From contig NZ_NFIV01000003.1 in the NCBI RefSeq assembly GCF_002159555.1, positions 1 to 64,000 of the forward strand: DNA of 64,000 nt, given 5' to 3'. The notes below the pieces were generated by a model. It searched no databases. It was not told where the DNA came from and saw only the letters and a program-made list of their open reading frames with translations. The position numbers and the translations under genes were made by a program. This DNA is from Muribaculum sp. An289. GTDB lineage: Bacteria; Bacteroidota; Bacteroidia; Bacteroidales; UBA932. Shown piece by piece: positions 1 through 64,000 of this stretch; the stretch's first letter is position 1; the number at the start of each line of letters is the position of its first letter.

Positions 1-664
<664 letters not shown>

Positions 665-740
665 CGTTCCGGCGCCTCGAAGTGTCTCTTTCCTGCCGCA
701 TACGCGGGGGCAACGGTGACCCGTTCCCCCGTGACGAATA

Positions 741-850
741 AAGGCGGCAATGGAGGCGGGGTCCCACCTCTTCCCATCCCGAACAGAGAAGTTAAGCCCG
801 CCATCGCCGATGGTACTGCCCGTAAGGGCGGGAGAGTAGGCCGCCGCCGT
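741..850 (+). rRNA. 5S ribosomal RNA
   Basis: The segment has the 5S core CCCATCCCGAACAGAGAAG (about 774-792) and complementary ends, GGCGGC near 743 and GCCGCC near 840-848, that form helix I. The length of about 110 nt is normal for 5S. It lies directly after the 23S gene and before a strong hairpin terminator. Exact ends are approximate. Confidence 0.9.
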
Positions 851-858
851 CCTTGATG

Positions 859-913
859 AGGAGGTCCCAGCGACACCGGGCTCGTCCCGTGCGCGAGGGG
901 CCTCCTTTTTTTT
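859..913 (+). terminator. rrn operon terminator
   Basis: An inverted repeat (AGGAGGTCCC at 859-868 with GGGGCCTCCT at 897-906, one G-U pair) is followed by a run of T to about 913. It sits just after 5S rRNA, as expected for intrinsic termination of the rRNA operon. The region from 914 to 1169 is AT-rich and I see no gene or clear promoter match in it. Confidence 0.85.
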
Positions 914-1169
914 CGTATCCGTCCCGCCCGTATCTTCTGGTCCGGATTCTTTTTTTTGCCTGAATCTATTTTATTGAAAATAAGGTAATTCATCTTTGAT
1001 GTGCATATAAATTATATATATTTTTCCGTCCTGTATAGCTTTTCCCTCCTTATTAATTCGTATTTTTGTTTGGCAAGTAGCGTGGAATATATAATTATAA
1101 TGCTTTTCATGTTGGGCTGAACTTGCTTGTCAGATGTATGGGGATGAAAGAATCTTAATATGAAATGAT

Positions 1170-2732
1170 ATGAAAAAGTTGAATTTTATCTTTTGTTTTG
1201 TATTGTCAGTTTTTCTGTTTTCCGCGTGCCAGAAGACGGAGGAATTGCAGTCTATCGAATTAAGCCATTCAGAGCTCAATATGGCGGTTGGCGACACGGT
1301 AAGATTGTCGGTGTCGGTTACTGGAAACAGCCATGATGTAATCCTTTCATGGTCTTCCTCGAATCCGGCTGTAGTGACGGTAGATGACGGTCTGGTTACG
1401 GCAGTATCTTCCGGAAATGCAGAAATATCTGTAAGTTGCGGTGATGTGTCTGATGTTTGTTCAGTGATGGTTGCCAGTGGATCAGGGGCAAATCCCGATG
1501 TAGAATCGGTAAAACTGGATAAGGATAAACGCACAATGGTCAAGGGCGAAAAATTGAAGTTTACGGCAACAATAGAGCCGGAAGAGGCGGCTGAGTGGAC
1601 TGAAATCCAGTGGTTGTCTTCAGATGAGTCTGTGGCAGTAGTCGATGATGAAGGCCTCGTCTCCGCTTTGGCCGTGGGGAACGTTACAATTACAGCGAAG
1701 GCAGGTGATGTTTATGATGAATGTGAAGTGAATGTCGTGGAAAAGTCTGTGGAAGATATAATCCTTAGTGAAGTCGATATAGAACTTACTGTCGGGCAGA
1801 CTCATACTTTGACCGCTACTGTAATGCCTGAAGGCTTGGACGATGTTGTCCTCGAATGGGCGACTTCAGACGGGAATGTCGCAGTTGTCGATAATGAAGG
1901 TACTGTGACTGCTGTGTCCGCAGGTAAAGCTATCATTACTGTAACGTGTCAGAGTGTAATGTCAGAGTGCAATGTTACGGTGACTGCCGTGCAATTGCCA
2001 GCTCCGCAGATTGGCGATTTTTATTATTCAGACGGAACATGGTCCTCCAATCTCGATGATGAGAAGCAGGTAGTAGGTGTCGTATTTTATGTCGGTGACC
2101 CTGCACAAGACGATGGTATTTTAAGGAATGACTATCCTGAATGTACGCATGGCCTTGTGGTTTCTTTACAGTGCCAGAAAGGCCCTTGGCAAGCGGGATA
2201 TTCAAATTACAATGATCATGTAGATGTCTGGGTGCAGGAAAATCTTTCGGGATATGAAAGTCTGTTAGGCGGAATGAATGGCAATCTTCCCGAAGACAAT
2301 CTTAATGAAATGCTTGGATACCAGTATACCAAGGCAATAAAGGCTTTTAATGAAGAACTGTCACATGCGGATTGTATTGTAGATGTCGTGTCCGGAATTT
2401 CTTCATTTGAAGCAGAGACTCCTGCCCCGGATTCTTCTACCGGATGGTATTTGCCGTCTATAAAGGAAGTTACCCTGATGTTTTACGGAGAATACGATGA
2501 TAATATATATAATATATTTAATGAGGCTCCTAACAGAGACGTTGTCAACGCTTCGCTTTCGGAAATTTCGGGTGCGGATCTTATCGGGGACGATGATATG
2601 TACTATTGGTCAAGTTCGGAAACATACGCAAACAGTCCTGGCCAGGCGTATTCAATGTATGCCAGGTTTCCTATGATTTCGCAATGGATGAAGACATCGG
2701 AAGGAGCGTATTTTTATATTCTGGCATTTTAG
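1170..2732 (+). CDS. Ig-like (Big_2) repeat lipoprotein with DUF1566-like C-terminus
   Basis: The 520 aa product begins with a lipoprotein signal peptide (lipobox FSAC, Cys about residue 20). Three bacterial Ig-like repeats follow at about 24-103, 112-192 and 193-272, each with the Big_2 pattern of an SLDDD/ELTVGQT start and an SxxAxI(T/S)V end. The rest (about 278-520) resembles the DUF1566/Lcl type, with TGWYLPS and YYWSSSE motifs. It is probably anchored at the outer membrane, possibly surface exposed. It stands alone between the rRNA operon and the sigma-factor unit and has its own terminator. No enzymatic residue pattern is evident; adhesion or binding is a guess. Confidence 0.8.
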   Translation: MKKLNFIFCFVLSVFLFSACQKTEELQSIELSHSELNMAVGDTVRLSVSVTGNSHDVILSWSSSNPAVVTVDDGLVTAVSSGNAEISVSCGDVSDVCSVMVASGSGANPDVESVKLDKDKRTMVKGEKLKFTATIEPEEAAEWTEIQWLSSDESVAVVDDEGLVSALAVGNVTITAKAGDVYDECEVNVVEKSVEDIILSEVDIELTVGQTHTLTATVMPEGLDDVVLEWATSDGNVAVVDNEGTVTAVSAGKAIITVTCQSVMSECNVTVTAVQLPAPQIGDFYYSDGTWSSNLDDEKQVVGVVFYVGDPAQDDGILRNDYPECTHGLVVSLQCQKGPWQAGYSNYNDHVDVWVQENLSGYESLLGGMNGNLPEDNLNEMLGYQYTKAIKAFNEELSHADCIVDVVSGISSFEAETPAPDSSTGWYLPSIKEVTLMFYGEYDDNIYNIFNEAPNRDVVNASLSEISGADLIGDDDMYYWSSSETYANSPGQAYSMYARFPMISQWMKTSEGAYFYILAF

Positions 2733-2753
2733 AAGTGATATATTTTAAAATCG

Positions 2754-2790
2754 AAGGATGTGCCTGAAAACAAGTAGGGCGCATCCTTTT
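2754..2790 (+). terminator. Terminator after the Ig-like lipoprotein gene
   Basis: AAGGATGTGCC (2754-2764) pairs with GGCGCATCCTT (about 2778-2788, one G-U), followed by a short T run. Confidence 0.75.
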
Positions 2791-2900
2791 GTCGTAAATA
2801 ATTGTATGTTTTTTTTACTTTATGTGTCGTTATGCGTATATTAGTTAAAGTTTGCAAATGATTTCGCGATTATGCTTATAATATTCTTATTTTAAGTGAA

Positions 2901-3446
2901 ATGAAAATATTGAGCGATGCATATCTGATGCGTTTGTTGTCTGATGGATATCAATGGCCTATGCCTGTTTTGCTTAAACGGTATGGAAATATGGTGTACC
3001 GCCTCGTCTACCGAATTTTGCAAGACAGCGATGAGGTCGATGATATTGCACAGGAAGTCTTTGTCAAGGTATGGATGAAAGCTGCGGATTATGATGAAAA
3101 ATACAAATTGTCGACATGGATTTACCATATAGCCTATAATCTTTCCGTGGACCGTCTGCGTGAACTTGACCGGAAAGCGGTCTTTGAATCGGAGTACGGC
3201 GTGTTTTCGGATGATTCCCTTGATTTTGAGGATCCCACAGTCAAGGATGATTTCAGAAAATTACTGAAAATTGTTTTGTCAAAACTGACACCTTCGCAGA
3301 GGGGCGTGTTCTGTCTTTCGGAACTTGAGGGCCTGTCTTATAAAGAAATTTCATATATTACAGGTATGACATACGATTCAATAAAGAGCAATTTGTATTT
3401 AGCCAGAAAAAATATTAAAAACACATTGCAGAGGAGGTATAAATGA
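2901..3446 (+). CDS. RNA polymerase sigma factor, ECF (sigma-70 family)
   Basis: The 181 aa protein has the two ECF domains. Region 2 is at about 20-90, with EVDDIAQEVFVKVW and the STWIYHIAYN helix; region 4 is at about 120-178, with LTPSQRGVFCLSELEGLSYKEI and a helix-turn-helix ending in the SIKSNLYLARK motif. It should direct transcription of a small regulon. It is the first gene of a three-gene unit: its stop codon overlaps the start of the next gene by 4 nt. Its partner is likely the downstream single-TM protein, by analogy with sigma/anti-sigma pairs. It is not placed beside a SusC-type receptor, so it is unlike the FecI-type sigma factors of many Bacteroidetes nutrient loci. Confidence 0.92.
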   Translation: MKILSDAYLMRLLSDGYQWPMPVLLKRYGNMVYRLVYRILQDSDEVDDIAQEVFVKVWMKAADYDEKYKLSTWIYHIAYNLSVDRLRELDRKAVFESEYGVFSDDSLDFEDPTVKDDFRKLLKIVLSKLTPSQRGVFCLSELEGLSYKEISYITGMTYDSIKSNLYLARKNIKNTLQRRYK

Positions 3447-3805
3447 TGGATTATGAGGAATTTATAAAGAAGATGAGGAAAACGGGTCCGGTATTTCCGA
3501 AATCTTTGGTAAAGTCATTGTTGAAAGAAATGCGCATGCAAAGTATGACGGAAGATTCATCGTGGCGTATGACGTTTTACCGCTTTACTGTTTCAGTTGT
3601 CTGTGCGGTGCTTACAGTGTCCTTAGCCCTGCTTTTTTACTCCGGACAGGGAGTCCGGGCTGGAAAACCATTGTATGTGTCGCATTCTGGGGTGCCGGCT
3701 GTCTTCTATTCTGAGAAGTATCTGCCCGAAAACTCCGTCCAGTTTGAAGTACGTTTGGATACCTATAAGAAAAAATTAATTTTTTTACAGAATGAAAAAA
3801 AATAG
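3443..3805 (+). CDS. Small single-TM protein, candidate anti-sigma factor
   Basis: The 120 aa product has a charged N-terminal part (1-45), one hydrophobic segment (about 50-67) and a C-terminal part of about 50 residues. That order (cytosolic N-terminus, TM, periplasmic tail) and the ATGA overlap with the ECF sigma gene fit an anti-sigma factor. I do not recognise an anti-sigma zinc motif (HxxxCxxC) or a named family, so the role rests on position. An unusual AGGAGG sits 5 nt upstream of the ATG (3432-3437), inside the sigma gene; strong Shine-Dalgarno sites are rare in this phylum. Confidence 0.65.
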   Translation: MMDYEEFIKKMRKTGPVFPKSLVKSLLKEMRMQSMTEDSSWRMTFYRFTVSVVCAVLTVSLALLFYSGQGVRAGKPLYVSHSGVPAVFYSEKYLPENSVQFEVRLDTYKKKLIFLQNEKK

Positions 3806-4826
3806 ATTATTGTGTTTTATCGCAGCAATGGTGGCTGTTTTGTTTTTGGATGTTTCGTGCGCTGAGGATTATTATTATGTAACTACGGATATTAGTCATA
3901 CGGATAGGGTACATAGAAAGGTATTTCTCTCCGATACTGCCATACTTAATGATTTCAGGGCAAATGGGTGGAAGGTGTCGGAAGCAGGCGGACAGGATTC
4001 ATCTTTTTTTATTAAAGGAAATGACAACAGATATAAGGCCGCGGCTACGTGCATCTCGGGCAAACCGGATTCCCTGGGTCTTTTTTTCATACCCGGGATA
4101 CGGGAAAAAATCGATAAGCATTTCAAGTGGTTTACTACTGAATACGTTTATTCGGCTTATTTTCCTAAATGCGAATTGCCTGTTCTTCCGATAGAAGAAT
4201 TTATCGATTTGCAGGATAGGAACATTTGGTTGAGAGGCGAAGGAATGGATCCTGCCATGAGCGGCTATGAGATTTTTTATCAACTTGACGATATAAATAA
4301 TGATTTTTTGAAGTGGTATGCGTATTCTTGCCTTGAATTCGATCTCGATTTGTTCATGCCTTATGTAGACAAAAAGATGGCAGATTCGTTGGTGAAGAAT
4401 AAGGCGGACATATTTTCGCAAGTTGTGTTATCCGATATATCCGGCTCGGCAGATCCCGAATATTTCAGCGATATTGCGGATGAATATTTCGACTGTTCAT
4501 ATTTCAATGGACTGTATGAAACGCATAAACAGGTGATTGACAGTCTTTATAATGCGACAGAGGAGCAGGCTCTCGAAAAATTTTCCTCGTATTGGTATTT
4601 TTCTGTAAAGATGCCAGGGAAGATAGTTTCAACGGACGCGAAACAGTGCGATGGGAAAACTGCCTTGTGGTACGTTTATCCTATCAGGATGATAGACGGG
4701 CCGATGAAGATTGAGGCGGTTTCCGTTAAAACGAATATATGGGCCTGTGCCGTAAGTGCAATTGTCATTGGTTTGGCCGTTTATTCGATTTTAAGAAAAT
4801 CCGGTCCGCGGTGCAGACGGAGTTAA
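3792..4826 (+). CDS. Unrecognised lipoprotein with C-terminal membrane segment
   Basis: The 344 aa product starts with a lipoprotein-type signal (FLDVSC, Cys about residue 24) and ends with a hydrophobic stretch at about 316-335 followed by a basic tail (RKSGPRCRRS). I recognise no domain. The middle is rich in aromatic and acidic residues. The gene overlaps the candidate anti-sigma gene by 14 nt, so it is probably co-transcribed with the ECF sigma factor. It may be the sensory or effector component of that unit, or simply its target. A cleaved lipoprotein with a second anchor at the C-terminus is unusual. Confidence 0.6.
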   Translation: MKKNRLLCFIAAMVAVLFLDVSCAEDYYYVTTDISHTDRVHRKVFLSDTAILNDFRANGWKVSEAGGQDSSFFIKGNDNRYKAAATCISGKPDSLGLFFIPGIREKIDKHFKWFTTEYVYSAYFPKCELPVLPIEEFIDLQDRNIWLRGEGMDPAMSGYEIFYQLDDINNDFLKWYAYSCLEFDLDLFMPYVDKKMADSLVKNKADIFSQVVLSDISGSADPEYFSDIADEYFDCSYFNGLYETHKQVIDSLYNATEEQALEKFSSYWYFSVKMPGKIVSTDAKQCDGKTALWYVYPIRMIDGPMKIEAVSVKTNIWACAVSAIVIGLAVYSILRKSGPRCRRS

Positions 4827-4882
4827 CTCGGGGCAATGTTTCATTTTGGCCTGTATGGGGATATCCCATGCCGGAAAACAGG

Positions 4883-4920
4883 AAAGAGGATACGCTTGAA
4901 TATCCAAGTGTACCCTCTTT
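4883..4920. terminator. Bidirectional hairpin between convergent genes
   Basis: AAAGAGG-ATACGCTTG (4883-4898) pairs with CAAGTGTACCCTCTTT (4905-4920) with two non-Watson-Crick positions. It lies in the 117 nt between the stop codons of the convergent genes at 3792-4826 (+) and 4944-6725 (-), and probably serves both. Confidence 0.7.
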
Positions 4921-4943
4921 CGCTTTATTGCTACAAGCATTTG

Positions 4944-6725
4944 CTATTCGGCAAATGCTATTATCTCGCCTTTGGCCACATTGTCGCCCTGTTTTGCGCA
5001 GATAGCCACAATCTTGCCGTCGAAACCTGAAACTACTTCTTCCATTCCGTAATATGCCTGGACGTAGCACAAAGGTTTGTCGGCTTCAACCTTTGTGCCG
5101 ATATTAGGTGCCGTAGATGCATCGTCTACATCTATCTGCCATATTACCTGACCCTTTACAGGAGCCTGCACAGGTTTTGCGTTAGGGTATTTTTCGGTAA
5201 TTTTTTCTATATCGAACTTAGGCATTTCGACTACAGGCCTTGTGATGACAATCGGTGCGCCGGCTTTGGCCCTTGCAGCTTCGAGGTCTTTCTTGAACCT
5301 TTCTTCAGCTATGCCGCTCTTGTAATCGAGATACTGCCTCTCGTGCATTGCATATTCGAAGAGTTCTTCGTCGTCTTCGCCGAAGTCCCAGCCCCTTTCC
5401 TGCATGTCTTTCCTGTACTTGTCGAGCTCGTTAGGGAAGGCGTCCTGAGGGTTGCCGGTGTAGAATTCAAGGCCTTTGCTCTTGGCAAGTTCAACGATTT
5501 CAGGAGCAAGAGGTCCAGGAAGTTTTCCGGTTTTGCCGAGAATCATGTTCCATGTATCCTTGTCTATGGTAGTCCAGCGAGGCTGTCCTTTGAGCGTATT
5601 CATGAGGTTCATGAGCGCCGTATTCTTGACATACTGGCTGAAAGGAGTTACCAATGGCGGATAACCCAGTCTCGGCCATACATACTCGACTTCCTTGAAG
5701 AGCAATACCATAAGGTTGTCAAGAGTGAGTTCTGGCTTGCCCTGGTTCTTCAGTGACAGGTTTATAGCTCCGTGGAATCCTTTCAGGTCGGCCATCATTG
5801 AGCCCATCATGCCTCCTGGAAGTCCGCAGCCTACGAGGAGGGAACTCATCTTGGAGTTGCCTTTGTCTATCCAATAGCCGAGGAAGTCGTCTATGAATGA
5901 CTGTGTCAGCCTTCTGACTTCCATGTATGCGTCCATGTTAAGGTCTTTTACGAGGAAGCCGTCGGCTTTCATCATTTCACGGATTGTGATTACGTCCGGG
6001 TGAACCTTGCCCCATGACAGCGGTTCTACCGCAACATCAAGGTAGTCCGCACCGGCACGGGCAACTTCGAGCATGGAAGCCGGAGAAAATCCAGGGCCCG
6101 TATGGCCGTGGTACTGGACAGGCATGTTAGGATATTTCTTCTTGATGGCGGCCACGAGTTTTGCCAATGCGGTAGGGCGGCCTATTCCGGCCATGTCCTT
6201 GAGGCAGATTTCATCGCAACCGTATTCGACAACTTTGTCTACGATGTCCATGTAGTATTCGACCGTGTGGATCGGGGAGTGGGTGATGGACAGGGCTACC
6301 TGGGAAATCATTCCGCCTTTCTTGGCGTATTCTACAGAAAGTCTGAGGTTCCTGTGGTCGTTAAGTCCGCAGAACGATCTGGAAATGTTGGTTCCCTGTT
6401 TTGCTTTTACCTTGTACATCAATTCGCGGACGTCTGCCGGAACCGGGAACATCCTGAGCGCATTGAGACCCCTTTCGAGCATGTGTGTCTGGATGCCTAC
6501 CTTGTTGAAAGGCGCAGTCCATTCACGGACGGCCCTGTTCGGGTTCTGTCCGAAAAGCAGGTTTACCTGTTCGAAAGCTCCTCCGTTCGTCTCGACCCTG
6601 TCGAAACATCCCATGTCGATTATGGCTGGAGCGACTTCTTTAAGCTGGTGGACCATAGGGACATATTTTCCCGATGATTGCCACATGTCCCTATAAACGA
6701 GGGAGAATTTTATTTCACGTGCCAT
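4944..6725 (-). CDS. Oxaloacetate decarboxylase / pyruvate carboxylase carboxyltransferase subunit (OadA-like)
   Basis: The 593 aa protein has the HMGL-like TIM-barrel carboxyltransferase domain (about 1-290), with metal and substrate motifs FDRVETNGGA, ICLKDMAG (the Lys that is carbamylated in OadA) and QYHGHTGPG. A conserved carboxylase domain follows (about 300-470), then a C-terminal biotinyl/lipoyl-like domain (about 525-593). In this family the enzyme moves a carboxyl group between biotin and a keto acid such as oxaloacetate/pyruvate. The biotin acceptor motif AMKM is not present; the aligned segment reads AYYGMEE, with no lysine. A separate biotin carrier may therefore be needed. It is a single-gene unit with a TAnnTTTG promoter match at 6791-6798. 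The exact substrate is not certain. Confidence 0.85.
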   Translation of the reverse strand: MAREIKFSLVYRDMWQSSGKYVPMVHQLKEVAPAIIDMGCFDRVETNGGAFEQVNLLFGQNPNRAVREWTAPFNKVGIQTHMLERGLNALRMFPVPADVRELMYKVKAKQGTNISRSFCGLNDHRNLRLSVEYAKKGGMISQVALSITHSPIHTVEYYMDIVDKVVEYGCDEICLKDMAGIGRPTALAKLVAAIKKKYPNMPVQYHGHTGPGFSPASMLEVARAGADYLDVAVEPLSWGKVHPDVITIREMMKADGFLVKDLNMDAYMEVRRLTQSFIDDFLGYWIDKGNSKMSSLLVGCGLPGGMMGSMMADLKGFHGAINLSLKNQGKPELTLDNLMVLLFKEVEYVWPRLGYPPLVTPFSQYVKNTALMNLMNTLKGQPRWTTIDKDTWNMILGKTGKLPGPLAPEIVELAKSKGLEFYTGNPQDAFPNELDKYRKDMQERGWDFGEDDEELFEYAMHERQYLDYKSGIAEERFKKDLEAARAKAGAPIVITRPVVEMPKFDIEKITEKYPNAKPVQAPVKGQVIWQIDVDDASTAPNIGTKVEADKPLCYVQAYYGMEEVVSGFDGKIVAICAKQGDNVAKGEIIAFAE

Positions 6726-6790
6726 TTTTTATAATTATGTATTGTAATTGTCTTCAGCGCGCATGGTTTTCCATGCAAAATTTAATCCCA

Positions 6791-6798
6791 CAAATATA
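6791..6798 (-). promoter_or_regulatory. Candidate -7 element for the OadA-like gene
   Basis: Read on the minus strand this is TATATTTG, matching the Bacteroidetes -7 consensus TAnnTTTG. It lies 65 nt upstream of the start codon. No good TTTG is seen at the 19 nt spacing. Confidence 0.4.
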
Positions 6799-6879
6799 GG
6801 CAATATTATTCCAATACGGTTATCCGGAAGCGGAAAAATTGCCGTCGTAGGAAAATTTTTTGGAGGTTGTCAGATTTTT

Positions 6880-6910
6880 TTTGGTTCGAATGAAAAAATG
6901 TGTATCTTTG
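6880..6910 (+). promoter_or_regulatory. Promoter of tRNA-His
   Basis: TTTG at 6880-6883 and TATCTTTG at 6903-6910 are separated by exactly 19 nt, the Bacteroidetes -33/-7 promoter arrangement. The tRNA starts 28 nt after the -7 element. Confidence 0.8.
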
Positions 6911-6938
6911 CAGTCCCTTTCAGGATTGAAAGGAAAAT

Positions 6939-7013
6939 GGTGCCTGTAGTTCAGTTGGTTAGAGCGTCAGATTGTGGTTCTGAATGTCGTGGGTTCGAGT
7001 CCCACCCGGCACC
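6939..7013 (+). tRNA. tRNA-His (anticodon GTG)
   Basis: A full cloverleaf can be drawn. The anticodon loop is in CAGATTGTGGTTCTG and reads GTG. The T arm is GTGGG-TTCGAGT-CCCAC. G-1 at 6939 pairs with the discriminator C at 7013, the hallmark of tRNA-His. One acceptor position (T6945 with C7007) is unpaired. CCA is not encoded. Confidence 0.95.
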
Positions 7014-7018
7014 CTGGG

Positions 7019-7058
7019 AAACGGGGTACTGTCCGTAAAGGCCGGCCCCGTTTTTTTT
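7019..7058 (+). terminator. Terminator after tRNA-His
   Basis: AACGGGG (7019-7026 region) pairs with CCCCGTT (7046-7052), with further internal pairing and a run of T to about 7058. Confidence 0.8.
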
Positions 7059-7091
7059 GTTTGTTAATTTGAGTTATAATTAAAACGGAAA

Positions 7092-7820
7092 ATGAGACGT
7101 TTGTTTTTTTTGCTCTCCATCGTCATCTGTTCGGCGGTGTCGGCTTGCAGTTTTTTGGAAAATAAGGATTTTGTAGCGGCAGAAGTCACTTTTGAAGATA
7201 TCTCTTTCGATACTACCGGTTTCATATCCTCCGTTCCATACTCTTTCGAAGGAGGCATAGCCGTTTTTGCCAATAATTTCCAGTCTGAATACGGAAGCTA
7301 TGAAGGTTTTGCATTTTCATGTCTGAATGATACCGAAACCCCAGGGATAGTCAATCAGTTCAGCGTTTATGGGAATGGCGGGTGCGATGGGTCGTCGAAT
7401 TTTGCCGTTTACTATTATAATACGTTCGAGTCGCAGCTGGAAGGCAGGAAAATAATATTTTCGGACGATATCAGGGTGAATCTCGAGTCCGTGTGCGTTA
7501 CGAATTCGACTTATGTCGCGCTGGACATGCTCAACGGTTCCGATTTCAGTAAAAAATTCGGCCCGGGCGACTGGTTTCTCCTTACGGTAAAGGCTGTCTG
7601 CGCCGATGGCAGTGAAAAATCCGTGGAATATTATCTTGCTGATTTCAGGGATGGAAAATCCTACGTCTGCAACAGCTGGACGGAAATAGACCTGAGCAGC
7701 ATGACGGATGTGTTGTATATGGATTTTGTCCTTACCTCTTCGGACAGCGGCGAATACGGAATGAACACTCCGGCATATTTCTGTCTTGACAATCTCAAAT
7801 TCCGTTACAGGAAATATTAG
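7092..7820 (+). CDS. DUF4465 domain lipoprotein
   Basis: The 242 aa product has a lipoprotein signal (AVSAC, Cys about residue 19). The remaining sequence fits DUF4465, a beta-sandwich family of Bacteroidetes surface proteins: the segments FANNFQSEYGSYEGFAFS near 57-75, then FAVYYY, GDWFLLTVKA and a final STPAYFCLDNLKF-like strand. The family often accompanies carbohydrate or cobalamin uptake loci, but here the gene stands alone between two tRNA genes. Its molecular function is not established. Confidence 0.8.
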   Translation: MRRLFFLLSIVICSAVSACSFLENKDFVAAEVTFEDISFDTTGFISSVPYSFEGGIAVFANNFQSEYGSYEGFAFSCLNDTETPGIVNQFSVYGNGGCDGSSNFAVYYYNTFESQLEGRKIIFSDDIRVNLESVCVTNSTYVALDMLNGSDFSKKFGPGDWFLLTVKAVCADGSEKSVEYYLADFRDGKSYVCNSWTEIDLSSMTDVLYMDFVLTSSDSGEYGMNTPAYFCLDNLKFRYRKY

Positions 7821-7862
7821 AAACAGTTTCGTAGGATTACGGGACCTGGCGGTTTATCGGCT

Positions 7863-7902
7863 TGCCCCGGTTTGCCTTGGTTTGTCCCGTTTTGCCTGTG
7901 TT
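7863..7902 (+). repeat. Imperfect tandem repeat, four 10-nt units
   Basis: Four consecutive decamers read TTGCCCCGGT, TTGCCTTGGT, TTGTCCCGTT and TTGCCTGTGT. All begin with TTG and share the YCNNKKT pattern. They lie 43 nt after the DUF4465 stop codon and before the tRNA-Ala promoter. Function unknown. Confidence 0.55.
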
Positions 7903-7926
7903 ATCTATGTTGCTTGTGATAAAAAT

Positions 7927-7957
7927 TTTGCAACTAAATAAATTGTGCTTATCTTTG
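7927..7957 (+). promoter_or_regulatory. Promoter of tRNA-Ala
   Basis: TTTG at 7927-7930 and TATCTTTG at 7950-7957, spaced by exactly 19 nt, upstream of tRNA-Ala by 27 nt. Confidence 0.8.
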
Positions 7958-7984
7958 CATCCGCTTTGAATGCAATAAGGCAAT

Positions 7985-8058
7985 GGGGGTATAGCTCAGT
8001 TGGCTAGAGCATCTGCCTTGCAAGCAGAGGGTCGTCGGTTCGACTCCGACTATCTCCA
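7985..8058 (+). tRNA. tRNA-Ala (anticodon TGC)
   Basis: The acceptor stem GGGGGTA (7985-7991) pairs with TATCTCC (8051-8057, two G-U pairs). The anticodon loop CTTGCAA gives TGC. The discriminator is A at 8058 and CCA is not encoded. It is a solitary tRNA-Ala outside an rRNA operon. Confidence 0.95.
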
Positions 8059-8432
8059 CGGATGATTTCAGGCAGTTACGCGAAAGTGTGGCTGCCTGTT
8101 TCCGTATCTGAGCATGGCGGTTCCGCTGGTCCTTATTTTTCACCCCACAGCCATCTGGTTTCTTTGTAAGTTGTTAATAGTCAATAATTTGTAAAAATAC
8201 GGTCTAGTTGACAAAAGGAAGGGACATGACCGGACAACACTCACTCTTGTTTTAGATATATCTGTATTAAGGGGCATTCGTGTCCCTTGGTTTTCGTATC
8301 TATAGAGTGTGGGGTATTGGGTATCGTCTGTTTTCCTTTGGGTTAGCCACAACCTTCTATAAGACAGGCGGAATCGGCTCCACACTTTCTTGTTTGTAGC
8401 AAATCCGTAATGGGCCGGCGGGAAAAATACAG
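8059..8432. other. 374-nt intergenic region, nothing recognised
   Basis: This stretch follows tRNA-Ala and precedes the LPP20-like operon. I find no convincing ORF, no TAnnTTTG promoter at a sensible distance and no repeat of the tRNA 3' end. Short open frames on the minus strand lack homology I can recognise and are probably chance. Confidence 0.5.
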
Positions 8433-9047
8433 ATGTATGAAAAGCTTTTTTACATTGTGGCGGCATTGCTGTTGTTGACGTCTTGCGGTGCAGGCAAGAG
8501 GTCTGCCGATGTTTCGCGCGAGAAAGGCAAAAGTCTTGAAGGCGATAAAGTTATGGTAGAGACGGTAAGACTTCATGGTATCGATGAGGCCGAGGTCCTT
8601 AATGAAGACGGCACGAAATTAATCAAAATGCCTTTTAAATGGTATGCCGGCATAGGTACGGCGGACAACAAACAAGTTGCCATAGAGCTGGCCCAAAGGG
8701 AAGCCTATGCAACCATTTCGCGTGTGCTGAACAATATCGTCCAGGATCAGGCACAGCGGGGGAACCTGGCCAATAACGGCAAGGTACAGCAGGCCCTCTC
8801 TTCATATTGGGAGCAGATAAGCGTTTCGGTCCAGAATGCCTGCGAGCCGTTCGGTGAAACTGTCATTGAATACAATCCTTCTACCGGAATGTACAATGTG
8901 ACTGCGAAAGTCGGAATCAGGGGCGACCGTTTTAACGATTTGCTGGATACCGCCGGAAAGATACCTGAAAATGAACTTGACAAGGATGAGCTGGATGAAT
9001 TTATCGATATCAATAAATCGATAATGGAAGCGGCCAAAGGCATTTGA
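8433..9047 (+). CDS. LPP20-like lipoprotein
   Basis: The 204 aa product has a lipoprotein signal with lipobox LTSC (Cys about residue 17). The mature part contains the LPP20-type pattern: KWYAGIGTADNKQVAIELAQREAYATI near 66-93, a helix, then a CEPFGETVIEY / YNVTAKVGIRG pair of strands. Proteins of this kind sit in the outer membrane and are often encoded with CsgG-like proteins. The gene is the first of an operon with 9053-10092 and 10095-10862. The start is the ATG that gives the signal peptide directly. Confidence 0.75.
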   Translation: MYEKLFYIVAALLLLTSCGAGKRSADVSREKGKSLEGDKVMVETVRLHGIDEAEVLNEDGTKLIKMPFKWYAGIGTADNKQVAIELAQREAYATISRVLNNIVQDQAQRGNLANNGKVQQALSSYWEQISVSVQNACEPFGETVIEYNPSTGMYNVTAKVGIRGDRFNDLLDTAGKIPENELDKDELDEFIDINKSIMEAAKGI

Positions 9048-9052
9048 AGGTT

Positions 9053-9520
9053 ATGAAAATGCGGCGGTTGTTCCTTGTGTCGCTTTCTTCTCTGCTGGTT
9101 CTGTGTCCTTGTGTCCGTGCGCAGGGAGTGCCTTCCGCATGGAAAGGCTATCAGTCAGATAATTACGTATCCAACATTCAGGAAAGTTACAATGAAAAGA
9201 ATGAGGGAGCGGCGGAATTTACCGGTTATCTTGCGGATATCGCTGTTGCGAATGTGGCGCGTTCAATAAAAATGAAAGTCCGTGATATGGCGCAAATCGA
9301 GAAAAAGGCCGACAACGGCAAGACGTCGGTCGAGTATTATTCTTCTACGGTTTTCATTACCGATGTGGATATAAGCCTGATAGAGACCAGGACCTATTAT
9401 GACCCGGCCGACGGATACGGTGCGGCAATAGCGTTCATAGACAAGGCGGCTGCTTTGGATTTTTATCTCAAGTCGCTGGAGTTTGCCATCCGGGAGGGCC
9501 AGCAGTCATGCCGTCTATAG
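9053..9520 (+). pseudogene. LPP20-like periplasmic protein, N-terminal part (frame-broken)
   Basis: The 155 aa product has a signal peptide (about 1-23) and the LPP20-type core (SDNYVSNIQESY near 35, then AAAIAFIDKAAALDFYLKSLEFAI near 125-149). The reading frame ends at 9520 in the middle of the long helix that follows this core in full-length relatives. The next open frame (9508-10092) begins with a matching helix and has no export signal of its own. I infer one original gene split by a frameshift near 9490-9520. The ATG at 9053 is preferred to an in-frame TTG at 9044. Confidence 0.6.
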
Positions 9521-10092
9521 ACAGGGATATCGGGAACGGGCTGAAAATCAAGGCGAGGGATGATTTGGAAAATGCATTGGACAACTTGCTTGAAAGCCGC
9601 GACCTGTTTTATTATCTGATGTTTTTCGGTATGGACGGCAACCGGCTGGATGTTTTGCAGGAAAAATATAATGTATTGGCCGAGAGTATGAAACAGACTT
9701 TGTCCGAACTTGACAATGGCCTGTCAATCTGTATAGTTTACAATGTGCGTTCCGAGGACGGCAATGATTTCGGCCTGTGCGGTTCCGTCAAAGGGGAGGT
9801 GGCGCGAATAGGATGCAACTTTACCGACAATGTGTCCGAAGCCGACAGGATAGTGACTGTAAATGCGGAATCGGATGACTATAATTGTGCGGAATTTTCA
9901 GGGTTCCATGTATATACATCGCATGCGACGGCAGAAATAAGCATAATGAATGGCGCTACTTCGGAAACGGTCATGACGGATAATGTTTCCGGAAGCGGAA
10001 GCCATACAGCCGGTTATGAGGATGCGACAAAGGAAGCATATAAGGGACTCGCTTCGAGTATAAGTGAAATAATCGTAAAATTTATCAAATAA
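9508..10092 (+). pseudogene. C-terminal part of the same LPP20-like protein (frame-broken)
   Basis: The 194 aa frame overlaps the previous one by 13 nt in the -1 frame. It lacks a signal peptide. It starts with a helical segment (KARDDLENALDNLLESRDLF, about 13-32) that would continue the truncated helix of the preceding frame, then a beta-rich domain (about 70-175) and a terminal helix. Either it is a separate gene translationally coupled to its neighbour, or, more likely, the distal half of one exported protein. The ATG at 9508 has no evident ribosome binding site. Confidence 0.55.
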
Positions 10093-10094
10093 TC

Positions 10095-10862
10095 ATGAGA
10101 AACAATCATTTGTTATTGCTGGCATTCCTGTTTGTGATATTGCCGGTCCTGCCTTTGCGAGGGCAGGAAGTAAAGAAAATCGCCATCCTCGAAACCGTGG
10201 ACAGGGAGGATGCGGTCAGTTACGGTATAAAACTGATGGTGCGGAGCAGCCTTTCGTATGCCATAACCAATACGCCGGGTTACGAAGGGTACGACAGGGT
10301 GGATTTGGCCTCTATTGTAGGCGAGCATGATTTCCAGCGGACAGGAATGGTCAGTGACAGCCAGATAAAGCAATTGGGAGCGATGACCGGCGCAAGTTAC
10401 ATATTGGTTGCCGAGACAGCCATGATAGATGCTTCGAACATTTTCATTACCGCAAAGATTCTCAATGTCGAAACTGCAAAATTGGAACGCACGGCAAGTA
10501 CGCAATCGGGTATAAATGCGGACGAAATAGATGAGAAGTGCGAGGAGCTGGCTGCTTCGCTGTTCGGCGACAATCCAGCTTCACAAAATTCCGAAACAAA
10601 AGGCATAAAGGGTTTGGTAGAAGGTTTCAAATCCCTGTTTGGCATTAAACAGAGGACAGAAGAGGAAAAGGCTGAAATCTTAAAGGAAAAGGAGATGCGG
10701 CAATTGGAATTAGAACTCCAACAGGAAAAATACAGATTGGAAATGGAAAAACTTAAAAAAGAGGAGGAAGAGCGGAAATTACAGGAAAAATTAAGAAAGG
10801 AAGAAGAGATTGCCGCAAAGGCTCGCGAGAAAGAAGAAAAAAAAAGCTGCGAGAATCCGTGA
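10095..10862 (+). CDS. CsgG/LpoB-like secreted protein with charged coiled-coil tail
   Basis: The 255 aa product has a signal peptide (about 1-23) and a CsgG/LpoB-like domain (about 26-155): KKIAILETVD, a helix, YDRVDLASIVGEHDFQ, a GASYILVAET strand and ILNVETAKLERT. Residues about 190-250 form a Glu/Lys-rich coiled coil. The frame ends with SCENP just after a run of nine A (10837-10845). In the +1 frame the same charged pattern continues for another 25 codons to 10923, so the true C-terminus may be longer. CsgG-like proteins form outer-membrane export pores or activate wall synthases; which applies here is unknown. Confidence 0.65.
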   Translation: MRNNHLLLLAFLFVILPVLPLRGQEVKKIAILETVDREDAVSYGIKLMVRSSLSYAITNTPGYEGYDRVDLASIVGEHDFQRTGMVSDSQIKQLGAMTGASYILVAETAMIDASNIFITAKILNVETAKLERTASTQSGINADEIDEKCEELAASLFGDNPASQNSETKGIKGLVEGFKSLFGIKQRTEEEKAEILKEKEMRQLELELQQEKYRLEMEKLKKEEEERKLQEKLRKEEEIAAKAREKEEKKSCENP

Positions 10863-10923
10863 GAGGGAAGAAAAGAAAACAGAGAAAATCCGTAAAAGGG
10901 AAGAAAAGCGTACTTTGCGATGA

Positions 10924-11151
10924 AATTTGCTTATGTCTAAAAGTCCGGTATGAAGGCCTCGTTTCCCGTATTCAGGCATACAGACCATTCCTGAAATAGG
11001 TGTCGGTTTTAAGAATTGCAGCAGGGTTGCCTTCGATTTTTCTGTAAAGGGGCATATATGCGGATTTGGTTCTACTATCAGTTTTTATCCTAATTTTTTT
11101 GTTTTTGTTATACTAATGTTATATATTTGTGATATTAAATATGACTTAGAT
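10924..11151 (+). pseudogene. Possible decayed C-terminal beta-strand domain
   Basis: After the shifted frame's stop at 10921 and another at 10951, the same frame is open to 11151. It reads like outer-membrane strands: IPEIGVGFKN, VAFDFSVKG, then GFGSTISFYPNFF. It has no start codon suited to a free gene before the antitoxin. I read it as the remnant of a barrel-like tail of the preceding CsgG-like gene or of a lost neighbour. This is inference from a short stretch. Confidence 0.3.
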
Positions 11152-11160
11152 ATGGAGACA

Positions 11161-11403
11161 ATGGCACTGGACAGAAAACAGACGGCTTTCAGACTTAGGA
11201 AAGACTTGATAGAAAGGCTTAAGATGGAGGCAAGGAAAGAGAACAGAAGCCTCAACAACTATGTAGAGAGTGTCCTTATGGATGTTGTCTACAGGACTCC
11301 CAATGATGAGACACTTGCATCAATGAAAGAAGCCAAAGAAGGGAGGAATCTTGAAAAACTCAATTTGGATACGTTTGAGGATTTTGTGAAATCGTTGGAG
11401 TAG
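11161..11403 (+). CDS. Type II antitoxin, RelB/DinJ-like (partner of YafQ-type toxin)
   Basis: The 80 aa product starts with a ribbon-helix-helix-like DNA-binding segment (KQTAFRLRKDLIERLKMEARKENRSLNNYVE, beginning near residue 6), followed by a flexible acidic tail (EKLNLDTFEDFVKSLE) that would bind the toxin. It is followed after 6 nt by the toxin gene. The start is taken at the ATG at 11161 (GGAGA lies just upstream); 11152 is possible. Such antitoxins bind their own promoter and repress the operon. The pair is more AT-rich than its neighbours, suggesting acquisition. Confidence 0.85.
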   Translation: MALDRKQTAFRLRKDLIERLKMEARKENRSLNNYVESVLMDVVYRTPNDETLASMKEAKEGRNLEKLNLDTFEDFVKSLE

Positions 11404-11409
11404 TCGGGT

Positions 11410-11682
11410 ATGTGGGAGTTGAAGATTACAAGGCAGTTCAAGAAAGATTTGAAGAAATATCGGAACAGGGCAGACGAGATATTCTGTCTTTCTGTCGTTT
11501 TGAAGATGTTGCAGGAAACAGGTACAGTGTCAAGAGAATATAAACCTCATCTTCTTGTAGGGGAATACACTGGTTTTATGGAATGTCATGTGAAAAATGA
11601 TTTGCTGCTGATTTGGCTGGACGAGAGGGAAAATATTATCAAACTGGTAAGGTTGGGCACTCATTCCGAATTGTTCAAATAA
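11410..11682 (+). CDS. YafQ-family toxin (mRNA interferase)
   Basis: The 90 aa product fits the RelE/YafQ superfamily: the KITRQFKKDLKKYRNR start, HLLVGEYTGFMECHV in the middle, LLLIWLDE, and the C-terminal RLGTHSELF, in which the His corresponds to the catalytic histidine of YafQ. In this family the toxin cuts mRNA at the ribosome when freed from its antitoxin. It directly follows the antitoxin gene and precedes a terminator, so the two make a complete, apparently intact module. Confidence 0.92.
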   Translation: MWELKITRQFKKDLKKYRNRADEIFCLSVVLKMLQETGTVSREYKPHLLVGEYTGFMECHVKNDLLLIWLDERENIIKLVRLGTHSELFK

Positions 11683-11728
11683 GTCAGGTTCTCCTTTTTT
11701 TGAACAATATTGAAGCAGCTTATAAAAA

Positions 11729-11757
11729 AACTCTGCTAATTTTGCAGAGTTATTTTT
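11729..11757 (+). terminator. Terminator of the toxin-antitoxin operon
   Basis: AACTCTGC (11729-11736) and GCAGAGTT (11744-11751) form an 8-bp stem with a 7-nt loop, followed by ATTTTTT. Confidence 0.8.
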
Positions 11758-11772
11758 TATGTACCGATACTG

Positions 11773-11816
11773 AGAAGCTGTCTCAAATTTTCTGAGAAAA
11801 ATTTTAAACAGCTTCT
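11773..11816. repeat. Inverted repeat directly before the beta-galactosidase start codon
   Basis: AGAAGCTGT (11773-11781) and ACAGCTTCT (11808-11816) are perfect 9-nt inverted repeats around a 26-nt spacer, and TCTCA/TGAGA pairs inside it. The outer arm AGAAGCTGTCTCAAA resembles the ends of some Bacteroidetes IS elements, so it may be a small insertion remnant. It ends 2 nt before the ATG at 11819 and could hide that start in the mRNA. Confidence 0.5.
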
Positions 11817-11818
11817 GA

Positions 11819-14800
11819 ATGAAAATGAATATGAAATACATTTTCCTTTTGTTCTCACGTCTGGCCTTTGCCGGCGGCCTGGTTCTGCTGCTCCCGGTTG
11901 TACAGGCTCGGGTAGTGCAGGCGCAGGAAAGGCTTCGGCTGGAACCTTATTTTTCCGAAATTGATTCGGTCGCGGTGAATATGGAATATCCGAGGACTTC
12001 GTTCATGACATATCCTGACCTGGAGTCGGCCAGGACATTGAAATTCGAGGACAGCCCTTATTACATGTCCCTTAACGGGGTGTGGGATTTCGTCTATACG
12101 GACGATTACCGGGAACTTCCTGCCGCTGTCGTGGCCGCCGGCCGGCCGGACGGTGTCGTGTGGAATAAAATAAAGGTGCCGGGCAACTGGGAAAGGCAGG
12201 GTTTCGGGACGGCCCTGTACACCAACCACCAGTACGAGTTCGCGACATACAGGCCCCAGCCTCCGATGCTTCCTGAAGCCATCCCCGCTGGCGTTTACAG
12301 GAGGACTTTCGAGGTTCCGTCCGAGTGGGAGGGGCGCGATGTATTCCTGCATGTTTCGGGCGCCAAGTCGGGGGCATACGTTTTCATAAACGGCAGGGAA
12401 GTGGGATATGGCGAGGATTCGAAAAATCCGTCCGAATATATTGTGAACGATTATCTTACGGAAGGCGAGAATACCATCGTGCTCGTGATTCTCAGATGGA
12501 GTACCGGCTCTTTCCTTGAATGCCAGGATTTCTGGAGGATAAGCGGAATCGAAAGGGACATATATCTGTTTTCCCAACAGCCTTCGGCATTGAGGGATTT
12601 CAGGGTCAGGTCTACCCTCGATGACAGCTATGAAAACGGTCTGTTTTCGTTGGATGCGGAGGTGCGCAACCGTTCCGGGAAGGACGGACAGGTGGCGCTC
12701 GGCTATTTGCTGGAGGAAAAGGTGTCCGGAAAGGCCGTGGCGGCAGGCGAAGAGTCGAAAAATATCGGAGCGGGGAAGACAGGGTCGTTCAGTTTCGAGG
12801 CCGTGATAGAGGATGTGCTCAAATGGTCTTCGGAAACGCCGGAGCTGTACCGTCTCTATATTACGGTGCGTAATGGGGACTGTCCAGGAGAAACCGTCCC
12901 TTTCAATGTCGGCTTCCGGAAATTCGAGCTCAGGGGCGATGTCTTCCTCGTTAACGGGCAGCCCGTCAAGTTCAAGGGCGTGAATGTACATGAGCACGAC
13001 CAGGTTACCGGCCACTATGTGTCGGAGGAGACTATGAGGCATGATTTCGAATTGATGAAGCGCAACAATATCAATGCAGTACGTCTCGCACATTATCCTC
13101 AGGACAGAAAATTCTACGAATTGGCCGACGAGTACGGGCTTTACGTTTATGACGAGGCGAATATCGAATCGCATGGAATGTATTACAGCCTCAGCAAAGG
13201 AGGAACTCTCGGGAACAATCCCCAGTGGCTCAGACCGCATCTGTACAGGACGGTAAACATGTTCGAAAGGAACAAGAACCATCCTTGCGTTACTTTCTGG
13301 TCTCTCGGCAACGAGGCCGGGAACGGATACAATTTCTATCAGACCTATCTGTGGCTGAAAGAAGCCGACAAGGGCCTGATGGACAGGCCGGTCAATTACG
13401 AAAGGGCCCAGTGGGAATGGAACAGCGACATGTATGTGCCGCAGTATCCGGGGGCTTCATGGATGGAATACATGGGAAAGAACGGCTCGGACAGGCCTGT
13501 CATGCCGTCCGAATATTCGCACGCGATGGGCAATTCCAACGGAAACATAAAAGGTATCTGGGATGCAATCTACCGTTATCGCAACCTTTCGGGAGGCTTT
13601 ATCTGGGACTGGATTGACCAGGGTTTCCTCGAAAAGGATTCCTCCGGCCGGACATTCTGGGCATACGGAGGCGATTATGGCGGGGAGTACATGCCGAGCG
13701 ACGGGAATTTCTGCTGCAACGGCATCATAGGCCCTGACCGTCGGGAACATCCGGCAATGGCTGAAATCCGGTATGTCTTTCAGGATGTGGCTTTCGGGCC
13801 TGCCGATGACGGCGGTTTCGGGAAAATAATGATAGTGAACAGGGCGTATTTTACTCCGGTGGACGGCCGTTATGAGATTTTCGCCGACCTTGTGAGGGAC
13901 GGGAAAAAGATAAGGACCAGGCGGCTGGATGTCCCGGTCATAGCCCCTCAGGATACGGTTTCGGTGAGGACTTTTACCGAAAAGGATGTGTCGAAACCGG
14001 GAGAATATTATGTGAATCTCCGTGTATGTTCCGTTTATGATACTCCGGGAATACCGCGCGGATACGAGGTTGCCCGTGGGCAGATATTCCTCGGCGGAGA
14101 ATACGTCGCCCCTGTCTACAGGACGGGAGGTCCGCGCCTGGAGATTTCTGAAGACGGGAATGCGGTCGAGGTCTCTTCCCCGAAGGTGCGTTTCGTCTTC
14201 GACAAGGCATCGGCCTCCGTGGTTTCCTATTCGGTGGACGGGATGGAATATCTTGAAGACGGGCAGGGCATAAGGCCGAATTTCTGGCGCGGCCCTACGG
14301 ACAACGATTACGGCAATGCGATGCCGTCCCGGTTGCAAATCTGGAAGGAGAGCGGAAAGGAACTGCATGCGGAGAGGGTTTCCGTTTCGGATGAAGGAAA
14401 ATATGTCAGGCTTTCCGTGGAATATGCGTTGAAAGCCGGAAACTTATGTACCCTTACCTACGATGTATATCCGTCCGGGGCGGTCGGAGTGGAGATGCGG
14501 CTTTCCCCGACAAAGGATTCTCTGGAAATACCGCGTATCGGATTGCGGTTCGGGCTCGGGAAAGGCACGGACAGGGTGCAATGGTACGGGCGCGGACCGG
14601 AGGAGAACTATATAGACCGCAAGGCAGGTACGTTCGTAGGCCTGTATGAATCAACAGCCGAAGACCTGTACTACCCGTATGTGCGGCCTCAGGAAAACGG
14701 ACATCGTACCGATACGAAGATGTTGAAGCTATATGCCTCTTCCGGAAAACGGGGTCTGGAAATAGTGGCGGATTCGTTATTCGGATTCAATGTTTCGAGG

Positions 14801-15085
14801 TATTCGGTCGAGGATTTCGATTGTGAGGAATACGCGGACAGGCCTTACCAGTGGAGGAACCTCACCCCTGAAGACAGGGAACACGATGCCGGCAAGGCAA
14901 GGAACGTATATAGAAAGCAGGTACATGTCAATGATTTGGTTATGAACGACTATACGGAGGTCTGCCTCGACATGCGCCAGCGGGGAGTCGGCGGTTATGA
15001 CAGTTGGGGTGCCCTTCCTGAAGACGAACATCGGATATTCACGGACAGGGATTACCGCTGGGGATTTACGATTGTGCCGTTTTAG
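11819..15085 (+). CDS. Secreted beta-galactosidase, glycoside hydrolase family 2
   Basis: The 1088 aa product has a signal peptide (about 5-36) and the full LacZ-type domain order: sugar-binding jelly roll (about 75-260), Ig-like domain (about 265-370), TIM barrel (about 372-660), a second Ig-like domain and the C-terminal beta-sandwich (about 780-1085). Catalytic residues are visible: acid/base Glu499 in WSLGNEAGNG and nucleophile Glu565 in PSEYSHAMGNS. It should release terminal beta-galactosyl units from oligosaccharides, in the periplasm or outside. No other glycan genes adjoin it. An inverted repeat lies immediately upstream of the start. Confidence 0.93.
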   Translation: MKMNMKYIFLLFSRLAFAGGLVLLLPVVQARVVQAQERLRLEPYFSEIDSVAVNMEYPRTSFMTYPDLESARTLKFEDSPYYMSLNGVWDFVYTDDYRELPAAVVAAGRPDGVVWNKIKVPGNWERQGFGTALYTNHQYEFATYRPQPPMLPEAIPAGVYRRTFEVPSEWEGRDVFLHVSGAKSGAYVFINGREVGYGEDSKNPSEYIVNDYLTEGENTIVLVILRWSTGSFLECQDFWRISGIERDIYLFSQQPSALRDFRVRSTLDDSYENGLFSLDAEVRNRSGKDGQVALGYLLEEKVSGKAVAAGEESKNIGAGKTGSFSFEAVIEDVLKWSSETPELYRLYITVRNGDCPGETVPFNVGFRKFELRGDVFLVNGQPVKFKGVNVHEHDQVTGHYVSEETMRHDFELMKRNNINAVRLAHYPQDRKFYELADEYGLYVYDEANIESHGMYYSLSKGGTLGNNPQWLRPHLYRTVNMFERNKNHPCVTFWSLGNEAGNGYNFYQTYLWLKEADKGLMDRPVNYERAQWEWNSDMYVPQYPGASWMEYMGKNGSDRPVMPSEYSHAMGNSNGNIKGIWDAIYRYRNLSGGFIWDWIDQGFLEKDSSGRTFWAYGGDYGGEYMPSDGNFCCNGIIGPDRREHPAMAEIRYVFQDVAFGPADDGGFGKIMIVNRAYFTPVDGRYEIFADLVRDGKKIRTRRLDVPVIAPQDTVSVRTFTEKDVSKPGEYYVNLRVCSVYDTPGIPRGYEVARGQIFLGGEYVAPVYRTGGPRLEISEDGNAVEVSSPKVRFVFDKASASVVSYSVDGMEYLEDGQGIRPNFWRGPTDNDYGNAMPSRLQIWKESGKELHAERVSVSDEGKYVRLSVEYALKAGNLCTLTYDVYPSGAVGVEMRLSPTKDSLEIPRIGLRFGLGKGTDRVQWYGRGPEENYIDRKAGTFVGLYESTAEDLYYPYVRPQENGHRTDTKMLKLYASSGKRGLEIVADSLFGFNVSRYSVEDFDCEEYADRPYQWRNLTPEDREHDAGKARNVYRKQVHVNDLVMNDYTEVCLDMRQRGVGGYDSWGALPEDEHRIFTDRDYRWGFTIVPF

Positions 15086-15146
15086 CGGAAAATAAAAGAG
15101 GTGTCGGGAAAATAAAAAGGACGGCCATGGAATGCCGTCCTCTCCG

Positions 15147-15219
15147 AGCCGCAAGCGAGGATCGAACTCGCTACCTCTTCATTACGAGTGAAGCGCTCTA
15201 CCAACTGAGCTATTGCGGC
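15147..15219 (-). tRNA. tRNA-Thr (anticodon CGT)
   Basis: On the minus strand the acceptor GCCGCAA pairs with TTGCGGC. The anticodon loop CTCGTAA in TTCACTCGTAATGAA gives CGT. The T arm is GCGAG-TTCGATC-CTCGC. The discriminator is T and CCA is not encoded. Confidence 0.95.
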
Positions 15220-15230
15220 GTTTGGGACTG

Positions 15231-15261
15231 CAAATTTAACAACTAAAGGCGATTTGCCAAA
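15231..15261 (-). promoter_or_regulatory. Promoter of tRNA-Thr(CGT)
   Basis: Minus-strand TTTG (15258-15261) and TAAATTTG (15231-15238) are separated by exactly 19 nt. The -7 element ends 11 nt before the tRNA. It overlaps the alternative TTG start of the downstream plus-strand gene. Confidence 0.8.
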
Positions 15262-15277
15262 AAAATATATTGTTTTT

Positions 15278-16678
15278 ATGAAAAATAACGGCCTTTCCGT
15301 TGAAAAATTTTTCCTGGACGGGACTGTCCAGGGGCTGAAAACGATAGCCGCCGGGGCTGTTTCGGATTTCATAATGCTGTATCTGCGCGATGTCCGGGCC
15401 GATTTTCCTGAAGAATCGATGCGGAGGATGCTTTCCGTGGCCGAGGATACCGGCGCTTCCATGCTGTACTCGGACTATAAGGAAAGATTGTCCCCGGATG
15501 CGGACGGACGGGAAAAAATCATTCCGTGTCCTTTGATTGATTTGCAGGAAGGGGCCCTGAGGGACGATTTCGATTTCGGACCTTTGGTCATGGTGCGCCG
15601 TTCCGCATTTGTAAAGGCGGTTTCCATGATGGATACGGATTACAGGTACGGTGCGTTTTATGAGTTGAGGCTGAGGCTTTCGGAGCAAGGCGGAGGGTTT
15701 TCCTCCATCATCCGCATTGCCGAATACCTTTATACCGTAGAAGAAGCGCCTTCCGGGCAAGCCTCTGCCGGGCAATTCGCCTATGTCGATGCGCGCAACC
15801 GGGAAAGGCAGGTGGAAATGGAGAAAATCTGTACTGCATATCTGGGAAGGCTCGGTGCCCTTGTCCCCGGAAAGGCGGAAAAGGTGGATTTCGAACCGTC
15901 GGAAAATTTTCCCGTAGAAGCCTCGGTGATAATCCCCGTATACAACAGGGTGAAGACCATTGCGGATTCCATCCGGAGCGCCCTGTCGCAGAAAACGGAT
16001 TTCGCATACAATGTAATAGTCGTGGACAATTATTCCGATGACGGCACCTCGGAGGCAATCGAAAGGATTGCTTCGCTTCCCGAAAATTCGGGCCGGCTCG
16101 TGCATCTTGTCCCGTCGCGGCGCGGGCACGGGATAGGGGGCTGTTGGAACGAGGCCGTGCGGAGCAGGCATTGCGGCCGTTTTGCCGTCCAGCTCGACAG
16201 CGACGACCTCTATTCTTCGGAAAACACCCTTTCCTCGATAATTTCACTTTTCCAGAAGATGCATTGCGCCATGGTGGTAGGGACCTACAGGCTTTGCGAC
16301 TTCAATCTTGACGAAATACCTCCCGGAGTCATAGACCATAGGGAGTGGACCGATGCGAACGGACGTAACAATATATTGAGGGTGAACGGCTTGGGCGCTC
16401 CGAGGGCCTTTTATGCCCCTCTGTTGCGGGAATTCGGTTTCCCGGATACGAGTTACGGTGAGGATTATGCTGTCGTGTTGAGGTTCTGCCGGGAATATCT
16501 CGTCGGGCGTATATACGATGTCCTGTATCTGTGCCGCAGATGGGAGGGCAATTCCGATGCCGGTCTCGACAGGATACGGACCAATGCCAACAACAGGTAC
16601 AAGGATATGCTCAGGACATGGGAACTCAGGGCTAGGATAAGGATGAACGGGAAAACCGAGGAGGACTGTGGAAAATGA
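15278..16678 (+). CDS. Family 2 glycosyltransferase
   Basis: The 466 aa product contains a GT-A fold GT2 domain at about 205-330, starting [15 protein letters not shown], with the VDNYSDDGT strand and a metal-binding LDSDD. The first 200 residues look like the second half of another GT-A domain (LYSDY, then [14 protein letters not shown], then [10 protein letters not shown]), possibly a degenerate duplicate. The ATG at 15278 follows an A/T-rich stretch typical of starts here; an in-frame TTG at 15254 would add 8 residues. The last 4 nt overlap the next gene, so the two are translationally coupled. Donor and acceptor are unknown; the operon suggests a role tied to wall sugars or storage glycan. 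Confidence 0.8.
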
Positions 16679-18864
16679 AAATTTATCCCGAAAATACCGA
16701 GCTGTCCGTTTTTGCGGCGGCGCAACTGTCCTCGTGGCAGCTGGCCCGAGACAATTACCGTGCATTGAAGTCGGTGCGCACGAAGCGGCTGAAAATACGG
16801 GGTCTCGATGCCGTGCTCCAGTACAATCCGGCAAGGATAACATCTTCATCGGCCAAGATAGACAGCGAGTCGCTCGCTTCACGGGAATGCTTTCTGTGCC
16901 GTGAACACCGGGTTGACCAGTCGTATATCCCGTTCCATGGCAGGAAAGGTAAGGATTATGACATACTTCTGAACCCTTACCCGATATTCCAGTGGCATTT
17001 TACCGTCCCGCTGACATTCCATACCCCGCAGTCGATATGGCGCAGGTATACCGACATGCTTTCTCTGGCGGAAAGGTATCCTTCATACACAATCATCTAC
17101 AACGGGCCGCAGTGCGGGGCTTCCGCTCCTGACCACCATCATTTCCAGGCCGTCCCGGGGGGAAGCCTTCCGATGGAAACTGCCGCGATGCGCGCCTTTT
17201 CGGGTGACGGTGCGGATGGGGCCGACGGGACGGACGGAGTGCTCAGGCCATTGACTTCTTTCGGAAAGGCCTCGCTCTTCCTGATGAACCTCATGACCAC
17301 GGGAGTTTTTGTCATAAGGTCCTCGTCATCGAAAGATGCCGCAAAACTGTTTTACCGGCTCCTCGATTGCGTGCCGGACGACCCCGGACTGGCCGAACCG
17401 ATGATTAACCTGCTCTCGTTTTCACGGGACGGCATTTTTTATTCGATTGTTTTCTTGCGGAAAAAACACCGCAGCCACCATTATTATGCTCAGGGGAAAG
17501 AAAATATTTTCATGAGTCTCGGCTCCGTGGATATGGGGGGAGTGTTCATCGCCGCCCTTGAAAAGGATTTCGAAAAAGTGACTTCCAGGGATATCGAGGA
17601 TATATTGGATGAAATATCGATAGACAGGGATTTTCAGGAAAAATTAATTTCCCGCATCTGCCGGGAGCAGCCGGAAATCGAGGTGGGGATAATGTCCGCC
17701 CCGCAGATAAGGTTCAGGCTGCTGTATGACGGCGACGGTGTGAAAACCGTTTCGGCAAGGGACGGAAGGCTGCTGTATGACGGTGCCGTCTACGACGAGC
17801 TGTATTTCGACAGCCCTACGCGCTCTACATTTTTCGCCGAACCGGCATTCGAACTTTCAGATGTGACGATAGGAAAGGGCTTCCATTGGGAACGCAAGGA
17901 ATGCCAGGTGTTTGCCGGGGCTCTGAAACTCATTGCGGAAGGCGGCCTGGTGACTGCCGTGAACGTGATAGGGATTGAGGATTATCTGCTGAGTGTCATT
18001 TCTTCCGAAATGAAGTCCTCCGCCCCGAAAGAATTCCTGAAGGCCCATGCCGTGATTTCCCGTTCCTGGGCCCTTCTGAAGATAAGGAACCGCGGGGCGG
18101 CTGCCGTATCCGTGCGGGAGAAGGTGTCGGACGGCGAAATCATAAGGTGGTACGACGGTGACGGGCATGAACGCTTCGATGTGTGCGCCGACGACCATTG
18201 CCAGCGTTACCAGGGCCTTACGCGCGCTGTCGGACACAGGATAAAGGAGGCCATAGATGAGACATGGGGCGAGGTGCTCTCTTATGAAGGCAAAGTGTGC
18301 GATGCCCGTTTTTCGAAATGCTGCGGAGGAAAGACCGAGATTTTCAGTACTTGCTGGGACGACACGGACTATCCTTATCTTGTTTCGAAAGACGATCCGT
18401 ATTGCGGCAGGGCCGTGCCGGGCCTTCTCCGGACGGTTCTGAACGATTATGATATGGAAACGGAATCGTTTTACCGGTGGAAGGCCGGATACGGGGCGGA
18501 AGAACTGTCGGCTTTGGTCAGGGAACGTACCGGTATCGATTTCGGAACAGTCACATCCATGGTTCCCGTGCTCCGCGGCCCTTCAGACCGTATCGTAAAA
18601 TTGGAGATTGCCGGTACCAAGAGGAAAATGGTTTTCGGAAAGGAACTGGAAATCCGCAGGATACTTTCCCGCTCCCATCTGTACAGCTCGGCTTTCGACA
18701 TAGAATCCGGTGACGGAAGGTTCGTGCTGGAAGGGAAGGGCTGGGGGCACGGCGTGGGGCTCTGCCAGATAGGAGCCGCCGTCATGGCGGCGGAGGGCGC
18801 GGGATATAAGGAAATACTGGATTTCTATTATCCCGGGACTTTTATTATCTTTGCTGAACCGTAA
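16675..18864 (+). CDS. Fusion protein: DUF4922 HIT-like phosphorylase domain + SpoIID/LytB domain
   Basis: The 729 aa product joins two domains. The N-terminal part (about 1-330) fits DUF4922, related to HIT-family nucleotidyl phosphorylases: Cys72-x-x-Cys75, FQWHFTVPL and the active-site-like DHHHFQ at 153-158. The C-terminal part (about 345-729) is a SpoIID/LytB domain with the catalytic-type Glu445 in SSEMKSSAP, a CCGG motif and [15 protein letters not shown]. SpoIID proteins cleave denuded glycan strands and normally act outside the membrane, yet this protein has no signal peptide or TM segment. It overlaps the GT2 gene by 4 nt and is 12 nt from the AmpG-like gene. Confidence 0.82.
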
Positions 18865-18876
18865 AGATTTTCGATT

Positions 18877-20187
18877 ATGAGAAAAATCACTCCGTCGATT
18901 ACTCCGTGGTCCTGGGTGCCGTCACTGTATTTTGCGGAAGCGCTTCCGTATTTTGCCGTGAACGTCATATCCGTGACTATGTTCAAGAGACTGGGCATGA
19001 GTAATGCGGACATAGCCCTGTATACCGGATGGCTGTACCTGCCATGGGTAATCAAGCCGTTCTGGAGCCCCTTCGTGGATATCATCAAGACAAAAAGGTG
19101 GTGGGTGGTGGCCATGGAAATCCTTATGTGCTTCGCCCTTGCGGCTGTTTCCTTTGCGATAGACACTCCGGCGGGACCGGTTTTCCATTATATGCTTGCG
19201 GCCTTTTGGGTCATAGCCTTTGCTTCCGCCACACATGATATTGCGGCTGACGGATATTACATGCTGGCCTTGGATACCAACCAGCAGTCGTTTTTCGTAG
19301 GCATACGCAGCACTTTTTACCGCCTTGCCTCCATTTTCGGCCAGGGGGCAATAGTAGTGCTTGCCGGTTTTCTTGAGACAAAGGGCGGGGATATCCCGAA
19401 AGCCTGGCTGGTGACGATGCTTATCTTTACGTTGATTTTCGTCGTTATCACCTTATATCATACTCTGATTCTGCCGCGTTGCGAGCAGCGCCCCGTCCGT
19501 TCCGGAAAGGAGAGGAGCGGCAGCATCATATACATTTTCAAGGAATTCGGAAATACTTTCAGGACTTTCTTTTCAAAGAAAGGGGTGTGGGTAGCCCTCC
19601 TGTTCATGCTTCTGTACAGGCTTCCGGAAGCCTTTCTGATAAAGATGCTGTCTCCGTTCATGCTTGACCCGCAGTCGGCCGGAGGGCTCGGCTTTACGAC
19701 CCAGCAGGTAGGCGTGATATATGGTACCGTCGGCACCATAGGGCTCACCGTCGGGGGAATCGTGGGCGGGATTTATGCTTCCCGCAAGGGGCTCAAAAAG
19801 TCCATGATGCCGATGGCGCTTTCGCTTGCCCTGCCTTGCGCCGTTTTCGTGTACATGGCGTATTTCCAGTCGCAGAACCTGTATCTTGTCAATACTTTCG
19901 TCTTTCTGGAGCAGTTCGGCTACGGTTTCGGTTTTACGGCCTACATGCTGTACATGATTTATTTTTCCGAAGGCGAATATCAGACGGCCCATTACTCGCT
20001 GTGTACGGCCTTCATGGCTTTGGGAATGATGCTTCCGGGCATGGCGGCGGGGTGGATACAGGAACATATAGGTTATCTTAATTTTTTCTGGTGGGTGATG
20101 GTCTGCTGCATTGCGACGATAGCCGTTACCAGACTTGTCAAAGTGGATGCCGAATTCGGCAAGAAGGATTATGACAGCAGGGATTGA
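18877..20187 (+). CDS. AmpG-like muropeptide permease (MFS)
   Basis: The 436 aa protein has about 12 hydrophobic segments and the AmpG-like N-terminal features SLYFAEALPYF, LPWVIKPFWSP and the FASATHDIAADGY loop near 115-127. AmpG imports anhydro-muropeptides into the cytoplasm for recycling. The gene lies between the SpoIID fusion and the NamZ-like gene, with 12 nt before it and a 17 nt overlap after it, so the three are almost surely one transcript. The substrate is inferred from family and neighbours. Confidence 0.82.
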   Translation: MRKITPSITPWSWVPSLYFAEALPYFAVNVISVTMFKRLGMSNADIALYTGWLYLPWVIKPFWSPFVDIIKTKRWWVVAMEILMCFALAAVSFAIDTPAGPVFHYMLAAFWVIAFASATHDIAADGYYMLALDTNQQSFFVGIRSTFYRLASIFGQGAIVVLAGFLETKGGDIPKAWLVTMLIFTLIFVVITLYHTLILPRCEQRPVRSGKERSGSIIYIFKEFGNTFRTFFSKKGVWVALLFMLLYRLPEAFLIKMLSPFMLDPQSAGGLGFTTQQVGVIYGTVGTIGLTVGGIVGGIYASRKGLKKSMMPMALSLALPCAVFVYMAYFQSQNLYLVNTFVFLEQFGYGFGFTAYMLYMIYFSEGEYQTAHYSLCTAFMALGMMLPGMAAGWIQEHIGYLNFFWWVMVCCIATIAVTRLVKVDAEFGKKDYDSRD

Positions 20188-21466
20188 CAGGGGCCGCCTT
20201 TACGTGGCGGCCGTTTTCTTTTCGGTCTTCACGGCGTTTTTGTGCCTTGCGGCCTTGCCTGCCGCCGCACAGGGCGCCAAGGTGAAGACGGGAATCGAAG
20301 TGCTCGTGGAAAACGGTTTCGACATACTTGCAGGCAAGAGGATAGGCCTCGTCACCAATCCGAGCGGTGTGGACAGCCGTCTCAATTCGACCGTGGACAT
20401 ACTTTTCAACGCACCGGATGTCGAGCTCGTGGCTCTCTTCGGGCCGGAACACGGTGTCAGGGGCGACATATATGCCGGAGGCAAGGTGGAGGATTTTACG
20501 GATCCCACCACAGGCCTTCCGGTGTATTCGCTTTACGGGGCGACGAGGAGTCCTACGGGGGAAATGCTTGAAGGAATAGACATAATGGTTTATGACATAC
20601 AGGATGTCGGAGCGAGGTCCTATACTTTCATCAGCACTCTCGGGCTGGTCATGGAGGAATGTGCCGCACGCGATATCGAGGTCGTGGTTCTCGACAGGCC
20701 GAATCCTTTGGGCGGAAACAAGGTGGAAGGCTGTGTCGTCGAACCGGGGTTCTTTTCATTTGTCAGCCAGTACCCCATACCTTATATATACGGGCTTACG
20801 GTGGGCGAGCTTGCCATGATGATTAACAATGAAGGCATGCTCCGCGGCCAGAATGGCCGGAAGGAACCGTCGCGGTGCCGTCTTACTGTCGTGCCGATGG
20901 AGGGCTGGACGAGGGATATGGTCTATTCCGATACAGGGCTTCCGTGGATATTGCCTTCGCCCAACATCCCGCATAACGAATCACCCATGTTTTATCCGGC
21001 ATCCGGAATAATGGGTGAGTTGCGCAGCTATATGTCGATAGGTGTCGGCCATACCCTTCCTTTCCAGATTTTTGCCGCCCCGTGGATAGATGCGGACGAG
21101 CTTTGCGGTAAACTGCGGGAGTACAATCTTCCCGGAGTGGCGTTCAGGCCAATCTGGCTGAATCCGATGGCCGGTGCGTACAAGGGGAGCCTGATACAGG
21201 GTGTGCAGTTCGAATATGTGGATTTTGAGGAGGCCGATGTGACCGAAATCCAGTTCTGGGTGATGCAGGCCATAGCGGAGCTGTATCCGGAGCACAAGGC
21301 CCTTGAAGCCTGTGCGGGCTTCGGGCTGTTCGACAAGGTCTGCGGTACGGATGCAATCCGGAAAAAATTCGCCGAAAGGCACAAGGTAGAGGATATTCTG
21401 GAGTATTGGAGAAAAGATATTGAAACATTCAGGGCAAAAAAATCCAAGTATCATCTATATTTTTGA
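20171..21466 (+). CDS. DUF1343 / NamZ-like exo-beta-N-acetylmuramidase
   Basis: The 431 aa product has a signal peptide (about 1-35, ending AAAQ) and the DUF1343 fold: TGIEVLVENGFD, GLVTNPSGVD, LFGPEHGVRGD, DIQDVGARSYTF and LDRPNPLGG. NamZ, the characterised member of the family, removes non-reducing N-acetylmuramic acid from peptidoglycan fragments. The ATG at 20171 gives the signal peptide directly and is preferred to the upstream 20135 start, which would add 12 non-signal residues. The gene overlaps the AmpG-like gene by 17 nt. Confidence 0.87.
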   Translation: MTAGIDRGRLYVAAVFFSVFTAFLCLAALPAAAQGAKVKTGIEVLVENGFDILAGKRIGLVTNPSGVDSRLNSTVDILFNAPDVELVALFGPEHGVRGDIYAGGKVEDFTDPTTGLPVYSLYGATRSPTGEMLEGIDIMVYDIQDVGARSYTFISTLGLVMEECAARDIEVVVLDRPNPLGGNKVEGCVVEPGFFSFVSQYPIPYIYGLTVGELAMMINNEGMLRGQNGRKEPSRCRLTVVPMEGWTRDMVYSDTGLPWILPSPNIPHNESPMFYPASGIMGELRSYMSIGVGHTLPFQIFAAPWIDADELCGKLREYNLPGVAFRPIWLNPMAGAYKGSLIQGVQFEYVDFEEADVTEIQFWVMQAIAELYPEHKALEACAGFGLFDKVCGTDAIRKKFAERHKVEDILEYWRKDIETFRAKKSKYHLYF

Positions 21467-21474
21467 TAAATTTG
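21467..21474 (+). promoter_or_regulatory. Candidate -7 element for 21506-23728
   Basis: TAAATTTG matches TAnnTTTG and lies 31 nt before the chosen ATG. No TTTG at 19 nt spacing. Confidence 0.4.
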
Positions 21475-21505
21475 CAGTTTGTTGTTTTTTGTTTGGGCTT
21501 TTGTG

Positions 21506-23728
21506 ATGAATAGGAAGACGATTATATATTGCAGCCTGGTAGTGGCAGTGCTGCTGCTGGCGACGGTTATATGTTTTTCGTTCCTGTTTTCCGATGAGGG
21601 GGGCAGGTCGGGACATTCACGTGACAGGAAGGATTTGCCCGTGTCCCTGGAGGCCGTGCCTTCGGATGCGGTGATGGTTTTGGAGTTCGATGATTATGCC
21701 CGGGGGGCAGAGGCGTTTTCAAGACAGTCGATGCCGCCGTATGTCTTTTCAGGAAAAAGTGCGGTGCCGAAGGTTTTGAGGGAATTGCCGGAAAAATTAA
21801 AGGAGGTTTCGGGTTCCCGTGCCTTGGACGGCCTGCTCCGTGGCGACCTTTCCTTATCGCTCCATTATTCCGGGCACAACAGGATTTCGCCGTTGGTGGC
21901 AATAACTCCGGCCGATTCGTCCATCGTCCGTCAGGTAGCCGAGGCTGTGTCGGACATTTCGGGGGACTGCGTTGTCCGCGCTGAAGGAGGCACGGTGGTG
22001 TTCACCGATTCGGAAGTCCTGGCGGAGTCTTCCCTGCGGCATCTGTCCGAAGGGGTTTCCATATTGGACAACCCGGATTTCGAGTCCATGGCCCTGTCGG
22101 CCGACAGGGGGACCAATCTCTATGTCAATCACCGGAACCTCGGAAAACTCTTTTCCGGATGCTTCAACAGCGGGTATCTCGGCTATGCCTCGTTTTTCCA
22201 GAATTTTTCATATTGGAGCTGCTATTCCCTCGAAGAAGTCGGTGAAAACGGCATGGATATAAGCGGTTTCGACATGCATAATGTCACGGTCGACGAATAT
22301 TCCTATGTTTTCAACGATTTGCGCCCCAAATCCCCGACTGTTTTTTCAGTCACTCCATATTATTCCTCGATGGCACTTTCGCTTCCTGTGTCGGATCTGA
22401 CTGCCCTGGTTTCGAATATCGACAGATACAGGGACGGTCAGGGACGTCTTGACAAGATGGTGGACAGGAGGCAGGAGCTTGCCCGGAAAGCGGGGATGTC
22501 GCCGGAAGAATGGGCTTCGTCCCTGTCGATTGGCGAAGTCGGCGTGATACGCTTCGATACGGGAGGCAAGGAGACTTTCGTAAATATGGTCAAGTGTGGG
22601 AATCCGTCGGCGGCAGGGGATACGGCCGTGATGAAAAAATATGATTATCCCGGTTTTCTGGCATCATTGTTCGGCTCTGTCTTTTCGCTGGCCGAGGAAG
22701 ACTATTGCGTTTCCGTTTCGGGATGGCTTGCGATAGGTCCTGAAAGTGCGATGCGGGATTTTCTCAACGGAAGTGCCCTGGAACTCGATTTGGCAAGGTA
22801 TCTGTCCGATGCAGGGTTGTCGGACGCCTTTCCGTCCAAATCGCTTCTTACGGTTTACCTTAACTTCGCTTCCGACCCTGACGGCCTTACTTCGCCGTTT
22901 AAGACGTCGCTTGCCCGGAGCATCGCCGAGGGGGCGGCAGGATATACGGTGGACATGTACGCATATTCGCTCGTGTCCGGCAAAAACGGGGCTGTCCCTT
23001 CGCTGAAAGTGAGGCTCAGCGATTATGAAGTGCCTACGGTGTCGAGATTCGACAGGGATACGGTCGTAGTCATTCCGAAAGGTCCGTGGAAAGTCAAGAA
23101 CTGCGGTACCGGACGAACCAACCTGATGTACCAGCAGGACAACATGTATATCTGCCTTACCGAAGAAAACGGGAAGGGCATCTGGAGCGCTCCGTTCTCA
23201 TCGCCGATTTGCGGGAATATAGATCAGCTGGATTATTTCGAGAACGGAAAATTGCAGATGATTTTCGCTTCCGGTTCGAAACTGTATGTCATCGACAGGC
23301 TCGGAAGGATGGTGAGGCCTTTCCCTGTTGATCTCGGGAAGGAGATATTACTGGGCCCTCAGGTCTACGATTTCAATCAGAACAGAAAATATAACGTGAT
23401 GGTGCTGCACACCGACAATACATTGGGGCTGTACGATCTGAAAGGCAGGTTGCGTGACGACTGGGTCGGATTCGATACCGATGAGACCATCAAGAAGCTG
23501 CCTCGTCTGATGGAAATAAACAGTTCGCTGTATTGGGTTGTGACGACCTCCCTGCAAACGGTAATCTGCGATTTTACGGGAAAACCGGTGGCGGATTTTT
23601 CCGGTTCGAAAAAGATGCGTCCCGATGTCAGGATTGAACCGTATGCCGGAAATTCGGTCGAGATAGAGACTTATGACGGTAAAATGTGGGTGCTCGACCT
23701 GAAAAGCGGGGAGTTCAGCAGGAGATAA
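21506..23728 (+). CDS. Membrane-anchored protein of unknown function (DUF3352-like N-terminal part)
   Basis: The 740 aa product has one N-terminal membrane segment (about 6-27) and a large extracytoplasmic part. Residues about 45-520 have the style of DUF3352-type proteins (VPSDAVMVLEFDD near 50, LPVSDLTALVSNIDRY later). Residues about 530-740 form repeated short strands (MYICLTEENG, KLYVIDRLGR, LGLYDLKGRL, TVICDFTGKP), as in a beta-propeller-like sheet. I know no function. The ATG at 21506 is chosen over a TTG at 21479 because it starts the membrane segment directly. It precedes the ABC exporter by 6 nt, so it may assist that transporter. Confidence 0.6.
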   Translation: MNRKTIIYCSLVVAVLLLATVICFSFLFSDEGGRSGHSRDRKDLPVSLEAVPSDAVMVLEFDDYARGAEAFSRQSMPPYVFSGKSAVPKVLRELPEKLKEVSGSRALDGLLRGDLSLSLHYSGHNRISPLVAITPADSSIVRQVAEAVSDISGDCVVRAEGGTVVFTDSEVLAESSLRHLSEGVSILDNPDFESMALSADRGTNLYVNHRNLGKLFSGCFNSGYLGYASFFQNFSYWSCYSLEEVGENGMDISGFDMHNVTVDEYSYVFNDLRPKSPTVFSVTPYYSSMALSLPVSDLTALVSNIDRYRDGQGRLDKMVDRRQELARKAGMSPEEWASSLSIGEVGVIRFDTGGKETFVNMVKCGNPSAAGDTAVMKKYDYPGFLASLFGSVFSLAEEDYCVSVSGWLAIGPESAMRDFLNGSALELDLARYLSDAGLSDAFPSKSLLTVYLNFASDPDGLTSPFKTSLARSIAEGAAGYTVDMYAYSLVSGKNGAVPSLKVRLSDYEVPTVSRFDRDTVVVIPKGPWKVKNCGTGRTNLMYQQDNMYICLTEENGKGIWSAPFSSPICGNIDQLDYFENGKLQMIFASGSKLYVIDRLGRMVRPFPVDLGKEILLGPQVYDFNQNRKYNVMVLHTDNTLGLYDLKGRLRDDWVGFDTDETIKKLPRLMEINSSLYWVVTTSLQTVICDFTGKPVADFSGSKKMRPDVRIEPYAGNSVEIETYDGKMWVLDLKSGEFSRR

Positions 23729-23734
23729 TTGTTT

Positions 23735-25576
23735 ATGAATACTTTCAGGAGAATTTTTTCATACGCGAAGCCGGCGGCGAAATACTGGCCTCCGTATTTG
23801 TTTTTTTCGATATTGTCGGTATTGTTCGGAATAGTCAATTATGCCTTGCTCGCTCCGGTGCTTACCGTGCTGTTCGAGGCCGACGAAGTGCCTCTCGGCC
23901 TGCCTAAGCCCGAGTTCGAGCTGTCGATAGGCTATTTCGAAGACATATTCAGCTATTATCTGTCCCACGTGATATCGTTGGCGGGCGGCAGCCTGATGGC
24001 CGGTCTGGTTTTCGTGTGTGTCGTTTTCATCGTTGCTTCCCTGTTTTCCAATCTGATGCGTTTCCTTTCACAGCGGATTCTCGTGGACATGAGGACACGG
24101 ATGATGAAGGACCTGCGTACCGATCTTTTCAGGAAAATCGATTCGCTCAATGTGGGGTATTTCAATACGAGGAAGAAGGGGGACATACTTTCGAGCATCA
24201 GCAACGATGTAAACGAGGTCGAAAATACCGTTACGAGCAGTTTCCATGTGATATTCAGGGACCCTTTGCTTGTGATAGGCTTCCTTGTCATGCTGTTCTA
24301 CATGTCCTGGAAACTCACAATCATATCATTGATAGCCCTTCCGCTTTCAGCCATAGTAATCAGCAAGTTGACGAAGCGCCTCAGGAGCGGGGCGGTGCAG
24401 ACCCAGCAGATAATAGGCAACATCCTCAGCGCCTTCGACGAGACCATTACCGGCGGACGTATCATAAAGGCGTTCAATGCAGGAAAATATGTCGAGGGGA
24501 ATTTCGAAAAACTGAATGAATCCCACAGGAGGCTGTGCCGTTCGATATTCAACAGGCAGGAGCTTGCTTCCCCTATGTCGGAGTTCCTCGGCGTTACGGT
24601 AGCGATGCTCGTACTGTTTTTCGCCGGATGGCTCAAGATTGAGGGCGGGGACGAGGCCCTCGGGATGAGCTGGCAGAGTTTCATAGTATACATAGCCTTC
24701 TATTGGCGTGTCCTTGAGCCGGCAAAACTGATTTCCAAGGCTTATTCGATGATTCTGAAAGGCCTCGTTTCGGCCGACAGGATTTTTGCGATTCTCGATG
24801 TGGACAATCCTGTAAAGGATCCCGCTTCTCCAAAACCTCTTGATGATTTCAAGAGCGGCATAGAGTTCCGGAATGTCACCTTCAGTTACGGGGACAGGAC
24901 TATCATAAACAATGTATCCCTTGAAATACCCAAAGGCAAGATGATAGCCCTTGTCGGGCCTTCCGGGGCCGGCAAGACCACTCTTGCCGACCTGATAGCC
25001 CGCTTCTATGATGTGCAACAGGGCAGCATAATGCTGGACGGGAACGATATACGTGATTACAGGCAGGACGATTTGCATAAGCTGATGGGCATTGTGACCC
25101 AGGAATCGATTCTGTTCAATGATACCGTATACAATAATATCAAGTTCGGTGTCGAGGACGCCACTTATGAGGATGTGCTGAATGCGGCGAAGATAGCGAA
25201 TGCGCACGAGTTCATAGAAAGGCTCCCTATGGGATACGAGACCAACATAGGCGACAGGGGTGCCAAGCTTTCGGGAGGCCAGCGCCAGCGCATAGCCATA
25301 GCGAGGGCCGTGCTGAAGAATCCTCCTATAATGATTCTCGACGAGGCCACTTCCGCACTCGATACTGAAAGCGAGAGGCTTGTGCAGGACGCCCTCACGC
25401 ATCTGATGAAGAACCGTACTTCGGTAGTGATAGCCCACAGGCTTTCTACCATACAATACGCGGACAAGATAGTCGTGCTCCAGGACGGTGAGATAGTCGA
25501 AGAAGGCACGCATAATGAGTTGATAGCAAAGAAGAGCGTTTATTCGCATCTTTGTGAGTTACAGACATTTTCTTAA
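23735..25576 (+). CDS. ABC exporter, fused permease and ATPase (MsbA-like)
   Basis: The 613 aa product has six membrane helices (about 15-335) and a nucleotide-binding domain (about 370-610) with Walker A GPSGAGKTT (Lys414), signature LSGGQRQR, Walker B ILDEATSALD and an H-loop VVIAHRLST. This is the half-transporter type that works as a homodimer. MsbA-like lipid export is a fair guess, as the acyl-CoA synthetase gene follows 10 nt downstream. An ATG at 23735 is preferred to an in-frame TTG at 23729. Confidence 0.92.
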   Translation: MNTFRRIFSYAKPAAKYWPPYLFFSILSVLFGIVNYALLAPVLTVLFEADEVPLGLPKPEFELSIGYFEDIFSYYLSHVISLAGGSLMAGLVFVCVVFIVASLFSNLMRFLSQRILVDMRTRMMKDLRTDLFRKIDSLNVGYFNTRKKGDILSSISNDVNEVENTVTSSFHVIFRDPLLVIGFLVMLFYMSWKLTIISLIALPLSAIVISKLTKRLRSGAVQTQQIIGNILSAFDETITGGRIIKAFNAGKYVEGNFEKLNESHRRLCRSIFNRQELASPMSEFLGVTVAMLVLFFAGWLKIEGGDEALGMSWQSFIVYIAFYWRVLEPAKLISKAYSMILKGLVSADRIFAILDVDNPVKDPASPKPLDDFKSGIEFRNVTFSYGDRTIINNVSLEIPKGKMIALVGPSGAGKTTLADLIARFYDVQQGSIMLDGNDIRDYRQDDLHKLMGIVTQESILFNDTVYNNIKFGVEDATYEDVLNAAKIANAHEFIERLPMGYETNIGDRGAKLSGGQRQRIAIARAVLKNPPIMILDEATSALDTESERLVQDALTHLMKNRTSVVIAHRLSTIQYADKIVVLQDGEIVEEGTHNELIAKKSVYSHLCELQTFS

Positions 25577-25586
25577 AAACAGAAGA

Positions 25587-27248
25587 ATGGAAAAATCGTT
25601 GAATAAAATGTTGGAGGAAAGCTTCAGGGCCAATTGGGACAGGCCTGCGCTTTCCGATTATAAGGGAGTGACCCTGCATTATCGTGACGTCGCGAAGCAT
25701 ATAGCGAAACTGCACATCATCTATGACAAGTGCGGGATAAGAAAGGGTGACAAAATTGCCATTTGTGCAAAAAACCAGGCCAACTGGGGCGTGGCCTTCC
25801 TTTCGTGCCTTACGTACGGAGCCGTGGCCGTGCCGATTCTTCACGAGTTCAAGCCGTCCAACGTGCATTATCTCGTCAATCATTCGGATGCGAGGATACT
25901 TTTCGTGGACGAAGCCATCTGGGGCGGCATGAGCGAGTCGGAGATGCCGGCGCTCGAATCCATAATACGTCTGAACGACTTTACGCTCATATATTCTTCC
26001 TCTCCTTCGATGGAAGAAGTGCACGAGCATGTAAACGAGCTTTTCGGAATGAAATATCCGAAGCGTTTTACTTCCGACGACCTCTGCTATCATGAGGACA
26101 GTCCGGAGGAGATGGCCATGATTAATTATACGTCGGGCACTTCCGGTTTTTCGAAAGGCGTGATGATTCCTTACAGGGCCTTGGTTTCGAATGCCCTTTT
26201 CGCCGCCGATGCCGAGAGCCACATGGACAATCAGTCGAAAGTGGTTTCCATGCTTCCTACGGCCCACATGTACGGTATGATGTTCGAATTCCTGTTCGAA
26301 ATGACCATAGGCACCCATGTCTATTTTCTTACCCGCGTGCCTGGCCCGAGGGTGATTCTTGAGGCTTTCGAGGCGGTGAAGCCGGACGTGGTGATTGCCG
26401 TCCCTCTGATAATAGAAAAGATATACCGCAACAAGCTCCAGCCGATTATCAACCGCAACAGCATAAGGCTCATGATGTCGCTTCCTGTTCTCAATGATAT
26501 GATCAAGAAGCGTATACATGACGAGCTGGTAGCCGCTTTCGGAGGTGTTTTCAGGGAAGTCATAATCGGAGGGGCCGCATTCAACAGGGAAGTGGAACAT
26601 TTTTTCAAGAAAATCAATTTTCCTTTCACCGTGGGTTACGGAATGACCGAGTGCGCTCCGATTATTTCATACGCCCCGTGGAATGAAAACAAGCTTTATT
26701 CATGCGGCCGTACCGCTCCCAACATGGAGATAAGGATAGATTCCCCTTCCCCTTCGACGGTAGCCGGAGAGGTGCAGGTGAGGGGAAAGAACGTCTTTCT
26801 CGGTTATTATAAAAACGAAGAAGCCACAAAGGCGGCCTTTACCGATGACGGCTGGTTCAAGACCGGTGACATGGGGGTGATGGACAGCGATGGCTTCCTT
26901 TTCCTGCGCGGACGGTCGAAAAGCATGATTCTCGGCCCGAGCGGGCAGAACATTTACCCCGAGGAGATAGAAAGCTCGATAAACAATATGCCGTATGTAG
27001 TGGATTCGTTGGTGATAGATGACGGCGGCACGCTTACTGCGCTGATATATCCGGATTTCGACCTGGCCGAGAAGGATGGCATGAGTCTTGAAATCCTGGA
27101 GCGGACATTGAACGACCAGATTAAGCTGGTCAATATGGAACAGCCGAATTATTGCCAGATAAAGAGGATAGAGGTGCTTCCGGAAGATTTCGAACGCACC
27201 CCGAAACGCAGTATAAAACGATATTTGTATCAAAGAAACCCGCAATAG
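25587..27248 (+). CDS. AMP-binding long-chain acyl-CoA synthetase
   Basis: The 553 aa product is an ANL-superfamily adenylating enzyme. It shows the P-loop-like INYTSGTSGFSKGVM near 183-198, the YGMTECAP motif near 352, GWFKTGDMG near 424-432 and the hinge region LRGRSKSMI. It should activate a fatty acid to acyl-AMP and then acyl-CoA. The ATG at 25587 lies 10 nt after the ABC exporter stop codon; the upstream GTG at 25554 would overlap that gene and adds non-family residues. It is probably co-transcribed with the exporter and the dCMP deaminase. Confidence 0.88.
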   Translation: MEKSLNKMLEESFRANWDRPALSDYKGVTLHYRDVAKHIAKLHIIYDKCGIRKGDKIAICAKNQANWGVAFLSCLTYGAVAVPILHEFKPSNVHYLVNHSDARILFVDEAIWGGMSESEMPALESIIRLNDFTLIYSSSPSMEEVHEHVNELFGMKYPKRFTSDDLCYHEDSPEEMAMINYTSGTSGFSKGVMIPYRALVSNALFAADAESHMDNQSKVVSMLPTAHMYGMMFEFLFEMTIGTHVYFLTRVPGPRVILEAFEAVKPDVVIAVPLIIEKIYRNKLQPIINRNSIRLMMSLPVLNDMIKKRIHDELVAAFGGVFREVIIGGAAFNREVEHFFKKINFPFTVGYGMTECAPIISYAPWNENKLYSCGRTAPNMEIRIDSPSPSTVAGEVQVRGKNVFLGYYKNEEATKAAFTDDGWFKTGDMGVMDSDGFLFLRGRSKSMILGPSGQNIYPEEIESSINNMPYVVDSLVIDDGGTLTALIYPDFDLAEKDGMSLEILERTLNDQIKLVNMEQPNYCQIKRIEVLPEDFERTPKRSIKRYLYQRNPQ

Positions 27249-27251
27249 GAC

Positions 27252-27692
27252 ATGTCTGAATCTAAATTTGACAGGAGATATCTGGAAATGGCCCAGGTAT
27301 GGGCGAAAAACTCTTACTGCAAGAGGCGGCAGGTAGGCGCGCTCATCGTAAAGGAAAACATGATAATTTCTGACGGTTATAACGGTACGCCGTCTGGCTT
27401 CGAGAATATATGCGAAGACGAGTACGGCGTGACGAAGCCTTATGTGCTGCATGCGGAGGCCAATGCGATTACCAAGGTAGCGAAATCAGGGAACAGCAGC
27501 AAGGGGGCGACACTTTATGTGACGGCCGCGCCCTGTCTGGAATGTGCGAAGCTGATCATACAGGCCGGGATTTCGAAGGTCGTATATTCGGATGAGTACC
27601 GTGTGACCGACGGAATAGATTTGCTGGCACGGGCAGGTATAGAAGTAAGCAAGCTGGAACTTCCAAAACCGGGAGACACCTCGAAGGAGTGA
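27252..27692 (+). CDS. Deoxycytidylate (dCMP) deaminase family protein
   Basis: The 146 aa product has the zinc-dependent deaminase motifs VLHAEANAI (His and catalytic Glu near 63-65) and APCLECAK (two Cys ligands near 94-97). Its length and the KRRQVGALIV start match dCMP deaminase (ComEB type), which makes dUMP for thymidylate synthesis. It starts 3 nt after the acyl-CoA synthetase stop. Confidence 0.87.
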   Translation: MSESKFDRRYLEMAQVWAKNSYCKRRQVGALIVKENMIISDGYNGTPSGFENICEDEYGVTKPYVLHAEANAITKVAKSGNSSKGATLYVTAAPCLECAKLIIQAGISKVVYSDEYRVTDGIDLLARAGIEVSKLELPKPGDTSKE

Positions 27693-27694
27693 AT

Positions 27695-29329
27695 ATGGAC
27701 AGAAAGACTTTCAAAACATTGTTTCTCGTATTGCTGGCCGTCATAATAGCGCTGATAATCAGTATTGCGGTCCTGCATTCGAACAGTAGGGTGATGTCTG
27801 CATATTCTGCTTATGGGAAATGGCAGAAACTGGAACTCGTCCTTCAGCAGATAGAGGAAAATTATGTCGATACCGTGGATTGCGCTTCGATTTCCGAGGT
27901 GTTGATTGCCGACGCATTGCGGGAACTCGACCCGCATTCGGTCTATCTTCCGCCCAAGGATCTCGAAGAAGCAGACGAGGACCTTCAGGGACAGTTCGAC
28001 GGGATTGGAATCACTTTCAATGTCCCGGCCGATACGGCCATTGTCATCAATACGATTGTGGGCGGGCCGTCCGAAAGGGCCGGGCTCATGTCCGGTGACA
28101 GGATTGTCCGCATAGACGGGGATACGGTCGCCGGAGTCAGGATGCCGCAGGATTCGATGATGGCGAGGATGAAGGGGCCGTCGGGCACCAAGGTCCTCAT
28201 AGAAGTCAAAAGGGGCGGAGTGGCCGATCTGATACCTTTTGAAATTACCCGTGCGAAGATTCCGGTCAATAGTATCGATTGCGCGTTCATGGTCGACGAT
28301 ACCACAGGATACATAAGGCTGTCGAAATTCGCGAGGACGACCTATCCGGAGTTCATGGAGTCGGCCGCAAAGCTGAAAAAGGCCGGAATGAAACGACTTA
28401 TATTCGATTTGAGGGACAATTTGGGCGGTTTCCTCGACCAGGCGCTGCTGCTCTCGAATGAGTTTCTGGACAAAGGCGACCTGATTGTCTATATGGAAGG
28501 CCGGAAACGGCCGAGGGAGGACTTTTATGCCGACGGGAGCGGGCGTTACAAGGATGTGAAGCTGGACATACTCGTAAACGAATCTTCGGCCTCTTCGAGC
28601 GAAATATTCGCCGGAGCGATGCAGGATAACGACAGGGGCAAGATTTTCGGAAGGCGTTCTTTCGGAAAGGGGCTTGTCCAGGAACCGATTTATTTTTCCG
28701 ACGGTTCGGGCATAAGGCTTACCGTGGCCAAGTTCTATACCCCGTCCGGCCGGTCGATCCAGAAACCTTACAAGCCTGGTGATGACGATGAATACAGATA
28801 CGATCTGATCGAGCGTTACCGTCATGGCGAAATGGTCGATGCGGACAGCATCAAGGTCAATGATTCCCTTGTCTTCAAAACGGCGGCAGGACGTACCGTC
28901 TATGGCGGGGGAGGCATAATTCCCGATGTTTTCGTGGGGATAGATACGACCGAAGTCAATTCGTTTTATATAGAATGTACGAAAAAGGGCCTTCCCGTCA
29001 GGTTCAGCACGCGGATGAACGACAGGTATCATGACCGCCTTGCCGGAATCGATGACTTCGTCAGCCTGAACGCCCTCCTTGATGAAATATGCAGCGAATC
29101 CCGTTTCCTCGAATATGCCGAATCGCAGGGGGTGAAGGGGTCTGCATCCGAGTGGGAGGCCATGAAAGGATACATAATGACCCAGGTCAGGGCCCTTACA
29201 GGGCGTTATTCGGCCCTGGACGATGAGGCGTTCTACCGGATTTTCCTTGAGATAGACCAGATATATCAGGCGGCGCTTGCGGATGACAGTCCGGTCGTCC
29301 CCGCCGATGATTCCCCGGTCATTTCTTGA
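27695..29329 (+). CDS. S41 family C-terminal processing protease (CtpA/Tsp-like)
   Basis: The 544 aa product has an N-terminal membrane segment (about 7-28), a PDZ domain (about 88-165, DGIGITFNVPADTAI to GVADLIPF) and the S41 catalytic domain, with Ser300 in SSASSSEIFAGA and Lys325 in FGKGLVQ as the Ser/Lys pair. It should act in the periplasm on protein C-termini. ATG at 27695 is chosen; a GTG at 27689 would overlap the previous stop. The 3' end overlaps the convergent SDR gene by 11 nt. The repeat SPVVPADDSPVIS at the end is unusual. Confidence 0.9.
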   Translation: MDRKTFKTLFLVLLAVIIALIISIAVLHSNSRVMSAYSAYGKWQKLELVLQQIEENYVDTVDCASISEVLIADALRELDPHSVYLPPKDLEEADEDLQGQFDGIGITFNVPADTAIVINTIVGGPSERAGLMSGDRIVRIDGDTVAGVRMPQDSMMARMKGPSGTKVLIEVKRGGVADLIPFEITRAKIPVNSIDCAFMVDDTTGYIRLSKFARTTYPEFMESAAKLKKAGMKRLIFDLRDNLGGFLDQALLLSNEFLDKGDLIVYMEGRKRPREDFYADGSGRYKDVKLDILVNESSASSSEIFAGAMQDNDRGKIFGRRSFGKGLVQEPIYFSDGSGIRLTVAKFYTPSGRSIQKPYKPGDDDEYRYDLIERYRHGEMVDADSIKVNDSLVFKTAAGRTVYGGGGIIPDVFVGIDTTEVNSFYIECTKKGLPVRFSTRMNDRYHDRLAGIDDFVSLNALLDEICSESRFLEYAESQGVKGSASEWEAMKGYIMTQVRALTGRYSALDDEAFYRIFLEIDQIYQAALADDSPVVPADDSPVIS

Positions 29330-30101
29330 ATACCGAGAGTTTCCTGTCTATGATGGATAGAAGCCATTTCGGCATTATTGTCAGGAATGGCTTTCCTATA
29401 TGGTTTATCGTCCCCGGCATGACTCCGTTTTTCCGTCTGAACATGGCCTTGAGGGCTTTCTCGGCGGCTTTTTCGGGGGTGATCATTACGTGGAGGGATT
29501 TTGCAAGTTTCATGTATTTGGGGCTAAGTCCGATAAGCGGGGTGGCTACCGCACCGAAATAGGCCACAGTCACTGAAACACCGCTCCCCCGGAGCTCTAT
29601 GCCCAGGGCCCTTGAAAAATCCTTCGTGTATCTTTTTGTCGCGGCGTAAAGGGCTATGCCCGGGTAAGGCATCCATGCCGATAGCGAAGAAATGTTGAGT
29701 ATGCGCCCTTCGCCATGTTCTTTCATCCTTTTTGCAAAATGCCTGCTCAGGACTCCCATGGTGATGTTGTGCAGTGTGGTTATTTTTGCAATATAGCCTT
29801 CCGGCTGGTCCGTTATGTCCCGGTATGAAAATATTCCGGCGTTGTTGATGAGGATGGCCACCCGCACGCCTGTGGCCTCGACTTCGGAGATGAGTTCTTC
29901 CGCCCCGGACGGTGAGGCCAGATCTTTCGTTATCGCAATGAAATCGTCCGTGCGGCTTTCCTCCTTAAGCCTTTCGAGTCCCTGGCCGTTGATGTCTACG
30001 GCGATTATCCCGTATCCCTTGCCGGCAAGCAGCCTTACGTATTCTCTGCCCATCCCTGCCGCGGCTCCCGTAACCAAAGCGTATTCTTTCGTATTAGCCA
30101 T
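29319..30101 (-). CDS. Short-chain dehydrogenase/reductase (SDR)
   Basis: The 260 aa product is a classical SDR: TGAAAGMGREY cofactor loop near 9-19, the NNAGIF motif near 88, catalytic Ser in LNISSLSAW and YxxxK as YAATKRY. The C-terminus (RRKNGVMPGTINHIGKPF) resembles the subgroup annotated as SDR of unknown substrate. The start is the Met of MANTKEYAL at 30101; the frame extends 20 codons further upstream but without family similarity. It diverges from trxB. Confidence 0.88.
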   Translation of the reverse strand: MANTKEYALVTGAAAGMGREYVRLLAGKGYGIIAVDINGQGLERLKEESRTDDFIAITKDLASPSGAEELISEVEATGVRVAILINNAGIFSYRDITDQPEGYIAKITTLHNITMGVLSRHFAKRMKEHGEGRILNISSLSAWMPYPGIALYAATKRYTKDFSRALGIELRGSGVSVTVAYFGAVATPLIGLSPKYMKLAKSLHVMITPEKAAEKALKAMFRRKNGVMPGTINHIGKPFLTIMPKWLLSIIDRKLSVFKK

Positions 30102-30158
30102 TTTTGCAATATTCTCCAATTTCTCCGAAAAATAAAACTTATAAAAACAAAATTGTCG

Positions 30159-30166
30159 CAAATATA
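30159..30166 (-). promoter_or_regulatory. Candidate -7 element for the SDR gene
   Basis: Minus-strand TATATTTG, 57 nt from the SDR start codon, in the divergent SDR/trxB gap. Confidence 0.4.
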
Positions 30167-30177
30167 TAAAAAAGAGT

Positions 30178-30185
30178 TAATTTTG
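30178..30185 (+). promoter_or_regulatory. Candidate -7 element for trxB
   Basis: TAATTTTG matches TAnnTTTG and lies 19 nt before the trxB ATG. At 19 nt upstream the sequence is ATTG (three of four). Confidence 0.5.
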
Positions 30186-30204
30186 CAGGCTAAATGTATT
30201 AGAT

Positions 30205-31134
30205 ATGGAACATACGAAATGTTTGATAATAGGCGGTGGACCGGCCGGATATACGGCGGCCATCTATGCGACGAGGGCCAACCTTTCACCTGTGCTGTAT
30301 GAGGGAATGCAGCCGGGAGGACAATTGACTACGACGACCGAAGTGGAGAATTTTCCCGGCTATCCCGATGGGGTGGACGGTACCGTGCTCGTGGATGACA
30401 TCCGCCGTCAGGCCGTCAGGCTCGGTGCGGACATACGCCGCGGCATTGTAACGAAGGCCGACCTGTCGGTACGTCCTTTCCGTGTGGAAATCGACGGGGA
30501 GACGTCAGTCGAGGCTGAAACCCTCATCATAGCGACAGGTGCGACGGCGAAATACCTCGGCCTTCCGTCGGAAAACAAATTCCGCGGGATGGGTGTCTCG
30601 GCCTGCGCCACCTGCGACGGATTTTTCTACAGGAAGAGGGATGTAGCCGTTGTCGGCGGCGGAGATACGGCATGCGAAGAAGCCACTTATCTTGCCGGGC
30701 TTTGCAATAAGGTATACATGATAGTGCGCCGCGATGTGCTCCGTGCTTCCAAGGCCATGCAGGAAAAGGTGCTTTCGACTCCCAATATCGAGGTACTGTG
30801 GAACTGCAACACCCGCGAAATACTCGGTGACGACAGCGGTGTTACCGGAGTAAGGATTGAAAGGAGGAATGGCGAGGTTTTTGATATCCCTGTCCACGGT
30901 TTCTTTCTGGCAATAGGCCACCATCCTAATTCGGACCTCTTCAAGGAGTGGGTCGAAACAGATGAGACCGGCTATATTGTCACCGAGGGAAGAAGCTCAC
31001 GCACCAATGTCGAAGGCGTTTTCGCCGCCGGGGATGTCAAGGATCCCGATTACAGGCAGGCGATTACGGCAGCGGCTTCGGGATGTGTGGCCGCCCTCGA
31101 TGCGGAGAGATACCTTGCATCCTTAAGAAAATGA
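30205..31134 (+). CDS. trxB: Thioredoxin-disulfide reductase
   Basis: The 309 aa flavoprotein has the FAD motif GGGPAGYTAA near 10-19, the redox pair Cys134-Ala-Thr-Cys137, the NADPH motif VVGGGDTACEEA and the C-terminal GVFAAGDVKDPDYRQ. It reduces thioredoxin with NADPH in the cytosol. It is followed after 8 nt by bamD and probably shares its transcript. Confidence 0.95.
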   Translation: MEHTKCLIIGGGPAGYTAAIYATRANLSPVLYEGMQPGGQLTTTTEVENFPGYPDGVDGTVLVDDIRRQAVRLGADIRRGIVTKADLSVRPFRVEIDGETSVEAETLIIATGATAKYLGLPSENKFRGMGVSACATCDGFFYRKRDVAVVGGGDTACEEATYLAGLCNKVYMIVRRDVLRASKAMQEKVLSTPNIEVLWNCNTREILGDDSGVTGVRIERRNGEVFDIPVHGFFLAIGHHPNSDLFKEWVETDETGYIVTEGRSSRTNVEGVFAAGDVKDPDYRQAITAAASGCVAALDAERYLASLRK

Positions 31135-31142
31135 TATAGAGA

Positions 31143-31979
31143 ATGAAAAGATTCAGCATTGCGGTTTTTTTGTCTGCGGCCCTGCTCGCCTTGTCGGTTT
31201 CATGCAAGTCGCAGTATGATTTGTTGCTCAACAGTACGGATCATGATTTGAAATATGAAAAGGCTTTCGAATATTTCAATAATGAAAAATACCGCAAGGC
31301 CGGTGAACTCTTCGAGTCCCTTTCACAGGTTTCCGGAGGAACCGACAGGGACGATACCATCAAATTCTACTGGGGTTACAGCAATTACCTGTACAAGGAT
31401 TATGTGACTGCCGAGGCGAATCTCAAATATTTCATAGACCTGTATCCGTTAAGCCCTTTTACCGAATACGCGAAATATCTGAGAATCATCTGCCTGTACA
31501 ATGCCACCTACCGTTACGAGCTGGACCAGACCCCTACGTACGAGGCGATGGATGCCATAACAAGGTTCCTGATAGAGAACCCGTCGAGCGAACATTATGA
31601 CGAATGTATGGAAATGCTTGACGATTTGGATGCACGTTTGGACAAAAAGGCCTTCGAAGCGGCAAGGATTTATTATGTGATGGAAGACTACGTGGCTTCC
31701 CGCGCCGCTTTCAGAAACATACTGAAGGATGATGCCGAAACCATTTACAGGGAGGATATCCTCTATTATACGGCTATGTCTTCATACGAATATGCCCTTA
31801 ACAGTGTCCCTGAAAAACAGCGGGAAAGGTATCTGACTTTCGTGGACGACTATTATAATTTTATCAGCGAATATGCAGGTTCAAAGTACCGTAAGGAACT
31901 TGACGGGTGTTATGCGAAAGCACGGCGTTTCCTCGAAAGGCACAAAGACAAAGGTGGCGATGGCGCCGCAAACGAATGA
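31143..31979 (+). CDS. bamD: Outer membrane assembly lipoprotein BamD
   Basis: The 278 aa product has a lipoprotein signal (LSVSC, Cys about residue 21) and TPR-like helices. NEKYRKAGELFESLSQ and the FIDLYPLSPFTEYAKYLR segment near 99-116 are typical of BamD/YfiO, which bridges BamA and substrates at the inner face of the outer membrane. The gene order bamD-rpoZ is the usual one in Bacteroidales. Confidence 0.9.
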   Translation: MKRFSIAVFLSAALLALSVSCKSQYDLLLNSTDHDLKYEKAFEYFNNEKYRKAGELFESLSQVSGGTDRDDTIKFYWGYSNYLYKDYVTAEANLKYFIDLYPLSPFTEYAKYLRIICLYNATYRYELDQTPTYEAMDAITRFLIENPSSEHYDECMEMLDDLDARLDKKAFEAARIYYVMEDYVASRAAFRNILKDDAETIYREDILYYTAMSSYEYALNSVPEKQRERYLTFVDDYYNFISEYAGSKYRKELDGCYAKARRFLERHKDKGGDGAANE

Positions 31980-32006
31980 TTTGAAACAACTAACAATATT
32001 ATAGAA

Positions 32007-32351
32007 ATGGATTATAACAACAAACAGATTCCGACGAATACCATTACGCGCAATCTCGCCGATCTGGCGGCTCCGACCGGAAACATTTACGAGACCACCA
32101 TGATCATAGCGAAAAGGGCGAACCAGATTGCAGCGGAAATAAAGGTGGAATTGAAAGAAAAACTTGACGAATTCGCATCCCATGCAGATTCATCTTTGGA
32201 AGAGACTTTCGAAAACAGGGAGCAGATAGAAATCTCCAAATATTACGAAAAACTTCCTAAGCCGACCCTCGTCGCTACACAGGAATTCATCGAAAACGAC
32301 CTCGTCGTGAGAAAGGCTGTCGAGCGCAACGAAGAATGCTCGGAAGAATAA
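32007..32351 (+). CDS. rpoZ: DNA-directed RNA polymerase omega subunit (Bacteroidetes form)
   Basis: The 114 aa product has the omega core (TGNIYETTMIIAKRANQIAAE near 24-44, the conserved helix that clamps beta') and the C-terminal extension KPTLVATQEFI found in Bacteroidetes. It lies between bamD and recN, and its end overlaps the recN start by 16 nt. Confidence 0.88.
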   Translation: MDYNNKQIPTNTITRNLADLAAPTGNIYETTMIIAKRANQIAAEIKVELKEKLDEFASHADSSLEETFENREQIEISKYYEKLPKPTLVATQEFIENDLVVRKAVERNEECSEE

Positions 32352-34006
32352 ACATATCCAATTATATCCTTATCGAATCATTGGATCTCCGGCTTCCGGA
32401 AGGTCTGGTGATTATGACGGGGGAGACAGGCGCCGGAAAATCCATACTTCTCGGCGCAATCTCTTTATTGCTCGGGGCCAAGGCCGATGTTTCGATGCTT
32501 GGGGACAAGTCCCGGAACTGTGTGGTCGAGGCCGAATTTTCAGTCTCCCCGTCGCTTGAACTGCTCGATGCCTTTGAAGCTGCCGGAATGGATTTCGAAA
32601 GCGAACTGATACTCCGCCGTGTGATTTCCCCGAACGGAAGGTCGAGGTCTTTCCTGAACGACGAACCGGTAAGCATGCAGTTCCTCGCATCGATTTCGTC
32701 TTTTCTTGTGGACATACATTCCCAGCACCAGCAGCTTATGCTGGCCGATGAAAGGTTCAGGATGTCCGTCCTCGACGTTTTTGCGGACAACAAGGCGCTG
32801 CTTTCCGAATTTTCCGATTCGTACTCCAAGCTTGCCGCTCTGGATTCGTCGATAAGTTCCCTTTCGGCCGAATTGGATAATGCGGCAAGGGACCGTGAGT
32901 ACAGGCAGTTCCAGTTGGATGAACTTGTAAATGCGCGGCTGAGCCCTGGCGAGATGGAAGAACTGGAAGCCGAGCAGAAAGAACTTTCCCATGCAGGGGA
33001 AATCAGGGATGCGCTGGCTTCGGCCCTGTCCCGTTTTACATTCGGGGAATATTCCTTCGTCCAGGAATTGAAGGAAAGCATAAAGGACATATCCAGGGTT
33101 TCCTCCGGATTTCCGCGCTTCTCCGTCATCGGCGAGCGGCTGGAATCCTGCCGAATAGAGTTGCAGGACATCGAAAGTGAGCTGGAAAAGGCCATTGATT
33201 CGATAGTCGTGTCTCCGGAACGTTTGGAACAGGTGGAAGAAAGGCTTTCGTTATTGTGGGGCCTTATGGGAAAACACGGTTGCAGGACTGTCGAAGCCCT
33301 GATAGAAAAGCGGGATTCGTTTGCGGAATCGCTTTCCGGCGATGAAACGGCGGCCGCAAGGCTGGAGGAGATGAAGAAGGAGCGCTCCGTCCTGGCTTCA
33401 AGGCTCGACGAACTTGCGGAACGGCTTCATGACCGCAGGGTGAAGGCGGCATCCGGACTGTCCTCCTCTTTACAGAAGTCGATACGTTCTCTGGAAATGC
33501 CATATTCCGTTTTCAATATCAATGTAGAGTACTCCGGGGAAATCAGGCATAGCGGAAAGGACACTGTCCGTTTCATGTTTTCGTCGTCTCCGTCCGTTCC
33601 TGCCGCGGATGTTACGAAGGCAGCTTCCGGCGGCGAACTTTCGAGGATAATGCTTTGCGTAAAGTCTTTGCTCGCTTCGCACAAATCCATGGCAACCCTT
33701 ATTTTCGATGAAATAGATACCGGGGTCTCAGGCAGTACCGCCGACAGAATCGGGATGCTCCTCGGGGAGATGGGCAGGAACATGCAGATTGTCGCCATTA
33801 CCCACCTTCCGCAGGTTGCGGCGAGGGGGACCTACCATTTCTGTGTAAGGAAAAATACGGACGGACGGCACAGGGCGGTGACTACCGTAATCCCTCTTTC
33901 GGGGGAAGAACGCACGCTTGAAATCGCCCGTTTGCTCAGCGGCGCGAAAATAACCGATGCCGCAATGAAAAATGCGGAGGCGCTTCTGAATGAAGCCGGC
34001 AATTAA
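32336..34006 (+). CDS. recN: DNA repair protein RecN
   Basis: The 556 aa SMC-like ATPase has Walker A GETGAGKS near 28-35, long coiled-coil arms (about 150-380), the signature SGGELSRIMLC and Walker B LIFDEIDTGVSG. It acts in recombinational repair of double-strand breaks. The ATG at 32336 begins with the family's LGRINISNYILIE and overlaps rpoZ by 16 nt. The 3' end overlaps the convergent LysM gene by 4 nt. Confidence 0.94.
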   Translation: MLGRINISNYILIESLDLRLPEGLVIMTGETGAGKSILLGAISLLLGAKADVSMLGDKSRNCVVEAEFSVSPSLELLDAFEAAGMDFESELILRRVISPNGRSRSFLNDEPVSMQFLASISSFLVDIHSQHQQLMLADERFRMSVLDVFADNKALLSEFSDSYSKLAALDSSISSLSAELDNAARDREYRQFQLDELVNARLSPGEMEELEAEQKELSHAGEIRDALASALSRFTFGEYSFVQELKESIKDISRVSSGFPRFSVIGERLESCRIELQDIESELEKAIDSIVVSPERLEQVEERLSLLWGLMGKHGCRTVEALIEKRDSFAESLSGDETAAARLEEMKKERSVLASRLDELAERLHDRRVKAASGLSSSLQKSIRSLEMPYSVFNINVEYSGEIRHSGKDTVRFMFSSSPSVPAADVTKAASGGELSRIMLCVKSLLASHKSMATLIFDEIDTGVSGSTADRIGMLLGEMGRNMQIVAITHLPQVAARGTYHFCVRKNTDGRHRAVTTVIPLSGEERTLEIARLLSGAKITDAAMKNAEALLNEAGN

Positions 34007-35718
34007 TCCTTTACTAAGATTATCTCGTAGTTTCCGCGGAAGATTATCCTCCTTGCGGCCTTGTTCACGTATCCTCCGGTAAGTCCGCTGCCGTCGGTCA
34101 CCCTCTCGAACTTCATGTCCGACTGGATGAGCCTTGTTCTTGGAATCTGGTCCAGGCCAAGGTATTCGCCGGACTTTATCATGGATGCGGCTGTCGCGAA
34201 AAACATGAAGGTATCATATCCCTGGAATGCGAAAGGAGTAGGCTCGGTATTGAACAGGGCCCTGTATCCGCTGACGAATTTCATGGTTTCCGGCATGTCG
34301 TAATCCACATGGTATCCCATGGCAAGGTGCAGGTTGATGTTGTGGAAATGCTCCGCCTCTATCGTTTCGAAACTTTTCAGCTTGGACGTCCCGTAAGTGC
34401 GGATGTTGAACTTCCCTATGGTACACAGCGTATTGATGTTTCTGACGGCATCGTTTACGAAAGCCTCGTTCTCTGAAGCGATTACGATGTTGTTGGCCTT
34501 TTCGATGTCAAGGTACCTTGCTATGCTGGTTTCCACCCCTCTTCCCTGAAGGATGTTGTAGGAGAAACTTTCGAACCGTATCCCGGCTTCGGACAATGCG
34601 GTTTCGGCTTCGGAGCGTTCTTTCCCGGCCGTTCCCCCTACTTCCGAGAGTACGAGCACCACGTCGCCTCCCTCTTCCCTGATCCATCCGGCAATGCTTT
34701 CGAACTGTGCTTCCGTCGAAACAGGGGCCTGGACAAGGTTGGAATATCCTGCCGCCAGCGATTCCGCCTTATGGTCCAAAGGTGAAACGACACTGATGCC
34801 TTTGCCGAGGCAATAAGGCAGGATGCCTTCGATTTCCCTTGCATGTACCGGACCTATGACATAGTCACAACCGTCGAGGATGCCGGAGTCGGCTATATCC
34901 TCGGCGCTGTTGTATTCCTGGGTGTCTATGACCGTTATTTTAAGATTGAAACCTTTTTCATTCAGCTCTTTGGCTGCCATAAGGGCGCCGCTGTAGAAAT
35001 CCATGTAGTTCACATTGCCCCCGTTGCCTTCCATGGCGCAGTCCAGAGGAAGTATGAGGGAAATGGACACCGTCGCATCTTCGACGTATGGGCCGTCCGG
35101 CAAGGTGGAAAGGATTTCCTCTTCCTGCCCCGGCACGGGCGTTTCCGGACTTTCGCTGCCGATGCTTCCGGCGATTATGGCTTCAACCTGGGGAATGAAT
35201 CCGGCCTCCGGGATTTTCAGTTTCTGCCTCTTCCTTACGTATATGCTTTCGAGCCCGTTGAACTCAATGAGCAGTTCTTCGCTTACCTTGTATTTTTTCG
35301 CTATGGATTGCAGGTTTTCATACCATTTTACCGTGTGCGTGTAGTAATCTATCCCGTCGAATCTGTCGGCCGGGGTTTTCACGGTTTCGGCCGGCGGAGT
35401 GGTAATCCGGACGGTATCCTGTACCTGTGCAGGCTTCTTTCCGGCAGGTATGAGGATGATGCTTCCGGCTTTCAGCTGTCCGTCCGGGCCTATGCCGGGG
35501 TTGGCTTTCAGTATGTCTTCCTTCTTTACGCCGTATGCCTTGCTTATCGAATACAACGTCTGCTTCTCTATTACCTTGTGCGAATAATATGTTTCCCCCC
35601 CGATTCTTACCTTTTCCGTGGACACCGTGACCGGAGGGGCTTCATATACCTGCGCCCCGGCGGGTTCGAGCGAAAGCAGGAACAACGATAAAATAAATAT
35701 AGGTATCAGCCGTTTCAT
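34003..35718 (-). CDS. LysM and type-1 periplasmic-binding-fold protein
   Basis: The 571 aa product has a signal peptide (about 1-22) and two LysM domains (about 45-92, HKVIEKQTLYSISKAYGVKKEDI; about 126-170, HTVKWYENLQSIAKKYKVSEE) that should hold it to peptidoglycan. A type-1 solute-binding fold follows (about 215-565), with SISLILPLDC, DYVIGPVHA and VLVLSEVGG. The fold is that of amino-acid binding receptors such as LpoA or LivJ; no transporter adjoins, so a role in wall-synthase control is as likely as nutrient binding. It is the last gene of the minus-strand run 38254 to 34003. Confidence 0.82.
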   Translation of the reverse strand: MKRLIPIFILSLFLLSLEPAGAQVYEAPPVTVSTEKVRIGGETYYSHKVIEKQTLYSISKAYGVKKEDILKANPGIGPDGQLKAGSIILIPAGKKPAQVQDTVRITTPPAETVKTPADRFDGIDYYTHTVKWYENLQSIAKKYKVSEELLIEFNGLESIYVRKRQKLKIPEAGFIPQVEAIIAGSIGSESPETPVPGQEEEILSTLPDGPYVEDATVSISLILPLDCAMEGNGGNVNYMDFYSGALMAAKELNEKGFNLKITVIDTQEYNSAEDIADSGILDGCDYVIGPVHAREIEGILPYCLGKGISVVSPLDHKAESLAAGYSNLVQAPVSTEAQFESIAGWIREEGGDVVLVLSEVGGTAGKERSEAETALSEAGIRFESFSYNILQGRGVETSIARYLDIEKANNIVIASENEAFVNDAVRNINTLCTIGKFNIRTYGTSKLKSFETIEAEHFHNINLHLAMGYHVDYDMPETMKFVSGYRALFNTEPTPFAFQGYDTFMFFATAASMIKSGEYLGLDQIPRTRLIQSDMKFERVTDGSGLTGGYVNKAARRIIFRGNYEIILVKD

Positions 35719-35726
35719 CTCTTTGT

Positions 35727-36848
35727 CTAAAGGGTCTTGTAAAATTCAATAAGCCTGTCGCAGAATGTTCCCCAGGACAGTCTCTGCTTTTCTTTCAGAA
35801 TATTTTCTTTCATCGATTCCACGAGTTCCGGTTCGGAAAAATATCTTTTAGTCGCTTCGGATATCAGGGCCGGGTCAGGCCTTTCGACAACTATTCCGGT
35901 GCCCCTGTCGCCTATCGACTCTTTGAGGCCTCCCGTATCCGTGGTAATCATCGGAACGTCGAAATGGTAGGATATGGAACTTATCCCGCTCTGGGTCGCG
36001 CTTCTGTAAGGGAGGATGCAGACATCGGCGGCGGAAAAATACCTGTTCACCTCATCGTCCTTTATGTAATCCGGGAAAACATGGATGTTTTCTTTCCTGC
36101 CGGAGGCTTCTATCATTTTTTCGTATTTTTCAAAGCTCCCGTAAGGTTCCCCGGCGATTATGAGCTGGTAATCCCCTTCAAGTCGTCCGAATGCCTCGAT
36201 CAGTATGTCGAGGCCCTTGTATTCGCGGATGAGCCCGAAAAACAGGATGTTTTTCATCCCGTGCCTGAGCCCGAGCATGTCCTCAGCCTCTTCGCGCGGC
36301 AGTTTTTCGCCGAAATGGCTGTAGAGAGGATGCGGGGTCGTCATGAAGCGGGCTTCGGGTTTGAGCGAGACGAGGTCCCTCCCGACTGCATCGCACAATG
36401 TTACGTATCCGGTGCAGCCGTTAAGAAAATATTTTGTAAGCGGCGTGTCGAAAAAATGCCTCTCGTGGGGGATGACGTTGTCGAGGATGGCTATTACCTT
36501 GCAGTCCTTTTTCAGTTTTCTTGCGACATAGCCCAACGACGGGCCGAAGAATGACATCCAGTAGCGGATAATCACGAGGTCCGGCCCCCATTCCCTTATC
36601 TTCCTTGCCGTGGCGGAATATGTCAGCGGATTGATTGTGTCGAGCACCCTGGTTGATTCAATCCTTTCGGCATTGTCGTCTTCGGACACATATTGGGTCT
36701 TGCCCGGAAACAATAGTCCCGGATATTGCCTTTTAAAGTTGAACGCCTTGACGTCATGAGCCTTTCCCAATTCCTTGAATATGCACGCATTGAATTGGGA
36801 AATCCCGCCGCGGTACGGGTAAAAGCACGAGAGTATCGCTATTTTCAC
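35727..36848 (-). CDS. Family 4 (GT4-like) glycosyltransferase
   Basis: The 373 aa product has a GT-B fold. The N-terminal domain begins KIAILSCFYPYRGGIS; the C-terminal nucleotide-sugar domain has ILFFGLIREYKGLDILIEAF, ADVCILPYRSATQSGI and VERPDPALI. In GT4 enzymes the glutamate of the EX7E-type motif binds the donor; here the region reads TDTGGLKES. It probably adds a sugar to an envelope glycan or lipid precursor. It starts 1 nt after the Skp-like gene stop and is 8 nt from the LysM gene. Confidence 0.85.
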   Translation of the reverse strand: MKIAILSCFYPYRGGISQFNACIFKELGKAHDVKAFNFKRQYPGLLFPGKTQYVSEDDNAERIESTRVLDTINPLTYSATARKIREWGPDLVIIRYWMSFFGPSLGYVARKLKKDCKVIAILDNVIPHERHFFDTPLTKYFLNGCTGYVTLCDAVGRDLVSLKPEARFMTTPHPLYSHFGEKLPREEAEDMLGLRHGMKNILFFGLIREYKGLDILIEAFGRLEGDYQLIIAGEPYGSFEKYEKMIEASGRKENIHVFPDYIKDDEVNRYFSAADVCILPYRSATQSGISSISYHFDVPMITTDTGGLKESIGDRGTGIVVERPDPALISEATKRYFSEPELVESMKENILKEKQRLSWGTFCDRLIEFYKTL

Positions 36849-36849
36849 T

Positions 36850-37458
36850 TTATTTTTTAGTGTTGGTATATTCCTCGTTCAGGCCGGCGATGATTTCGTC
36901 GGTGATGTCGAGGGCCGCATCCCCGAGTATGATCGTGTTAGTGGATTCGGCTGTGGTGAATATCATGGAATAGCCCTTGCGCTGGTTGTATCTTGCGACA
37001 TAATTCCTTATGTCTTCCATTATGGTATTGTTCATGACGATTTCCTCGTCCTGAAGTTCCTGCTGTTTCTGTCCGACATAGAGGTTGAGTTCCTGCTCCT
37101 TCTCCATCAGTTCCTGCTGGCGGGCTTCGGCTACCGAACGGGTCATGAGCCCTTTGTTGACCTTGTTCTGGAATGTGGTCACTTCGTTTTCGAACTGTTG
37201 ACCCCTTCTTGTGATATCGTTCTGGATTCCTTGGGCCTTTGTTTCCAAAGCCGACCTCATGTCGTTGTATCTGTCGTATTCAGTGACGACCCTGTCGATT
37301 TGCATGTAAACCATGCTGCCGCTTACCGCATGTGTGACCGTACTGTCACCGGAAAGTTGGTTTTCCTGGTTGCCGGTAGCTGATTTAGGCATAAGGACGG
37401 CCATAATGATTACGGCGATAATTGATAAAATACTGAGAATTAAGGAAATCTGTTTCAT
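36850..37458 (-). CDS. OmpH/Skp-family periplasmic chaperone with membrane anchor
   Basis: The 202 aa product has an N-terminal hydrophobic segment (about 5-24) without a clear cleavage site, then the OmpH pattern: VYMQIDRVVTEYDRY, a long charged coiled coil (about 75-145) and a final YSMIFTTAESTNTIILGD strand. Skp-like proteins hold unfolded outer-membrane proteins. A second family member lies at 42538 after bamA. A TATATTTG promoter match is at 37490-37497 on the minus strand. Confidence 0.82.
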   Translation of the reverse strand: MKQISLILSILSIIAVIIMAVLMPKSATGNQENQLSGDSTVTHAVSGSMVYMQIDRVVTEYDRYNDMRSALETKAQGIQNDITRRGQQFENEVTTFQNKVNKGLMTRSVAEARQQELMEKEQELNLYVGQKQQELQDEEIVMNNTIMEDIRNYVARYNQRKGYSMIFTTAESTNTIILGDAALDITDEIIAGLNEEYTNTKK

Positions 37459-37489
37459 TTTTATGTTTTTGTGTTTTAATTACGCTCTG

Positions 37490-37497
37490 CAAATATA
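37490..37497 (-). promoter_or_regulatory. Candidate -7 element for the 36850-37458 gene
   Basis: Minus-strand TATATTTG, 31 nt before the start codon. Confidence 0.45.
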
Positions 37498-37537
37498 ATT
37501 GTTTTTTTTCATAGCTGGCCGCTCGTCTGCCGTCCGG

Positions 37538-38254
37538 TCATCGGCACAATGCCCCGAGGTATGCGGCGATGGTCTTTTCCAATCCCATGTAAAGCGCGTC
37601 GCATATTATGGCATGTCCTATGGAAACCTCGTCGAGGTAAGGTATTTTTCCGGTGAAGAAGCCGAGGTTGGACAGGTTGAGGTCGTGTCCTGCATTGAGG
37701 CCGAGACCGCACTCCCTGGCCGTTTCGGCAGCTATTACATATTCGGCTATTGCCTTTTCCCTGTCCTTTCCGTACCCCGAGGCATAGGCTTCGGTATAAA
37801 GTTCGACACGGTCGCAGCCGCATGCGGCCGCACCCCTTACCATTTCCGGTTCAGGGTTCACGAATATGGAGCTTCTGATGCCGTTTCTGTGCAGTTCGAG
37901 GCAAATCTCGCTGAGGAATGCCCTGTTTTTCACCGTATCCCATCCCGCATTGGAAGTCAGGACGTTTTCAGCGTCCGGGACCAGCGTGACCTGTGCCGGT
38001 TTTGTCGCCAGGACCAGATTCATGAATTTTTCAATCGGGTTCCCCTCTATGTTCAGTTCTACCGATATCACCGATTTTATCGCAGGTACGTCGGCGTAAC
38101 GTATATGCCTTTCGTCCGGCCTCGGATGTACGGTTATCCCCTCGGCCCCGAACCTTTCGCAGTCGGCCGCCGCCTTGGCCACGTCCGGCATGTTCCCCCC
38201 TCTCGAATTGCGAAGAGTGGCGATTTTGTTGATATTGACACTTAATTTTACCAT
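37538..38254 (-). CDS. pdxJ: Pyridoxine 5'-phosphate synthase
   Basis: The 238 aa product fits PdxJ: start VKLSVNINKIATLRNSRGG, GITVHPRPDERHI with the catalytic-type Glu/His region, FVNPEPEMV, RVELYTE and the end GLNAGHDLNLSNL. It condenses 1-deoxyxylulose 5-phosphate with 3-amino-2-oxopropyl phosphate to make vitamin B6. The DXS gene at 57599 supplies the former compound. It diverges from nadK. Its promoter match lies only 7 nt from the start codon, suggesting a near-leaderless mRNA. Confidence 0.94.
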   Translation of the reverse strand: MVKLSVNINKIATLRNSRGGNMPDVAKAAADCERFGAEGITVHPRPDERHIRYADVPAIKSVISVELNIEGNPIEKFMNLVLATKPAQVTLVPDAENVLTSNAGWDTVKNRAFLSEICLELHRNGIRSSIFVNPEPEMVRGAAACGCDRVELYTEAYASGYGKDREKAIAEYVIAAETARECGLGLNAGHDLNLSNLGFFTGKIPYLDEVSIGHAIICDALYMGLEKTIAAYLGALCR

Positions 38255-38261
38255 AACGGTA

Positions 38262-38269
38262 CAAAATTA
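38262..38269 (-). promoter_or_regulatory. Candidate -7 element for pdxJ (very short leader)
   Basis: Minus-strand TAATTTTG ends 7 nt before the pdxJ ATG. With the usual -7 placement the 5' UTR would be about 5 nt or less. Confidence 0.45.
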
Positions 38270-38303
38270 TATATTTTTCTTTTTCTTATTGGTCCGAAAA
38301 TAC

Positions 38304-38311
38304 TATTTTTG
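38304..38311 (+). promoter_or_regulatory. Candidate -7 element for nadK
   Basis: TATTTTTG lies 33 nt before the nadK ATG. The tetramer 19 nt upstream is TTTT (38281-38284), three of four to TTTG. Confidence 0.5.
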
Positions 38312-38344
38312 AAGTTTTAATTACTTATTTAAGGTGTTTTTCGG

Positions 38345-39160
38345 ATGAAAGCGGCTTTGTTTGCGAGGGATTCTTCGGCTACGGTGCTGAAGGCGGTGGA
38401 AGGACTGGCTTCTTCGATATTGCGGGCCGGCATAGGTTACGCCGGTTTTTTTACTGACAGGGACGGTCTTCCGGATGCGGACATCATACTGAGCCTCGGA
38501 GGGGACGGTACCCTGCTGTCGCTGCTTCCGATTATCAGGGATTCGGCCGTTCCGGTCCTCGGTGTCAATTACGGGAGGCTCGGTTTTCTGTCATCGTCTG
38601 CTCCCGAAGAAGTGGTGCAGGCGCTTGCGGCGGGCCGTTATGCGATAGAGAAAAGGACCCTTGTCCGGGTTTCGGATGCTTCCGGCACTGTCGGTGGCGT
38701 GTATCCCTATGCGCTTAACGAAGTGGCGATACACAGGACAGGGGCTGCCATGCTGGGTGTCGAGGTGTCCGTAGACGGGGTGTCCCTGCCTACATATTGG
38801 GCTGACGGCATTCTCGTGGCGACGAGTTCCGGTTCTACGGCCTATTCGCTCAGTGTCGGGGGGCCGATAGCCTTTCCCGGGTCCAAGGTCCTGATTGTTT
38901 CGCCGATAGCCCCGCACAACCTGAATGTGAGGCCGATAGTCCTTCCCGATACGTCCGACATAAGGATAAGGTTGCACCCGCGCGATCCGGAAGTCTCCCT
39001 GTCGTTGGACAACAGGCAGCTGATAGTGGGCAGTTCCGTGAATCTGGAGGTTTCGGCGGCCCCGTTCACCTTCAATATAGTGCGCATACCGGGAGGTGAG
39101 TTCATAAAGGCCCTTACAGGAAAATTGTTCTGGGGATATGACATAAGGAACAACTCTTAA
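38345..39160 (+). CDS. nadK: NAD kinase
   Basis: The 271 aa product has the NAD-kinase signature SLGGDGTLL near 55-63 and the second motif TSSGSTAYSLSVGGPI near 160-175. It phosphorylates NAD to NADP with ATP. It is the first gene of nadK-uppS-bamA, with 7 nt between nadK and uppS. Confidence 0.95.
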   Translation: MKAALFARDSSATVLKAVEGLASSILRAGIGYAGFFTDRDGLPDADIILSLGGDGTLLSLLPIIRDSAVPVLGVNYGRLGFLSSSAPEEVVQALAAGRYAIEKRTLVRVSDASGTVGGVYPYALNEVAIHRTGAAMLGVEVSVDGVSLPTYWADGILVATSSGSTAYSLSVGGPIAFPGSKVLIVSPIAPHNLNVRPIVLPDTSDIRIRLHPRDPEVSLSLDNRQLIVGSSVNLEVSAAPFTFNIVRIPGGEFIKALTGKLFWGYDIRNNS

Positions 39161-39167
39161 AAATAAA

Positions 39168-39902
39168 ATGGATATGGAAGGAAAGAAGACGATAAAAAAT
39201 ATACCGGTCCATGTGTCCATAATCATGGACGGGAACGGAAGATGGGCGAAGGAAAGGGGAATGGAGCGTATCTACGGGCATCAGCACGGGGCCGAGAGCG
39301 TGAGGGAGTGCTGCAAACTCGCCCTGGAATACGGAGTCCGTTATCTTAGCCTTTTTGCATTTTCCGAGGAAAACTGGGGGCGCCCGAAGGAAGAGGTGGA
39401 TGCACTGATGGACCTGATGCTGAGCTCTCTGGTCAATGAAAGAAAACTGTTCCTGGAAAATGACATACGTTTCCGCGTGGTAGGGGAGAAGAAGGGAATA
39501 TCCGCGGAAATTCTCGGGCGCATAGACGATTTGGAGCGGGAGACGGCGGCCTTCGACAGGCTTACGCTTGTGATTTTTTTCAATTACAGCGGCAAATGGG
39601 ATATAATGCAGGCTGCTGAAAAATACGCCCTCGAAAGGGCTTCTTGCCCCGGAGGAGGGCCTGCTGACGTTCCGGACAGGGAGATGTTCGCCGGTTTTCT
39701 CGCGACTTCCGGCATCCCGGATCCGGACTTGCTGATAAGGACTTCCGGTGAAAAAAGGCTGAGCAATTTCATGCTTTGGCAATGTGCATATACGGAGTTT
39801 TATTTTACTGATGTTTTCTGGCCTGATTTTAGAGAGAAGGAATGGGCCTCTGCTTTGGAATCCTATTCCGATCGCGAGAGGCGTTATGGCAAAATCAAAT
39901 AA
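39168..39902 (+). CDS. uppS: Isoprenyl transferase (undecaprenyl diphosphate synthase)
   Basis: The 244 aa product begins its core with IIMDGNGRWAKERG near 16-29 (catalytic Asp), then HQHGAESVR, LFAFSEENWGRP, the NYSGKWDI segment and the C-terminal PDLLIRTSGEKRLSNFMLWQ. It builds the C55 lipid carrier for peptidoglycan and surface glycans. It precedes bamA by 37 nt, in which a promoter match lies. Confidence 0.95.
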   Translation: MDMEGKKTIKNIPVHVSIIMDGNGRWAKERGMERIYGHQHGAESVRECCKLALEYGVRYLSLFAFSEENWGRPKEEVDALMDLMLSSLVNERKLFLENDIRFRVVGEKKGISAEILGRIDDLERETAAFDRLTLVIFFNYSGKWDIMQAAEKYALERASCPGGGPADVPDREMFAGFLATSGIPDPDLLIRTSGEKRLSNFMLWQCAYTEFYFTDVFWPDFREKEWASALESYSDRERRYGKIK

Positions 39903-39907
39903 TTGCG

Positions 39908-39915
39908 TATATTTG
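39908..39915 (+). promoter_or_regulatory. Candidate -7 element for bamA
   Basis: TATATTTG, 24 nt before the bamA ATG; the tetramer 19 nt upstream is TATG (39885-39888), three of four. bamA may thus have its own promoter within the uppS-bamA gap. Confidence 0.5.
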
Positions 39916-39939
39916 CGCGTTAAAGTCAAAACTGTTAGT

Positions 39940-42465
39940 ATGGTTAAATATGCGCTTTCTCTTGCGCTGGCTCTTTTGTTCAGCGTATTGTGCCATGCGC
40001 AGGAGATGGTACCGGTTACTGTAGACTACAATAGTCCTAAAGAATACGTCGTTTGCGGGATTGATGTGAACGGCAATGTCCATTTCGGCACGAAGCAGAT
40101 CATAGATCTGACGGGGCTTTCTGTCGGCATGAAGGTCGTAGTCCCGGGAACAGAATTGACTTCCATAGTCAAGAGGCTTTGGAACCAGAGGTATTTCGAT
40201 GATGTAAGTCTTAACATATATACCAAGAATCCGGCTTCCGACAGCGCATGGTTCGTAATCAACGTGGCCGAGAGGCCCCGTATTTCCAGATGGGATTTCA
40301 CAGGCATAAGGAAGGGTGAGAAGGACGATTTGAACGAAAGGCTGAAATTCCACAGGGGAGACGAGCTTTCGGAGTATGTGATAGAGACTTCCAAGGATAT
40401 AATCACGAGATATTTCAAGGAAAAGGGTTTCGGGCTCGTCGAAGTTGAGGTGAAGGCGAAGAAGGACTCTCTGATACAGAAGGGAGTGCAGGTGCTTTTC
40501 GATATCGAGAAGGGACCGAAGGTGAAAATAGACAAGATTACTTTCGAAGGGGTTTCCGGCATCAAGGAATACAAGCTGGAGAAATCCATGAAGAAGACCA
40601 AGGACCGCAGCTGGTACAACTTTTTCCATTCCAAGAAATTCAATGAAAAGGAGTACGAAAACGACAAGGCCAATCTGATAACGACCCTCAATGAGTACGG
40701 TTACCGTGACGCGAAGATTGTCAAGGATTCCATTTACAAGATGCCTAAACCTGGGCGCATAGGCATAAAGTTCGTCATAGACCAGGGCAAGAAATATTAT
40801 TTCAGGAACATCACATGGACAGGAAACTCGCTCTATACGGCCGAGCAGCTCCAGAATGTCCTGATGATAAAGAAAGGCGATGTCTACGATGTGGTTACGA
40901 TGAACCACCGTCTGTACGGCGGAGGAAAACAGAACGAGGCGGACATTACGAAAATCTACATGGATCAGGGCTATCTGTTTTTCAATGTCTCCCCGAAGGA
41001 AGTGAATATCGAAGGTGATTCGGTGGATGTTGAAATACGTATAGCCGAAGGGAAACCGGCGACTATCAACAATATCATAATAAACGGCAATACCATTACC
41101 AACGAGCGTGTAATCCGCCGCCAGGTCTTTTCACGCCCGGGATACCTGTTCAGCAGGAGCGAATTCGAGAGGTCTCTGAGGGAAATCGCTTCCCTCGGCC
41201 AGTTCGACCCGGAGTTTTCGCTCAGCGAGTCCGGCTATTCGATGATTCCGGATGCGCTAAGCAGCACGGTGGACATAGCATTCAATGTTAAGGAAAAGCC
41301 GAGTTCGCAGTTCGAGCTTTCGGGAGGTTGGGGCGGCAATACCTTTGTCCTTACCCTCGGTCTGAGCTTCAACAATTTCTCGGCAAGGCGGATGTTCGAA
41401 AAGCATGCATGGAGGCCGGTGCCGTTGGGCGATGCCCAGTCGCTTGCCATCCGGTTCCAGACAAACGGTACTTATTATACGGCCCTGTCCGCAAGTTTTA
41501 CCGAGCCGTGGCTCGTCGGGAAAAAACCTACTTCCCTGAGCATGTCGGTGTATTATACCCGTCAGACCAATTCCAACTATTTCTTCCTCACCAACGACGA
41601 GTTCATGGAGGTTTACGGATTTGCCGCCGGCATCGGTACGAGGCTGAAATGGCCGGACAATTATTTCGTCCTGTACAACCAGCTCAGCTGGCAGTCGTAC
41701 AATCTAAAGGATTGGCCTTACAATTTCATCTTCGATACGGGCGTGTCGCATAACGTAAGCTGGACGATAAACCTGTCGAGGAATTCTACCGACCAGATTA
41801 TCTATCCGCGTTCGGGCTCGGAATTCGTGCTCGGTCTCCAACTGACACCGCCTTATTCGCTGTTCAGGCCGAAAAACACCAATTACAATGCAATGACCGC
41901 CCAGGAGCGTTACCGCTGGATAGAATATCACAAGTGGACATTCAAGGGTACAGTTTATACGAAACTTTTCGGAGACCTGGTGCTCATGGCAAGGGCCCAG
42001 TTCGGATATCTGGGATATTACAACAGGAACCTCGGCTATTCTCCTTTCGAAGGCTTCCTCCTCGGCGGTGACGGAATGTCGGGATACAGTACCTACGGAA
42101 CCGAGGTGATAGCCCTGAGGGGATACGAAAACTACTCCCTTACGCCTTATCTTCCGTCAAGGTACAACAGTTCCGGATATGCATACGCCGGCAATGTATA
42201 CGACAAGTTCACCATAGAGCTAAGACATCCTGTGATGTTGCAGCCGCAGTCTACGATTTACGTGCTTGCCTTCCTTGAAGGAGGTAATTCGTGGGCCGAC
42301 ATCAGGGATTTCAACCCGTTCCAGATCAAGAGGTCCGCCGGTATCGGAGTGAGGGTCTTCCTGCCTATGATAGGCCTTCTCGGTGTGGACTGGGGCTATG
42401 GTTTCGATGCGCTTCCGGGACAGAAGAAGAGCCAGATACACTTCATCATAGGACAGCAGTTCTGA
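39940..42465 (+). CDS. bamA: Outer membrane protein assembly factor BamA
   Basis: The 841 aa product has a signal peptide (about 1-21, LLFSVLCHAQE), five POTRA-type repeats (about 30-415; for example ITFEGVSGIKEYKLEKSM and NNIIINGNTITNERVI) and a 16-strand Omp85 barrel (about 440-841) ending in the C-terminal Phe of FIIGQQF. It inserts beta-barrel proteins into the outer membrane. The ATG at 39940 starts the signal peptide directly; the frame extends upstream to 39784 within uppS but that part is not coding here. The 3' neighbour is a Skp-like chaperone gene, the usual order. Confidence 0.95.
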   Translation: MVKYALSLALALLFSVLCHAQEMVPVTVDYNSPKEYVVCGIDVNGNVHFGTKQIIDLTGLSVGMKVVVPGTELTSIVKRLWNQRYFDDVSLNIYTKNPASDSAWFVINVAERPRISRWDFTGIRKGEKDDLNERLKFHRGDELSEYVIETSKDIITRYFKEKGFGLVEVEVKAKKDSLIQKGVQVLFDIEKGPKVKIDKITFEGVSGIKEYKLEKSMKKTKDRSWYNFFHSKKFNEKEYENDKANLITTLNEYGYRDAKIVKDSIYKMPKPGRIGIKFVIDQGKKYYFRNITWTGNSLYTAEQLQNVLMIKKGDVYDVVTMNHRLYGGGKQNEADITKIYMDQGYLFFNVSPKEVNIEGDSVDVEIRIAEGKPATINNIIINGNTITNERVIRRQVFSRPGYLFSRSEFERSLREIASLGQFDPEFSLSESGYSMIPDALSSTVDIAFNVKEKPSSQFELSGGWGGNTFVLTLGLSFNNFSARRMFEKHAWRPVPLGDAQSLAIRFQTNGTYYTALSASFTEPWLVGKKPTSLSMSVYYTRQTNSNYFFLTNDEFMEVYGFAAGIGTRLKWPDNYFVLYNQLSWQSYNLKDWPYNFIFDTGVSHNVSWTINLSRNSTDQIIYPRSGSEFVLGLQLTPPYSLFRPKNTNYNAMTAQERYRWIEYHKWTFKGTVYTKLFGDLVLMARAQFGYLGYYNRNLGYSPFEGFLLGGDGMSGYSTYGTEVIALRGYENYSLTPYLPSRYNSSGYAYAGNVYDKFTIELRHPVMLQPQSTIYVLAFLEGGNSWADIRDFNPFQIKRSAGIGVRVFLPMIGLLGVDWGYGFDALPGQKKSQIHFIIGQQF

Positions 42466-42537
42466 TGTGTGTGAACTGTTAGCGGATGAATGGTTTATGT
42501 AAAATAAAGTTAAAAATATCAAAACAATAGATGCAAT

Positions 42538-43083
42538 ATGAAAAAATTTTTATTTGTTATCGCAGCGCTTGTGGCATCTGTCGCCATGGCTGATGCTCAG
42601 AATCTCAAATTCGGTTATGTGAATTACAATGAAATCATAATGCTCATGCCGGAGACCGATTCGGCAAGGACAAATCTGAGCGTTGCGCAGAAGGATGCTG
42701 ATGAGATTTATCAGGGAATGGTCGAGGAATACAACATAAAACTCGAACAGTACCAGCAGAAAGTAGGCTCATGGACTCCGGCCGTAAGGGAGAGCAAGGA
42801 GCGCGAACTGGCTGAAATGCAACAGCGTATAAATGATTACACATCTTCCATACAGATGGAACTGAACCAGATGCAGCAGAACCTTATGGCACCTATCGTG
42901 CAGAAGGCGGTAGAGGCTGTAGGCAGGATTTCGAAGGCCCAGGGACTGGCTTTGGTATTCGACACCACGACCCTTCTGTATTTCGACCCGGCCCAGGGTA
43001 CCGATATCACCAAGGAACTGAAGGCCGAACTCGGAATACCTGAGGACAAGGTTGTCACGAACAATATGGGACAGCAGATGTAG
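42538..43083 (+). CDS. OmpH/Skp-family periplasmic chaperone
   Basis: The 181 aa product has a cleavable signal peptide (about 1-20, ending ADAQ) and the OmpH/Skp pattern: LKFGYVNYNEIIMLMPETDSA, a long amphipathic coiled coil (about 45-120) and the terminal LALVFDTTTLLYFDP strand. It should guard outer-membrane proteins on the way to BamA, whose gene is 72 nt upstream. Unlike the paralogue at 36850-37458 it has no membrane anchor. A terminator follows. Confidence 0.9.
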   Translation: MKKFLFVIAALVASVAMADAQNLKFGYVNYNEIIMLMPETDSARTNLSVAQKDADEIYQGMVEEYNIKLEQYQQKVGSWTPAVRESKERELAEMQQRINDYTSSIQMELNQMQQNLMAPIVQKAVEAVGRISKAQGLALVFDTTTLLYFDPAQGTDITKELKAELGIPEDKVVTNNMGQQM

Positions 43084-43104
43084 CCGAATATGCACCGCAG
43101 ATGA

Positions 43105-43133
43105 AAAGCCGTTGGTTTCCAGCGGCTTTTTTT
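43105..43133 (+). terminator. Terminator after the bamA/skp unit
   Basis: AGCCGTTGG (43107-43115) pairs with CCAGCGGCT (43119-43127, one G-U), followed by seven T. Confidence 0.85.
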
Positions 43134-43285
43134 ATCCATACGGGATTTATGACCGCACGCATGGAAAGGGACATCCGTCACTTCATGGCCGGGCGGATTG
43201 TACCCGGCACGGCGCCTCGGGAAATAAGCGCAAGCAAAACCCTCCAATTTTATTGAAAATAATCAGTAAGATTAGAAAAATTGTT

Positions 43286-43293
43286 TACATTTG
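43286..43293 (+). promoter_or_regulatory. Candidate -7 element for the korAB genes
   Basis: TACATTTG, 51 nt before the korA ATG. No good TTTG at 19 nt spacing. Confidence 0.4.
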
Positions 43294-43344
43294 CGCATTA
43301 TTTTATGGTAAATAATAAAAGTATATAAGTTTATCTGATTTATT

Positions 43345-45177
43345 ATGCAACACAAGGTTATTGATGTTAATGATGTTGTGATAAGATTCGCCGGTGATTC
43401 CGGTGACGGTATGCAGCTGACAGGAACATTGTTTGCGGATACCTCCGCTTTATTGGGAAACCAGTTGTCTACTTTCCCGGATTATCCAGCGGAAATCAGG
43501 GCTCCTCACGGCACCATATCCGGAGTCTCGGGTTTTCAAGTTCACATAGGGCATACGGAGGTAACGACTCCGGGAGACTATTGCGACGTATTGGTCGCTA
43601 TGAATCCGGCAGCCTTGAAGGCAAATGTAAAATGGTGCAAACCGACTTCGACTATCATCATCGATTCAGATACTTTCAATGAGGAAGGCCTTTCCCGTGC
43701 CGGTTACAAGACCGATGATCCTGTCGCAGAACTCGGAATAGGGGACAGGAATCTGGTATTCTCGCCGATTACCACGCTCACGAAGGAAAGCCTCAAGGAC
43801 AGCGGGATGGACAACAAGGCGATTCTGAAATGCAAGAACATGTTCACCCTCGGAATGTGCTGCTTCCTTTTCGGACGTCCTCTCGAATTCATAGACAAGT
43901 ATCTTGAACGCAAATTCGCAAAGAAACCGGCGTTGATAGAGCCGAACAAGAAAGTCCTTTTCGACGGCTACAATTACGCTTCCAACATACAGGCCATACC
44001 TAATACATACGTAATAGCTCCGGCCGAATACAAGAAAGGCACTTACAGGAACATTACAGGCAACCAGGCTACCGCATGGGGACTGATTGCTGCATCCGAG
44101 AAATCCGGCAGGCATCTTTTCTGCGGCTCGTATCCTATCACTCCTGCAACTGCCATCCTCGAAGAGCTTGCCATACATAAGAATCTCGGGGTGAAGACAC
44201 TCCAGGCCGAGGACGAGATTGCCGGCATCTGTACGGCTATCGGTGCTGCCTATGCAGGCGACCTTGCGGTTACTACGACCTCGGGTCCGGGACTTTCGCT
44301 CAAGTCGGAGGCCCTCGGCCTTGCCATGATAACCGAATTGCCTCTTGTGATTGTCGACGTGCAGCGCAGCGGCCCTTCAACCGGCATACCTACGAAGACA
44401 GAGCAGACCGACCTCAATCAGGCCTTGTACGGAAGGAACGGCGAATGTCCGATAGCCATAGTTGCGGCGCATTCCCCTTCCAACTGTTTCGATGCTGCAT
44501 TCAACGCGGCAAAACTTGCGCTTGAGCACATGATGCCTGTCATATTGCTTTCCGAAGGTTTTCTCGGAAACGGTTCCGAGCCGTGGCGCATACCTTCCAT
44601 GAAGGATTATCCTGAAATCAAGCCGCCTATCATCGATTCATGCGAAGGCGCTTTCAAACCATTCGAGCGTGACCCGGAGACGTTTGTGCGCAAATGGGCG
44701 CTTCCTGGTACGAAAGGACTCGAACACAGGGTCGGCGGACTTGAAAAGAACCATGACGGCGTGATTTCCTCGGATCCTCTCGTGCATGAGATGATGGTAC
44801 GCGAAAGGGCTGAGAAAGTCGCCAAGGTGGCGGACTTCATACCTGAGCAGTCCATAATAGGAGAAAAGACGGGAGAAGTGCTCGTCGTAGGCTGGGGCGG
44901 AACATTCGGCCATCTTTATTCGGCTGTACATGAGCTCCAGATGGAAGGCAAGAGTGTGAGCCTTGCGCATTTCGACTACATAAACCCTCTTCCACGCAAT
45001 ACCGAAGAGGTCCTTGGCGGATTCAGGAAAATAATAGTCTGCGAGCTCAACAGCGGACATTTTGCCGCATATCTGAGGAACAAGTTCCCTCAGTTCGAAT
45101 ACAGCCAGTACAATAAGGTGCAGGGGCAGCCTTTCATCGTAGCCGATGTAGTGGCGGCCATAAGGGCAATCATGTAA
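43345..45177 (+). CDS. korA: 2-oxoacid:ferredoxin oxidoreductase, alpha (gamma-alpha fused) subunit
   Basis: The 610 aa product joins a gamma domain (about 1-190, RFAGDSGDGMQLTGTLFAD start) to an alpha domain (about 225-610, with GSYPITPATAILEELA, EDEIAGICTAIGAA and RSGPSTGIPTKTEQTDL). Such enzymes convert 2-oxoglutarate or related keto acids and CoA to acyl-CoA, CO2 and reduced ferredoxin in anaerobes. The beta subunit gene follows after 24 nt. 2-oxoglutarate is the likely substrate by subunit architecture, but other keto acids are possible. Confidence 0.9.
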   Translation: MQHKVIDVNDVVIRFAGDSGDGMQLTGTLFADTSALLGNQLSTFPDYPAEIRAPHGTISGVSGFQVHIGHTEVTTPGDYCDVLVAMNPAALKANVKWCKPTSTIIIDSDTFNEEGLSRAGYKTDDPVAELGIGDRNLVFSPITTLTKESLKDSGMDNKAILKCKNMFTLGMCCFLFGRPLEFIDKYLERKFAKKPALIEPNKKVLFDGYNYASNIQAIPNTYVIAPAEYKKGTYRNITGNQATAWGLIAASEKSGRHLFCGSYPITPATAILEELAIHKNLGVKTLQAEDEIAGICTAIGAAYAGDLAVTTTSGPGLSLKSEALGLAMITELPLVIVDVQRSGPSTGIPTKTEQTDLNQALYGRNGECPIAIVAAHSPSNCFDAAFNAAKLALEHMMPVILLSEGFLGNGSEPWRIPSMKDYPEIKPPIIDSCEGAFKPFERDPETFVRKWALPGTKGLEHRVGGLEKNHDGVISSDPLVHEMMVRERAEKVAKVADFIPEQSIIGEKTGEVLVVGWGGTFGHLYSAVHELQMEGKSVSLAHFDYINPLPRNTEEVLGGFRKIIVCELNSGHFAAYLRNKFPQFEYSQYNKVQGQPFIVADVVAAIRAIM

Positions 45178-45201
45178 AAACCGTTTTGGAAATATTTAGT
45201 T

Positions 45202-46221
45202 ATGGAAAAATATACTGTACAAGATTTTAAGAGCAATCAGGAAGTGAGATGGTGCCCTGGTTGCGGGGATCATGCAGTCCTTGCCTCTATCCAGAGGGCC
45301 CTTCCTGAAGTAAGCGAGGCGCTCGGGTACTCAAAGGAAAGATATGTGTTCGTATCCGGAATAGGATGTTCCTCACGTCTTCCTTATTATATGAACACTT
45401 ACGGTTTCCACAGCATACATGGCAGGGCGACTGCCATTTCTACAGGAATCAAGGTCGCAAACCCTACACTGACTGTTTGGCAGGCTACCGGTGACGGAGA
45501 CGCCCTTGCAATCGGCGGAAACCATTTCATCCATGCCATAAGAAGGAACATCGATATCAATATCATATTGTTTAACAATAGGATATATGGTCTTACGAAA
45601 GGCCAGTATTCGCCTACTTCGAAGTTGGGCGCAATTACCAAGACCTCTCCTTACGGTACCGTGGAGCATCCGTTCAACCCGGGCTCTCTCGTGCTCGGCG
45701 CGAAAGGTACGTTTTTTGCACGTAGCCTCGACGTTGAAATAAAACTGTCATCCGACATAATGTTGAGGGCTGCACGCCACGACGGGACGTCAGTCATTGA
45801 AATGCTGGTCAATTGCGTGATTTTCAACGACGGTGCGCATAAGGAGATTTCCGACAAGGAATGGAGGGCGGACAGGACTATCGTTCTTCAGGACGGTGAG
45901 AAGATGATTTTCGGAAAGAACCGCGACAAGGGTCTTGTCATGGAAGGGCACAGGCTCAAGGTCGTCACTATCGGTGAGAACGGCATTACCGAAGATGACA
46001 TACTTACCCACGATTCCCATGCGGACAACCTCGGGTTGCAGATGATGCTGGCGGATATGAAGTATCCGGAGTATCCTGTGGCTCTCGGTGTAATCCGCGA
46101 TGTAAAGGACATTACCTACGATGATGCGGTACGCGACCAGTTGGCTGAGGTGGAAGCCAAGGCCAAGGTCCATTGCGTGGATGACCTGCTGCATAGTGGT
46201 TCTACCTGGGTTGTCGAGTAG
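45202..46221 (+). CDS. korB: 2-oxoacid:ferredoxin oxidoreductase, beta subunit
   Basis: The 339 aa product carries the thiamine-diphosphate site: CPGCGDHAVLASIQ near 18-31, the GIGCSSRLPYY segment, HGRATAISTGIK, the GDGDALAIGGNH motif and NNRIYGLTKGQYSPTS. It pairs with the alpha subunit upstream. The nearby glutamate dehydrogenase uses or makes 2-oxoglutarate, which fits that substrate. Confidence 0.92.
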   Translation: MEKYTVQDFKSNQEVRWCPGCGDHAVLASIQRALPEVSEALGYSKERYVFVSGIGCSSRLPYYMNTYGFHSIHGRATAISTGIKVANPTLTVWQATGDGDALAIGGNHFIHAIRRNIDINIILFNNRIYGLTKGQYSPTSKLGAITKTSPYGTVEHPFNPGSLVLGAKGTFFARSLDVEIKLSSDIMLRAARHDGTSVIEMLVNCVIFNDGAHKEISDKEWRADRTIVLQDGEKMIFGKNRDKGLVMEGHRLKVVTIGENGITEDDILTHDSHADNLGLQMMLADMKYPEYPVALGVIRDVKDITYDDAVRDQLAEVEAKAKVHCVDDLLHSGSTWVVE

Positions 46222-46273
46222 TTTTAAAAGGGATTTTTTAGTTTATTAAAAACACTTTAAATAATTTAAAGAG

Positions 46274-47617
46274 ATGAAAACATCAGAAATTATGGCTAAG
46301 CTTCAGGCGAAGTACGGCCAGGAAAAAGAGTACCTTCAGGCAGTTCAAGAGGTTCTCGAGTCTATCGAGGATGTTTACAACCAGCATCCTGAATTTGAAA
46401 AGGCAAAAATCGTAGAGCGTCTCGTGGAGCCTGACCGTATCTTCACTTTCCGTGTAACTTGGATTGACGACAAAGGCGAAGTGCAGACTAACCTCGGTTA
46501 CCGTGTGCAGTTCAATAGCGCCATCGGCCCTTACAAAGGCGGTCTTCGTTTCCACAAAGCGGTTACTCCTTCAATGTTGAAATTCCTCGGTTTCGAGCAG
46601 ACTTTCAAAAACGCTTTGACTACTCTTCCTATGGGTGGTGCGAAAGGTGGTTCCGATTTCGATCCTGTCGGAAAATCAGATGCTGAAATCATGCGTTTCT
46701 GCCAGGCTTTCATGCTTGAACTCTGGAAATGCATCGGTCCTGACCAGGATATTCCTGCCGGTGACGTAGGTGTCGGCGGACGTGAAATCGGCTTCCTCTA
46801 TGGAATGTACAAGAAGCTCGCACGTGAGTACAATACCGGTGTCCTCACTGGTAAAGGCGCTACTTGGGGCGGTTCAATCCTTCGTCCTGAAGCAACCGGT
46901 TTCGGTGCCCTCTATTTCACTCAGCACCTTCTCCACAAAGCCGGAAAGAACATTGAAGGCAAGAGGGTAGCACTTTCAGGCTTCGGTAACGTTGCATGGG
47001 GTGCCGCTACGAAGGCTAAACAGCTCGGTGCCAAGGTTATCGCTATCTCCGGTCCGGACGGCGTTTGCGAAATTCCTGACGGTATTACCGATGAGATGAT
47101 TGACTATATGCTTGTTATGCGTGCTTCCAACAGGAACAAGGTTGAAGACATGGCTGTGAAATTCCCGGCTTTGGCTAAATTCACCCCTGGCAAGAAGTCA
47201 TGGAGCGTTAAATGCGACATCGCTCTCCCTTGCGCATTCCAGAACGAGCTTAACGGTGATGATGCAAAAGAACTTATCGCTAACGGTACATGGTGCTGCT
47301 GCGAAGTTTCGAACATGGGATGTACTCCTGAGGCAATCCACACCTTCCAGTCGAACGGTATCCTCTTCGCTCCTGGCAAGGCAGTGAATGCGGGTGGTGT
47401 TGCCACTTCAGGCCTTGAAATGACCCAGAATGCTTCACACATCAGCTGGTCTGCACAGGAAGTTGACGATAAGCTCCACTTCATCATGCAGAGCATACAT
47501 GAGGCATGCGTTAAATACGGTACCCAGCCTGACGGTCATATCGACTATGTCAAAGGTGCCAACATCGCCGGCTTCATGAAAGTCGCTACAGCTATGCTTG
47601 AGCAAGGAATCATCTAA
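46274..47617 (+). CDS. gdhA: Glutamate dehydrogenase (NADP-type, hexameric)
   Basis: The 447 aa product has the family motifs YKGGLRFHKAV near 92, the catalytic lysine region LPMGGAKGGSDFDP near 116-129, GDVGVGGREIG, TGKGATWGGS, ALSGFGNVAWGAA for the coenzyme and NAGGVATSGLEMTQN. It links 2-oxoglutarate and ammonium to glutamate. Codon use (CGT for Arg, GGT for Gly) is like tuf and unlike ordinary genes here, a sign of high expression. Confidence 0.95.
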   Translation: MKTSEIMAKLQAKYGQEKEYLQAVQEVLESIEDVYNQHPEFEKAKIVERLVEPDRIFTFRVTWIDDKGEVQTNLGYRVQFNSAIGPYKGGLRFHKAVTPSMLKFLGFEQTFKNALTTLPMGGAKGGSDFDPVGKSDAEIMRFCQAFMLELWKCIGPDQDIPAGDVGVGGREIGFLYGMYKKLAREYNTGVLTGKGATWGGSILRPEATGFGALYFTQHLLHKAGKNIEGKRVALSGFGNVAWGAATKAKQLGAKVIAISGPDGVCEIPDGITDEMIDYMLVMRASNRNKVEDMAVKFPALAKFTPGKKSWSVKCDIALPCAFQNELNGDDAKELIANGTWCCCEVSNMGCTPEAIHTFQSNGILFAPGKAVNAGGVATSGLEMTQNASHISWSAQEVDDKLHFIMQSIHEACVKYGTQPDGHIDYVKGANIAGFMKVATAMLEQGII

Positions 47618-47639
47618 TCAGAAGCTGATAGAAATTTTG

Positions 47640-47673
47640 GAGACTGCGCCCACGTGGTGCGGTCTCTTTTTTT
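47640..47673. terminator. Terminator between gdhA and murI
   Basis: GAGACTGCGCC (47640-47650) pairs with GGTGCGGTCTC (about 47656-47666) through a CACGT loop, with G-U pairs, then a T run. It lies between convergent genes. Confidence 0.8.
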
Positions 47674-47688
47674 ATTGAATATCGGATT

Positions 47689-48471
47689 TTATTGAATGTC
47701 GGACTCGACATGTACCGGTCCGTCCCATATGGCCTTGGCCATCCGGATCAGGACGGAATTGTCTCCGGACGATATGAGGGTCAGAGAGCCGGTTTTTCTT
47801 CTTTCCGCGTTTTTATCTCTTCTTCCCGCTTGCAGCACTTCAAGCGTGTGTTTTGCCACGGCCGGGGCGGGGTTGATGATTTTCGCGTTAGGTGCGCATT
47901 TTTTTATGACTTCTTCGAGGAACGGGTAGTGGGTGCATCCCAGGACTATGCGGTCTGCTCCCATTTCAGTCATGGGGCCTACGCATTCCTTTACGGCTGC
48001 GGCCGCCTCGTCATAGCCTGTCCTTCCGTTTTCAACGAGTTCTACCAGGCCTTTTCCCACCCTCTCTATCACTGTTACGCCTTTGGCATATTTTACCGAA
48101 GTGTTTTTGTAAAGCTCGCCTTTGAAGGTGCCGGCGGTGGCCAATACTCCGATGATCTTGCTCTCCGATTCGAGGGCGGCGGGCTTGATTGCCGGTTCCA
48201 TCCCGATGAACGGGATTGTGAATTTTTTCCGCAGGAAATCGATTGCCGCCGCCGTGGCAGTGTTGCAGGCTACCACGACGATGTCGGCACCTTTCCCAAT
48301 AAGCAGTCCGGATATGCGGAGGGCCCTTTCCCTTATTTCCCCGACAGGTTTTTCCCCGTATGGACAGTTGGCATTGTCCGAATAATATATGTAATCTTCG
48401 TCAGGGGCTATTTTGACGAGCTCCTTAAAAACTGAAAGTCCGCCGACTCCGGAGTCAAATAATGCTATCAT
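47689..48471 (-). CDS. murI: Glutamate racemase
   Basis: The 260 aa product starts IALFDSGVGGLSV and has both catalytic cysteines, in VVACNTATA near 71-79 and VLGCTHYPF near 181-189. It makes D-glutamate for peptidoglycan. The ATG at 48471 is chosen; a TTG at 48480 would add 3 residues. Confidence 0.95.
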   Translation of the reverse strand: MIALFDSGVGGLSVFKELVKIAPDEDYIYYSDNANCPYGEKPVGEIRERALRISGLLIGKGADIVVVACNTATAAAIDFLRKKFTIPFIGMEPAIKPAALESESKIIGVLATAGTFKGELYKNTSVKYAKGVTVIERVGKGLVELVENGRTGYDEAAAAVKECVGPMTEMGADRIVLGCTHYPFLEEVIKKCAPNAKIINPAPAVAKHTLEVLQAGRRDKNAERRKTGSLTLISSGDNSVLIRMAKAIWDGPVHVESDIQ

Positions 48472-48557
48472 GTCTTGCAAGCGGGAAAATGCGGCAAAAA
48501 GTGTTTAAAAATCGCACTAATTACGAAAATTGTTATTCAAGTTGTAAAAAAAATGAT

Positions 48558-48565
48558 TACATTTG
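48558..48565 (+). promoter_or_regulatory. Candidate -7 element for the SusC operon
   Basis: TACATTTG, 137 nt before the SusC start. That leaves a long leader which contains a hairpin (GTATTGT at 48583-48589 with ACAATAC at 48603-48609). Confidence 0.4.
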
Positions 48566-48702
48566 CGGATATTGTTTAAATGGTATTGTGTGTCCAAATG
48601 TAACAATACATGGAATGCAATTAGGATGCCAAACTTTTTAACAGGAATATAAATAATTGATTATAAAACCGTAGTATTATTGTTTAATTTAAAGATCAAC
48701 GT

Positions 48703-51690
48703 ATGAAAAAAATCAGACTTTTTTTCACGGCCGTTATGGTGATGTTGTGCTCGGGAGTAGTTTTCGCGCAGAACATTACGATTACGGGTGTCGTGACCGA
48801 CGAGGATACCGGCGCACCGGTGTCTTTTGCTTCGGTTATCGTTAAAGGCACCACTAACGGTGTCAGCGCGGACATCGACGGTAATTATTCCATTTCGGCT
48901 CCGAGTGATGCCGTACTCCAGTTCAGCTTCATGGGGTATGAGACTATTGAAATCCCTGTTAACGGACAGGCTATCATCAATGTATCCTTGGCAGCAGATG
49001 CTGAGATACTGGAGGATGCGATTGTCGTAGGTTACGGTACTGCGAAGAAGATAAGCAGTGTCGTAGGTTCGGCATCTTCGGTTTCCGGATCGAAGTTGGC
49101 TGACAGGCCTGCCGCGAATGCCGCCGATGCACTCCAGGGTATGGTCGCAGGTATGCAGGTGCTTTCAAGTACCGGTGAGCCTATGTCTACCGTATCCATG
49201 CGTATCCGTGGTGTCAACTCCATCAACTCTTCGAACACTCCGTTGTTCATCCTTGATGGTACGCCGGTTTCATCTGAGGTCTTCCTTTCATTGAGTGCCA
49301 ACGATATAGAAAGTACAGTCGTTTTGAAGGACGCTTCTTCCACAGCTATTTACGGTTCACGTGCGGCCAACGGTGTCGTTTACATTACGACCAAGAAGGG
49401 AGTCCGTTCCGAAAAGGCTACTGTCCAGCTCCGTGCGCAGTACGGTATATCTTCGGTAGCGCAGTCGAAGTTGAAGATGCTCAATACAAACCAGTGGTTC
49501 AGTTATTTGCAGCAGGTAATGCCTGACCAGTATGCGCAGCCTGCTATGCAGGGTCATCTCGAAAGAGCGAATATGTATGGTATCAATACCAACTGGCAGG
49601 ACTATTTCTTCAATGACGCAGCTCCTACCTGGAGCGTGGATTTGAATGTATCCGGTGCGACAGACAGGACCGACTACTTCATATCTGCTTCCGTTTTCGA
49701 TCAGGAAGGTACCTTGAGGTATTCCGACATGAGCAGGTATTCCCTCCGTTCCAATATCAACGTCAAGGCTAATGATTGGTTGAAACTGGGTGCCAATATG
49801 CAGTTGACCTATCAGATGGCAAGGACTAACGGTACTTCCTTCCAGGGAGGTGGCGGATATTCGCTTACAAACCCTATGGGTGCGGCGTTGTCTACCGTTC
49901 CATGGATTTCTCCGTACAAGCTTGTCGAAGAAGCGGACGGTTCTTGGCATTGGGGCGAGGAACTCGACCAGTATCCGGAAAACAATCAGTGGAGTACTTA
50001 TTATCTGAACTCTATTCAGCCAAGTACCAATAACTATGCACGTCTGAACGGTAATACCTATTTGGAACTCACTCCGTTGAAAGGTCTCGTGCTGAGGGCT
50101 GTACAGGCTGTCGAAGCATACGACTACAGGTATTCATACAGAGTATATCCTGAAGGTCCGTTTGAAACAGGCGGTAATGCGAACGAGCAGTTCACAAGGT
50201 ATTATCAGTTTACACTGTCAAATACTATAGAGTATAAGTTCAGCGTAGCTCAGGATCACCATTTCAATCTGTTGGTAGGTCAGGAGTCTATTATGAGATC
50301 ATCTGAAGGCTTTGCTGTAGGCGTAAGCGGTATCACGGATGTAAGGCAGAACAACCTTTCCGACGGTGTGGCTCCGTTCTCTGCTCCTTCATGGGCTAAG
50401 ACTGATGCTGTTTATAACTCATTCTTCGGACGTGTATCTTATGATTATGCTGACAAGTATTATTTGGATGCGACTGTCCGCGGTGACGGTAGCTCGCTCT
50501 TCGGACAATCCGGTAAATGGGGCATATTCTATTCCGTAGGTGCCATGTGGAATATTTCACGTGAAAACTTCATGGCCGGTGCAGGCTGGATAGATGATTT
50601 CCGTTTGAAAGCAAGCTGGGGAACGACAGGTAACTCAGGACTTCCTTCCGACTATCTTTCCATCGGTACTGTCGGTAGCGGTTCGTCATACAATGGCGAG
50701 GTTTCATGGGGTATTGGAAACGTGAACAATCCTAACCTGACATGGGAGATCGTACGTTCTTTCAATATAGGTCTTTCCGCACGTCTCTTCGACTTCTGGA
50801 ATGTAAGTGTCGAATTCTATGACAAGTATACGACCAATATGTTGATGGAAATCCCTTATTCCTATACTACCGGTCACAGTGCAGGCTGGGGTAACATCGG
50901 AGAAATGCAGAATACCGGTGTCGATATCGATTTGAGTTTCGACATATTCAGAAACAAAGACTGGTATATCAACTTGTCGACCAACTTCAACTACAACCAT
51001 AACGAAATTACGAAGCTCTTCGCTACACGTGATTCTTATGACCTTCCTGATTACTTGCAGTCATACAGGGTCGGACATGCGTACGGTGAATTCTGGATGC
51101 CTCTTTCGGCAGGCATAGACCCTCGTGACGGATATCAGATGTGGTATGATCTCGATGGTAACAAGACAAAAGTCTTCTCTGAGGCTTATTCGAATTATAC
51201 CGGTAAGAACAGGTATGCTCCGGTTGCCGGCGGTATTCAGTTCTACTTGCAGTGGAAGAACCTCGGTTTCTCCATGGATTGGGCTTATGTCGTAGGAAAA
51301 TATATGGTTAACAACGACCGCTTTTTCTTCGACAATCCGTCTCAGATGCTCCCGAGCTACAACGTCTCTACAAACGTTTACAAGATGTGGACTCCTAAGA
51401 ATCCGAACGGAACCCTTCCTCGCTTCGAAGCTACAAGGTATTTCGATACCCTTTTGCTTGAGGACGCTTCTTTCATCCGTTTGAAGAATGTCCAGATTAC
51501 ATATACCTTCCCTGAAAAACTTATCCAGAAATCCGGTTTCATACAGGGATTCAGGATTTATTTAACGGGACGTAACCTTCTCACCTTTACTAAGTACTCC
51601 GGTTGGGACCCTGAAGTCGATAGCAATATCAGTGCCCAGAACTATCCTAACTCAAGACAAATCGTAGCTGGTGTTGAATTTACATTCTAA
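48703..51690 (+). CDS. SusC/RagA-family TonB-linked outer membrane transporter
   Basis: The 995 aa product has a signal peptide (about 1-23), a carboxypeptidase-D-like regulatory domain (about 25-100, ITGVVTDEDTGAPVSFASVIVKG), the plug domain (about 115-230, with the SusC signature MRIRGVNSINSSNTPLFILDG) and a 22-strand barrel. It imports a ligand across the outer membrane with energy from TonB. The SusD partner begins 19 nt downstream. No glycoside hydrolase, sulfatase or regulator adjoins, so the substrate is unknown. Codon use is of the highly expressed type. Confidence 0.94.
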   Translation: MKKIRLFFTAVMVMLCSGVVFAQNITITGVVTDEDTGAPVSFASVIVKGTTNGVSADIDGNYSISAPSDAVLQFSFMGYETIEIPVNGQAIINVSLAADAEILEDAIVVGYGTAKKISSVVGSASSVSGSKLADRPAANAADALQGMVAGMQVLSSTGEPMSTVSMRIRGVNSINSSNTPLFILDGTPVSSEVFLSLSANDIESTVVLKDASSTAIYGSRAANGVVYITTKKGVRSEKATVQLRAQYGISSVAQSKLKMLNTNQWFSYLQQVMPDQYAQPAMQGHLERANMYGINTNWQDYFFNDAAPTWSVDLNVSGATDRTDYFISASVFDQEGTLRYSDMSRYSLRSNINVKANDWLKLGANMQLTYQMARTNGTSFQGGGGYSLTNPMGAALSTVPWISPYKLVEEADGSWHWGEELDQYPENNQWSTYYLNSIQPSTNNYARLNGNTYLELTPLKGLVLRAVQAVEAYDYRYSYRVYPEGPFETGGNANEQFTRYYQFTLSNTIEYKFSVAQDHHFNLLVGQESIMRSSEGFAVGVSGITDVRQNNLSDGVAPFSAPSWAKTDAVYNSFFGRVSYDYADKYYLDATVRGDGSSLFGQSGKWGIFYSVGAMWNISRENFMAGAGWIDDFRLKASWGTTGNSGLPSDYLSIGTVGSGSSYNGEVSWGIGNVNNPNLTWEIVRSFNIGLSARLFDFWNVSVEFYDKYTTNMLMEIPYSYTTGHSAGWGNIGEMQNTGVDIDLSFDIFRNKDWYINLSTNFNYNHNEITKLFATRDSYDLPDYLQSYRVGHAYGEFWMPLSAGIDPRDGYQMWYDLDGNKTKVFSEAYSNYTGKNRYAPVAGGIQFYLQWKNLGFSMDWAYVVGKYMVNNDRFFFDNPSQMLPSYNVSTNVYKMWTPKNPNGTLPRFEATRYFDTLLLEDASFIRLKNVQITYTFPEKLIQKSGFIQGFRIYLTGRNLLTFTKYSGWDPEVDSNISAQNYPNSRQIVAGVEFTF

Positions 51691-51709
51691 TCATCTAAAG
51701 AATAGGAAA

Positions 51710-53236
51710 ATGAAGAAAATTTTTATATCATTGATTGCAATAGCGGTATTGGTGAGCTGCGACATGAACAAGCAGCCATACAGTTCAATATCGCCGGACA
51801 ATGCTCTTTCTTCGATGTTGGATGCATCGAAACTGAGAAATTTCATATATGCCAATTTCAGGGGTCTTACATCCGGTGGCTATGTGTACAGCGGTGAAAT
51901 CCAGGCGGATTTCTTCAATGCTTCGCTTGAATACGGTAATAACGGCGGTGACCTTCACAGGTGGAATTTCTCCAATAACCTCGGTACTGCGTTATCATTC
52001 TGGTCTTCTGCTTATTCTGTGTCTGCAAATGACAATTTCTTTATAGAAAAGATCAATAGCTATATGGCAGCGCAGAGGAAAGACGGTACACTTAGTTCAG
52101 AGGACAGCACGACCCTTATGAGGTATAAGGGAGAGGCTTTCTTCTCACGTGCGTATGCGTATTTCTTCTTGGCTCAGTATGTATGTAAAGACTATGATCC
52201 GGCGACTGCCGCAAACGAATACGGTTTGCCGATAGTACTTACGTACAATCCTACAAGTGACGAGACAAAATACCCTGCACGCGAAAGCCTGCAAGCGACT
52301 TTTGAAAGGATTAATGCTGACCTTGACAGTGCTGAACTCTATATAGATACTGAAGCAGCAGGCGACGGTGAAATTTATTTCACTAAAGATGTTGTTGCAG
52401 CTTTCAGGGCACGTGTCGCTTTGTATATGGATGATTACAAGGCTGCTATAGAGTATGCCAAACCTCTTGTGGATATGAGCCGTGAAGGTTCCCGCTATGC
52501 TCTGCTTACCGATACTGCTTCATTTAATGATTTGTGGCTGAATGATAGCGGCAAAGAGTGCATAATGCAGGTTTTTGCAAGCTTTAACGAATTGCCGTCC
52601 TCATCATCCTACAATTATGTTGCGTACAGTGTAGCCCAGCGTCTGTATAAGCCGTATTATATCCCTACTAAGAATGTAATTGACTTATATAGTGCGGATG
52701 ATATCCGTTTCCTCTCATGGTTTATAAACGTTCCGGTTACCTATACCGGTGTTTCAGCCCCTGTTTACCTGTGTAACAAGTACCCTGGTAATCCTGATTT
52801 CTGGGTAGGAGAAACAAATTACTGTAACTCTCCGAAACCTTTCAGGATTGCTGAACAGTACCTTATTCTTGCAGAGGCATACGATAAAGACGGGAATGAG
52901 TCAGAGGCTGCATCCGTGCTCAACGCTCTGAAGAGTGCGCGTATACCTTCGCACAGGGAGACTCAATATAGTGGAGAGACCCTTGAACTCGAAATAAAGA
53001 ATGAGCGAATCCGTGAGTTGTTTGCAGAAGGTTTCCGTCTTCCTGATTTGAAGCGTTATCATGAAGGTTTCAGCAGGGGTGAGGCACAGAACAATACTGT
53101 GATATTCCTGCCTGGCGGTTCAGATACGGAGGCCTTGTCAGTAGATGCCGATAACTATCGTTTCACGTGGCCTATTCCATACGAGGAAATCATAACCAAT
53201 CCTCAGATAGCTTCACAGCAAAATGCTGGTTATTAA
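51710..53236 (+). CDS. SusD/RagB-family surface lipoprotein
   Basis: The 508 aa product has a lipoprotein signal (VLVSC, Cys about residue 18) and the SusD fold: YKGEAFFSRAYAYFFLAQ TPR helix near 143-160, TFERINADLDSAELYI, and the C-terminal RIRELFAEGFRLPDLKRYHEG. It covers the SusC pore as a ligand-binding lid. The frame runs 13 codons further upstream into SusC, but the signal peptide starts at 51710. Confidence 0.94.
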   Translation: MKKIFISLIAIAVLVSCDMNKQPYSSISPDNALSSMLDASKLRNFIYANFRGLTSGGYVYSGEIQADFFNASLEYGNNGGDLHRWNFSNNLGTALSFWSSAYSVSANDNFFIEKINSYMAAQRKDGTLSSEDSTTLMRYKGEAFFSRAYAYFFLAQYVCKDYDPATAANEYGLPIVLTYNPTSDETKYPARESLQATFERINADLDSAELYIDTEAAGDGEIYFTKDVVAAFRARVALYMDDYKAAIEYAKPLVDMSREGSRYALLTDTASFNDLWLNDSGKECIMQVFASFNELPSSSSYNYVAYSVAQRLYKPYYIPTKNVIDLYSADDIRFLSWFINVPVTYTGVSAPVYLCNKYPGNPDFWVGETNYCNSPKPFRIAEQYLILAEAYDKDGNESEAASVLNALKSARIPSHRETQYSGETLELEIKNERIRELFAEGFRLPDLKRYHEGFSRGEAQNNTVIFLPGGSDTEALSVDADNYRFTWPIPYEEIITNPQIASQQNAGY

Positions 53237-53280
53237 TAGTTAGCATATCTAACTCATAACATTTTAAAATAACTTGTAAT

Positions 53281-54363
53281 ATGAAATATATTAAATTGTT
53301 TTTATTATTGGCAGCCGTAGGTTTGGTCTTTTCATGCCAGGAGACTACCAAGACATTCGAAGGGACTGCCAGTATAGGGTTCGATAGCGATACATCGTGG
53401 TTCTCTTTCCCGAGTACGTCGCATGATGTTAATTCTATTCCTATTACTTTTACCGGTTCTTCCAATTTGTGGCCGATTGAGGTAAAGGTAGAGGTAGTCA
53501 CCGACTATGACGGGGATGGATATCCAGCTGTTGAAAATGAGGACTTTCTCATAACTACGACTGATTTGATTTTCGGTGAACCGTCGGATTATGCAGATTC
53601 CGTTGCCGTAAATCCGAATTATTCTACTACAGTAACGAAGTATATCGAGTTCACATATCCTGATTCCGTACTGGTTAGCAGGGAGGAAATCCGTGTTAAG
53701 CTGAGGATTGTTTCTTATTCCCACAGTGATGAGATACAATTGTCCAAGGAGACCACAGTGGTTTCAACTGCTATCTCGGACATCGAGCGCTTGGTAGGCG
53801 TATATGAGATGACGGGTGAATTGTACACCATGAAGGTTGACGAGAGGGAAGTCCCGGGAGAGAATCCGGATGACGATCCTGTTATAATTCGTGATACTTC
53901 TTACGTGCAGACAGGTACGACTTCTTATCCTGTTACCATATCGATAAGCGAGGCCGGCTCATCTCTTATCGTAAGGGGACTCTTTAACGAGGAGTACGAT
54001 CCTGTAATGGATACAACTTCGCAGGCACGTCCTGATCAGGGCTTCGTTACACAGTTCCGTATAGATTTCGTTCAGAGTGATGACGCATACCGCGAACTTT
54101 ACCTTGATTTGGGATGGACAAATGGTCTTGACGATATGACAAGGAATTATACCTGCTGTCTGGAAGTCGTTTCTCCGGATAACAAGTTTGTCGACGGTCC
54201 GGTATCGGCATTCTACGATTCGTCTTATTCCCGTATCGTTTTCGGTCCGGAAGTCACTGATAATTTCTTGACCCTGTACTATTATGCAGATTCCGAGAAT
54301 ATAGCAAGGCCATATAAGGAGACTTGCTTCCTGAAGAATGCAAAATTGCAGAGAGCGGAATAA
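53281..54363 (+). CDS. SusE/F-position surface lipoprotein, family not recognised
   Basis: The 360 aa product has a lipoprotein signal (LVFSC, Cys about residue 19) and is all-beta in appearance, with Ig-like strands in the first half (SIPITFTGSSNLWPIEVKVEVV) and a second beta domain from about 175 (RLVGVYEMTGELYT). Position right after SusD is that of SusE/SusF-type ligand-binding proteins. I cannot assign a family. It is 44 nt from SusD and followed by a terminator. Confidence 0.7.
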   Translation: MKYIKLFLLLAAVGLVFSCQETTKTFEGTASIGFDSDTSWFSFPSTSHDVNSIPITFTGSSNLWPIEVKVEVVTDYDGDGYPAVENEDFLITTTDLIFGEPSDYADSVAVNPNYSTTVTKYIEFTYPDSVLVSREEIRVKLRIVSYSHSDEIQLSKETTVVSTAISDIERLVGVYEMTGELYTMKVDEREVPGENPDDDPVIIRDTSYVQTGTTSYPVTISISEAGSSLIVRGLFNEEYDPVMDTTSQARPDQGFVTQFRIDFVQSDDAYRELYLDLGWTNGLDDMTRNYTCCLEVVSPDNKFVDGPVSAFYDSSYSRIVFGPEVTDNFLTLYYYADSENIARPYKETCFLKNAKLQRAE

Positions 54364-54384
54364 AAAGAATTTATAATCATAGTG

Positions 54385-54419
54385 AAAGGGGTGGGAAGTA
54401 TATCTTTCCGCCCCTTTTA
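54385..54419 (+). terminator. Terminator after the SusC-SusD-lipoprotein operon
   Basis: AAAGGGGTGGGAA (from 54385) pairs with TTTCCGCCCCTTT (to about 54417), followed by a short T/A-rich tail. Confidence 0.75.
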
Positions 54420-54463
54420 TTAAAAAAAAACTGGCAGAGTGTTGTTTGTTTGATTTTAATTCT

Positions 54464-54471
54464 TAACTTTG
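54464..54471 (+). promoter_or_regulatory. Candidate -7 element for the BACON lipoprotein gene
   Basis: TAACTTTG matches TAnnTTTG. GTTG at 54441-54444 lies exactly 19 nt upstream (three of four to TTTG). It follows the terminator of the SusC operon, so this gene has its own transcript. Confidence 0.55.
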
Positions 54472-54537
54472 CCTTGTTTTATGAATAGTAGCGAATGATT
54501 CATAAATATTATAGTACAGTTATTAATTAAATTTATT

Positions 54538-54543
54538 AGGAGG
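54538..54543 (+). promoter_or_regulatory. Strong Shine-Dalgarno AGGAGG before the BACON gene
   Basis: AGGAGG ends 8 nt before the ATG at 54552. Most genes in this window have A/T-rich, SD-free start regions, so this is exceptional. Confidence 0.6.
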
Positions 54544-54551
54544 TTTTTTAA

Positions 54552-56213
54552 ATGAAAAAACTTTATTTGATTTTGGCGGCACTTGTCGGCTTGGCTTTTG
54601 TCTCTTGTCAAAAGTCTGTCGATATTACTGTGGATCCGTCGACTCTCGAGTTCACAGCCGAGGGTGGTGAAGGTACTTTCATGGTAAATGGTGCAGTAGG
54701 TGGTGGTATAACTGCCGAATCCAGCAATCCGGAGTGGTGTACTACTGAAATTTCAGGTACAAGGGTTACTGTAAAGGTTTTGCCTACAGGCAGTGAGGAA
54801 TCCCGTACAGCGACGATAACTGTTGGCTATAGGAGTGCCACTCGTACAGTCACAGTGACACAGTCGGCTTTGTCTGTTGACTTTTCCGGTTTGAAGACAG
54901 AAGTAACTGCTTCTTACGCAGGCGGTAATGTATCTCTCGGTACGGTCGTTGCAAATGCGAAGGTAAATGTTGAAATACCTAGTGAAGTAACCTGGATCAA
55001 TACTCCTACCGTGTCTGAAAGCGGTGAGGTTACAGTCAAAGTAGAGGCGAATATGGAAAGTGAGGAACGTAACTGTGTTCTTGGCGTTTCTGTTGCCGGT
55101 TCCGAACCTAAGCAGGTTAATTTGACACAGGAAGGAGTTAACTTTGCCTTGAAAATCGCGATGGAAGAAGGTGAAGCTTCATGGGGTAACGAAAAGAACG
55201 TGGATGTTCTCTTGACAAGAATCGGTGATGTGGCTGATTACAGATTCCTCGTATTGGAAGATGGCAACTACACAGATGAGCAGATAATCAGCGCATTGTT
55301 GCAGGAAGGCAATGCCTATACAAGTGAGAATACGTCCCATGGTGAAAATGGAGCTCCTGATACGTTGACATTCTCCCTTCCAGGCGGTCTTACCTATGTA
55401 GCTTTCGCTATTCCTTTCGACTCTGAAAACAACAGGGGTGATTTGGTTGATGCATCTATTTCTTTGAATGAGAACAGCCCAGGTGCAAGGTATAACAACT
55501 GGATTGGTGACTGGGAATTGGTACACAGGGCTTATAATGAAGAATACACTGTTATTTCAGGCATCAAGGATACGATTTCAATCGCTGCCAATGAGCAGGG
55601 TTACACTTACTACATCTTAGGATATGAAGGCGTATTCCTTGGTAGCTCAGAAGACGAATCAGCAAAATCTCCGATGGCTATGGACGGTGCATTCAACTCA
55701 TCGACCGACGAAATCGCTTTCATGGGCGGTCGGCTTGAACCGGGTGTCCTCCTTACTTACCAGGATGGTAGGCAAGAAAACGGATATGCTATTCCAATCA
55801 TGTTGTCTGATGACCCTACTCCTGACGGACAGTTCAGTGCTTATTTCTTGGATGCTGAAATAGCTATTATGACTGCGGCATGGAAAGACGGTGCAACCGA
55901 TATCTTCATTTCTCCAGTAGGTCTGAATACTCAGGAACAGGGTGCAAACTTTGTGGGCCCTGGTATAATTCTCTATCTGATGAGTGAAGATATGACAACT
56001 CAGCTGGGAACTCTGTCAGCCGGAACCGATTGGTGGTTGTTCGACTTTGAAATGACAAAGATTTCTGATACGCCATCATTAGGTGTTGCAATGAATGTCG
56101 CTGCTACAACTAAATACGGTGCTTCCGACAAGACTTCTGTAGGCGCTCCTAAGTTCTACACAGAGGCTAACCTCAATGCATCCAACGAAATCAAGTCGAT
56201 AAAGGCAAGATAA
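54552..56213 (+). CDS. BACON-domain lipoprotein
   Basis: The 553 aa product has a lipoprotein signal (AFVSC, Cys about residue 19) and two BACON-like beta-sandwich domains (about 22-112 and 113-200; for example VDPSTLEFTAEGGEGTFMVNG and RTVTVTQSA). A large C-terminal region (about 205-553) has DTLTFSLPGGLTYVAFAIPFD and NWIGDWELVHRAYNEEYT. BACON domains bind glycans or mucins or serve as spacers. It follows the SusC operon but has its own promoter and terminator. The codon use suggests high expression. Confidence 0.85.
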   Translation: MKKLYLILAALVGLAFVSCQKSVDITVDPSTLEFTAEGGEGTFMVNGAVGGGITAESSNPEWCTTEISGTRVTVKVLPTGSEESRTATITVGYRSATRTVTVTQSALSVDFSGLKTEVTASYAGGNVSLGTVVANAKVNVEIPSEVTWINTPTVSESGEVTVKVEANMESEERNCVLGVSVAGSEPKQVNLTQEGVNFALKIAMEEGEASWGNEKNVDVLLTRIGDVADYRFLVLEDGNYTDEQIISALLQEGNAYTSENTSHGENGAPDTLTFSLPGGLTYVAFAIPFDSENNRGDLVDASISLNENSPGARYNNWIGDWELVHRAYNEEYTVISGIKDTISIAANEQGYTYYILGYEGVFLGSSEDESAKSPMAMDGAFNSSTDEIAFMGGRLEPGVLLTYQDGRQENGYAIPIMLSDDPTPDGQFSAYFLDAEIAIMTAAWKDGATDIFISPVGLNTQEQGANFVGPGIILYLMSEDMTTQLGTLSAGTDWWLFDFEMTKISDTPSLGVAMNVAATTKYGASDKTSVGAPKFYTEANLNASNEIKSIKAR

Positions 56214-56237
56214 TTTGTTGATACGTACGATTTAATC

Positions 56238-56267
56238 GAAGCCGCCTGACAGGGCGGCTTCTTTTTT
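56238..56267 (+). terminator. Terminator after the BACON gene
   Basis: GAAGCCGCC (56238-56246) and GGCGGCTTC (56253-56261) form a perfect 9-bp stem followed by six T. Confidence 0.9.
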
Positions 56268-56306
56268 ATTTTATGGCCTGCGGGGTGGTTTTTGTCTTAA
56301 ATTTTG

Positions 56307-56314
56307 TATTTTTG
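56307..56314 (+). promoter_or_regulatory. Candidate -7 element for purA
   Basis: TATTTTTG, 21 nt before the purA ATG. No TTTG at 19 nt spacing. Confidence 0.4.
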
Positions 56315-56335
56315 TAGGTCATAATATGTTTTTCT

Positions 56336-57595
56336 ATGAAAGCTGATGTTATTTTAGGATTGCAGTGGGGCGACGAAGGCAAGGGAAAGATTGTGGATTT
56401 GCTTGCTTCGCGTTATCCTGTCGTGGCCCGTTTCCAGGGAGGGCCGAATGCGGGACATTCTATACATTTCGGTGGTAAAAGCTATGTGCTCAGGTCGATT
56501 CCTTCGGGGATTTTCAGAGAAGGGGCGCTTAATATCATAGGTAACGGGGTTGTGCTCGATCCTATAACTTTCCGTCAGGAATGCGAGGCTTTGATTGCGG
56601 ATGGCGTTCCGGTGAAGGACAGGATTTATATTTCGAGGAAGGCACATCTGATCCTTCCTACCCACAGGATACTTGATGCGGCCTCGGAAGCTGCCAAGGG
56701 CAAGGCAAAAATAGGTTCTACGCTCAAGGGCATAGGCCCGGCATATATGGACAAGACAGGTAGGAACGGCATGCGTGTCGGGGACACTGAGGCTGCGGAT
56801 TTCATGGACAGGCTTTCAGTGCTGAGGCAGCGGCATTTCTCCGTCCTGCGCCAGTATGACTATGAATATGACCCCGATGCGGATTTGAAAGAGTGGCTTT
56901 CTGCCGTGGAGTATATGAGGGGCTTCAAGTTCATAGACAGCGAATATTTTGCAAATGAAGTGCTTGCTTCCGGAAAGGCAATGCTTTGCGAGGGGGCCCA
57001 GGGGACGATGCTCGACATAGATTTCGGCTCGTATCCGTTCGTGACCTCTTCGTCTACCGTTTGTGCAGGTGCCTGCATAGGCCTCGGATTGCCGCCTCAT
57101 AGTATAGGCGAAGTATACGGAATCTTCAAGGCATATTGTACCAGGGTCGGCAGCGGACCTTTCCCTACGGAACTGTTCGATGCCACCGGGGAAGAGATAA
57201 GGAAGAAGGGTTTTGAATTCGGGGCGGTGACGAAACGTCCGCGCCGTACAGGCTGGCTGGATTTGGTCGCCTTGAAGTATGCCGTCATGATAGACGGTGT
57301 TACGGCTTTGGCCATGATGAAATCGGACGTACTTGCTGGTTTCGACAAAGTGAAGGTCGCTGTGGCGTACAAGGTCGACGGGAAGACAGTTTCGCATGTA
57401 CCTTATGATACATACGCAGAAGTGGAACCCGTATATGAGGAGTTCGACGGTTGGGGAGACCTTACGGAAGCCCGTTCCTATGAAGAACTTCCGGTCTCGT
57501 TCAGAAAATATGTCGAGTTCATAGAGTCCCGGACGAATGTCCCTGTGAAGATTCTTTCAGTAGGGCCTGACAGAAGCCAGACAATCATCCGGTAG
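56336..57595 (+). CDS. purA: Adenylosuccinate synthetase
   Basis: The 419 aa product has the GTP-binding QWGDEGKGKIVD near 10-21, NAGHSIHF near 38-45, IGSTLKGIGPAY near 124-135, EGAQGTMLDIDFG and TKRPRRTGWLD. It joins IMP and aspartate with GTP in AMP synthesis. dxs begins 3 nt after its stop codon. Confidence 0.96.
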   Translation: MKADVILGLQWGDEGKGKIVDLLASRYPVVARFQGGPNAGHSIHFGGKSYVLRSIPSGIFREGALNIIGNGVVLDPITFRQECEALIADGVPVKDRIYISRKAHLILPTHRILDAASEAAKGKAKIGSTLKGIGPAYMDKTGRNGMRVGDTEAADFMDRLSVLRQRHFSVLRQYDYEYDPDADLKEWLSAVEYMRGFKFIDSEYFANEVLASGKAMLCEGAQGTMLDIDFGSYPFVTSSSTVCAGACIGLGLPPHSIGEVYGIFKAYCTRVGSGPFPTELFDATGEEIRKKGFEFGAVTKRPRRTGWLDLVALKYAVMIDGVTALAMMKSDVLAGFDKVKVAVAYKVDGKTVSHVPYDTYAEVEPVYEEFDGWGDLTEARSYEELPVSFRKYVEFIESRTNVPVKILSVGPDRSQTIIR

Positions 57596-57598
57596 TAA

Positions 57599-59479
57599 AT
57601 GTCTTTGCTTGAAAAAATAAATTCTCCGGAGGATCTCAGAAAATTGAAGGTCGAGGAGCTTCCTGTCCTGTGCAAGGAAATCAGGGAGTATCTTGTCGCG
57701 TGCTGTGCGGTTAATCCGGGGCATCTCGGGTCGAGTCTCGGCGCCGTTGAAATCGCCGTGGCTGTCCATTATGTATATGATACTCCTAAGGACAAGCTTA
57801 TCTGGGACGTGGGGCATCAGGCCTATGCGCATAAGTTATTGACCGGAAGGAGGGAGGCCTTTGTAAATAACCGGAAGCTGGGAGGTCTGAGCGGATTCCC
57901 GAAAATGTCCGAAAGCGTTTATGACTCTTTCGGTACGGGGCATTCGTCCACTTCGATTTCAGCCGCGCTGGGTTTTTCCCTGGCGGCCTCGATGAGGGGT
58001 ACGGGAGAAAAATGCGTGGCGGTAATCGGCGACGGGGCGATGACCGGAGGGCTTGCGTTCGAAGGTCTGAACAATGCCGGGGCATCCGATGCGGACCTGC
58101 TTGTCATACTCAACGACAACGGCATTTCCATAGACAGGAACAGCGGAGCCCTGAGCAATCATTTGCTGAAGATTACCACGAGCCAGACCTATAACCGCCT
58201 GAAGAAGAATGTCTGGGATATCGTGGGGGCGACTTCCCTGCGCCGTTCGATCCAGCGTTTTGTGAAGAACCTGCGGCACGCTTTCATCCAGACGCCTTCA
58301 GGACCGTTGTTTACTGCCTTGGGGTTCAGGTATTTCGGTCCGGTGGACGGCAATGATGTGATAAATCTTGTATCAGCGCTGAGGCGGTTGCGGAAGATGC
58401 ACGGGCCGAGGATTCTGCATGTTGTCACGAAGAAGGGCAAAGGTTATTCGGCCGCGGAAGAGGACCAGGTGACATGGCACGCGCCGGGGATGTTCGATCC
58501 TTTGACAGGCAAAAGGCTCGGAGGGAATTCGTCAGTAAGCAGGTATCAGGATGTTTTCGGCGAGACTCTTCTCGAACTGGCCAGGAAAGACAAGAGGATT
58601 GTGGGGATTACTCCGGCAATGGCTTCCGGATGCGGAATGAATCTCCTGATGAAGGAGATGCCCGAGAGATGTTTCGATACAGGTATAGCAGAGGGGCATG
58701 CAGTCACGTTTTCCGCCGGTCTTGCTGCCGCCGGGATGCTTCCGTTCTGCAACATATATTCTTCATTCGCACAAAGGGCTTACGACAACATAGTCCATGA
58801 CGTAGTCCTCCAGAATCTCAAGGTCGTTTTCTGTTTCGACAGAAGCGGCATCGTCGGGGAGGACGGCTCTACCCATCACGGGATGCTTGACATAGTTTCA
58901 CTACGCTCTCTGCCGGGAATCACCATCTGCTCTCCGATGAACGAGGCCGAACTGCGCGACATGATGTATGCGGCGGCCTTCCAGCCATGGGGCCCTACTA
59001 TTATAAGGTATCCCCGTGGCAAAGGTGAAGGTATTCCATGGAGGTCGATGCCGATGGAAGATATTGTGAGAGGAAAGGCCGTGAAAATCAGTGACGGCGA
59101 TTCGATAGCCGTGCTCTCTTTGGGGCCGTTGGGCAATAGGGCGGTGGAAGCCATCGGAAAATACGTGTCCGAAGGCGGCGGGGCCGTCCTGCATTACAAT
59201 ATGCGTTTTGCCGCCCCGTTGGATACGGAGGCAGTCAGGCATGCGGCGAAATCCGCGGATGTAATCATAACGGTCGAGGACGGCAACGTGGAAGGAGGGC
59301 TTTACGGAGCCGTATCGGAATACATTGCATCGGAAGGCTATGGTGTCAAGGTCGTGCCTCTCGGCGTGAAGGGGGCGTTTATCCCGCAAGGGACTCAGGC
59401 TGAGCTGTACAGGCTGTGCGGCAATGATTCGGACGGTATCTATGAATGTCTGGTGTCCCATAAAAAAACGAAAAAATAA
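57599..59479 (+). CDS. dxs: 1-deoxy-D-xylulose-5-phosphate synthase
   Basis: The 626 aa transketolase-family enzyme shows GHLGSSLGAVEIAVAVHYV near 40, the thiamine-diphosphate motif GDGAMTGGLAFEGLNNAG near 143-160 with NDNGISID, and DRSGIVGEDGSTHHG near 415. It makes DXP from pyruvate and glyceraldehyde 3-phosphate for isoprenoids (used by UppS) and vitamin B6 (used by PdxJ). It follows purA after 3 nt. Confidence 0.95.
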   Translation: MSLLEKINSPEDLRKLKVEELPVLCKEIREYLVACCAVNPGHLGSSLGAVEIAVAVHYVYDTPKDKLIWDVGHQAYAHKLLTGRREAFVNNRKLGGLSGFPKMSESVYDSFGTGHSSTSISAALGFSLAASMRGTGEKCVAVIGDGAMTGGLAFEGLNNAGASDADLLVILNDNGISIDRNSGALSNHLLKITTSQTYNRLKKNVWDIVGATSLRRSIQRFVKNLRHAFIQTPSGPLFTALGFRYFGPVDGNDVINLVSALRRLRKMHGPRILHVVTKKGKGYSAAEEDQVTWHAPGMFDPLTGKRLGGNSSVSRYQDVFGETLLELARKDKRIVGITPAMASGCGMNLLMKEMPERCFDTGIAEGHAVTFSAGLAAAGMLPFCNIYSSFAQRAYDNIVHDVVLQNLKVVFCFDRSGIVGEDGSTHHGMLDIVSLRSLPGITICSPMNEAELRDMMYAAAFQPWGPTIIRYPRGKGEGIPWRSMPMEDIVRGKAVKISDGDSIAVLSLGPLGNRAVEAIGKYVSEGGGAVLHYNMRFAAPLDTEAVRHAAKSADVIITVEDGNVEGGLYGAVSEYIASEGYGVKVVPLGVKGAFIPQGTQAELYRLCGNDSDGIYECLVSHKKTKK

Positions 59480-59489
59480 TTATAATAAT

Positions 59490-59520
59490 TTTGCAATTAT
59501 AAAAATTAGTTTTACCTTTG
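59490..59520 (+). promoter_or_regulatory. Promoter of the tRNA-tuf translation cluster
   Basis: TTTG at 59490-59493 and TACCTTTG at 59513-59520, spaced exactly 19 nt, 50 nt before the first tRNA. Confidence 0.8.
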
Positions 59521-59570
59521 CAATCCCATTTGGGGAGAAGGCCATAAGAGTGGCATATTTTTGAAATTTT

Positions 59571-59644
59571 GCCGGTGTAGCTCAGTTGGCCAGAGCAGCT
59601 GATTTGTAATCAGCTGGTCGGGGGTTCGAATCCCTCCACCGGCT
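59571..59644 (+). tRNA. tRNA-Thr (anticodon TGT)
   Basis: The acceptor GCCGGTG pairs with CACCGGC. The anticodon loop in CTGATTTGTAATCAG reads TGT. The discriminator is T and CCA is encoded (59645-59647). First tRNA of the Thr-Tyr-Gly-Thr cluster. Confidence 0.95.
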
Positions 59645-59670
59645 CCAAATGTTTGATTTTTTGAAAGATT

Positions 59671-59753
59671 GGGGAGATACCAAAGTGGCCAACTGGGGCA
59701 GACTGTAAATCTGCTGGCGTATGCCTTCGTAAGTTCGAATCTTGCTCTCCCCA
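59671..59753 (+). tRNA. tRNA-Tyr (anticodon GTA)
   Basis: The acceptor GGGGAGA pairs with TCTCCCC (59746-59752). The anticodon stem-loop GCAGACTGTAAATCTGC gives GTA. It has the long variable arm of class II tRNAs (GGCGTATGCC region), 83 nt in all. Confidence 0.95.
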
Positions 59754-59769
59754 CTTTTTTTTGTGTAAC

Positions 59770-59842
59770 GCGGAAGTAGCTCAGTCGGTAGAGCATCAGC
59801 CTTCCAAGCTGAGGGTCGCGGGTTCGAATCTCGTCTTCCGCT
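59770..59842 (+). tRNA. tRNA-Gly (anticodon TCC)
   Basis: The acceptor GCGGAAG pairs with CTTCCGC (59835-59841). The anticodon loop in CAGCCTTCCAAGCTG reads TCC. The T stem uses two G-U pairs. Confidence 0.95.
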
Positions 59843-59859
59843 CTAAATAAAAAAAAAAG

Positions 59860-59931
59860 GCCAGTGTAGCTCAGGGGTAGAGCGCTTCCTTGGTAAGGAA
59901 GAGGTCATGAGTTCAAATCTCATCACCGGCT
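59860..59931 (+). tRNA. tRNA-Thr (anticodon GGT)
   Basis: The anticodon loop in TTCCTTGGTAAGGAA reads GGT. The acceptor GCCAGTG pairs with CACCGGC except for an A-C mismatch at the fourth pair. It completes, with the TGT and CGT isoacceptors also in this window, a full set of threonine tRNAs. Confidence 0.93.
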
Positions 59932-59981
59932 CTATATTGCTTTTACGTATGCATATTTACTCAATAAAACAATAGAAAATT

Positions 59982-61169
59982 ATGGCAAAAGAGACATTTA
60001 AAAGAGACAAACCGCATGTCAACATCGGTACCATCGGACACGTTGACCACGGTAAGACAACATTGACGGCTGCCATCACGACTGTATTGGCACGTCAGGG
60101 CCTTTCAGAGGTTCGTTCTTTCGATTCAATCGATAACGCTCCAGAGGAAAAAGAGCGTGGTATTACCATTAACACCGCTCACGTAGAATATCAGACAGCA
60201 AAACGTCACTATGCGCATGTGGACTGCCCGGGCCACGCCGACTATGTCAAGAACATGGTTACAGGTGCAGCTCAGATGGACGGTGCTATCCTTGTCGTTG
60301 CAGCTACCGACGGTCCTATGCCTCAGACCCGCGAGCACATCCTTCTCGCCCGTCAGGTGAACGTGCCTAAGATTGTCGTTTTCCTTAACAAATGCGACCT
60401 CGTGGATGATGAAGAAATGCTTGAACTCGTTGAAATGGAAGTTCGCGATCTTCTTTCATTCTATGATTTCGATGGCGAGAACGCTCCGGTTATCCGCGGT
60501 TCCGCTCTCGGCGCACTCAACGGCGACCCTGCTTACGAAGCAAAGGTTATGGAACTTATGGATGCTGTGGATGAATACATTCCGCTCCCTCCTCGTGACA
60601 ACGAGAAACCGTTCCTTATGCCTATAGAGGACATCTTCTCCATCACCGGTCGTGGTACCGTGGCTACCGGTCGTATCGAAACCGGTATCGTTCGTACTGG
60701 TGACGAGGTTCAGATCGTAGGTCTTGGCGAAGAGCCTAAGAAATCTGTCGTTACAGGTGTCGAGATGTTCCGTAAGATACTTGACGAAGGTGAAGCCGGC
60801 GACAACGTAGGTCTTCTTCTCCGTGGTATCGACAAGAAGGAAATCAAGAGGGGACAGGTTATCGCTCATCCGGGCACCATTACTCCTCACACCCGCTTCC
60901 AGGCTGAGATTTATGTCCTGAAGAAAGAAGAGGGTGGACGTCATACTCCATTCCACAACAAATACCGTCCTCAGTTCTTCATCCGTACTCTGGACATCAC
61001 CGGTGAGATTACTCTTCCGGAAGGAGTGGATATGGTTATGCCGGGCGATAACGTAACTATCACTGTTACCCTTATCTACCCAGTGGCTATCAACGAAGGT
61101 CTCCGTTTCGCTATCCGCGAAGGTGGACGTACGGTTGGTGCAGGCCAGGTTACCAAGATTCTTGAGTAA
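59982..61169 (+). CDS. tuf: Translation elongation factor Tu
   Basis: The 395 aa GTPase has [10 protein letters not shown] near 19-28, the switch region [25 protein letters not shown] and NKCDLVDDE. It delivers aminoacyl-tRNA to the ribosome. Strong codon bias (CGT, GGT, CTT, GTT) marks very high expression. It lies between the tRNA-Thr/Tyr/Gly/Thr cluster and tRNA-Trp, the usual arrangement in Bacteroidetes. Confidence 0.98.
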
Positions 61170-61183
61170 TTTTGCATACACTG

Positions 61184-61215
61184 ATTTGAGGGAGGTTCAT
61201 AGTAGCCTCTCTCAA
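61184..61215 (+). other. Stable hairpin between tuf and tRNA-Trp
   Basis: ATTTGAGGGAGG (61184-61195) pairs with CCTCTCTCAAAT (61204-61215, one G-U). It has no T run, so it may be an RNA processing or 3'-end stability site rather than a full terminator. Confidence 0.6.
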
Positions 61216-61227
61216 ATTTAAATTAGT

Positions 61228-61300
61228 ACAGGGACATAGTTCAAGGGTAGAATAGTGGTCTCCAAAACCATTGATGGGCGTTCGAATCGCTCTGTCCCTG
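61228..61300 (+). tRNA. tRNA-Trp (anticodon CCA)
   Basis: The acceptor AGGGACA pairs with TGTCCCT (61293-61299). The anticodon loop in TGGTCTCCAAAACCA reads CCA. The discriminator is G. It lies between tuf and secE, the normal place. Confidence 0.95.
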
Positions 61301-61386
61301 CAAGAATATGCCTTAGGTTACGCTGAGGCCATGTTTAACAGGCAATTTCATCCGCTTCCAATTGGGATTGCCAATCAAATGTTGAA

Positions 61387-61575
61387 ATGAGTAAGTTTAC
61401 AAACTATTTTAAAGAGTCTTACAAGGAGTTGACCCAGAAAGTCACATGGCCTACATGGCAGAAGCTACAGAGTTCGGCCATCGTGGTGATGGTGGCATCC
61501 GTAATCTTCGCAGTGGTGATATTCTTGATGGATTATGCCTTCCAGAATATTCTTACTGCCATTTACTCGTTGTAA
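61387..61575 (+). CDS. secE: Preprotein translocase subunit SecE
   Basis: The 62 aa product has the SecE signature YFKESYKELTQKVTWPTWQK and one membrane segment at about 31-54. It is the single-TM form of SecE, part of the SecYEG channel. It is followed after 22 nt by nusG. Confidence 0.93.
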   Translation: MSKFTNYFKESYKELTQKVTWPTWQKLQSSAIVVMVASVIFAVVIFLMDYAFQNILTAIYSL

Positions 61576-61597
61576 CAATTAATTTTCCTTTAGCCTT

Positions 61598-62155
61598 ATG
61601 AGCGAGAGTACGAAGAAATGGTATGTGGTGAGAACGGCAGGCGGAAAGGAGAAGAAGGCCAAGGAATATCTTGAAAAAGAGATTCAGCGCAGAGGCCTTC
61701 AGGACATGGTTCCACAGGTGCTGATTCCGACCGAGAAGGTTTACACGATGCGTAACGGCAAGCGTGTTGCGACGGAACGGATGTTTTATCCGGGTTATAT
61801 TTTGGTTGAATGCCACATGACCGGTGAAATACAGCACATGATACGTAACGAGATTCCTAATGTCGCCGGTTTCCTTACGGAAGGCAAGGGCAAGGACAAA
61901 GAGCCGATGCCTCTCCGCGAATCGGAGGTAAACAGGATACTCGGACGTGTCGATGAGGTTTCAGAGTCCGACATAGAAACCGTCACTACGTTCGATATCG
62001 GTGAAGCCGTTAAGATAATCGACGGTCCTTTCAGCGGTTTCAACGCTACCGTGGATGAGATTCACGCAGACAGAAGGAAACTTAAGGTAATGGTAATGAT
62101 TTTCGGACGTAAGACCTTGATAGAGTTGAACTTTTCTCAAGTCACAAAAGAATAG
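61598..62155 (+). CDS. nusG: Transcription termination/antitermination factor NusG
   Basis: The 185 aa product has the NGN domain (about 5-110, [31 protein letters not shown]) and a C-terminal KOW domain (about 130-185, [21 protein letters not shown]). It couples RNA polymerase to Rho or the ribosome. Confidence 0.96.
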
Positions 62156-62163
62156 TTTTTGTT

Positions 62164-62610
62164 ATGGCAAAAGAAGTTACCGGATTTATTAAATTGCAAA
62201 TCAAAGGCGGTGCGGCAAATCCTTCACCTCCAGTGGGACCTGCTCTTGGTTCCAAGGGACTGAATATAATGGATTTCTGCAAACAGTTCAATGCCCGCAC
62301 ACAGGATAAGGCCGGAAAGGTCTTGCCGGTCGTTATTACTGTCTACAGTGACAAGTCATTTTCTTTCACTGTAAAGCAGCCGCCAGTAGCTGTCCAGTTG
62401 AAGGAAGCAGCTAAAATCAGTTCAGGATCGGCCGAGCCTAACCGTAAGAAAGTGGCTACGATTACCTGGGATCAGGTACGCGCAATCGCTCAGGACAAGC
62501 TTCCTGACATGAACGCTTTCACGGTTAAGTCTGCCATGAAGATGGTTGCCGGTACTGCAAGGAGCATGGGTATCAATATCGAAGGCGAATTCCCTTCCGA
62601 TTTAAATTAA
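62164..62610 (+). CDS. rplK: Ribosomal protein L11
   Basis: The 148 aa product has the L11 motifs [21 protein letters not shown] near 8-28, [13 protein letters not shown] and the C-terminal [13 protein letters not shown]. It forms the GTPase-associated centre with 23S rRNA. Start 8 nt after nusG. Confidence 0.97.
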
Positions 62611-62619
62611 TGCGGAGCA

Positions 62620-63321
62620 ATGAGTAAGTTGACAAAAAACCAAAAGATTGCACTTGAAAAGTACGACAGTGCTAAACTTTATAATATGTCCGAGGCATGC
62701 AGGCTGGTAAAGGAACTTACCTATACCAAATTCGATGCTTCGGTCGAGATTGCCGTATCTTTGGGCGTGGATCCGCGCAAGGCAAACCAGATGGTTCGTG
62801 GCGTCGTGACCCTTCCTAACGGTACCGGAAAGGAGACTTCCGTTCTCGTGCTCTGTACTCCTGACAAAGAGAATGAAGCCAAGGAAGCCGGAGCCGATTA
62901 TGTCGGACTCGATGAGTACATCGATAAGATCAAGGGCGGATGGACGGATGTCGATGTGATTATCTGTACCCCATCCGTGATGGCAAAGGTCGGTGCCATA
63001 GGACGTATCCTCGGCCCGAGAGGCCTGATGCCTAACCCTAAGACCGGTACCGTTACCATGGATGTCGCTTCAGCAGTCAGGGAAGTCAAGGCCGGAAAGA
63101 TAGATTTCAAGGTAGACAAGACAGGTATTGTACACGCTGCCATTGGAAAGGTGTCTTTCACAGCCGAGCAGATTTTCCAGAATGCGCTGGAATTCCTCAA
63201 CGTAATTGTAAAGCTTAAACCTCAGGCTTTGAAAGGAACATACATCAAATCCATCTCATTGTGTTCGACTATGAGCCCTGGTGTCAAAGTGGATGTTAAA
63301 ACTTTCAGTGCTGCTGAATAA
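62620..63321 (+). CDS. rplA: Ribosomal protein L1
   Basis: The 233 aa product shows [20 protein letters not shown] near 47-66 and the L1 signature [18 protein letters not shown] near 126-143. It is a stalk-side protein and, in many bacteria, represses its own L11-L1 transcript. It is 9 nt from rplK and 12 nt from rplJ. Confidence 0.97.
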
Positions 63322-63333
63322 ATAATTTCGGTC

Positions 63334-63855
63334 ATGAGAAAAGAAGAAAAAGCACAAATTATTGATGTAATTGCAGCACAGCTTAAAGAAACTCCGAGTT
63401 TTTATATTACGGATATAGCCGGTTTGAATGCGGAGCAGACTACACGTCTCCGCCGTGCTTGCTTTGAAAAGGAAATCAAGCTTATGGTCGTGAAGAACAC
63501 TTTGTTCCGCAAGGCCATAGAACGCAATGCCAACAAGGAAGTCGAGAGTCTGTATCCATTGCTGAAGGGATCGACCGCCATCATGTTCACTGTCAGCCCT
63601 AACGCCCCAGCAAAACTGATTAAGGAGCTCGGTGCGGATTTGGGCAAACCTGAGCTGAAAGGAGCGTATGTACAGGAATGCGCATACGTCGGCGCTTCAA
63701 ACCTTCAGGTTCTGGTGGATATCAAGTCCCGCGAGGAACTCATCGGCGATATCGTCGGATTGCTCCAGTCTCCTGCACGCAATGTCATTTCGGCCCTTCA
63801 GTCGGCCGGCGGCAAGCTTGCTGGTATAGTTAAAACCCTTTCAGAAAGAGAATAA
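63334..63855 (+). CDS. rplJ: Ribosomal protein L10
   Basis: The 173 aa product has the L10 pattern FYITDIAGLNAEQTTRLRR near 23-41, KLMVVKNTLFRKAIE and the C-terminal helix NVISALQSAGGKLAGIVKTL that binds L7/L12 dimers. In this cluster it follows rplA with only 12 nt between them, so there is no room for a long L10 leader. Confidence 0.96.
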   Translation: MRKEEKAQIIDVIAAQLKETPSFYITDIAGLNAEQTTRLRRACFEKEIKLMVVKNTLFRKAIERNANKEVESLYPLLKGSTAIMFTVSPNAPAKLIKELGADLGKPELKGAYVQECAYVGASNLQVLVDIKSREELIGDIVGLLQSPARNVISALQSAGGKLAGIVKTLSERE

Positions 63856-63886
63856 ATAATTAAAAACAATTAAATAAGTAAAAATT

Positions 63887-64000
63887 ATGGCAGATATTAA
63901 AGCATTGGCAGAGCAGTTGGTAGGACTGACTGTTAAAGAAGTTCAGGAATTGGCTCAGATTCTTAAAGAAGAGTATGGTATCGAGCCGGCAGCCGCTGCT
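63887..64000 (+). CDS. rplL: Ribosomal protein L7/L12 (5' part, cut by window end)
   Basis: Thirty-eight codons are visible, starting [20 protein letters not shown] and continuing to the PAAAA hinge start. The N-terminal dimerisation helix pair and the beginning of the Ala-rich hinge fit L7/L12. It starts 31 nt after rplJ. Confidence 0.93.

What the first reader, a model, noticed from the sequence alone, without database searches (positions are those of the whole stretch)
15278..21466. Candidate muropeptide recycling operon: GT2, HIT-like/SpoIID fusion, AmpG-like, NamZ-like
Four genes are packed with overlaps of 4 and 17 nt and one gap of 12 nt. An exported exo-muramidase (NamZ type), an AmpG-like importer and a SpoIID glycan-cleaving domain form a logical path from wall fragments to cytosol. 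The HIT-like phosphorylase and glycosyltransferase could then move the released sugar into a nucleotide-sugar or storage pathway. I know of no description of this combined set.
Basis: partly seen in the sequence, partly recalled or inferred. Interest (0 to 1): 0.65.

Follow-up and report, generated by a model that had tools for sequence, protein, structure and literature searches.

The report
Gut bacterial cell-wall sugar salvage operon
This gut bacterium carries a four-gene set, related to one already known from an oral relative, that most likely collects broken cell-wall sugars and reuses them, and it includes an unusual wall-cutting enzyme that seems to work inside the cell instead of outside.

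Summary
The four genes, their order and the 4/12/17-nt junctions are real. The unit GT2 - HIT(DUF4922) - SpoIID - AmpG - NamZ recurs across Bacteroidales with many fusions. It is not undescribed: the same order, by published annotation, is the GppX-controlled muropeptide/MurNAc operon of Tannerella forsythia, co-transcribed there with murTKQ.

Here SpoIID and HIT lack signal-like N termini, whereas 10 of 10 ordinary SpoIIDs from 10 related genomes have one. SpoIID active-site and zinc residues are kept.

The window's genome gave no match for MurQ, AnmK or NagZ-type GH3 but has an AmgK-like/MurU-like pair. Over 295 genomes of the order, AnmK occurs in 12 of 78 with the GT2 marker and 182 of 217 without; relatedness is not corrected for.

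Best reading: a cytosolic line that processes peptide-free disaccharides imported by AmpG. It is a candidate answer to a question a 2020 paper left open. The chemistry of SpoIID, GT2 and HIT here is inferred, not shown.

The parts
15278..16678 (+). GT2 protein, 466 aa, predicted cytosolic: degenerate N-terminal GT-A-like half plus GT-A domain with DSDD (307-310), ED (395-396) and RRW (420-422)
   Evidence: D307, D309, E395, D396, W422 invariant in 40 rows; pLDDT 89.4; K4CP, TarS/TarP, PmHS2
16675..18864 (+). HIT(DUF4922)-SpoIID fusion, 729 aa, no signal-like N terminus
   Evidence: (pLDDT 90.3, pTM 0.87)
16687..17640 (+). HIT-like part of the fusion (residues 5-322), Apa2/GalT-like; CxxC 72/75 and HxHxQ 154-158
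   Evidence: Apa2 4i5t E 1.2e-6; Z 21.9, 3.5 A over 265
17662..18858 (+). SpoIID part of the fusion (residues 330-728); catalytic Glu445, zinc-site H498/C504/H508/C509
   Evidence: (5i1t Z 28.7, 2.0 A over 269)
18877..20187 (+). AmpG-like MFS importer, 436 aa
20171..21466 (+). NamZ-type exo-beta-N-acetylmuramidase, 431 aa, with signal-like N terminus
   Evidence: (4k05 E 1.6e-144)

Best explanation
A peptidoglycan-sugar salvage operon whose first three enzyme activities form a cytosolic processing line. Outside the inner membrane, exported NamZ trims MurNAc from wall glycans. AmpG brings peptide-free GlcNAc-MurNAc and GlcNAc-anhMurNAc into the cytosol. There the SpoIID domain, a lytic-transglycosylase/muramidase fold that has lost its export signal, breaks or opens the muramic-acid bond of the imported sugars. 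The GT2 protein and the HIT (Apa2/GGP-like) domain handle nucleotide-activated sugar made from or spent on them. In this genus the freed MurNAc goes through an AmgK-like kinase and a MurU-like transferase to UDP-MurNAc; in relatives also through MurK/MurQ. Shown here: genes, order, folds, conserved catalytic residues, lack of export signals (by hydropathy and reading), the searched gene inventory of the genome, and the co-occurrence pattern. Shown by others in T. forsythia: co-transcription, regulation and AmpG transport. Inferred: substrates and reactions of GT2, HIT and SpoIID, and that the three work on one substrate.
For: Conserved neighbourhood and fusions, including one GT2-HIT-SpoIID frame of at least 1006 aa (cut by its contig end) and one GT2-HIT chain, so the three share a compartment at least there. 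Only 0 of 80 HIT N termini pass the hydropathy cut, and 1 of 24 stand-alone SpoIIDs, where the stretch is a domain strand after the start MKEP; against 65 of 69 NamZ and 10 of 10 ordinary SpoIIDs. Catalytic Glu in 75 of 75 and each zinc ligand in at least 74 of 75 module SpoIIDs. The NagZ-type GH3s that I read carry signal-like N termini (7 of 7), so no cytosolic NagZ was seen; other hexosaminidase families were not searched. AnmK in 12 of 78 genomes with the GT2 marker versus 182 of 217 without; NagZ-type missing in 22 of 78 versus 10 of 217. AmgK-like or MurQ present in 29 of 31 module genomes of the 59-genome sample, and MurQ more often with the module (18 of 31 versus 6 of 28, p 0.0074). 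L112: GT2-SpoIID-AmpG-NamZ-unknown-AmgK-like-MurU-like. T. forsythia AmpG imports GlcNAc-MurNAc and GlcNAc-anhMurNAc, and the processing of imported fragments was stated to be open. A chlamydial SpoIID hydrolyses denuded glycan as a muramidase.
Against: No activity is known for these GT2, HIT and cytosolic SpoIID proteins. Textbook SpoIID cuts MurNAc-GlcNAc, a bond that a GlcNAc-MurNAc disaccharide does not contain. The AmgK-like kinase is as common without the module (21 of 28) as with it (22 of 31, p 0.78), so its presence is no specific support. HIT is absent in 4 of 31 module genomes, and SpoIID or AmpG is not nearby in many loci outside the class (SpoIID 5 of 20, AmpG 7 of 20), so the set is not indivisible. 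GT2 was not found upstream in 24 of 74 testable loci, and in some genomes the genes lie apart (G036, G043, G048, G056). The AnmK pattern follows lineages; within the window's own family it is weak (9 of 23 versus 9 of 12, p 0.075). 56 of 78 marker genomes keep a NagZ-type GH3.
Confidence: 0.5

Rival explanations
1. The cytosolic SpoIID domain uses lytic-transglycosylase chemistry backwards: it opens the 1,6-anhydro ring of imported GlcNAc-anhMurNAc by transfer to water or to an acceptor, replacing AnmK. GT2 and HIT provide or recover the acceptor sugar.
For: AnmK is rare where the GT2 marker is present (12 of 78 versus 182 of 217). The window genome has an SLT-type lytic transglycosylase (L141:210-1262) and AmpG but no AnmK match. 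T. forsythia uses GlcNAc-anhMurNAc but grows poorly on free anhMurNAc.
Against: The pattern may only mark lineages that make GlcNAc-MurNAc instead of anhydro sugars: T. forsythia extracts gave 8.6 times more GlcNAc-MurNAc than GlcNAc-anhMurNAc. 12 genomes have both. Within-family support is weak. No such reverse activity of a SpoIID is known to me.
Confidence: 0.2
2. An intracellular peptide-free glycan is built by GT2 from salvaged sugar and later cut by SpoIID; HIT makes or consumes the nucleotide sugar. A sugar store.
For: GT2 resembles a soluble polymerase with two GT-A domains (K4CP). SpoIID acts on denuded glycan.
Against: The N-terminal GT-A-like half shows no conserved DxD. No primer, export or store is known to me.
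Confidence: 0.12
3. GT2, HIT and SpoIID serve glycoprotein or surface-glycan metabolism and only share a promoter with the wall-salvage genes.
For: The T. forsythia paper notes protein-glycosylation genes in the operon. Outside the class GT2-HIT often stands without AmpG.
Against: SpoIID active site fully kept. AmpG within reach in 59 of 63 loci. AnmK and NagZ patterns.
Confidence: 0.13
4. Chance neighbours in a dense + strand run of genes.
For: The run continues downstream with unrelated genes.
Against: Order conserved over many families and repeated fusions.
Confidence: 0.02

Closest known systems
Tannerella forsythia muropeptide/MurNAc operon Tanf_08345-08385 (PMC5388701, PMC7670621)
   Same: Gene order gtf, gtf, lytB, ampG, ybbC(NamZ). 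That the second 'gtf' is the HIT protein, and that ybbC is NamZ, is inferred from order and recall, not tested by sequence. Importer plus exo-muramidase.
   Different: There it is co-transcribed with murT-murK-murQ and a xanthan-lyase gene. Here neither is adjacent, no MurQ match was found in the genome, and HIT and SpoIID are fused.
SpoIID lytic transglycosylases (C. difficile 5i1t, B. anthracis 4rwr, Waddlia SpoIID)
   Same: Whole-domain fold match (Z 28.7), catalytic Glu, zinc ligands as in C. difficile.
   Different: No signal-like N terminus; fused to a nucleotide-handling domain; extra cysteines at 549, 550 and 560.
Yeast Ap4A phosphorylase Apa2 and GDP-sugar phosphorylases (HIT/GalT branch)
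   Same: Fold (Z 21.9), HxHxQ motif, DUF4922.
   Different: 14-15% identity in the structural alignment; CxxC as recalled for GalT; no Pfam match other than DUF4922 in this part; fused to SpoIID.
E. coli-type recycling (AmpG, NagZ, AnmK, MurQ)
   Same: AmpG import.
   Different: NagZ-type, AnmK and MurQ not found in this genome.
Pseudomonas-type AmgK-MurU salvage
   Same: Kinase-nucleotidyltransferase pair elsewhere in this genome (names from Pfam families and pairing, not from comparison with characterised AmgK or MurU).
   Different: Kinase carries a RapZ C-terminal domain; located away from the operon here, but in one run with it in L112.

Membership tests
T. forsythia-type muropeptide salvage operon | GT - HIT - SpoIID/LytB - AmpG - NamZ gene order | tested here: met
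   T. forsythia gene identity beyond its published annotation not tested
T. forsythia-type muropeptide salvage operon | murT-murK-murQ in the same transcription unit | tested here: not met
   not adjacent; no MurQ match in G000
T. forsythia-type muropeptide salvage operon | co-transcription and muropeptide-dependent use | not testable with these tools
   needs RNA and growth assays
SpoIID/LytB domain family | profile above curated cut-off | tested here: met
   TIGR02669 180.7 bits, cut-off 83.3; PF08486 81.9, cut-off 23
SpoIID/LytB domain family | catalytic Glu and zinc ligands | tested here: met
   E445, H498, C504, C509 in 75 of 75 and H508 in 74 of 75 module sequences; roles; residue matching by alignment and spacing
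Stage II sporulation protein D (equivalog) | TIGR02870 cut-off | tested here: not met
   135.7 bits, cut-off 234.75
SpoIID acting on the wall outside the membrane | signal peptide or N-terminal anchor | tested here: not met
   with control; by hydropathy and reading, not by a dedicated predictor
Lytic transglycosylase | forms 1,6-anhydroMurNAc | not testable with these tools
   needs enzyme assay
Ap4A / nucleotide-sugar phosphorylase (HIT/GalT branch) | DUF4922 above cut-off, HxHxQ motif, Apa2 fold | tested here: met
   184.5 bits, cut-off 23.6
Ap4A / nucleotide-sugar phosphorylase (HIT/GalT branch) | phosphorolysis of a dinucleotide or nucleotide sugar | not testable with these tools
   substrate unknown
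AmpG family TIGR00901 | above curated cut-off | tested here: not met
   E 5.3e-49 but 167 bits, cut-off 350; so 'AmpG-like'; its Bacteroidales relatives score up to 564 bits against it
NamZ exo-beta-N-acetylmuramidase | both NamZ domains above cut-off and export signal | tested here: met
   287 and 133 bits; N-terminal hydrophobic stretch 2.52
NamZ exo-beta-N-acetylmuramidase | exo-muramidase activity | not testable with these tools
   needs assay

The most novel reading that the evidence does not exclude
Bacteroidales use a cytosolic SpoIID, teamed with a GT2 and a HIT nucleotide-sugar enzyme and sometimes fused to them, as a previously unrecognised route for anhydro-muro-disaccharides. It would replace both NagZ and AnmK by acting on the disaccharide, not on free anhMurNAc.
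Probability: 0.22. Interest if true: 0.8.

Novelty: new variant of a known kind. Interest (0 to 1): 0.52.

Why it matters
How T. forsythia processes the wall fragments that AmpG imports was named as an open question in 2020 (PMC7670621), and no title in the listings I searched later offers an answer. The window and its relatives single out three cytosolic proteins as candidates. They also show that the GT2 marker of the set and AnmK seldom occur in the same genome. If right, an abundant group of gut and oral bacteria recycles its wall by enzymes that annotation calls sporulation and glycosyltransferase proteins. That could affect which wall fragments they release to the host.

Tried and rejected
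SpoIID as a periplasmic cutter: rejected, no export signal seen. Chance clustering: rejected by synteny. LacZ, P6, ABC and AMP-ligase as parts of the unit: rejected; shared in the genus but, L030 apart, not beside the unit in the named loci, which show only weaker scattered hits to LacZ, ABC or the S41 protein in L068, L092 and L086; not all loci reach that far. MurQ catabolism in this genome: rejected, no match. GT2 run in reverse plus HIT as a two-step disaccharide phosphorylase: considered, not adopted, because I expect a high cellular UDP-GlcNAc pool to oppose it (recalled energetics, no computation). Operon promoter: none convincing. The sigma-70 scan is near chance (10 found, 7.8 expected), and the Bacteroidetes-type match at 15231-15261 is on the minus strand, facing the tRNA. 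Species-tree-corrected test of the AnmK pattern: not done, no marker genes at hand and no genome searches left. Literature searches: one search found no paper; one search found one, unrelated by its abstract. Fold searches list other HIT and GT-A families; families not listed there are not excluded.

How the counts were made. In the 295-genome table 'with the module' means the GT2 marker alone at E 1e-60 or better; adjacency was not tested there, and one of the 78 (G203, E 1.8e-82) is far weaker than the rest. NagZ-type means a match to NF003740 at E 1e-25 or, in the 59-genome table, better than 1e-28; the latter line was drawn after seeing the list, and in both samples no match reaches the curated cut-off of 207 bits. 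Listings leave out 197, 12 and 81 genomes without a match; their states, and the families of G288 and G322, were worked out by elimination. In the 59-genome table the module was read as presence of its genes, not always adjacent; G003 was counted on HIT alone and G014 on HIT and GT2, both at contig ends. MurQ there means 280 bits or more (three of 24 below the cut-off of 302); AnmK includes one short match at the edge of usefulness (G015).
Full report
Where it is. The window is contig 23 of a 2.32-Mb, 36-contig genome, 99.84% complete. G001, the same genus, appears to be Candidatus Merdivivens pullicola: its contig of 12,483 bases has the same length and the same matches as named locus L030. 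The window is therefore most likely from that genus of Bacteroidales.

Observation. The four genes, coordinates and junctions hold. Upstream lie a tRNA-Thr on the minus strand and a LacZ-type GH2 gene; downstream P6 (no Pfam or NCBIfam hit), an MsbA-like ABC protein and an AMP-ligase. In the genus these flanks are shared (G001 over two contigs, and G002). In the other named loci they were not seen beside the unit, apart from weak scattered hits.

Conservation. DUF4922 occurs in 27 of 59 genomes, the window's own included. In those 27 short loci GT2 lies beside or in the same frame in 23 and SpoIID in 21, although the loci hold only 1.5 kb on each side. Fusions vary: HIT-SpoIID, GT2-HIT (L025) and GT2-HIT-SpoIID in one frame of at least 1006 aa, cut by the contig end (L021). 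In 80 loci of named genomes, the best 80 of 574 confirmed, AmpG is near in 59 of 63 testable loci, NamZ in 44 of 55 and GT2 upstream in 50 of 74. Four genomes have GT2-SpoIID-AmpG-NamZ without HIT; in one of them (L110) two other genes sit between SpoIID and AmpG. The GT2 marker is in 78 of 295 genomes of the order and 40 of 296 of the phylum, 37 of these outside the order. In 20 of those 37, HIT sits near GT2 in 16, SpoIID in 5 and AmpG in 7.

What is already in print. T. forsythia Tanf_08345-08370 (xanthan lyase, gtf, gtf, lytB, ampG, ybbC) is one transcript with murTKQ and is activated by GppX; its AmpG was shown to work in E. coli (PMC5388701, passages and one section read). A later paper reports that this AmpG imports GlcNAc-anhMurNAc and GlcNAc-MurNAc and calls the processing of imported fragments an open question (PMC7670621, passages). 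MurK and MurNAc-salvage context: PMC10465942 and PMC5790795 (passages). The NamZ1/NamZ2 paper is not held; I know it from a reference list and recall. DUF4922 is found in two papers, both on plant GDP-sugar phosphorylases by title or abstract (one passage read in PMC11047344). Searches on NamZ/DUF1343, SpoIID with Bacteroides, and recycling in Tannerella or Bacteroides listed no paper whose title treats the trio (listings only, 25 of 42, 5 of 5, 25 of 36, 18 of 19 and 20 of 33 papers shown). Most subscription papers were not searchable.

Compartment. NamZ proteins pass a simple hydropathy cut in 65 of 69 cases; HIT N termini in 0 of 80, GT2 in 1 of 54, and stand-alone SpoIID in 1 of 24, where the stretch is a domain strand after the start MKEP. 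Read by eye, the 24 stand-alone SpoIIDs start at or shortly before the domain, mostly with MxEPxVxVG and without a hydrophobic leader. The SpoIIDs of ordinary type fetched from 10 of the same 59 genomes have a hydrophobic leader in 10 of 10, and their domain follows right after it. The module SpoIIDs form one group against these in a quick tree (75 against 10; support 0.63, modest). This is prediction without a dedicated signal-peptide program.

Activity. The AlphaFold2 model of the fusion is confident (pLDDT 90.3, pTM 0.87). Its SpoIID half matches C. difficile SpoIID (5i1t, Z 28.7, 2.0 A over 269) and its HIT half yeast Apa2 (Z 21.9, 3.5 A over 265). The likely equivalents of C. difficile E101, H134, C140, H145 and C146 (roles: PMC6221140 passages) are kept in at least 74 of 75. 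HIT keeps CxxC and HxHxQ in all 23 aligned rows. GT2 keeps DSDD, ED and RRW. Its best Foldseek match is the two-domain chondroitin polymerase K4CP, over both halves but with a different domain arrangement (rmsd 23 A); by Z the best are single GT-A domains over the C-terminal half (6p61, Z 23.7). A chlamydial SpoIID hydrolyses peptide-free glycan with mostly non-anhydro products (PMC6635528 passages), so hydrolysis by this fold has precedent.

Downstream path. In the window's genome MurQ, AnmK and NagZ-type GH3 give no match at E 0.001 or better. An AmgK-like kinase with a RapZ C-terminal domain is present, followed with a 4-nt overlap by a MurU-like transferase. These two names rest on Pfam families and pairing. 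In L112 such a pair lies in one run with GT2-SpoIID-AmpG-NamZ, one unknown gene between. Of 31 module genomes in the 59-genome sample, 29 have MurQ or the AmgK-like kinase; but the kinase is as common without the module (21 of 28) as with it (22 of 31), while MurQ is commoner with it (18 of 31 versus 6 of 28).

Co-occurrence. In 295 genomes of the order at least 90% complete: AnmK in 12 of 78 with the GT2 marker and 182 of 217 without (Fisher p 1.4e-27). By family majority, 23 families have marker without AnmK, 4 both, 73 AnmK only and 9 neither. NagZ-type GH3 is missing in 22 of 78 versus 10 of 217 (p 1.2e-7). In the 59-genome sample NagZ-type is missing in 18 of 31 versus 1 of 28, and within the window's family in 17 of 23 versus 0 of 12; AnmK is present in 10 of 31 versus 21 of 28 (p 0.0016), but within that family in 9 of 23 versus 9 of 12 (p 0.075). 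No NagZ-type match reaches its curated cut-off. The NagZ-type proteins read have signal-like N termini (7 of 7), so they too would be outside the cytosol. P-values ignore relatedness; few families in the sample vary in both traits, so replacement of AnmK is a hypothesis.

Verdict. A real, conserved salvage operon of a published type, in a variant with HIT fused to SpoIID and without murTKQ. The part that is new to me is the cytosolic SpoIID clade with its GT2 and HIT partners and the rarity of AnmK beside it. I rate the broad salvage role as likely, the three-enzyme cytosolic line as about even, and the anhydro-opening chemistry as about one in five.

Noticed in passing
L141:6028-8243 (own genome, contig 31): AmgK-like kinase fused to a RapZ C-terminal domain, followed by MurU-like transferase; related proteins in 43 of 59 genomes, a few matches stopping before the RapZ part. 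RapZ is, as recalled, an amino-sugar sensor.
   Followed up: partly
window 11116-11682: HicB/DUF6364-like protein and YafQ-type toxin gene pair (PF15738 E 3.4e-27).
   Followed up: no
window 21506-23728: 740-aa protein with N-terminal hydrophobic stretch and no Pfam or NCBIfam match, kept next to the MsbA-like gene in the genus.
   Followed up: partly
window, e.g. 6880-6910, 7927-7957, 15231-15261 (minus), 59490-59563: Six exact Bacteroidetes-type promoter matches against 1.19 expected; five of them lie upstream of tRNA genes. The consensus is recalled.
   Followed up: no
L141:3951-6209 minus: Nicotinate phosphoribosyltransferase fused to an isochorismatase-type domain.
   Followed up: no
L119:6095-7030 minus: A GNAT protein sits between HIT and AmpG in one relative whose SpoIID follows MurQ on another contig.
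   Followed up: no
L096:4403-6349, L102, L107, L108: AmpG-like open frames of 621-676 aa, longer than the 436-aa window protein; the MFS profile matches L096 in three stretches, the best at 475-641.
   Followed up: no
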